From the NCBI GenBank assembly GCA_031264885.1, contig JAISDM010000016.1:1-32163 (forward strand): a stretch of 32,163 nt of DNA, written 5' to 3'. The DNA is from Peptococcaceae bacterium (GTDB lineage Bacteria > Bacillota > Peptococcia > DRI-13 > UBA5745). The notes beneath the pieces were generated by a model. The model saw only the letters and a list, made by a program, of their open reading frames with translations, had not been told where the DNA came from and did no database searches. Each line of letters begins with the position of its first letter. Positions within the stretch are counted from its first letter, which is position 1. Below, piece after piece: positions 1 to 32,163 of the stretch. The translations under genes and the position numbers were made by a program.

Positions 1-234
1 TGCCATTTATATATGAAATTTATATATGAAATCGGGGCTTGTGTCAATGTGAATTTCGCGGCGGCAGGGAACCACCCGTTCGTAATTTGGAAATGCGCGT
101 CTGTCAAGGACGGGCCAGACTGTCCGAAAACGCACCCTAAACATTCCCAACACATAACATATGGGGTAATTCGATTGGATTCACACACTATATACGGTGC
201 TAACGATGCGATTTTTGATGTTTTCGGACGGTCT

Positions 235-302
235 GGGGCGGCAGAATGCCGCCCCTACGATATCGTGAATGATGTGTCTGTAGGGGCGGCATTCTGCCGC
301 CC
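235..302. repeat. Pair of REP-like palindromes in inverted orientation (GGGCGGCAGAATGCCGCCCCTAC ... GTAGGGGCGGCATTCTGCCGCCC)
   Basis: Exact 23-bp inverted copies at 236-258 and 280-302; each half is itself a GGGCGGCA/TGCCGCCC palindrome. A third copy lies at 21625-21647. Confidence 0.85.
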
Positions 303-393
303 GCCTTTGGCAGGGGGATTTTTTTGTACTCGAAATTTTGCCGCCGGCGCGTTATAATGAATTATTGAACGAGTCCTAAGACGGGGAGGCGCT

Positions 394-1092
394 ATGGCGC
401 TGTCGAGACGGCTGCGCGCCGTTGCGGATATGGTTCCGGAGGGTTTGACGCTGGCGGATATCGGGACGGATCACGGGCTGCTTTTGTGTCAATTGGTCAA
501 AACGGGCCGGATTCCATATGGCATTGGCGTGGAATTGAATATGGGACCTTTCAGGCGGGCACAGGCGGCGGTCCGTGAATCCGGGCTGGAATCCCGTGTG
601 GAAATACGGCAGGGGAACGGATTGGGGCCGCTGAAGCCGGGGGAAGCGGCGGTTGTGGCCGCCGCGGGCATGGGAGGCGGATCCATCCGGGGCATCCTTG
701 AAGCGGCCGGATGGATTCGGCAGCTGCAATGCCTGATCCTGCAGCCGATGACGGAGGTGGCGGAGGTCCGCTATTGGCTGTCCGGGCATGGCTGGAAAAT
801 CATTGAGGAAGACGCGGTTAAAGAGGGCGGAAAGTATTATCAGATCATAAAGGCGGCGCCCGGGCCGGCGGAGGAATTATCCCCGGCGGAGGCGCATTAC
901 GGGCCTGTGCTTATTGAGAAGCGGCACCCTTTGCTGAGGGAAATGGCGGCAAAAGATTTTAGAGTTTTGCAGGGAATCTTGGAACAAATGGCGAATGCGT
1001 CATATATGGATGAAGGAAAAAGCGAGAACTTCATGAAAAGTCAGCATCGGCAAAAAGCGCTGTGGATGGAGGATTTCATGGAATGGCTGTAA
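394..1092 (+). CDS. trmK: tRNA (adenine(22)-N(1))-methyltransferase TrmK
   Basis: 232 aa; SAM-binding LADIGTDHGLL motif, AAAGMGGG and LILQPM blocks typical of TrmK/YqfN; followed by Nif3-like gene as in many Firmicutes. Confidence 0.9.
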   Translation: MALSRRLRAVADMVPEGLTLADIGTDHGLLLCQLVKTGRIPYGIGVELNMGPFRRAQAAVRESGLESRVEIRQGNGLGPLKPGEAAVVAAAGMGGGSIRGILEAAGWIRQLQCLILQPMTEVAEVRYWLSGHGWKIIEEDAVKEGGKYYQIIKAAPGPAEELSPAEAHYGPVLIEKRHPLLREMAAKDFRVLQGILEQMANASYMDEGKSENFMKSQHRQKALWMEDFMEWL

Positions 1093-2195
1093 GTTCGGGA
1101 AAAATCGTCAAGGTCATGGAGGCGTTCGCGCCGGCGGCTTTGGCTTTGGAAAGGGATCCCATCGGACTTCAGATGGGTTCGCCGGAGCAGGAGATTCATA
1201 CGGTTTTGGTCAGCCTGGAACTCAACGAGACCGTTTTGGAGGAGGCCGTACAGTCCCAGGCTCAGATGATTCTGGTGCATCACACGCCGCTGTTTGTTCC
1301 TGTTAAGAATCTCAGGGAGGACAAGATGCCGGGCCGGATGCTGGCGAGGATGCTCAGACACCGGATGTGCCTGTATTGTGCGCATACCAACCTGGATGTT
1401 GTGATGGGCGGGGTCAACGACACGCTTGCGGGCCGCCTGGGCCTTGAAGAGGTTCAGATACTTTGCGTCACTTATCGGGAGAAATTGACCAAGCTGGTGG
1501 TGTATGTCCCGTGGGAGCATGTGGAAGCGGTGCGCAGGGCTATGGCGGAGGCCGGCGCGGGCTGGATCGGCGACTATTCCGACTGTGCTTTCATGGTGGA
1601 AGGATACGGATTTTTTCGGCCGGGCAAGGGGACGCGTCCATACATCGGTCAGGAGGAACAACTGGAGAAGGTCCGCGAGGCGCGGATTGAAACGGTGATG
1701 CCGGAGGCCAAGGCGCCTCAGGTGGTGAACGCGATGATGGAGGCGCATCCTTATGAAGAAGTGGCCTATGATCTGTATTCTTTGAATAATCAGGGCAAAA
1801 AAAGCGGCATGGGCCGGATCGGGGTTTTGCCGGAACCTATGGCGTATAAGGATTTCGCGTCGCTGGCGGCGCGGCAGTTGTCCGTCCGCGGGCTGCGCTG
1901 TACCGGGGATCCTGACGCCAAAGTAAGGCGCGTCGCTTTGTGCGGGGGAAGCGGGGCTTTCTTGATTGAAGAAGCCAAGAACCACGGCGCGGACGTGTTT
2001 CTCACGGCGGATGTGAAGCATCATGAGGCGCAGGACGCTTTGGACGCGGGTTTGTTCGTGATCGACGCGGGTCATTTTTCCACGGAGCAGCCCGTGGTTG
2101 AAATAACGGCGAAGCATATCAGGGAAGCTTTGCCGGAACTGCAAGTGATTGAATCCAAAATCAATACGGATCCTTTCTGGTACGTGAAAGAATAG
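1083..2195 (+). CDS. Nif3-like dinuclear metal centre hexameric protein
   Basis: LVHHTPLF, CAHTNLDV, GVNDTLA and DAGHFSTE metal-site motifs; ATG at 1083 overlaps the trmK stop. Confidence 0.9.
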   Translation: MAVSSGKIVKVMEAFAPAALALERDPIGLQMGSPEQEIHTVLVSLELNETVLEEAVQSQAQMILVHHTPLFVPVKNLREDKMPGRMLARMLRHRMCLYCAHTNLDVVMGGVNDTLAGRLGLEEVQILCVTYREKLTKLVVYVPWEHVEAVRRAMAEAGAGWIGDYSDCAFMVEGYGFFRPGKGTRPYIGQEEQLEKVREARIETVMPEAKAPQVVNAMMEAHPYEEVAYDLYSLNNQGKKSGMGRIGVLPEPMAYKDFASLAARQLSVRGLRCTGDPDAKVRRVALCGGSGAFLIEEAKNHGADVFLTADVKHHEAQDALDAGLFVIDAGHFSTEQPVVEITAKHIREALPELQVIESKINTDPFWYVKE

Positions 2196-2251
2196 GCGGA
2201 ACGCCTGTTCTTTCGCTGTATTCGGCGGGAACTTTTCACGAGGAGGAGCCT

Positions 2252-2965
2252 ATGGGGGAAGGAAAATTTCTTTTGGAATTGAGCTCGATTCAGGCGAAGA
2301 AAGACGCGTTGGATCCCAAACGGGTGCTGAGTGAGGATTTTAAGGCCATCAAGGGGCTAAAAAGACAGATTGAAAGCATGGAGGCCATGCTGGAAGGCGA
2401 GAAGGAATTGCGGGCCTCCCGCATGAAATCCATCGCGGCGCTGGAAGCGGAGATGGGGGGCAAGGAGCAGTATCTGCGCCAGGGAGAGACGCGCTTGTAT
2501 GAATCCAAGGGGCATTCCCTGAGGGAGCTGCTGGGCATCCAGCAGGCGATTGTGGCGGCGGAAGCGGATTTGCGCGCCGGGGAGGATACCTACCTGAGTT
2601 TGCTGAACGAGTTGGAGGGGATGGGAAAAGAGCGGGAAAAAACGGAAGCCGCGTCCAAAGAGCTTAAAAAGACGTACAATCAAAAAGTGCGGGATTTCAA
2701 GCTTAAGAAGCGGGATCTGGAACTTCAGATCAAGGCGCTGGAAGCGGGGGAGGAATCAATTCGAAAGGAACTGTCCGAGAAGACGCTGAATTTATATGAC
2801 AGCGTTTTGAAACGGGTGGGACAAGCGCCGGTGGCGACGGTGTGGAAGCAGACGTGTCAGGGCTGCCATATTGGAATTTCCGATCAGCAGATCCGCAAGA
2901 TCCAATTCGGGGAGCGATTGTACTGCTGTGAGAATTGCGAAAGGATTTTGATCATGCCGGAGTGA
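2252..2965 (+). CDS. Coiled-coil protein with C-terminal C4 zinc ribbon
   Basis: Long Lys/Glu-rich coiled coil followed by CQGCHIGI...YCCENCERIL; typical neighbour of Nif3. Confidence 0.85.
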   Translation: MGEGKFLLELSSIQAKKDALDPKRVLSEDFKAIKGLKRQIESMEAMLEGEKELRASRMKSIAALEAEMGGKEQYLRQGETRLYESKGHSLRELLGIQQAIVAAEADLRAGEDTYLSLLNELEGMGKEREKTEAASKELKKTYNQKVRDFKLKKRDLELQIKALEAGEESIRKELSEKTLNLYDSVLKRVGQAPVATVWKQTCQGCHIGISDQQIRKIQFGERLYCCENCERILIMPE

Positions 2966-2982
2966 TTGGGATGTGTGGGGTG

Positions 2983-3975
2983 TCAGGGCAGATTAAATTC
3001 GCTTTTGGGGAATTGGATTTCTACCGCGGCGCCTTGCCCCGCTTCCGAGGCAATGGAGACCGCCAAACCCAGCTTCGTACACAGTTTTTTGCATAAATAC
3101 AGGCCGAATCCGGTGGACCGCCCGAAGCGCCGGCCGTTTTCGCCGGTAAACCCTTTGTCGAAGACCCGCGGGATATCTTTTTCCGGGATTCCGACGCCGT
3201 CGTCCCGGATGAAAAGAGAAACGCTCTGGGGATGCGGCACACCCCGAAACTCCAGGTGGGTTCCGCCGTATTTTACGGAATTATCCATGATTTGGCGCAG
3301 AATAAAGACGACCCATTTCGCGTCGGTAAATACCGTCCAGTCCAGTTCCAGCGCGGTTATTTTGACCTTGTTGGCGATCAGATACACGGCGTTGTTTCTG
3401 AGCGCGCCGCCGACCAGATCCGATAAAGGAACCGCTTTAATGATGTAGTCTTTCTCCACGCTGCCGCTGCGGGAATAGAAAAGGACCTGTTCCGCCAAAA
3501 ACTCAATTTTGTCCAGCTCGGTCAGAATCTCCTGATTGTGGGTGTTCTCGCAGATCAACTTCGTCCCGGCGATGGGGGTTTTGATCTCGTGAACCCACAT
3601 TTCAATATATTCACGGTATTCCAGGGAAGCAAGGCGGTGTTTCCCGATCTCGCCGCTCATGGATTTGGCTGTGCGCCGCAGGGTATCGTACAGGATTTGG
3701 CCGTCGAAGAAGTCCGGCCGGTCTATCATTTCCGGCAAAAAGCGTTTTTCCTCAAGCTGATCCAGCAGGTTTTGCAGCTTGGTGTAATACTGTTTTTTTG
3801 TAAAAAACTCCGGAAGCAGGGCCGCCAGGCCGCCGAAGAAGAACAGGCCGGGAATGAAGACGACAAAGTAAGGCCGGGGCTTGACTACGTAAAGCAGCAG
3901 CATAAAGAAAACGGACAAAAAAAGATTCGTAAGGATGAATCCCAGCTTGCTCCGCGTGAAATCGCCGATTTTCAT
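2983..3975 (-). CDS. Sensor histidine kinase, BceS/intramembrane-sensing type
   Basis: Two N-terminal TM segments with almost no extracellular loop, MWVHEIKTPI H-box, N box MDNSVKYGG, DDGVGI and GFGLYL ATPase motifs. Confidence 0.9.
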   Translation of the reverse strand: MKIGDFTRSKLGFILTNLFLSVFFMLLLYVVKPRPYFVVFIPGLFFFGGLAALLPEFFTKKQYYTKLQNLLDQLEEKRFLPEMIDRPDFFDGQILYDTLRRTAKSMSGEIGKHRLASLEYREYIEMWVHEIKTPIAGTKLICENTHNQEILTELDKIEFLAEQVLFYSRSGSVEKDYIIKAVPLSDLVGGALRNNAVYLIANKVKITALELDWTVFTDAKWVVFILRQIMDNSVKYGGTHLEFRGVPHPQSVSLFIRDDGVGIPEKDIPRVFDKGFTGENGRRFGRSTGFGLYLCKKLCTKLGLAVSIASEAGQGAAVEIQFPKSEFNLP

Positions 3976-4637
3976 AAGGAATAACCCTGCCCCCTTCGGG
4001 TCTTGAGCTTCTCACCCGCGCCGATTTGGCCGAGCTTTCTCCTGAGGCGGTTGATGTTCACCGTCAGGGTGTTCTCGTCCACGAAGTCGTCCGACTGCCA
4101 AAGGGTGTTCATGATTTCGTCTCTTGGGATGATGCCGCCCTTGCCGGCCATCAGCAATTGCAGGATGCGCGCCTCGTTTTTGGTTAACTCGACGCTTTGT
4201 TCCATGTAACTGGCGGCGCTTTTTCCCAAATCCAGGGCGAGCCCGCCGAAGCGGAGCAGGTTCGGCGCTTCCGTGTCGTAAGCGCGTTTAAGCAAGGCGG
4301 CGATTTTGGCGATCAGGATGTGGGTGTTATACGGCTTTGTCACAAAATGATCCGCGCCTAGATTCAGGCTCATCAGCTCATCCATTTCGCTGTCCCTGCT
4401 GGTGACGACGATGATGGGAACGCCGGAGCGGCCGCGGAGTTCCCGGCAGATATGGAATCCGTCATAAACGGGCAGGTTCAGGTCGAGCAGAACCAAATGC
4501 GGGTTTGCGGACAGGACAAACTCGACGATGTTGTTGAAATCGTCCGTGGCAGTTGCGGAATATCCGAATTTTTGGAGCAGGGATCTCAATTCTTTCCGAA
4601 TGACCGGGTCATCTTCGACGATCAGAATATTGTACAC
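3972..4637 (-). CDS. Response regulator, OmpR/PhoB family
   Basis: ILIVEDDPVI receiver start, LVLLDLNLP phospho-Asp, winged-helix C-terminus (NTLTVNINRLRRKL); 3' end overlaps the kinase start. Confidence 0.93.
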   Translation of the reverse strand: MYNILIVEDDPVIRKELRSLLQKFGYSATATDDFNNIVEFVLSANPHLVLLDLNLPVYDGFHICRELRGRSGVPIIVVTSRDSEMDELMSLNLGADHFVTKPYNTHILIAKIAALLKRAYDTEAPNLLRFGGLALDLGKSAASYMEQSVELTKNEARILQLLMAGKGGIIPRDEIMNTLWQSDDFVDENTLTVNINRLRRKLGQIGAGEKLKTRRGQGYSL

Positions 4638-4929
4638 GGGATTCTCCTGTGGGCAAAAGCGTGTTCAAAATGTATGCGGAGGCGGGGAGAGCGTTGTAAG
4701 GGCAAGATTTTGATATGGAAGCCAACGACCCTAACGCAAAGCGTTATACACACGCTGAGATAGTGGAGCGCATGAATAAACGGCACGAGGCGCACAGCCG
4801 TGTATAATGTTGTATGATTACAATCCACAGAATTCTACGCGGGATGCGAGATATTCCGAACGTATCGCAACTATCCCAGGAATAGCGCGCAGTTGATCTA
4901 TTTCACGTCGTTATGACGCTTGTTCCAAT

Positions 4930-4974
4930 GGCACGCCAGGAGGGGTTCGAACCCCCGACCCACGGCTTAGAAGA
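4930..4974 (-). pseudogene. 3'-terminal fragment of tRNA-Arg(TCT): anticodon loop to CCA; putative att site scar
   Basis: Minus strand reads CTTCTAAGCCGTGGGTCGGGGGTTCGAACCCCTCCTGGCGTGCCA: intact anticodon loop, T arm (GGGGG-TTCGAAC-CCCTC), acceptor 3' strand and CCA. The upstream sequence (ACGCAT) cannot pair with GCCGT and no D arm or 5' acceptor strand is present. Confidence 0.8.
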
Positions 4975-5255
4975 TGCGTTTCCTATTTCTCACGGAGTAC
5001 ACTGGGAACATCTGCTATGCACCTGAATCCCTTTCCGAATGCGGATTAGACCGTACCAATTTCTTTTGTAGTATCCTTGAATACCACCTTTATGTCTGCT
5101 GTGTATTCCTGCTTTGTTAGCAGACCGTTTGCCATATTAGGCTGTTGCTCAGATAAAGAAGTTGGTATATCCACCCATATTATCAAGTTATTTGGCAATT
5201 TAAAAGCGTCAATAAATAACCGGGCATTTGAGCAGGAATCAGTATCTCTCCAAGA

Positions 5256-5474
5256 TCACCCTGATTCAACCGATGCCATCTCCCCATTGGAGGAGATTTT
5301 TTCTAACCATGCGTCGTTGTGCGGCAACGTGACAAACTTCCAACCTTGTTCTTCAAGTCCCGAGCGTTGGGCTTTCATGTACTTGCTCAGCCCGTCTATT
5401 CCGCCATGTTTTTCGAGTAGCAGTTCACGGTTCTTCCTGACATCTTCAACAATGTCAGCACCAGCGTAATTCAT
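5256..5474 (-). CDS. Small partner/putative antitoxin of the PIN toxin
   Basis: 72 aa, IVEDVRKNRELLLEKHGGIDGLSKYMKAQ...KFVTLP resembles the short DxIVxEVRxxR proteins found next to VapC-like PIN genes; SD GGAGG; starts 2 nt after the PIN stop. Confidence 0.55.
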   Translation of the reverse strand: MNYAGADIVEDVRKNRELLLEKHGGIDGLSKYMKAQRSGLEEQGWKFVTLPHNDAWLEKISSNGEMASVESG

Positions 5475-5475
5475 T

Positions 5476-5955
5476 TTATTCCCTCCCGTCTAAACCCAAC
5501 AATGCCTCCGGCGTTACCAACAGCGGAACGGAAAGATTCCACTGATTGTTGTATTCCTGGATTTTCACAAAGGTGTGAATTCCCAGATGGGTACAGTTCC
5601 AAGTGAGCATGTAATCCATATTGGCGAGGACACTGACCGCCAGGTGATAACAATCAATCTTGGCTCGGTCAGGTATGCCGAGCAGTTTCTGATATGCGTC
5701 AGATAATGTGGTCATTTCATCTGTTACAGGGATGACTGGCAAGCCTCTCAAAAATTCAATGCGGCGGGCGGCGGCTTGAACATCGCCCAGCAAACATTCA
5801 TTGATGACGAATTGGCTGATGTAGAGTTCGTATTTTAGCCTTTCCGATTCCCAAAAGGCTAAGGTAGCAGCTTGCATTCCAGCGGTTATTGTATCACGGC
5901 TTGGTCTGCTGGTAGCGAAGCTGGGAATCGTGGTTTCTACGTACATTTTCTTCAT
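5476..5955 (-). CDS. PIN-domain (VapC-like) protein, putative toxin
   Basis: MYVETTIPSFATSRPSRD start, INECLLGD, AKIDCYHLAVSVLANMDYMLTWNCTHLG; acidic residues match this PIN subfamily. Start chosen at MKKMYVE. Confidence 0.8.
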   Translation of the reverse strand: MKKMYVETTIPSFATSRPSRDTITAGMQAATLAFWESERLKYELYISQFVINECLLGDVQAAARRIEFLRGLPVIPVTDEMTTLSDAYQKLLGIPDRAKIDCYHLAVSVLANMDYMLTWNCTHLGIHTFVKIQEYNNQWNLSVPLLVTPEALLGLDGRE

Positions 5956-6056
5956 TTTATTCTCTCCAAATCCCGAGTATGATAACCATATTGCCATTAC
6001 CATAATACATCAAAAACCCTGCTGTGACAATTGCCATATGTGATAAATATAGAGGA

Positions 6057-6092
6057 CTTGATTCATGGCTTGATTCATGGCTTGATTCATGG
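6057..6092 (+). repeat. Three exact tandem copies of CTTGATTCATGG (12 bp)
   Basis: Read directly; followed by degenerate ATTCATG units to 6110. Confidence 0.9.
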
Positions 6093-6117
6093 GCAAATTC
6101 ATGATTCATGCCTTACA

Positions 6118-6146
6118 GACGCCTCATCTTTGAGGCGTCTTTTTTT
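6118..6146 (+). terminator. Rho-independent terminator
   Basis: GACGCCTCA-TCTT-TGAGGCGTC followed by TTTTTTT on the + strand. Confidence 0.8.
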
Positions 6147-6258
6147 ATGTTGTTTTATTTGTTGAACATATGTATACAGAATCAATAACATTGGATACAC
6201 AGTAAAAATCTATGCGGCTAGCGGCCGTTGATCTCACAAATTGCAAACAAACTGTCCA

Positions 6259-7962
6259 TCAATTGTTGGCAGATCCACGCAGCATTGCATCCCAGTCGGA
6301 GGGCAGCTCGATCTTTTTACTTACTGGGTATCCTATAAATCCGTTCTGGGCGCAGACAAGGGTATGATCCCTGGCGGGGTCGCCGCTTACAGCGATCTGT
6401 AAATCATCGGGATCGGAGACCATCTGGACATACCGGTTCGGATCCGCGGACGTGCCCAGCTGTTCAGGCCAGCTCCCGTCTTCGATGCCCTTTTGGAACC
6501 GCGCGATTTCCTTCCCGCTCATATCAGCCGGCTTCAGCTTCGCGTTCTCATAGAGATACCGCTTGATTTTTTCCTTGGTATAGCCAGCCTTCGCCAACTC
6601 TTTCACCACGAGCGGCGTGAGTATGATCAAAGGTCGCGTCTTTTGGCCCCGGAAGAAGAACTGAATGAAAAGATGATTATCAGCCATACGCTTTGCGATG
6701 TTTTCCAGTGTGCCTTCGGCAGTGGGCATACCGGACTCGATCAGCTGAGTCCGCTCCGTGACGGAAGTCAGAGTGACGACATTATCCCCGGTCTTGAAGC
6801 CCCGATCAGCGCTCAATGGCTGCCAGCCGGCCTCGGCAATCGCGTCCTCGTTTTCCGCCAAAACAATTCTGAAGTTATCTCCAAAGCAGCCTTTATCCGC
6901 TTTATGAGGCAAAAATCCGCACACATTCCGTATGTACATACGCAGGAAACGGCCGATGCTGGTATTCGCCTGAAATCCGGGGCGAAGAATTCCCTGGGTA
7001 TAGTTAAACTCCAAATCCTTAATGATCTTGCCATTTATGATAATCAACGTTTCCGTTCCAGGCGTCTGCCCCAGATGCTCCTGGCCAAAATCCGGGTCGC
7101 ACAGCCCTTCGACAATGGCGATCAGTACAGGCATATATTCCGGGCGGCAGCCGCTCATCACGCCGTTTACGGCAATGTTCCAAATTGTCGCCTCACGGTT
7201 ATCCGGCTTCAAGACCCCGACGACCGAACCCGCGGGGCGCGCCGTAAACCGCAGGAATTTCTCCACCTCTTCAATCACCGGCGGAATGACAGGCAGACCG
7301 TCGCTCCACTCGCGCATATAATAAAAGTCGTTGACCTCCTTGAGATTACCGGAAAAAACGATATCTCTCATCCCCGGCTCCTTCACCGGCTTCGCGTCCG
7401 CCGGCTGCACAGTCAGAGCCTTGACAACCTGGTCGGTCATAACCTCGGCCGCGTTCTTATAAATCTCTTCATCCGTAAAGAAATTGACATGTCCCGGATG
7501 AACCGCGTAGGGCAAATTGGGATATCCTTCGCCCGCCGCATTGAAGCCGCCCGCCGTTTGGAAACCGTCACAACAAAGTGTCACGGTGGGAATCCCTAAC
7601 TTCTCAACCAAAATGCTGGTTCGGGTCACGGCGGCGATACAGCTGCCGCAGCAGCCGACGCCGCAGATTACGGCGTCTACGCCAAAGCTCTTCAGCTTCC
7701 CGGGGAGATCGGCCAATACCTCATGCTCCTTGCCCCCGTGAATTTCACCAAACTCCTTCCAGCTTATGAAACGGATCCCGGGATACCGTCTCCCCAACTC
7801 CGCTTCAAATCCCTCGCACATGACATCACCTTTGAAAACCCAATCCCATAACTCCGCTACGACCTTGCCCTCCAGCGTATCCAGGCGCTTCGCGAGTTTA
7901 GCGCCTGTTATGGTGGACTTTCCGCGGGGCCATACAACATCATACACATTGGCGTCTTTCAT
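6259..7962 (-). CDS. UGSC-like (seleno)protein-family fusion, Cys form, paralogue 1
   Basis: 567 aa; N-terminal VDAVICGVGCCGSCIAAVTR matches a [U/C]GSC motif; C-terminal EWSDGLPVIPPVIEEVEKFL...WNIAVNGVMSGCRPEYMPVL domain shared with 18002-19723. Confidence 0.75.
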   Translation of the reverse strand: MKDANVYDVVWPRGKSTITGAKLAKRLDTLEGKVVAELWDWVFKGDVMCEGFEAELGRRYPGIRFISWKEFGEIHGGKEHEVLADLPGKLKSFGVDAVICGVGCCGSCIAAVTRTSILVEKLGIPTVTLCCDGFQTAGGFNAAGEGYPNLPYAVHPGHVNFFTDEEIYKNAAEVMTDQVVKALTVQPADAKPVKEPGMRDIVFSGNLKEVNDFYYMREWSDGLPVIPPVIEEVEKFLRFTARPAGSVVGVLKPDNREATIWNIAVNGVMSGCRPEYMPVLIAIVEGLCDPDFGQEHLGQTPGTETLIIINGKIIKDLEFNYTQGILRPGFQANTSIGRFLRMYIRNVCGFLPHKADKGCFGDNFRIVLAENEDAIAEAGWQPLSADRGFKTGDNVVTLTSVTERTQLIESGMPTAEGTLENIAKRMADNHLFIQFFFRGQKTRPLIILTPLVVKELAKAGYTKEKIKRYLYENAKLKPADMSGKEIARFQKGIEDGSWPEQLGTSADPNRYVQMVSDPDDLQIAVSGDPARDHTLVCAQNGFIGYPVSKKIELPSDWDAMLRGSANN

Positions 7963-8101
7963 GGAACATTCCTCCTCTACATTTTGAATTTACACACAGT
8001 GGATTGTTTATTTCACACTATCATAAAAACAAAATATAAGGAACTTTCTTTGAGATTACCCCAACCGGCGTTAACCGTCGGTTTACGCGCGGTTTATAAG
8101 T

Positions 8102-8131
8102 AAAGCGAGCCAGGCTCGGCTCGCTTTTTTT
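8102..8131. terminator. GC-rich stem-loop with flanking T/A tracts, possibly bidirectional
   Basis: AAAGCGAGCC-AGGCTC-GGCTCGCTTT followed by TTTT; abuts the stop of the LysR gene at 8130. Confidence 0.65.
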
Positions 8132-8990
8132 ATGCGTTCTCTTGGGGATACATGTCGTAAACAACATTGAGAAGCGCCATAACTACCGGAGACGGCGATT
8201 TGCGATGGAGAATGACCCCCACCGGCATAAGATCGGTCTCAAGCGGGACGGCGGCGAGCGAATTCAACATATTCACAAAAGACGCTTTGGTGATAAAAAC
8301 ACCATTGTTATAACAAATGCCCATAATGCTTTGCAGGTCATTGCTCGGAAGGGTCTCCAGCTTCAGATGATCACAACATTTGTTCAGCTGTTCCAAAAGA
8401 TCGGTGTTTTTCCACAATACTCCCACATGCTGACCGGATAAATCTTCCAACCGGATCGTCTGCTTTTTGGCCAGCGGATGATTTGGCAGGAAAAGGCACT
8501 TGTAGGGCATGGGAAAAAGCACGGTATACCGTATATCGGGGCGGTCCAGCATTGGATGATAGGTGCATTCGGCCACATCCGCCCGATCATGGAGTATATC
8601 TTCAACAAGATTGCCGCTTGCCTGCAATTTTATTTTAACCCCAGGAAATTTACGGGAGAATTCATTGAACACGTTGTCCAGCAGCAGATGTGGATGGGAA
8701 GGCGTTATAATGCGAACAGTCTGGTTTTGGAGCGCAAGTTCCCGGCCCCTTTGGGCAGCGGCTTCCATTTCGGCGATTGATTTCCTGGCGGCGTTACAGA
8801 ACAACTCGCCGGCGGGGGTCAGGGAGATACCCTGATGCGTGCGCACGAACAAAGTGAAGCCGAGCTCCTTCTCAAGGGAGTCGATCTGCTTCTTAACGGC
8901 CGGCTTTGAAAGATACAACGCTTCCCCGGCCTGGCTGAAACTGCCGCGCTCCGCTGTTGTAATCAGAGATTTGAGCTGCTGACTGTTCAT
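8130..8990 (-). CDS. LysR-family transcriptional regulator
   Basis: MNSQQLKSLITTAERGSFSQAGEALYLSKPAVKKQIDSLEKELGFTLFVRTHQGISLTPAG HTH. Start placed at 8990; the ORF-track extension overlaps the upstream LysR gene. Confidence 0.9.
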   Translation of the reverse strand: MNSQQLKSLITTAERGSFSQAGEALYLSKPAVKKQIDSLEKELGFTLFVRTHQGISLTPAGELFCNAARKSIAEMEAAAQRGRELALQNQTVRIITPSHPHLLLDNVFNEFSRKFPGVKIKLQASGNLVEDILHDRADVAECTYHPMLDRPDIRYTVLFPMPYKCLFLPNHPLAKKQTIRLEDLSGQHVGVLWKNTDLLEQLNKCCDHLKLETLPSNDLQSIMGICYNNGVFITKASFVNMLNSLAAVPLETDLMPVGVILHRKSPSPVVMALLNVVYDMYPQENA

Positions 8991-9039
8991 AAACGCTCCT
9001 TTTGATTCTCTCCTCAATTCCTCTTCCGCGATCCGCGGT

Positions 9040-9921
9040 TTAGAAATTGGGAATTGGCAGGTCCATATAAAACTCAATGATGCTCTGCCGCATAAACGCC
9101 TGAGAAGCGTTCTTTGTGTCATTCTTTCGCCAATAAAGAGAGATCGGCAATTCAATATCAAAATTCTCAACAGGCAGAATGACCAGATCATCGTCGGCAG
9201 GCAGGTTGTACACCACCATAAGTCCAAGGCACCTGTTGGAACGGATGGCCTTGATCATATCGGCGGAATCGCGGCCCAAAAATGTAATTCGGGGATTAAA
9301 TCCGACAGACTGGGGCAGATCCTTGGCGAGACTAATCAGCGAGTGCGACACGCCGGTAGTTGAGCAGAAGGAGTGACGGTTCAAGTCACTCTTCGTAACC
9401 GTTTTCGCGTCCGCGAGCGGGTGTGCCTTATTGGCCACGACCGCCAGCTTATGATAACGGAGGAGCGCCCGGTCAATGCTCATATTGTTTGACCGGCCCA
9501 GCGTAATCACCAGGTCACAGTTATTGTTAACCAACTCATATTCCCAATTTTCCGGTATATTCTCCACCTTTAAATTCAGGCCCCGGGACAGCAAAAGATT
9601 AATCAGTTGGGAATTCGCCGGGGAAATAGAGCATGCCAGACGAACGAAATTCACCGATCTCTGCTTCAACTCTTCCATTTCGTTCATACACGAATCCATA
9701 ATATTTTCGACGGCGGTAACGCCCCGCAGAAAAATTTCGCCGTACTCATTTAACTGAATCCCCCGGCCGGTGCGGTCAAACAGCTGAAAGCCGATCTCCG
9801 CCTCCAGTCTGCGGATTGACGCTGAAAGCGAAGGCTGAGTAATGTTGAGCTGCTGGGCCGCTTTGGTCATATGCCGGGTACGGGCTACGACGGCAAAATA
9901 TTTTAAAGTGGCAATATCCAT
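9040..9921 (-). CDS. LysR-family transcriptional regulator
   Basis: MDIATLKYFAVVARTRHMTKAAQQLNITQPSLSASIRRLEAEIGFQLFDRTGRGIQL HTH plus substrate-binding-like domain. Confidence 0.93.
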   Translation of the reverse strand: MDIATLKYFAVVARTRHMTKAAQQLNITQPSLSASIRRLEAEIGFQLFDRTGRGIQLNEYGEIFLRGVTAVENIMDSCMNEMEELKQRSVNFVRLACSISPANSQLINLLLSRGLNLKVENIPENWEYELVNNNCDLVITLGRSNNMSIDRALLRYHKLAVVANKAHPLADAKTVTKSDLNRHSFCSTTGVSHSLISLAKDLPQSVGFNPRITFLGRDSADMIKAIRSNRCLGLMVVYNLPADDDLVILPVENFDIELPISLYWRKNDTKNASQAFMRQSIIEFYMDLPIPNF

Positions 9922-9995
9922 AGGATCAGACCCCCTGATAAGGATCGGTTTACTCGTTGAGTTTCTCTCTTCACATGAATTTTGTTCTATTTTCT

Positions 9996-10024
9996 ATTAT
10001 AGCATATGTATTTGTAAGGGCCAA
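9996..10024 (-). promoter_or_regulatory. Sigma-70-type promoter for the LysR gene 9040-9921
   Basis: Minus strand TTGGCC-N17-TATAAT; -10 at 9996-10001, -35 at 10019-10024. Confidence 0.65.
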
Positions 10025-10037
10025 TCATTTTGACAAA

Positions 10038-10075
10038 TGATAGTCAAAACGTTATCAAATATACCATCGATAGTT
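10038..10075. promoter_or_regulatory. Putative LysR-type operator TGATAGT-N8-TATCA-N8-ATCGATAGTT
   Basis: Same motif and spacing occur at 19807-19844; located upstream of the LysR -35 box and between divergent transcription units. Confidence 0.65.
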
Positions 10076-10150
10076 ATCGCCGTATAGTACCGAAAAAATG
10101 TCCTATTCGACTACACTGCGCGGTATACGGTATAATTTTGAGTAGGTTGT

Positions 10151-11065
10151 TTGGTATGGCGGCGCAACACACTTGAGCAAACCAATAAGATCATCAACGA
10201 AGAATCCCAGGCGACGAACGCCTATGAGACCGGCGAGGTTGATGTTCTGTCGCTGAACCCCACGGCGGATCTTGATTATCTCGCCGCCCTCCCCAACACC
10301 GCCCAGATTAGATTGGTCATGCCCACATGCACAATGATCCGCTTCAACATGAGTGAGAACTCCATAATGAACAACAAGGACGCCCGTTACGCAGTCATGT
10401 ACGCAACGGACTTCAACGCCGTCAAAAACATCGCCTACGGCGGGTTGGGTACGGTTCCTCAATTTATCATTTCCGCTAACGGCGACGAAACGGAGCCCGA
10501 ATTCCTCAACGCAACAACAATCTATTCCGATCTGGCAAACGGACCAAACTACGATCTTGCCAAAGAATACGCCGAGAAAGCCGGAATTGTCGGCAAGACC
10601 CTGACGATCATTAACGACAGTACCGCCGTGTTCCAAAGCAGCTGCGAAGTCCTTCAAGCCTGCCTCGGAAATATTGGCGTAAACCTTGAGATCGTAAACT
10701 ATGACGCCGGCAGCTTCAAGGAAAAATACGCCAGCCCCGATGGCTGGGATATGTTCCCCTCCGAGCATTCGAACCCGACCAACGCCAGTTACCCTCTCGC
10801 CACGCGTATCATTACCGCCAACAAGCTGTGCTGGTCCGGCCCGGAATATGACGCGGTCAACGCCCAGGCAAAGGAAGTCGTCGGTACCTTTGATCCGGCG
10901 AAACGCAAAACTCTTATGGAAGACTTCCTGGTTGTATTGCAGGATTACTCTCCGGCGTATAACCTTCTTGACAACGTGAAGGTTTACACATACGACTCCC
11001 GGCTCCGGGGCGTTGAAATCTTCCGTATGCATGACTTCCTTATCAAGGACTGGTCGTGGGTTTAA
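10151..11065 (+). pseudogene. 5'-truncated ABC transporter solute-binding protein (family 5, peptide type)
   Basis: Encodes only the C-terminal part (ATNAYETGEVDVLSL...KDARYAVMYATD...YDSRLRGVEIFRMHDFLIKDWSWV); no signal peptide or N-terminal lobe and no plausible upstream coding extension. Confidence 0.8.
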
Positions 11066-11097
11066 CGGATGTATCCAATTGAAGAGTCAATAAAGCA

Positions 11098-11137
11098 ACG
11101 GCCACTGGTTGGTCACAGCCGGTGGCCACCGTTTTTT
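11098..11137 (+). terminator. Stem-loop with U-run between the SBP remnant and the permease gene
   Basis: GGCCACTGG-N10-CCGGTGGCC then ACCGTTTTTT. Confidence 0.65.
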
Positions 11138-11168
11138 AGCTGCTTTATCGAAAGGGGTTATAAAGGAT

Positions 11169-12152
11169 TTGAGCAAGTTCGTTATAAGACGGATACTTTG
11201 GATGATTCCTACACTTCTCTGTGTTGTGCTTCTGATCTTTGTCCTGTTCGAGATAACGCCTGGAGACCCCGCGCTGACAATTCTGCCGAGCGACTCCTGG
11301 ACAGAGGAAAACATCGCGCGGGTTCATAAAGAGCTTGGATTGGACGACCCAATTCTCGTGCGCTATGTCCGTTATTTAGGCAACGCGGTACAAGGCGATC
11401 TCGGCACGAGTTATCTGACCAAAACCTCTGTAACCAATGAGATCGCTCAAAAGTTTCCCTATACAATGAAAATCACATTTATCAGCGTAATTATGGCCAT
11501 CGTCGCCGGCATCCCATTTGGTGTAATCGCGGCAAAACACCAGTACACACTGACAGACAACATTTCCGTTTTTATATCTCTGTTGTTTGTGAGTATGCCA
11601 AATTTCTGGTTCGCGCTTCTGCTTGCGCGATTTTTCGGCGTCCAGCTGGGGTGGCTGCCGACGACCGGCGTCGAGACATGGACAGGGTACATATTACCGA
11701 GCGCCACAGTCGCCATTACTTCACTTGCGGCCATAACCCGTCAGACACGCTCAAGTATGCTTGAGCAAATCCGTCAGGATTATGTCGTCACCGCGCGCGC
11801 CAAGGGTCAGATCGAAGGAAAGGTTATCTACGGCCACGCGCTGAAAAACGCGCTGATCCCGATTATCACAGTCGTCGGTACAAATATTGCCAATCATCTT
11901 GGCGGAACATTGGTCGCGGAGACCATCTTCTCAATCCCCGGCCTTGCCAAGTACATGATTACCGGCCTGAACGGGCGTGATTACCCTGTCGTTCTGGGTT
12001 CAGTCCTTTTTATTTCGGCCGTGTTCTGTATCGTCATGATGGTCGTCGATATTATTTACGCCGTCGTTGACCCGCGTATCCGCATTCAGATGATGAAGAA
12101 GAACAATAGCGGCAGAAAAACCAAGGCCAGAAAGGAGGCTGCGGCAGCGTGA
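11169..12152 (+). CDS. Peptide-type ABC transporter permease (DppB/OppB-like)
   Basis: FVIRRILWMIPTLLCVVLLIFVLFEITPGDPA N-terminus and TRSSMLEQIRQDYVVTARAKG EAA loop. TTG start inferred. Confidence 0.9.
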   Translation: MSKFVIRRILWMIPTLLCVVLLIFVLFEITPGDPALTILPSDSWTEENIARVHKELGLDDPILVRYVRYLGNAVQGDLGTSYLTKTSVTNEIAQKFPYTMKITFISVIMAIVAGIPFGVIAAKHQYTLTDNISVFISLLFVSMPNFWFALLLARFFGVQLGWLPTTGVETWTGYILPSATVAITSLAAITRQTRSSMLEQIRQDYVVTARAKGQIEGKVIYGHALKNALIPIITVVGTNIANHLGGTLVAETIFSIPGLAKYMITGLNGRDYPVVLGSVLFISAVFCIVMMVVDIIYAVVDPRIRIQMMKKNNSGRKTKARKEAAAA

Positions 12153-13006
12153 GTAGAGGAAAAAAACAATTACGTATATACGAAGTCTGGCGTCAGCTTC
12201 GGAAGAATAAATTCGCCATGGCCGGCATGGTGATCATCATTCTGCTGGCGCTTGTCACTATTTTCGCTGATCAGTTAGCGCCATACCACTTTGAGACGGC
12301 CGACTTTTCCGCCTCCTTCGCGAGGCCCTCCGCCGAGCATCCCCTCGGATGCGACAAACTTGGACGCGACACCTTGAGCCGCGTCATTTACGGCGCGAGA
12401 ACGAGTCTGCAAATCGGTCTCGGCGCCACGGTGATCGCCACGGTCGTCGGCGTCGTACTCGGCGCCTTCTGCGGCTACTACGGCGGCTGGATCGACACAA
12501 TTTTTATGCGCTTTCTCGATATCTTCCAGTCCATTCCAAATCTGCTGTTCAGTATCGTGCTTGCGGCATCGCTGGGCGTCGGCGTCAAAAACGCCATCAT
12601 AGCCGTAGGCATAACATCCGCGCCGCTGTTCGCGCGTATGATACGGGGCAGCATTATGCAGATCCGCGGCAGTGAATACATTGAGGCGGCCCGGTCGATC
12701 AACGCGCGGGATCCCCGCGTTATTATCAAGCACATTATCCCCAACGCCATCTCTCCTGTCATCGTACAGATCACCATGAAGATCGGCAGCGCCATCATCT
12801 ATGGCGCGACGCTCAGCTTCATCGGGCTCGGAGCCCAGCCGCCCACAGCCGAGTGGGGCGCGATGATTTCGGAGGCGAGAAATTACATCCGCAATTATCC
12901 GGCGCTTATTATGTATCCCGGCGCCGCCCTGATGATCTGCGTGCTGGCGTTCAATCTGTTTGGCGACGGTCTGCGTGACGCTCTCGATCCGCGTTTGAAG
13001 AACTAA
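12149..13006 (+). CDS. Peptide-type ABC transporter permease (DppC/OppC-like)
   Basis: HPLGCDKLGRDTLSRVIYGARTSL and EYIEAARSINARDPRVIIKHIIPNA motifs; GTG start overlaps the previous stop. Confidence 0.92.
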   Translation: MSRGKKQLRIYEVWRQLRKNKFAMAGMVIIILLALVTIFADQLAPYHFETADFSASFARPSAEHPLGCDKLGRDTLSRVIYGARTSLQIGLGATVIATVVGVVLGAFCGYYGGWIDTIFMRFLDIFQSIPNLLFSIVLAASLGVGVKNAIIAVGITSAPLFARMIRGSIMQIRGSEYIEAARSINARDPRVIIKHIIPNAISPVIVQITMKIGSAIIYGATLSFIGLGAQPPTAEWGAMISEARNYIRNYPALIMYPGAALMICVLAFNLFGDGLRDALDPRLKN

Positions 13007-13019
13007 GGAGGTGGCAGCG

Positions 13020-14024
13020 ATGGAGAAAACGGCTCAGGCCGGCGAGGCTTTCTTAGATATCAAGGATCTCGTCGTTGAGTACCACACCGACGACGCGGTC
13101 ATTCACGCCGTTAACGGTGTAAACCTGAAACTGGCAAAGGGCGAGACGCTCGGCCTCGTTGGTGAAACCGGCGCCGGGAAGACAAGCATCGCCAGAAGCA
13201 TTCTGCGTATTCTGCCAGATCCGCCGGCCAAAATCATGAAAGGCGAAATTTGGTTCAACGGCGAGAATATACTGAAGCTCCCGGAAAAAAAAGTCCGCTC
13301 AATCCGCGGCGATAAAATCAGTATGATATTCCAGGACCCCATGACAGCCCTGAACCCGATTGAAACAGTAGGCAGCCAGATTTCCGAGGCAATCCGGCTG
13401 CATAACAGCATCTCAAGAGCCGACGCCAACAAACAGGCCGTACAAATGCTTGAGACGGTCGGCATCCCCGGCAAGCGTTTCACCAACTATCCTCTTGAGT
13501 TTTCAGGCGGGATGAAGCAGCGGGTGGTTATTGCCATGGCGCTGGCCTGCAAACCGGAACTGCTGCTGGCTGACGAGCCGACCACCGCGCTGGATGTCAC
13601 CATCCAAGCACAGGTACTCGAAATGATGCGTGACCTGCAAAAAGACTTCGGCGCCTCCGTTATCCTGATCACACACGACCTCGGCATCGTGGCCGAAATG
13701 TGCGAGAAGGTCGCCATCATCTACGCCGGAGAGGTCGTTGAATACGGTACGGCGGAGGATATCTTTGACCACCGCGCGCATCCCTATACCGAAGGACTTT
13801 TCGGTTCTATCCCAACGATCCATACCAAAACAAAACGTTTAAATCCCATTCGGGGCATGATGCCCGACCCCGCCAATCTGCCGTCCTGCTGCCGGTTTGC
13901 CGGTCGCTGTCCGTACACCACAGACGAGTGTACAAGCAGCTATCCCGAGATGGTCGAATGCAAGTCCCAGCCACACACAGTACGTTGTGTACGCGCCAGG
14001 GTAAAGGAAGGGGGGAGCCAATGA
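13020..14024 (+). CDS. Peptide-type ABC transporter ATPase (DppD/OppD-like)
   Basis: Walker A GETGAGKTS, FSGGMKQRVVIAMAL signature, LLADEPTTALD, C-terminal Cys-rich CRFAGRCPYTTDEC; ATG at 13020 after AAGGAGG. Confidence 0.93.
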   Translation: MEKTAQAGEAFLDIKDLVVEYHTDDAVIHAVNGVNLKLAKGETLGLVGETGAGKTSIARSILRILPDPPAKIMKGEIWFNGENILKLPEKKVRSIRGDKISMIFQDPMTALNPIETVGSQISEAIRLHNSISRADANKQAVQMLETVGIPGKRFTNYPLEFSGGMKQRVVIAMALACKPELLLADEPTTALDVTIQAQVLEMMRDLQKDFGASVILITHDLGIVAEMCEKVAIIYAGEVVEYGTAEDIFDHRAHPYTEGLFGSIPTIHTKTKRLNPIRGMMPDPANLPSCCRFAGRCPYTTDECTSSYPEMVECKSQPHTVRCVRARVKEGGSQ

Positions 14025-14968
14025 GCGATATTCTCGAAGTACAAGAACTGAAAAAATACTTCCGGGTGGACGGCGGCAGCCAGCTTCACGCGGTAGACGG
14101 TGTCTCCTTCAAAATTGAAAAAGGACAAACCCTTGGCGTCGTCGGGGAGTCCGGCTGCGGTAAATCGACATTGGGCCGCGTCATTCTGCATCTGATCGAA
14201 CCCTCCGGCGGGCAGATTTTCTTTGAAGGCAAGGATATCTCCAATCCTAACCGCAGCATGATCAATTACGTCCGGGAGAACATGCAGATCATTTTCCAAG
14301 ACCCGTTTTCCTCGCTTAACCCGCGTATGAGCGTCAGCGAGACGATCATGGAGCCCATGATTATAAAGGGCGGGATCTCACGGTCCGACATGTACGAGAA
14401 AACATTGAAACTGATGGATACCGTCGGCCTCGCCCAGCGTTTTACGAATTCCTATCCCCATGAACTCGACGGCGGGCGCCGCCAGAGAATCGGCATTGCG
14501 CGCTCGCTCGCGCTTGACCCCAAGTTCATCGTCTGCGACGAGCCCGTCTCCGCGCTGGACGTCTCTATACAGGCACAGATATTGAACCTGCTGCTGGATC
14601 TGCAGGAGGAGCGGAACCTGAGCTATATCTTCATCACTCACGATCTGTCCGTTGTAAAATACATCTCCAACAACATCCTCGTCATGTACCTTGGGCAGAT
14701 GGTCGAACTGGCGCCATCCGACGAGCTGTTTGAGAACCCGGCGCACCCCTACACAGAGGCGCTGCTTTCCGCCATCCCTGTCGCGGATATCCATGTAAAA
14801 CACGAACGCCTCCAAATGAAGGGAGAACTGACGAGTCCGATCGATCCGAAGCCCGGCTGCCGCTTCATGGCCCGCTGCCCATATGCCGCGGAAAAATGCG
14901 CCGAGCCCCAGACACTGCAAAATATCTCCCCGGATCACCAGGTTTCCTGTTGGATGAAGCAATCCTAA
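14021..14968 (+). CDS. Peptide-type ABC transporter ATPase (DppF/OppF-like)
   Basis: [52 protein letters not shown] at 14021. Confidence 0.93.
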
Positions 14969-14969
14969 C

Positions 14970-14996
14970 GCGTAACCGCGTAAAAGACAAATAGAA
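14970..14996 (+). repeat. 27-bp direct repeat, left copy (GCGTAACCGCGTAAAAGACAAATAGAA)
   Basis: Exact match to 17522-17548; minus strand reads ...LFVFYAVTR stop. Confidence 0.9.
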
Positions 14997-15051
14997 CGCT
15001 TCGTGTCTGTGGGTTTGCTGTAGACGGGATTTCTGCGTTCTTTCGCTTCAA

Positions 15052-15903
15052 TCAGCGGGCTTCTTTCATCAGCTCCTTAATCTGTTCTTCCAATCGAAGT
15101 CTTTCTTCTCTTTCTCTAGCCAATTGTCTTTCTGCCTCCAGCGCCTTCTTTTCCGCCGCCGACGCTTTTTGTTTTTCTTCTAATGCTTTTTGTTTTTCTT
15201 CTTCTATAATCTCTTCCCAGATATCATTCAAATAACGCGTTTCTCCAATCATTTCCAATTCCTCCTTCGTATAATTTACTTCGTTTAACATGCCGTAAAT
15301 CTTTTTAATCCAAGAAGGATCGCTGTCCTTCATTTCGCCGCCCAGAAACAATCGCTGCCACGGTTCCAAATCATCACTCACCGTCTTGGTATACTCGAAA
15401 AAACAAGAAACCGTCGATAGCCCAGGGAACACCAAGTCATGTTTTTTATCGTAAAACTCAAACATATGCACAGCGTCCTCATCTGACTTGATCAATCGAT
15501 CGCCGATGATGTTCAAACTCAAAACCCGTTTCAGACCTTTGTATTTCTTTGCTCCAAAGTTTTTTACAAATCGGTCCGAAGTGTAAAAAAAGGATCGGGT
15601 CGCGAAAATATTCCTGGTTTGCATTTGCAGTTCCACAATGAAATCCCCCGCGTCAAACGCCGCGGATATGTCTTTGATGGTTTCCTTGATTTTTCGAACT
15701 TCACCGTCGCGCTCAAAATAAGAATGAAAGCTGTATGGATTTGAAATCACAATATCTTTGGCGTCTATGCCGAAGAAATCATGAATCGTGCCCCACAGAA
15801 CTTCTTCGCTCTCGCCCGGTGTCGTCGTCGCTTTGCGAAACACAAGATCATTCGTGATCGACAAGCCTTTTTTCCTTTTTTCAGGTTCGGTTTCTTTCGC
15901 CAT
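15052..15903 (-). CDS. Rpn-family recombination-promoting nuclease / PD-(D/E)XK nuclease family transposase
   Basis: LSITNDLVFRKATTTPGESEEVLWGTIHDFFGI start, FIVELQMQ catalytic strand, FYTSDRF block, C-terminal Glu/Lys-rich coiled coil. Confidence 0.85.
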   Translation of the reverse strand: MAKETEPEKRKKGLSITNDLVFRKATTTPGESEEVLWGTIHDFFGIDAKDIVISNPYSFHSYFERDGEVRKIKETIKDISAAFDAGDFIVELQMQTRNIFATRSFFYTSDRFVKNFGAKKYKGLKRVLSLNIIGDRLIKSDEDAVHMFEFYDKKHDLVFPGLSTVSCFFEYTKTVSDDLEPWQRLFLGGEMKDSDPSWIKKIYGMLNEVNYTKEELEMIGETRYLNDIWEEIIEEEKQKALEEKQKASAAEKKALEAERQLAREREERLRLEEQIKELMKEAR

Positions 15904-16067
15904 AATCAATACTCCCATCGTTTTCTCAATTGGTTTGACATCATGAATCCCCCATAAAGAAATGATAGCATAGAATTCTCCAAAAATAAATATCCGAAAT
16001 TGACTTTGAGGCTTTGAGGGGGACGGATGCCGCCAAACGCAATGAATAATAAAAGGAGGCATACAAT

Positions 16068-17483
16068 TTGAAAAAGAAACTTTTACGAAGAAACTTTCTC
16101 AAATACGGCGCAGCAATAGGAACGGTGGCTTTAGTTGCAGCGGTTTTAGCCGGTTGTGGTAGCGCGGTCACTCCATCCTCCGGCGCAGAATCATCTGCAG
16201 TCTCATCCTCCGGTACATCGGAATCATTGCCCTCGGTTCAGGCGACGGAACCCGGAGCAATAAAACAATCATATTATCGTGTCAGCGGCGCGAATATAAT
16301 GCTCTACGAGCCGATTGAACCCGGAGAAAACGCAAAAATCCTGCTCGCCTCCATGCACGGCGGCCTGGGCCGGACTCTGGAGCAAAATTTCCTCAAAACC
16401 GTGGCTACGCTGGGATTTCGTACTATGTATTGTGTCCCAGACCACGCATCGTTTGTTGATCAGTTCAAAGATTTTGCGAACTGCATGACGTTTGCTCGGG
16501 AATATGATGGCGTCACAAAAATTATCCTGATGGGGCAGAGCCGCGGCGCCGCCGTAATGAGTGCCTACCAGAAAATTGCCGAGAATGGTGCAGATGTGTT
16601 TCAAGGGCCTGAGCGACGCCTACCCATTCCCGATATAGTGTGTTCCCCGGCTGACGGTCTCATGTTGCTTGACGCAAATTTTGGTTTTATGGTAATGCAT
16701 GTCATGTCCATGAACCCCGCTCTCATTGAGGAAGGTAACGCGATGAAGGTAGACCCTGAGCTTGACGCATTGAACCCCGAAAATGGTTTTGGCGAAGAAG
16801 AGTGCCATTACACCGAGGAGTTCCGCCGCAAATTCCTAACAGCCCAAAGGTCACGCTATTACGAGCTGATGGATCTGGCAGAGGAGCGTTGGGGGCTGAT
16901 CCAAAACGGAGAGGGTAATTTCTCGGATAACGAGCCGTTTATTGTGCCTGATTGCATTGGTACTAACAATTCGCCGAAGCTGTTTGCCGGTGATATAAGC
17001 TATTTCTCCCGAACCAAGGGGGCTTACGATCTCATCCATCCAGATGGCTCCATCACCAATGAAGTTATTCGGTGTCTGCGCCCAAACGAGAACAACCCCG
17101 CTTTCGCTGGCACCAAAGAGGCTGCCTTTGAGACAACCGTCAAGGACTTCTTTTGGATGGAGGTTAACATTACCGAAGACTATGACTACGGCGAGGATTA
17201 TCTGACCGGCGTCGATTTTGAAAGCAGCTTCACCTGTTCCAGTGGCAATGTAAAGATGATATCCTGTCCGCTGCTACTGATGGGCCATACGGCCGGATAC
17301 GAGTTCATTACTGCGGAGTGGTCCTACGAAAACGCAAACAGTGCTGATAAAACCATCGCGTTTACCGAAGGCGCCACGCACGGATGGTCTTCCATCGACA
17401 AGGACAAATATGGTGATACACTTCTAACCGAGGCCAAATATGTGGCCGACTGGATGACGGCGGAAGGGCGCTTTGTTGACTAA
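16068..17483 (+). CDS. Alpha/beta-hydrolase-fold lipoprotein with twin-arginine-like signal
   Basis: TTG start after AGGAGG; RRNFLK twin-arginine motif, LAGC lipobox; MHGG, ILMGQSRGAA (GxSxG) and EGATHGW catalytic motifs. Confidence 0.75.
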   Translation: MKKKLLRRNFLKYGAAIGTVALVAAVLAGCGSAVTPSSGAESSAVSSSGTSESLPSVQATEPGAIKQSYYRVSGANIMLYEPIEPGENAKILLASMHGGLGRTLEQNFLKTVATLGFRTMYCVPDHASFVDQFKDFANCMTFAREYDGVTKIILMGQSRGAAVMSAYQKIAENGADVFQGPERRLPIPDIVCSPADGLMLLDANFGFMVMHVMSMNPALIEEGNAMKVDPELDALNPENGFGEEECHYTEEFRRKFLTAQRSRYYELMDLAEERWGLIQNGEGNFSDNEPFIVPDCIGTNNSPKLFAGDISYFSRTKGAYDLIHPDGSITNEVIRCLRPNENNPAFAGTKEAAFETTVKDFFWMEVNITEDYDYGEDYLTGVDFESSFTCSSGNVKMISCPLLLMGHTAGYEFITAEWSYENANSADKTIAFTEGATHGWSSIDKDKYGDTLLTEAKYVADWMTAEGRFVD

Positions 17484-17504
17484 ACTTCGTTCTTTGCTAA
17501 TCCA

Positions 17505-17999
17505 TTAAAGAATTACAAGATGCGTAACCGCGTAAAAGACAAATAGAATAACCGTCCCGGCCAGGCAGATGCGGCAGCGGTCGATATACTGCTGCCGTGT
17601 CTCCGGCCTTTTTTTGAAGTGCTTGCGCCATCCGGAATTCTCGTCCATTACCGCGGCGCCATCTGAATCCGGCTCTGAACCTCGTTTTCGCAGTGTGCTT
17701 AACCGGAAAAGGCTGAGGATCACGGTGACAGCGCCGAATCCCAGCCAACAGTAAAACGCAGAAAAACTGAGGTTTTGCCGGTACTTATCGGCGCCATAAA
17801 CGCCGTATTTCAGCCAAGCCCCTGTCTCCCCGAAAGCCATGGCTATGGTCCCGCCTATCGTAATCCAAAAAAAGATTCGGCTGAGTTCAAGCAGGATAGA
17901 CCCCTCGGCGCTTCGTGTAATCCTCTCCCGCTTTTTTTCAAGCGACCTGCGGAACACATCGTCGTCGCCCTTGCCAAAGCGTTGTAGTAGATTAAACAT
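17505..17999 (-). CDS. Small membrane protein of unknown function
   Basis: 164 aa with about three hydrophobic segments; starts 2 bp after the stop of the UGSC-like gene 18002-19723, suggesting coupling. Confidence 0.65.
   Translation of the reverse strand: MFNLLQRFGKGDDDVFRRSLEKKRERITRSAEGSILLELSRIFFWITIGGTIAMAFGETGAWLKYGVYGADKYRQNLSFSAFYCWLGFGAVTVILSLFRLSTLRKRGSEPDSDGAAVMDENSGWRKHFKKRPETRQQYIDRCRICLAGTVILFVFYAVTHLVIL
17522..17548 (+). repeat. 27-bp direct repeat, right copy
   Basis: Identical to 14970-14996; lies in the 3' end of the membrane-protein gene. Confidence 0.9.
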
Positions 18000-18001
18000 A
18001 T

Positions 18002-19723
18002 TTACATCTGAGCTTCTTTCAGCATTTCATTCCAATGATCCGGGAGCTTGACCGCCTGGCTGGTGAGCTTGCCCATCGAGTAGTTCGACCGGAAGAACTG
18101 GCTGCGGTTACGGGTCGGATCCCCGACGACAATGACGACAATGTTGGCTTCTTTCCAGAACAGCGGCACCATACGCTTGGGGTCGTCGGATTCATACCAT
18201 TCCGGATCAAGATTCCCCATCCCGACCTCTTCCTTTAAGCTGTAAGGCTGCCAATGATTAAACCGGGATACGTTCGTTTCGAAGTACTCGGCGGTAACCT
18301 TCGCGTGGGCGAGGATGTACTTTGTAATGGATTCTTTATCATACCCGCTCCCGGCAAGCAGCTTCGCGACGGCCGGGCTTAAGAACAGGACGTTGTTATC
18401 CTGATATCTGCGCATTGTCTGATAGGGTTCAGTCATCCTGGCTGCCCAGTCGGTCAGATAATCCAGATGCTGTTCCGCGGTGGAACCGTTCGTCTGCATC
18501 GGGTCGCTGCATACGCGGCCGGAAACGATCGTGACGACGTTTTCGCCTTTGTCGAAGCCCTGCGTCTCAGCGACTGTCTTGAAGCCGATTTCTTCACAGA
18601 CTTGGTCATTCTCCGGGATAACCGGACGGAACATCTGTCCGTAGGTCGACATATCCGTCGAACCGATCTGGAACCCGGCGATGTTGCGCAGTATCAGGCG
18701 ATAGAAGCGGCCTACCGTTACGTTCGGCATACAATCCGGACGCTGATGCCCGATTTTGTAGTTGAATTTAAGTTGATCACGAATGGGCCCGTTCAGCATG
18801 ATCATCGCTTCCCACCCCGGAGTGGCGCCGGAGTCTTTGACGCTAAACTCAGGGGTCGCCATGATCTCGGCGATGGCGAGAAGCAGCGGGAAATATTCCG
18901 GATGACAGCCGGCCATAACACCGTTAACCGCGACTTTCCAAACAGTGCAGGAGGCCATGGACGGCTCCATAATGCCGATCACTTCCTCAGGATCGCGGTC
19001 CGTGAATTTCAGGAACTTCTCAATTTTTTCAACAGTCGGAGGGACAATCGGAAGACCGTCCGACCATTTCATTTCGTAGAAATAATCCTGGATCTCCTCG
19101 TTGCTTCCCTCAAAAATAATATCGCGGGAAGCCGGCCCTCTCTTTCTTTCCCTAGCCGTACTTTTGACAGGCGTTGTAAGGGCGGCGGCGATCTTCGGAA
19201 CGACAGCGTCACGAATGTTTTTGCGGACGGTATCCGCCGAATCCAGCGCGATCGGGTTCGGATATTCCACGAAACGGGCGTCCGGGTAGCCGGCGCTCTT
19301 CGCGTTCTGTTTTGCCATGGGTGGGAAGCCCTTGCAGAGTATGCCGACAGCCGGAATGCCCTGCCGCTCGACCAACACAACGCCGCGCGCCACAGCGGGA
19401 GAGCAGGTACCGCAGCAGCCGTTGCCGACAATTACGGCGTCAATGCCGTTTTTCTTAAGCTGTTCCGGAAGAGCCGCCATCATCTCGGCTTCATAAGACG
19501 GATCATGGAAATTGCCGAAGGTCTTGTAGCCGACAAATTTAATGTCCGGATACATGGCTTTTAATTCTTCTTCAATCATCGGGAAGGTTTCATCGCCGCG
19601 GAACGCCCAGTTCCAAAGCTCGCCGATGGTTTTTCCGTTGAGATCGGGGATGGACGGAGAAACTGTTTTGTCTTTTGAGACAGATACCGCGGCTGGATAA
19701 ACAACCTGAAGAACGCCACTCAT
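18002..19723 (-). CDS. UGSC-like (seleno)protein-family fusion, Cys form, paralogue 2
   Basis: 573 aa; VIVGNGCCGTCSPAVARG motif; KWSDGLPIVPPTVEKIEKFL...WKVAVNGVMAGCHPEYFPLL aligned by eye with 6259-7962. Confidence 0.75.
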   Translation of the reverse strand: MSGVLQVVYPAAVSVSKDKTVSPSIPDLNGKTIGELWNWAFRGDETFPMIEEELKAMYPDIKFVGYKTFGNFHDPSYEAEMMAALPEQLKKNGIDAVIVGNGCCGTCSPAVARGVVLVERQGIPAVGILCKGFPPMAKQNAKSAGYPDARFVEYPNPIALDSADTVRKNIRDAVVPKIAAALTTPVKSTARERKRGPASRDIIFEGSNEEIQDYFYEMKWSDGLPIVPPTVEKIEKFLKFTDRDPEEVIGIMEPSMASCTVWKVAVNGVMAGCHPEYFPLLLAIAEIMATPEFSVKDSGATPGWEAMIMLNGPIRDQLKFNYKIGHQRPDCMPNVTVGRFYRLILRNIAGFQIGSTDMSTYGQMFRPVIPENDQVCEEIGFKTVAETQGFDKGENVVTIVSGRVCSDPMQTNGSTAEQHLDYLTDWAARMTEPYQTMRRYQDNNVLFLSPAVAKLLAGSGYDKESITKYILAHAKVTAEYFETNVSRFNHWQPYSLKEEVGMGNLDPEWYESDDPKRMVPLFWKEANIVVIVVGDPTRNRSQFFRSNYSMGKLTSQAVKLPDHWNEMLKEAQM

Positions 19724-19759
19724 AGTTCATACACTTCTTTCTTTGTTTATTACATTTTT

Positions 19760-19788
19760 ATTATACTTTGAGTGGTTTTTTTGTCCAA
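19760..19788 (-). promoter_or_regulatory. Sigma-70-type promoter of UGSC paralogue 2
   Basis: Minus strand TTGGAC-N17-TATAAT; -10 at 19760-19765, -35 at 19783-19788. Confidence 0.75.
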
Positions 19789-19806
19789 TTGAACATAAAA
19801 CCCGTT

Positions 19807-19844
19807 TGATAGTTTAATGGCTATCAGTTGTTTTATCGATAGTT
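19807..19844. promoter_or_regulatory. Putative LysR-type operator TGATAGT-N8-TATCA-N8-ATCGATAGTT
   Basis: Contains dyad TGATAG-N8-CTATCA and a third half-site; identical spacing to 10038-10075. Confidence 0.7.
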
Positions 19845-19883
19845 TATACTCTATATTTGGAGAGGCGGCTGCGGTCAGCTTCT

Positions 19884-21560
19884 CTATATGCGGTACAACC
19901 GCGTGGCATACTCATATATAAGCGCGTCCAGCCCCTCGCTCACGCCTTGGTAATGGCGCATTTCGCCGTCTTGGTCCAAGTACCCGAAGTCATCCCCGGC
20001 TGACGGCCAATAAGGCAGCCCCTCACCGTTAGGATCTCCCTTGCGGCAGAAATTCGCCCAATAGCCGCAGACGATGTCCGCCACCCGATAATCCAATTCC
20101 CGCCAGGGGCGGTTCGCCGGTACGCCGCCGGCAAGCGACCGGAAAGCATACCACTGGTCGCTGCCGTGAAACGCCAGCCGAAGGTCGGGGTTCATCTTTG
20201 GATCCGTCATATCTTCGGGGTGAACCGGGGGTATATGCGACCACAGGTAAGCGTATACGGACATGTTTGGGCGCAACTTCTTCATGTGCATACCGAACAG
20301 CCGGTGCAGCATCAAACTGCGGGCGCCGCTGGACTTCCCGTTGCCGGTCAGCCCCAGCGAGGCCAGCCGCCTGGCTTTCTTTGCCGCGTTTTCGTCCGTT
20401 ACCTTCACGAGCGCCTCAAAATCATACTTATCGTACAAATCCCCCAGCATATAGCGAAAATGAGCGTAAAAATCAGCCGCGTTCCCGATGGATTTCTTTA
20501 GGGGATATCGCGTTTCCCCGTCTCCGTCGTGGTGCCCAAGGTAAAACACAGGGTCGCCCGGATCCGTAAAAACCAGCGCCTCCCCGTAGGTGGCGCCGCC
20601 CATAACGTCGATATCGTAATCCAGCTTCTCAAACGCCTCATAAAAAGAACCGTATGGAATATAGTCCCCGTCGCATACCATATCGCCTATGACATAATCC
20701 CGCGCCAAATCAAAGCTGAACACGCGCTCTGCCGGCAGCTTGCGCAGATCGTCCAGGGGCGTGTCCGCCGCGATGCCCAACTGTCCCAGGTAATCTGTCC
20801 CGAACCGCTCCGCCTCCGGCACGGTGGGGAATTTCATGAACCAACGGAAAACACTCTGGGCAATAACGCGCTTCACCCGTCCGCGGGCATAGGGGCACAG
20901 GGCGATGGCGTTGGATTTCCATGTGCCGCCCGACACGCCGCCCACGGTAATGTTGTTCGGATCGCCGCCAAATTGCTCAATATTCTCCGTTACCCAGTCC
21001 AGCGCGGCCAACTGATCCATTAGCCCATAGTTGCCGCTTTTCCCGCCCTGCTCGGCCGAAAGCTGCGGCAGCGCGATATAACCGAACGGGCCAAGGCGCT
21101 GCCCCACACTCACGGCCACAATGCCGCGTTTGGCGAGGCCGACGGGGTTGTTCTGCACTTCATAGGAAAACCCGGTGGTCAGACCGCCCCCATGAAACCA
21201 GATAAACACGGGCCGTTTCTCGCCGGGCCGCGCCGCGCCTGTGCAAACGTTCAGATACAGGCAGTCCTCGCTGATTGCCGGCGCCGCCGCGGATACCGTG
21301 TCGTCATCGCCCTTCACGTCGGCGGAATCCCGGCGGTGTACCCATTTCATATCCTGGTAGGCAGCCGGCGCAAACGAGTCACAGCTGCGCACCCCATCCC
21401 AAGGGGCAGGCGGCGCGGGCGGCGCCCACCTAAGCGGACCCACCGGCGGAGCGGCATATGGAATGCCCTTAAACAGCGTCAAACCGTCCGCGTCTTCCCC
21501 TGCCGAAACACCCCGCGTCTTCCCGTATATCGTTTTTACAATCCCAATCGGCATGGTCAT
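19884..21560 (-). CDS. Type-B carboxylesterase / para-nitrobenzyl-esterase-like
   Basis: FKGIPYAAPPVGPLRW, SEDCLYLNV, WFHGGG, and TVGGVSGG (degenerate GxSxG) motifs. Confidence 0.88.
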   Translation of the reverse strand: MTMPIGIVKTIYGKTRGVSAGEDADGLTLFKGIPYAAPPVGPLRWAPPAPPAPWDGVRSCDSFAPAAYQDMKWVHRRDSADVKGDDDTVSAAAPAISEDCLYLNVCTGAARPGEKRPVFIWFHGGGLTTGFSYEVQNNPVGLAKRGIVAVSVGQRLGPFGYIALPQLSAEQGGKSGNYGLMDQLAALDWVTENIEQFGGDPNNITVGGVSGGTWKSNAIALCPYARGRVKRVIAQSVFRWFMKFPTVPEAERFGTDYLGQLGIAADTPLDDLRKLPAERVFSFDLARDYVIGDMVCDGDYIPYGSFYEAFEKLDYDIDVMGGATYGEALVFTDPGDPVFYLGHHDGDGETRYPLKKSIGNAADFYAHFRYMLGDLYDKYDFEALVKVTDENAAKKARRLASLGLTGNGKSSGARSLMLHRLFGMHMKKLRPNMSVYAYLWSHIPPVHPEDMTDPKMNPDLRLAFHGSDQWYAFRSLAGGVPANRPWRELDYRVADIVCGYWANFCRKGDPNGEGLPYWPSAGDDFGYLDQDGEMRHYQGVSEGLDALIYEYATRLYRI

Positions 21561-21570
21561 CTCTCCTTAA

Positions 21571-21620
21571 ACGGTACGTATTCATAGCCCGCGCAGACTC
21601 TTGATCAGCCCGGGTCCGGA
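21571..21620 (-). pseudogene. 3'-end remnant of an additional carboxylesterase gene
   Basis: Minus strand encodes SGPGLIKSLRGL-stop, near-duplicate of the C-terminus of the next gene (HPGLIKSLREL-stop at 21657). Confidence 0.65.
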
Positions 21621-21624
21621 TTGA

Positions 21625-21647
21625 GGGCGGCAGAATGCCGCCCCTAC
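21625..21647 (+). repeat. REP-like palindrome GGGCGGCAGAATGCCGCCCCTAC, third copy
   Basis: Exact copy of 236-258. Confidence 0.9.
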
Positions 21648-21656
21648 GGTACATAT

Positions 21657-23132
21657 TTATAGTTCGCGCAGACTCTTGATCAGCCCCGGATGGTCGGCTG
21701 CGAAGCGAACGGCCTGCTTGGCGGCGGGGTTCCGCGCCAATTCCTCCGCCGCGTATCCCATATCGGTAAAGTGCATGGACACCGGGTTTTCTTTAGTATA
21801 GGCCGGCCAAGGCTTCAACCCTTCCCCGTTCGGGTCGCCCGTCTTTGCGAAATTGGTCCAATAATCCACCATCGCTTCCGACAATTCCTTATCATACGCG
21901 GTGAAACCGCCGTTTCCCGCGTCAGCCGCTTCCACCATGCCCATCACATACCGGATCTCGCTGCCGTGAGGCGTAGGGTTCTGCAGTCCCCTTTGCCGGG
22001 CGGGGGGCTGGGTCCGTTCGAAGTGGTAGGTGAATATCGGCCTGCGTCCCGTGTCTGTCTGCCGAATTGCCCAGGAAACGCCTCTGGAATAGACGAACGC
22101 CGGAATCATCCTCTCGTCGGCCACTTCATGGCGCACGATTTTGATCCATCCGCTGTCGCCGCTGACAGACCCGGCAATCACCGGAATATCCGCACATTCG
22201 CCTTTCCATATCCCCACGCCGGGCGTAACCGTCAGGATGTCGCCGTCAATGTCCGGCTGGAACACCGATTTCTCCCAGGATTCCAGTTCCCCGGCAGTGG
22301 CGTCCCGCAGCATGTCGTTCACCTCGCCGGCGTCCTTTTTCATCAAATCATCCGCCGTCCAGCCGAGTCTGTCCATTCCCCGCCGGCAGACGCCGATTTT
22401 TTCATCCAACGGACGATAATTGTCGGAATCGGTCACGCCGCCGCCGGATTCCACGATCACCCGCCGCATCATGTGCCGCGCGCGGGGTGAACACATCAGC
22501 ATGCGGGCGCTCATCCCGCCCGCGGAGAATCCGAACACCGTAATATTGTCCGCGTCCCCCCCGAATGCGCCGATGTTCCCGCGAACCCAGGAAAGAGCCG
22601 CTATCTGGTCCAGAAGCCCGTAGTTTCCCGTCGTCCCGTCCCGCGCTTTCAACGCGTCCAACGCAAGGAAGCCCAGCGCGCCCAAGCGGTAATTGACCGT
22701 GACCAAGATCACGCCCTTCCGCGCGAACGCCTCCCCGTCAAATTCCGGGGAAGTCCCGCATCCGGTAACAAACCCGCCCCCGTGGATCCAGAACATGACC
22801 GGGCAATTTCCCCTCTCGGATTCCCTCCCTGCCGGGCCGCCGCCCGTTTTCCCCGCCGCTCCCGCAGGCGCCCAGATATTCAGGTACAGGCAATCCTCAC
22901 CGATCTCCCGGACGTCCGGGTCGCCGAAGGGTTTATGCTGCACCGCGGACGCGGAGAATTTATCACAAAGAAGCACCCCCGCCCATGGCAGCGGTCTTTG
23001 GGGCGGCGTGAACCGCAGCATGCCCACAGGCGGCCTGGCGTAGGGGATCCCCTTAAACACCGTGACATTCTCATCCCTCCCCGGCACACCCTTCAGCAAG
23101 CCATATTGTGTGGGAACTGTATCCATAGCCAT
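21657..23132 (-). CDS. Type-B carboxylesterase / para-nitrobenzyl-esterase-like
   Basis: FKGIPYARPPVGMLRF, GEDCLYLNIWAP, FWIHGGGF, FGFSAGG nucleophile elbow; start placed at 23132. Confidence 0.9.
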   Translation of the reverse strand: MAMDTVPTQYGLLKGVPGRDENVTVFKGIPYARPPVGMLRFTPPQRPLPWAGVLLCDKFSASAVQHKPFGDPDVREIGEDCLYLNIWAPAGAAGKTGGGPAGRESERGNCPVMFWIHGGGFVTGCGTSPEFDGEAFARKGVILVTVNYRLGALGFLALDALKARDGTTGNYGLLDQIAALSWVRGNIGAFGGDADNITVFGFSAGGMSARMLMCSPRARHMMRRVIVESGGGVTDSDNYRPLDEKIGVCRRGMDRLGWTADDLMKKDAGEVNDMLRDATAGELESWEKSVFQPDIDGDILTVTPGVGIWKGECADIPVIAGSVSGDSGWIKIVRHEVADERMIPAFVYSRGVSWAIRQTDTGRRPIFTYHFERTQPPARQRGLQNPTPHGSEIRYVMGMVEAADAGNGGFTAYDKELSEAMVDYWTNFAKTGDPNGEGLKPWPAYTKENPVSMHFTDMGYAAEELARNPAAKQAVRFAADHPGLIKSLREL

Positions 23133-23165
23133 AAGATTTCTCCTTCCGCGGACGAGTATGAGTTT

Positions 23166-23198
23166 AGGACTTGTGCAACTTATTATTGCACAAGTCCT
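23166..23198. repeat. Perfect inverted repeat AGGACTTGTGCA(A)...(T)TGCACAAGTCCT
   Basis: 13-bp perfect stem, 7-nt loop, between LysR and esterase genes; no U-run. Confidence 0.85.
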
Positions 23199-23211
23199 TA
23201 GACGCTCAAGT

Positions 23212-24120
23212 TTAGACCCCCGCCGTTCCGGGGTTGGGCGCGCCTTCCCCGTTTGCCGCTTCATCCACAAACACTCGGACAGACGGGTTATCGGCGGGAT
23301 CGCAGTAGTACATGTTTACGTCGAAAGCGCAAGGCACGGTCGTGACCTGGGAAAGCGCGATATTGCGGTACTCCCCGCTGACCACGGACTTGGGTACGAT
23401 GGTCACGCCGTTTCCAAGGGAAACCATCAGCAAGGCGCTGTCCACATTTGGCACGGGGATCACATTGATCCGCCCGTTCGTATGTTTTTCCGCAAGTATG
23501 CGGTTCTGCGCGTACGGCCCCCAGAATTCGTCGTCAAAAGGCACAAACAGGTTTTCTTTTTCCAACTCTTTCAACTCGACAAACGGGGATTTTTGCAGCC
23601 GGCGGCCTGCCGGGAAAGCCACGAAGGCCGCCTGGCGAAAGGCTGCGGAGCATTTGATTTTATCCAACAGCTGCGTGTACGCGCAGGGGGACAGAAACAC
23701 GTCGTTTTCGAGGATTTCGCGGGATGTGACCGGCCCCCGCGCCACGCTGAGCGACAGGGCGATCCCCCGGTACCGGGCGGAAAACCGATGGATGAAGTCC
23801 AATGTGCCGCGCCCCAGGGAGCTTCTCGTGCAGGCGATTTTGAGCGTTCCGCCATCGGTTTGCCCGCCGATTTTGATGCGGCTTTCCAGTTTCGCGCATT
23901 TTTGAATCAGCCGCGCCGCGTCAAGCGATAACTGCTTGCCCGCCTCCGTCAGGCACATGGCGCGCGTGCTGCGCACGAACAGCTTGAATCCCAATTCTTC
24001 CTCCATTTCAAGGATATGACGGCTCAACACAGACTGGGTGATGTAGAGTTTTTTTGCCGCCAAGCTGTAGCTGCGCGTGTCGGCAAGCACCAGGAACTCC
24101 TGCAGGCGGTTCGTGGTCAT
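23212..24120 (-). CDS. LysR-family transcriptional regulator
   Basis: MTTNRLQEFLVLADTRSYSLAAKKLYITQSVLSRHILEMEEELGFKLFVRSTRAMCLTEAG. Confidence 0.92.
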   Translation of the reverse strand: MTTNRLQEFLVLADTRSYSLAAKKLYITQSVLSRHILEMEEELGFKLFVRSTRAMCLTEAGKQLSLDAARLIQKCAKLESRIKIGGQTDGGTLKIACTRSSLGRGTLDFIHRFSARYRGIALSLSVARGPVTSREILENDVFLSPCAYTQLLDKIKCSAAFRQAAFVAFPAGRRLQKSPFVELKELEKENLFVPFDDEFWGPYAQNRILAEKHTNGRINVIPVPNVDSALLMVSLGNGVTIVPKSVVSGEYRNIALSQVTTVPCAFDVNMYYCDPADNPSVRVFVDEAANGEGAPNPGTAGV

Positions 24121-25025
24121 TCCCCGACCCTCCCCTCGCCCGCGGCAAGAAAGGCTTTGAGCGCGTCCGCGAACAATGCCGCTGCCTCATTGGCCGGCTC
24201 CTTCTGACAGTAAAACCGCATCATCGCCTCGCCGCCGTCGCATAGAGAAAGAGCCACCGAGTCCGGCGGGGCTGCCGCCAGAGACGCCAACGGGTACATG
24301 GCCAGCCCTTTTTCCACGGACACCAGGTATTTGAACCATGTCTTGTCCTGGACATCGCCGCACAGCGAATAGGATATTCCCGATTCTTCCAATATCGCCT
24401 CTTGCCGGCGGCGTATGGCGGGTTCCCGGGTCTCCGGGTAGAGTATAAACTGCTCCCCCTCCAGTTCCTTGACGGACACTTCCGTCCGCCCCGCCAGCGG
24501 ATGGTCTTTAGGCACAAACACATACTGGTTCATCACACACACGTCCATGCCGCGTATCTGCGCTGTCTGCTGGGATTCTACGTAAAACGCGAAATACACG
24601 TCCACATCCCCCGCCTCCAGGCTGTCCATCACGCCATAGGCCGCGTCGTCGGTGAATTCCAGGTGCAGGCCGGGGTACATCCGGTTGAAACCGCGCAAAA
24701 ACTGCCTCAGCGCCGGCGGCAGTTCCAGCCCCATCACCGCCAGTTTTAAACGCCTGTACGCGCCGAACGCCGTATCGGCCCCCCGGCGCGCGATCCGCTG
24801 GTAATCCTCCAGAAGCTCGCGGCACTCATCAAAAAAGCATCGCCCGTCCGCCGTCAATTCCACCCGATGGGCATTGCGCGCAAGCAGCCTGACCCCAAGG
24901 CTGTTCTCAAATTTGGAAAAACGCGCGCTCAAAACCGCCGCGGACACCTGAAGCCGTGCCGCCGTCCGCGCAAAACTGCCCGACTCGGCAATCAGGATAA
25001 ATTCTCTCAAACGCTCATAGTTCAT
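24117..25025 (-). CDS. LysR-family transcriptional regulator
   Basis: MNYERLREFILIAESGSFARTAARLQVSAAVLSARFSKFENSLGVRLLARNAHRVELTADG; stop overlaps the next LysR start by 4 bp. Confidence 0.9.
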   Translation of the reverse strand: MNYERLREFILIAESGSFARTAARLQVSAAVLSARFSKFENSLGVRLLARNAHRVELTADGRCFFDECRELLEDYQRIARRGADTAFGAYRRLKLAVMGLELPPALRQFLRGFNRMYPGLHLEFTDDAAYGVMDSLEAGDVDVYFAFYVESQQTAQIRGMDVCVMNQYVFVPKDHPLAGRTEVSVKELEGEQFILYPETREPAIRRRQEAILEESGISYSLCGDVQDKTWFKYLVSVEKGLAMYPLASLAAAPPDSVALSLCDGGEAMMRFYCQKEPANEAAALFADALKAFLAAGEGRVGE

Positions 25026-25124
25026 GTCACACCTCAATTCGAGGCAATTGTAGCACAAATGCCATGAGACTGGAAGCGGCAAATCCACGGCGGCGGTGTG
25101 GTTCCGCGCGATGGTTCCGCGCGG

Positions 25125-26087
25125 TCAATACGCCCCTGTCTTTTGCGCCTGTGCCTTCACACAGGCTGCCACATGCCCCGGCGCGACCAACTCCAATTTT
25201 TGGGGGCCTTTGCATACCTCCGACGCCTGCGGGCAGCGGGCGGCAAAGCGGCAGCCCGGTTTCGGGTCGATGGGGGATACGATTTCGCCTCTCAGCACAG
25301 CGCGTTCCCTGCGCGCGTGTATATTCGCCGATGGCACGGCGGACAGCAGCGCCCTCGTGTAAGGATGGACCGGCGCCGCAAACAGCTCTTTGGCGGGGCA
25401 TTTCTCAACCAGCTGCCCCAGGTACATGACACAGATGTCGTCGGATATGTGGCGCACCACGGACAGATCGTGAGTGATGAACATGTAGGTCAGGTTTTTT
25501 TCTTGCTGCAGATCCATGAGCAAGTTCAGTATCTGCGCCTGTATGGATACGTCCAGCGCCGATACGGGCTCGTCGCAGACCACGAAGGCCGGATCCAGCG
25601 CCAGCGCCCTGGCGATGACCACCCGCTGGCGGCGCCCGCCGTCCAGTTCGTGCGGGTACGCCAGCCGCAGCCGGGCCGCGATGCCCGCCAAATCCATCAA
25701 CTGTGCGGTTTTTTCGTCCATCTGGCGCTTGTTGTATCTGCGGGACAGATGGAGCGGTTCCTGGATTGTGTCCTCCACCGTGTAGCGCGGGTTCAGGGAC
25801 GAGTAAGGGTCTTGGAAGATAATCTGCGCCTGTTCGCGGAATTTACGCAGCTGTCCTCTGGAGAGGATCGTCACATCCTCGCCGTCCAGGAAAAACCTTC
25901 CGGATGTGCTGTCCTCCAGATGAACCAGCACCCTGCCCAGCGTGGATTTGCCGCAGCCTGACTCCCCCACGATCCCCAATGTGCCGCCTCTGCCGATGGA
26001 AAAAGATACATCGTCCACCGCATGCACCGTACCGCGCTTAGTTTTGAAATGTTTCTTCAGATTTCTGACCTCCAGAAATTCCGGCAT
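25125..26087 (-). CDS. Peptide-type ABC transporter ATPase (DppF/OppF-like)
   Basis: [50 protein letters not shown]; start at MPEFLEVRNLKKHF. Confidence 0.92.
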   Translation of the reverse strand: MPEFLEVRNLKKHFKTKRGTVHAVDDVSFSIGRGGTLGIVGESGCGKSTLGRVLVHLEDSTSGRFFLDGEDVTILSRGQLRKFREQAQIIFQDPYSSLNPRYTVEDTIQEPLHLSRRYNKRQMDEKTAQLMDLAGIAARLRLAYPHELDGGRRQRVVIARALALDPAFVVCDEPVSALDVSIQAQILNLLMDLQQEKNLTYMFITHDLSVVRHISDDICVMYLGQLVEKCPAKELFAAPVHPYTRALLSAVPSANIHARRERAVLRGEIVSPIDPKPGCRFAARCPQASEVCKGPQKLELVAPGHVAACVKAQAQKTGAY

Positions 26088-26098
26088 GGGGACTCCTT

Positions 26099-27058
26099 TC
26101 ACCGCAAACACCTGCACGTATGCCCCGGTCCGACCGTCTTCATTTCGACGGGCCGCGCGCCGCACTCTCCGTCCATATAGGCGCACCGGGGGGAAAACTT
26201 ACAGCCAACCGGCAGCGCGGTGGGATCCGGCGGCTGCCCGGGAATGGGCGTCAGCCGCGCCACATCCTCCCACATAGACGGAATGGCGGCGAACAGCCCC
26301 ACCGTATAGGGATGCGCCGCGTGGTCGAACACATCCTCCAACGCGCCGTATTCCACGATTTCCCCGGCGTAAATCACCGCCACATAGTCGCACATTTCGG
26401 CTACGACGCCCATGTCATGCGTAATGATGACGGTGGACGTCTCCTTCAAATCATGCAGTCTGTGCATCATATCCAGCATCTGCGCCTGTATGGTCACATC
26501 CAGCGCCGTGGTGGGCTCATCCGCCAACAGCAAGTCCGGGCCGCACGCCAGCGCGGCGGCAATGACCACCCGCTGCTTCATACCGCCGGAAAACTGGTGC
26601 GGGTATTCCCCATACCGCTGCGCCGGGATGCCCACCAACTCCAGCGACATCTCCGCCTGCTGTCTGGCGGCGGCCGCGGAAACATGGTCATGCTTGCGGA
26701 TGACCTCAGCGATCTGGTTACCCACGCACATAACCGGGTTAAGCGCCGTCATCGGGTCTTGGAATATCATAGAGATTCGATTGCCCCGCATATGGCACAT
26801 CTCTCTTTCGGGTAATTTAAGTAAGTCAACACCGTCCAGAAAGATTTCTCCGCCCCGCACGGCGGCAGGCGGCGACTGAAGTATACGCGTGACCGCCCGG
26901 GCGATCGTGGTCTTGCCGGCTCCGGTTTCCCCTACCAACCCCAGCGTTTGTCCCTTCGATAAATCCAGACAGACGCCGTTTACAGCCTGAACTGTTTCGT
27001 ATTTCGTCACATATTCCACCGTTAGACCACGTACGGAAAGAAACGTATCCTGGCTCAT
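26099..27058 (-). CDS. Peptide-type ABC transporter ATPase (DppD/OppD-like)
   Basis: GETGAGKTT, FSGGMKQRVVIAAAL, LLADEPTTALD, CKFSPRCAYMDGEC. Confidence 0.93.
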   Translation of the reverse strand: MSQDTFLSVRGLTVEYVTKYETVQAVNGVCLDLSKGQTLGLVGETGAGKTTIARAVTRILQSPPAAVRGGEIFLDGVDLLKLPEREMCHMRGNRISMIFQDPMTALNPVMCVGNQIAEVIRKHDHVSAAAARQQAEMSLELVGIPAQRYGEYPHQFSGGMKQRVVIAAALACGPDLLLADEPTTALDVTIQAQMLDMMHRLHDLKETSTVIITHDMGVVAEMCDYVAVIYAGEIVEYGALEDVFDHAAHPYTVGLFAAIPSMWEDVARLTPIPGQPPDPTALPVGCKFSPRCAYMDGECGARPVEMKTVGPGHTCRCLR

Positions 27059-27104
27059 CTGACACCTCGTTAGCCTGTCTTGCGGCCATTGCGTTTAACG
27101 AATT

Positions 27105-28016
27105 CTAACGTTTGAGCTTGGGGTCAAGCGCGTCCCGCAGGCTGTCCCCGGTCATGTTGACCGCCAGCACGAACACCAGCAGGAACAACCCCGGGAACAG
27201 CATCATTTGAGGATATTTCTTGATGAAATCCCTGCCGGAACTTAACAGCGCCCCCCATTCCGGCGAATCGACGGGCAGCCCCAGCCCCAAAAAACTCAGT
27301 CCGGCGGCGGACATGATCACCGTACCCACCGACATCGTGGCGCGCACCAATATCGGCGAAAAAGCGTTAGGGATAATATGGCGCGTGATTTTGCGCCAAT
27401 CTCCGCAGTTGATGGAGCTGGCGGCGTCGATATACTCCATCTTCCTGACATTGAGAATGGAGGAACGCATCAGCCGCGCGGTCCCGGCTATCTGCGCCAC
27501 ACCCAGCGCCAGCATGGTATTGAAAAAACCGCCCCCAAAGGCCACCGCCAGCGCCATGTTGAACAGCACGCCGGGGATGGACTGGATGACATCGATGCAC
27601 CGCATGATGAACTCATCCGCGGGCCCGCCGTAGTATCCCGACACGGAGCCGATGGCCACGCCCGAAACAGCGCCGATCAGCGTCGCGCCCAGCCCGAGGA
27701 CAATGGAATATTTGGCGCCGCAGATGACCCGGCTGAAAAGGTCGCGTCCCAAGTCGTCCGTGCCGAACCAGTGCTTCGCGCCGGGCGGCGCGAAGATATC
27801 CCCCGTCATGGTTTCCACGCCGTAAGGCGCCACAAAATCAGCGCAGATGGCCAAAACCGCGAACAATACGATAACGGTCACGCCGATAACCGCCTTCTTG
27901 CTGTCGAGCATCCGCCCTATGACCTGCCTGATCTGTGACGACCTCGCTTGGGCGGAAATGGCGCCGCCGCCCGGCGGTCTCTGATATCCCGCGGCTGTTC
28001 CCTTTGCTGCCGTCAT
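27105..28016 (-). CDS. Peptide-type ABC transporter permease (DppC/OppC-like)
   Basis: HWFGTDDLGRDLFSRVICGAKYSI and MEYIDAASSINCGDWRKITRHIIPNA. Confidence 0.92.
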   Translation of the reverse strand: MTAAKGTAAGYQRPPGGGAISAQARSSQIRQVIGRMLDSKKAVIGVTVIVLFAVLAICADFVAPYGVETMTGDIFAPPGAKHWFGTDDLGRDLFSRVICGAKYSIVLGLGATLIGAVSGVAIGSVSGYYGGPADEFIMRCIDVIQSIPGVLFNMALAVAFGGGFFNTMLALGVAQIAGTARLMRSSILNVRKMEYIDAASSINCGDWRKITRHIIPNAFSPILVRATMSVGTVIMSAAGLSFLGLGLPVDSPEWGALLSSGRDFIKKYPQMMLFPGLFLLVFVLAVNMTGDSLRDALDPKLKR

Positions 28017-28040
28017 TTTATTTCCCTCCGTGACCGTTGG

Positions 28041-28985
28041 TCATTTTCTGCGCCGCGCGGTGCTGTACTGCTCCTTGACGCGGGGATCGACGAATGCCAT
28101 GCCGAGATCCGCCGCCAGCATGACCAGGCTGAAAAACAGAGACGTTATGATTACGCCGCCCATCACAGCGGTAAAATCCCTTTGCCCCACCGCCGTCACC
28201 AAGTAGTTCCCGATCCCTGGTATAGAAAACACTTTCTCAATGATGAGGCCGCCGCCCAGCATGCCGCCGAAATTCATGCCCGCCACCGCTATGATGGGGA
28301 TCAGCGCGTTGGGCAGGGCATGCCTTACGATCACTTCGCCCTCGGACAGCCCCTTGGAACGGGCCATGACGACGAAATCGGAGCGGATGACCTCAAGCAT
28401 GCTGGAACGTGTCTGCCGGGTGATGATGGCCACGCCGTGGAAGCAATTGGCGAGTACAGGCATAATCCAGTATTCGACGCCTCCCATCCCATAAGGCGGC
28501 AGCCAGCCCAGCCGATAAGCGAACAGCAGCACCAGCATCAGGGCCAGCCAGAAACCGGGCGTGGACACGAACAGAAGCGAGAAGGCAGTGGCCAGCGAGT
28601 CGCCGGTTTTGTTCTGGTGCAAGGCCGCGTATACGCCCAGCGGAATCCCGGCAAACACCGAAATCAGAATGCCGAACACCGCGAAAATCAGTGATTTGGG
28701 GAAACGCATGACTATATCCGCGGAAATGCTGGTCTTGTTCACCAGCGCCTTGCCGAAGTCATGTCGAATGAACACATTGTACAGATAATCGCCCAACTGC
28801 ACGATATATGGCCTGTCCAGCCCCATCAGGCGGCGCAGTTCCTCTACCTGTTCCCTCGGGGCGTTGCCCGCCAGCACCTCCGCCGCGTCGCCCGGCGTGA
28901 ACCATATAATGGTAAATACCAGGACAGTGACACCGATGATGATGGGAATCATCAGCGCCAGACGCCTGAAAACATATCGAATCAT
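28041..28985 (-). CDS. Peptide-type ABC transporter permease (DppB/OppB-like)
   Basis: MIRYVFRRLALMIPIIIGVTVLVFTIIWFTPGD; TRSSMLEVIRSDFVVMARSKG EAA loop. Confidence 0.92.
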   Translation of the reverse strand: MIRYVFRRLALMIPIIIGVTVLVFTIIWFTPGDAAEVLAGNAPREQVEELRRLMGLDRPYIVQLGDYLYNVFIRHDFGKALVNKTSISADIVMRFPKSLIFAVFGILISVFAGIPLGVYAALHQNKTGDSLATAFSLLFVSTPGFWLALMLVLLFAYRLGWLPPYGMGGVEYWIMPVLANCFHGVAIITRQTRSSMLEVIRSDFVVMARSKGLSEGEVIVRHALPNALIPIIAVAGMNFGGMLGGGLIIEKVFSIPGIGNYLVTAVGQRDFTAVMGGVIITSLFFSLVMLAADLGMAFVDPRVKEQYSTARRRK

Positions 28986-29058
28986 CGCGGTTTTCCTTTT
29001 TCATGTCGTCGTTGTCAATTCGCCCGGGACACATGTGATTGCGTTACGCAGGATCCCC

Positions 29059-29079
29059 CGCCGGCAATATGTGCCGGCG
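29059..29079 (-). promoter_or_regulatory. Intercistronic stem-loop CGCCGGCA-ATATG-TGCCGGCG between SBP and permease genes
   Basis: 8-bp GC-rich perfect stem 6 nt downstream of the SBP stop codon; no U-run. Confidence 0.6.
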
Positions 29080-29084
29080 CGCTG

Positions 29085-30740
29085 TTATTCATAATACGCG
29101 TAATCGGCGGAGAATTCGCACGCGCCGACCACCAGGTTGTTCTTGAAATTCGTCACCGTCTCCTTGATGGCGTCCACATAGGAACAGGTGAAATAATTGG
29201 AAAACCACTGGTAAACATAGCAGTTGTCCACCACATAGTCATGTATGGCGTCCAAATCCGCTTGCGCGCCGTCCTTGGAATTGCTTTTGTCAACCAAATT
29301 CTCGAAATCATCGTCGCGGACGCCCCACATGGCCCCATTCACTTGGTTGTTCAAGCCCACGCTGCTGCAGTAGTACGAATAAGACTGAATCAAATAAGGG
29401 CCTTTCAGCGTGGTGGCGGCAATGAAAATATCCCAGCCGCTTGCCAGGTCGTTCAAATATGTAGACTGTGTGGCCGCCTCCACCGCGTTGACCTCCAGCT
29501 TCAGCCCGATTGCGGCCAGGCATGACGCCAGCACGGAACCCGTCTTCTCCGTTTCCGCCCCCGCGGGGCCATAGAATTTCAACACCGTGCCCTCCGGGAT
29601 GCCCGCCTCGGCCAGCATCGCCTTCGCTTTTTCGATGTCATAGTTGTAGTAGTCCCCAGATTCCCACGCCTTGTTGTAGCCGATGGCATAGGGGCTGCCG
29701 AAAGTCGGCGGCGCGTAGCCGATGCCGCTGAGCGCGCCGGTGATCAGTGCGTCATTGTCCGTGGCGTAACAGATGGCCTTGCGCAGCGCTTCGCTGCTGC
29801 ACGCGCTGTACTCGGACGCGTTGAACACAATGGTTTTCATCTGAATGGACTCTTTGCTCTCCACCGTCACGCCGGGGATGGTCCGGGCATCCTCCACGAT
29901 GCTCTCGTTCAGCCACGCGCAAATCTGCGTCCCCGCCGGATCCTCGGTGGAAATGGCCATCTGCGTGGTCTCGCTCACCGTATTGTAGACGATTACGTCC
30001 ACGTTCGCGCGGCTCGTCACGGCGGTCAGCTCCGGCGTCTGCCAGTAATCATCTCTCTTTTCAACCTGTGTCGAGCTGCCGGAAATGAATTCCACGCACA
30101 CATACGGGCCTGTGCCCGCGCAGATTGAACCGTCCGCCTCGGACTTCTCGAAAGCCGCTCTGGCAGCCATCCAGCAAGTTTCGCACACCATCTCGAAGAT
30201 GCCCACGCCGGAATCCGTCAGCTTCATGGTAAACGCGTAGGGCTCTGTCACCTCAATGCTCTCAATGTATTTTGAATCCGCAATGCCGTTCTCATGGGCT
30301 TTGTCAACGCTGAATTTCACATCTTCCGCCGTGAATGGATTGCCGTCGCTGTCGACGATATAGTCATACAGTACGCAGTCGTATGTTACATCGTCCACCT
30401 TCTCCCATGACTTCATCAAGACGCCTTGGAAGCTGTCCGACCCGAACTGCTCCCGTTCCGCCAGGCGTTCATACACACCCGCGTACTGAATGCCCAAGTA
30501 GGGGTTCCATTTGCTGTAGGGGGCGAACACATTGACGGCGCTGGCCAACGCGACCGTGGCCTTTGTCCTCCGTCCTTCCTGCGCGGCGGAAACGACCTGG
30601 CCGTCCGCGGCTTGGTTACCCGCGCTCTGGCCGCCTTCGTTCCCGCCGGACGCGCACCCCGCCAACAGCGCCGCCGCCAAGACTGCGGCCAGACCTCGCG
30701 CCCACGGTTTCTTCATGCCTCTCGACGCTATTGCCGACAT
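29085..30740 (-). CDS. ABC transporter solute-binding lipoprotein, family 5 (peptide type)
   Basis: AVLAAALLAGCASGG lipobox; DGNPFTAEDVKFSVDKA and GTGPYVCVEF motifs; start at 30740 with AGGAGG SD. Confidence 0.92.
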   Translation of the reverse strand: MSAIASRGMKKPWARGLAAVLAAALLAGCASGGNEGGQSAGNQAADGQVVSAAQEGRRTKATVALASAVNVFAPYSKWNPYLGIQYAGVYERLAEREQFGSDSFQGVLMKSWEKVDDVTYDCVLYDYIVDSDGNPFTAEDVKFSVDKAHENGIADSKYIESIEVTEPYAFTMKLTDSGVGIFEMVCETCWMAARAAFEKSEADGSICAGTGPYVCVEFISGSSTQVEKRDDYWQTPELTAVTSRANVDVIVYNTVSETTQMAISTEDPAGTQICAWLNESIVEDARTIPGVTVESKESIQMKTIVFNASEYSACSSEALRKAICYATDNDALITGALSGIGYAPPTFGSPYAIGYNKAWESGDYYNYDIEKAKAMLAEAGIPEGTVLKFYGPAGAETEKTGSVLASCLAAIGLKLEVNAVEAATQSTYLNDLASGWDIFIAATTLKGPYLIQSYSYYCSSVGLNNQVNGAMWGVRDDDFENLVDKSNSKDGAQADLDAIHDYVVDNCYVYQWFSNYFTCSYVDAIKETVTNFKNNLVVGACEFSADYAYYE

Positions 30741-31215
30741 CTTTGAACCTCCTCTCACCTCACTGTTACTCTCTGCGTGTTTCATTATTCACGCTTTTAT
30801 TCACGCCTTCGTTTCACAGTAAAATTTTATCATGCCGCAATCGCCGTGTAAACCCATAACAACCCATTTATTTATTCGTTATTTTTGTTTAATGTGTTCC
30901 GCCTCTTTTTATGTGTTTCGCCTGTCACATTCATATATTCCATTTTTCTGTGTTATTAAATTGATTCCTCTATTGGTTTCTAACCGAGTCCCAAGAAATA
31001 ATTTCCATATTAAAGAATTATATATGCAATATATTTTATAAACGCCCTTTGCATGGAGTTCCGCATCCTTGCGGTCCGCGCGGATTTGCGATAAAATTGA
31101 ACCTGCGCGGCGCGCGCGGTTCCGCGCCAAAGCAGGCGCAGCCACGCGCGCGCAAGGTTTGAATGGCTGTAAACAAATTGAACGCCCGCTTTACGGCGGG
31201 CGGCGAGGTATTACA

Positions 31216-32163
31216 ATGAACAAAGCAACCGCAAAATTCGCCTGTATCGGCGCGTGGGGCTATAACGAATCCGCTCCGGATCACGGCTTGACCGTCTGCC
31301 ATTATGATGGGGACAGCGGGACGTTCACACCCATTGACCGCATTCTGCCCTATGTCCGCGTGGGCGGGGTTTGCCGGCATCCCGCGCTCCCCATCCTCTA
31401 TTGTCCGGACGAGTGTACTAACTCCTGCAAAGACGGCGGCGGTCACATCGTCGCGATTCTGGCGGACGCGGCCGGCGGCGCGCTGACAGAGTTAAACCGG
31501 CTGCCCTCCTTCGGCGGCGCGCCGTCTTACTGCGCGACAGACGCCGGCGGAACATACTTGCTGGTAGTTAATCACGCCGGAAACGATTCCATACTGAAAA
31601 CACGCCGGATCGGGCAAGGCGCGTATAAACTCTGCCGGGAGTACGACGAGGCGAACATCGTCCTCTTTCCACTGGCGAAAGATGGGAGGATCGAAGCGCC
31701 CTGCGACATCGCGCGCCTTGACGGAAGCGGCCCGCGTCCCTCCCAGGTTCACGCCAAGCCTCATTGCGTGATGGCTTCCCCGGACGGCAGCATATTCCTC
31801 GTCTGCGACTATGGGGCGGACAGACTCTACACCGTCCGCATAGACAGAAACAGGCGCAAGCTGGACATGCGCGGCGGGCGTTACTACACATGCGCGCCCG
31901 GCGACGCGCCGCGCTATGCCGCCTTCCATCCCACGGAGCCCTTTGTTTTCACAAACAATGAGGACGCGCCCTATGTGTATGCTTTCCGCTATGCCGACAG
32001 TGGACGGCTTACCTTCATTTGCAAAGAGCTTGTGGCTGAACCGCCGGCCAAAGCCGGCGAGTCGCCGCTGATCTCCGACATCCGAATCCATCCAAACGGC
32101 CAAACCCTGTATAACCTTTCCAGGGCATATAATACCGTGACGGTCCTGGGCATCGGCGAAGAC
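31216..32163 (+). CDS. Lactonase / 6-phosphogluconolactonase-type beta-propeller protein, incomplete at the right window edge
   Basis: Uninterrupted 316-codon frame from ATG 31216 (MNKATAKFACIGAWGYNESAPDHGLTVCHYDGDSGTF...SQVHAKPHCVMASPDGSIFLVCDYGADRLYTVRID...AFHPTEPFVFTNNE...ISDIRIHPNGQTLY); absent from the ORF track because no stop is in the window. Confidence 0.82.
   Translation, partial: MNKATAKFACIGAWGYNESAPDHGLTVCHYDGDSGTFTPIDRILPYVRVGGVCRHPALPILYCPDECTNSCKDGGGHIVAILADAAGGALTELNRLPSFGGAPSYCATDAGGTYLLVVNHAGNDSILKTRRIGQGAYKLCREYDEANIVLFPLAKDGRIEAPCDIARLDGSGPRPSQVHAKPHCVMASPDGSIFLVCDYGADRLYTVRIDRNRRKLDMRGGRYYTCAPGDAPRYAAFHPTEPFVFTNNEDAPYVYAFRYADSGRLTFICKELVAEPPAKAGESPLISDIRIHPNGQTLYNLSRAYNTVTVLGIGED

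Follow-up and report, generated by a model that had tools for sequence, protein, structure and literature searches.

The operators of LysR-type regulators (LTTRs) are built on a palindromic site, with a conserved T-N11-A as their defining signature. The OxyR operator consists of four ATAG/CTAT half-sites with N7 spacing throughout. An LTTR gene and a divergent operon arranged around a shared intergenic region form the commonest LysR layout (PMC4834489), and the LTTR operator layout used here for comparison, comprising a primary (RBS) and an activation (ABS) site, is that of PMC4834489 and PMC11739112. UGSC-containing (seleno)proteins (PMC2398784, NF041046, PF24696) are widespread in environmental samples (PMC2398784), and the available portions of the literature on UGSC proteins describe no regulation of the family.

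The window analysed here, 32,163 nucleotides long, is an entire contig (C272) of a 3.26 Mb genome in 308 contigs. It carries two copies of a spaced motif, one upstream of a LysR-type regulator gene (LysR-A) and one upstream of a UGSC gene (UGSC2). Judged by their sequence, the two copies are very probably a shared operator of one sequence-specific regulator. The fuller explanation, in which LysR-A acts through this operator on UGSC2 and on the lysR-A promoter region, is on balance preferred, with moderate confidence.

Architecture of the two arrays

The first-pass annotation reported TGATAGT-N8-TATCA-N8-ATCGATAGTT at two places with constant spacing, and both matches are present without a single mismatch, the N8 spacers being as described (Table 1). 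Nowhere else in the window does the pattern recur, even with 3 mismatches allowed. The three conserved blocks are one word, GATA(G), in alternating orientation. An additional half-site, TATA, lies at an equal offset (+44) in both copies, making the array one half-site longer than first noted. Each copy consists of two dyads (GATA-N10-TATC/A) in tandem, their centres 30 bp apart, which gives four half-sites spanning 48 bp at a half-site spacing of 14/16 bp. Site 1 alone has a fifth, partial half-site, AATC, at 10023-10026 on the promoter side; in site 2, GATAGTTTA occurs as an exact direct repeat, 30 bp apart (19808 and 19838). Both copies are intergenic, have identical orientation and each lie ahead of promoter-like sequence.

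In the proposed mechanism, one sequence-specific regulator would occupy both arrays, two dimers or one tetramer would bind the four half-sites cooperatively, and the bound regulator would act on UGSC2 as well as on the lysR-A promoter region. If LysR-A is this regulator, its targets would be its own gene, UGSC2 and perhaps the divergent transporter operon.

Table 1. Positions of the arrays, predicted promoters and genes in the window
Feature	Position	Strand	Basis or remark
LysR-A, LysR-type regulator, candidate binder	9040..9921	-	Pfam HTH_1 and LysR_substrate
LysR-B, second LysR-type regulator, alternative binder	8130..8990	-	Pfam; ~50 bp downstream of LysR-A
Site 1 as first noted, AACTATCGAT-N8-TGATA-N8-ACTATCA in minus-strand reading	10038..10075	-	exact match
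Site 2 as first noted	19807..19844	-	exact match
Site 1, full array GATA-N10-TATC-N12-GATA-N10-TATA	10039..10086	.	
Site 2, full array GATA-N10-TATC-N12-GATA-N10-TATA	19808..19855	.	
Predicted sigma-A-type promoter of LysR-A, TTGGCC-N17-TATAAT, TG before -10	9996..10024	-	10/12 matches; ahead of ATG at 9921
Predicted sigma-A-type promoter of UGSC2, TTGGACA...TATAAT	19760..19788	-	11/12 matches as TGGACA-N16-TATAAT
Divergent promoter-like TCGACT-N18-TATAAT, toward transporter operon	10107..10136	+	tentative, at shuffled frequency
UGSC2, predicted target, Cys form, GCCGTC	18002..19723	-	Pfam PF24696, 101.7 bits (cut-off 25)
UGSC1, Cys form	6259..7962	-	Pfam PF24696

Comparison with LysR-type and OxyR operators

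The array resembles LTTR operators in lying between an LTTR gene and a divergent operon (site 1), in having its motif centre near -65/-70, and in carrying four half-sites over ~50 bp as two dyads 30 bp apart, which would suit a tetramer. The primary LTTR site is expected near -65, and the centres of the 38-bp motif fall at about -67 (site 1) and -72 (site 2) relative to predicted starts, placed 7 bases past the -10. Site 1 sits in the intergenic region that separates LysR-A from the divergently transcribed transporter operon; next to site 2 there is no LTTR gene.

The array differs from LTTR operators in its half-sites, 14/16 bp apart, and in the absence of a T-N11-A signal above chance. The copies have two aligned T-N11-A positions in common, a number equalled in 54% of trials by random sequence pairs built on an identical match mask. 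Furthermore, conservation in the array is confined to positions upstream of about -50, and the two copies share no conserved site over the -35. The earlier designation as a LysR-type operator has its basis in position and not in T-N11-A or half-site spacing. In form the array resembles a multi-half-site operator occupied by a tetramer or a pair of dimers, and it may be counted as a candidate member of the LysR operators. The OxyR operator has similar words, alternating orientation and four half-sites, but its N7 spacing contrasts with N10/N12 in the array.

The candidate binder

LysR-A, in whose own upstream region site 1 sits, is the most likely binder of the array, a candidacy held with moderate confidence. 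The alternative that survives best is that the shared operator is real and its binder is another protein: LysR-B, one of the two LysR proteins encoded at 23212-25088, or a dimer of another family encoded at an unlinked locus. This is a serious possibility, if a doubtful one. It draws on the 14/16 bp half-site spacing and the missing T-N11-A signal, which are not LysR-specific, and on LysR-B, which lies directly behind LysR-A and has a paralogue adjoining another UGSC gene. Set against it are the position of site 1 directly upstream of LysR-A, the lack of any array near the LysR genes at 23212-25088, and the promoter of the LysR-B paralogue, which has a different dyad.

LysR-A and LysR-B are 27% identical across 199 aligned positions. 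The LysR-B paralogue, 56% identical, is found on contig C194 as the neighbour of a Sec-type UGSC operon, and its upstream region contains the dyad ACTTTTGG/CCAAAAGT and no GATA/TATC array. This different dyad mildly favours LysR-A as the probable array binder and makes it the better local candidate. The dyad itself, ACTTTTGG-N40-CCAAAAGT, extends across the paralogue's promoter (locus L029, 12245-12300) and is possibly an autoregulatory site.

The window is rich in LysR genes, with four in 17 kb. The pair at 23212-25088 forms a tandem, bordered by the second transporter operon on one side and by two carboxylesterase genes on the other.

Chance and duplication

Two unrelated AT-rich promoter regions might share spaced words by chance and be picked out post hoc, and two points favour this reading. 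The two copies were themselves the source of the pattern, which makes the "expected 0.00" returned by the pattern search circular. Their raw identity is 27/38, and the best intergenic pair reaches at least 27 in 7 of 40 Markov shuffles of the window's intergenic DNA; this identity is by itself not significant and was dropped as evidence.

Three observations stand against chance and leave it an unlikely explanation. First, the identical positions cluster in blocks of 7, 5 and 10, and only 4 of 500 intergenic shuffles (~0.008 for the pair) place as many as 22 bases of a 38-bp stretch in runs of five or longer, palindromes paired with themselves being excluded. Second, the blocks are one word alternating in orientation, in a series that continues at +44 in both copies. 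Third, the exact core TATC-N12-GATA-N10-TATC is observed twice, compared with ~0.05-0.08 expected in the genome's noncoding DNA, assuming 10-15% noncoding DNA and the base composition of the window. The statistical significance of the pair is modest, because there are only two sites.

The view that the copies are a bound operator and not a recent duplication agrees with the pattern of conservation: half-sites are kept, spacers and flanks have diverged, and the motif is unique in the genome, intergenic and in the same orientation before promoters. The similarity does not continue through the spacers and flanks. The 60-base flanks of the two sites are identical at 21/60 and 13/60 positions, and a local alignment of both upstream regions scores below the shuffled maximum. 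Since the flanks are unrelated and the spacers differ, the copies are not a recent duplication. From their shared orientation, the 9.7 kb that they bound, a PD-(D/E)XK transposase-family gene between them and a truncated SBP_bac_5 gene just past site 1, the copies might be suspected of being direct repeats derived from a mobile element or from recombination. This is highly improbable, as the differing spacers and flanks offer no common crossover core, no integrase occurs among the scanned genes, and both copies occupy matching positions before promoters.

The truncated gene (10151-11065) encodes the solute-binding protein of a dpp-like operon and lacks its 5' half, the Pfam match beginning at profile position 154 of 368. 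One reading is a junction near 10140-10165, produced by rearrangement or by assembly, and the genome contains no closely related copy of this gene at full length.

Promoter geometry

The minus-strand TTGG(C/A)C-N17-TATAAT sequences named in the first-pass annotation do exist, TTGGCC at 10024-9996 and TTGGAC in a sequence that can also be read as TGGACA-N16 (19787-19760). Shuffled sequence yields as many promoter-like matches as either region does, and the promoters are therefore plausible rather than proven. Array 1 is located between two -35 boxes, those of the LysR-A promoter and of the divergent promoter-like sequence.

The distance from motif to promoter is unequal at the two sites. The gap between motif and -35 is 13 bp at site 1 and 18 bp at site 2, a difference of 5 bp or half a helical turn, and the corresponding distances to the -10, 36 and 41 bp, place the motif on opposite helix faces. 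This half-turn difference speaks against identical activation geometry at both promoters.

UGSC genes and the extent of the regulon

The two UGSC proteins of the window are 36% identical. Like the described UGSC-containing (seleno)proteins, both belong to PF24696; unlike them, they have Cys in place of Sec and a long C-terminal part, and they score below the NCBIfam cut-off (NF041046). UGSC1 lies downstream of LysR-A and LysR-B, with a terminator-like hairpin between (8102-8127) that is stronger when read on the plus strand. UGSC1 was considered as the place of a third site and rejected: only a lone 7-mer, TGATAGT in minus-strand reading, is found at 8017-8023, with no array. The remaining two UGSC genes of the genome (contigs C194 and C286) likewise have no array upstream. 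The regulon is predicted to comprise two promoters. Such a regulon is plausibly an ordinary kind of switch, routine apart from the UGSC link.

A more specific reading, offered tentatively and doubtful as it stands, is that LysR-A may be an orphan LysR-type regulator with its own operator grammar (alternating GATA/TATC, 14/16 bp, without T-N11-A), which would connect a locus of peptide-transporter and esterase genes with a UGSC gene of the Cys type. If true, this would open a first way into the conditions under which UGSC proteins are produced. A defined operator together with a candidate sensor protein would help to ask which compound induces the UGSC gene.

Distribution in the genome and the phylum

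A genome-wide search had been proposed as a check on the motif, and in 3.26 Mb the near-complete pattern occurs only twice at ≤3 mismatches. The exact core TATC-N12-GATA-N10-TATC is likewise confined, genome-wide, to these two sites, both on this contig. With ≤3 mismatches, a 16-base core gives 12 matches in the genome compared with 8 when the pattern is reversed as a control; the two sites and their self-overlaps account for 4 of the 12. All classifiable 1-mismatch matches of a 12-base core elsewhere in the genome fall within open frames; the automatic classification did not extend to four near contig ends, and of these the match in C250 overlaps a pair of small predicted coding genes.

Across 399 genomes of the phylum, the 22-base motif with ≤2 mismatches has only two other matches, both in coding frames. 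No relative of LysR-A at E≤1e-40 is found in these 399 genomes; there are only distant relatives, with 24-38% identity, and none close enough for phylogenetic footprinting. The loci of these distant relatives contain no core at ≤1 mismatch, except for two in locus L004, kilobases away from the gene. The flanks of UGSC2 homologues from other genera (~30% identity; L011-L013 and L036-L038) contain no core. No conserved copy of the array turned up in any other genome searched, which counts against the preferred explanation and means that the regulon is either lineage-specific or unsampled.

The UGSC paralogue on contig C194 (L029, 6779-8482, minus strand) has a single in-frame TGA (residue 105, within the UGSC motif) and is probably a selenoprotein; both UGSC copies of the window have Cys where it has TGA. 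Its neighbours are LutC/LUD-, thioredoxin reductase-, MaoC-type hydratase-, enoyl-CoA hydratase- and MmgE/PrpD-like genes, named by eye from translations, in addition to the LysR-B paralogue. A dispersed palindromic repeat, GGGCGGCAGAATGCCGCCC, occurs in the window at 236-254, 284-302 and 21625-21643, and also precedes the UGSC gene of contig C286.
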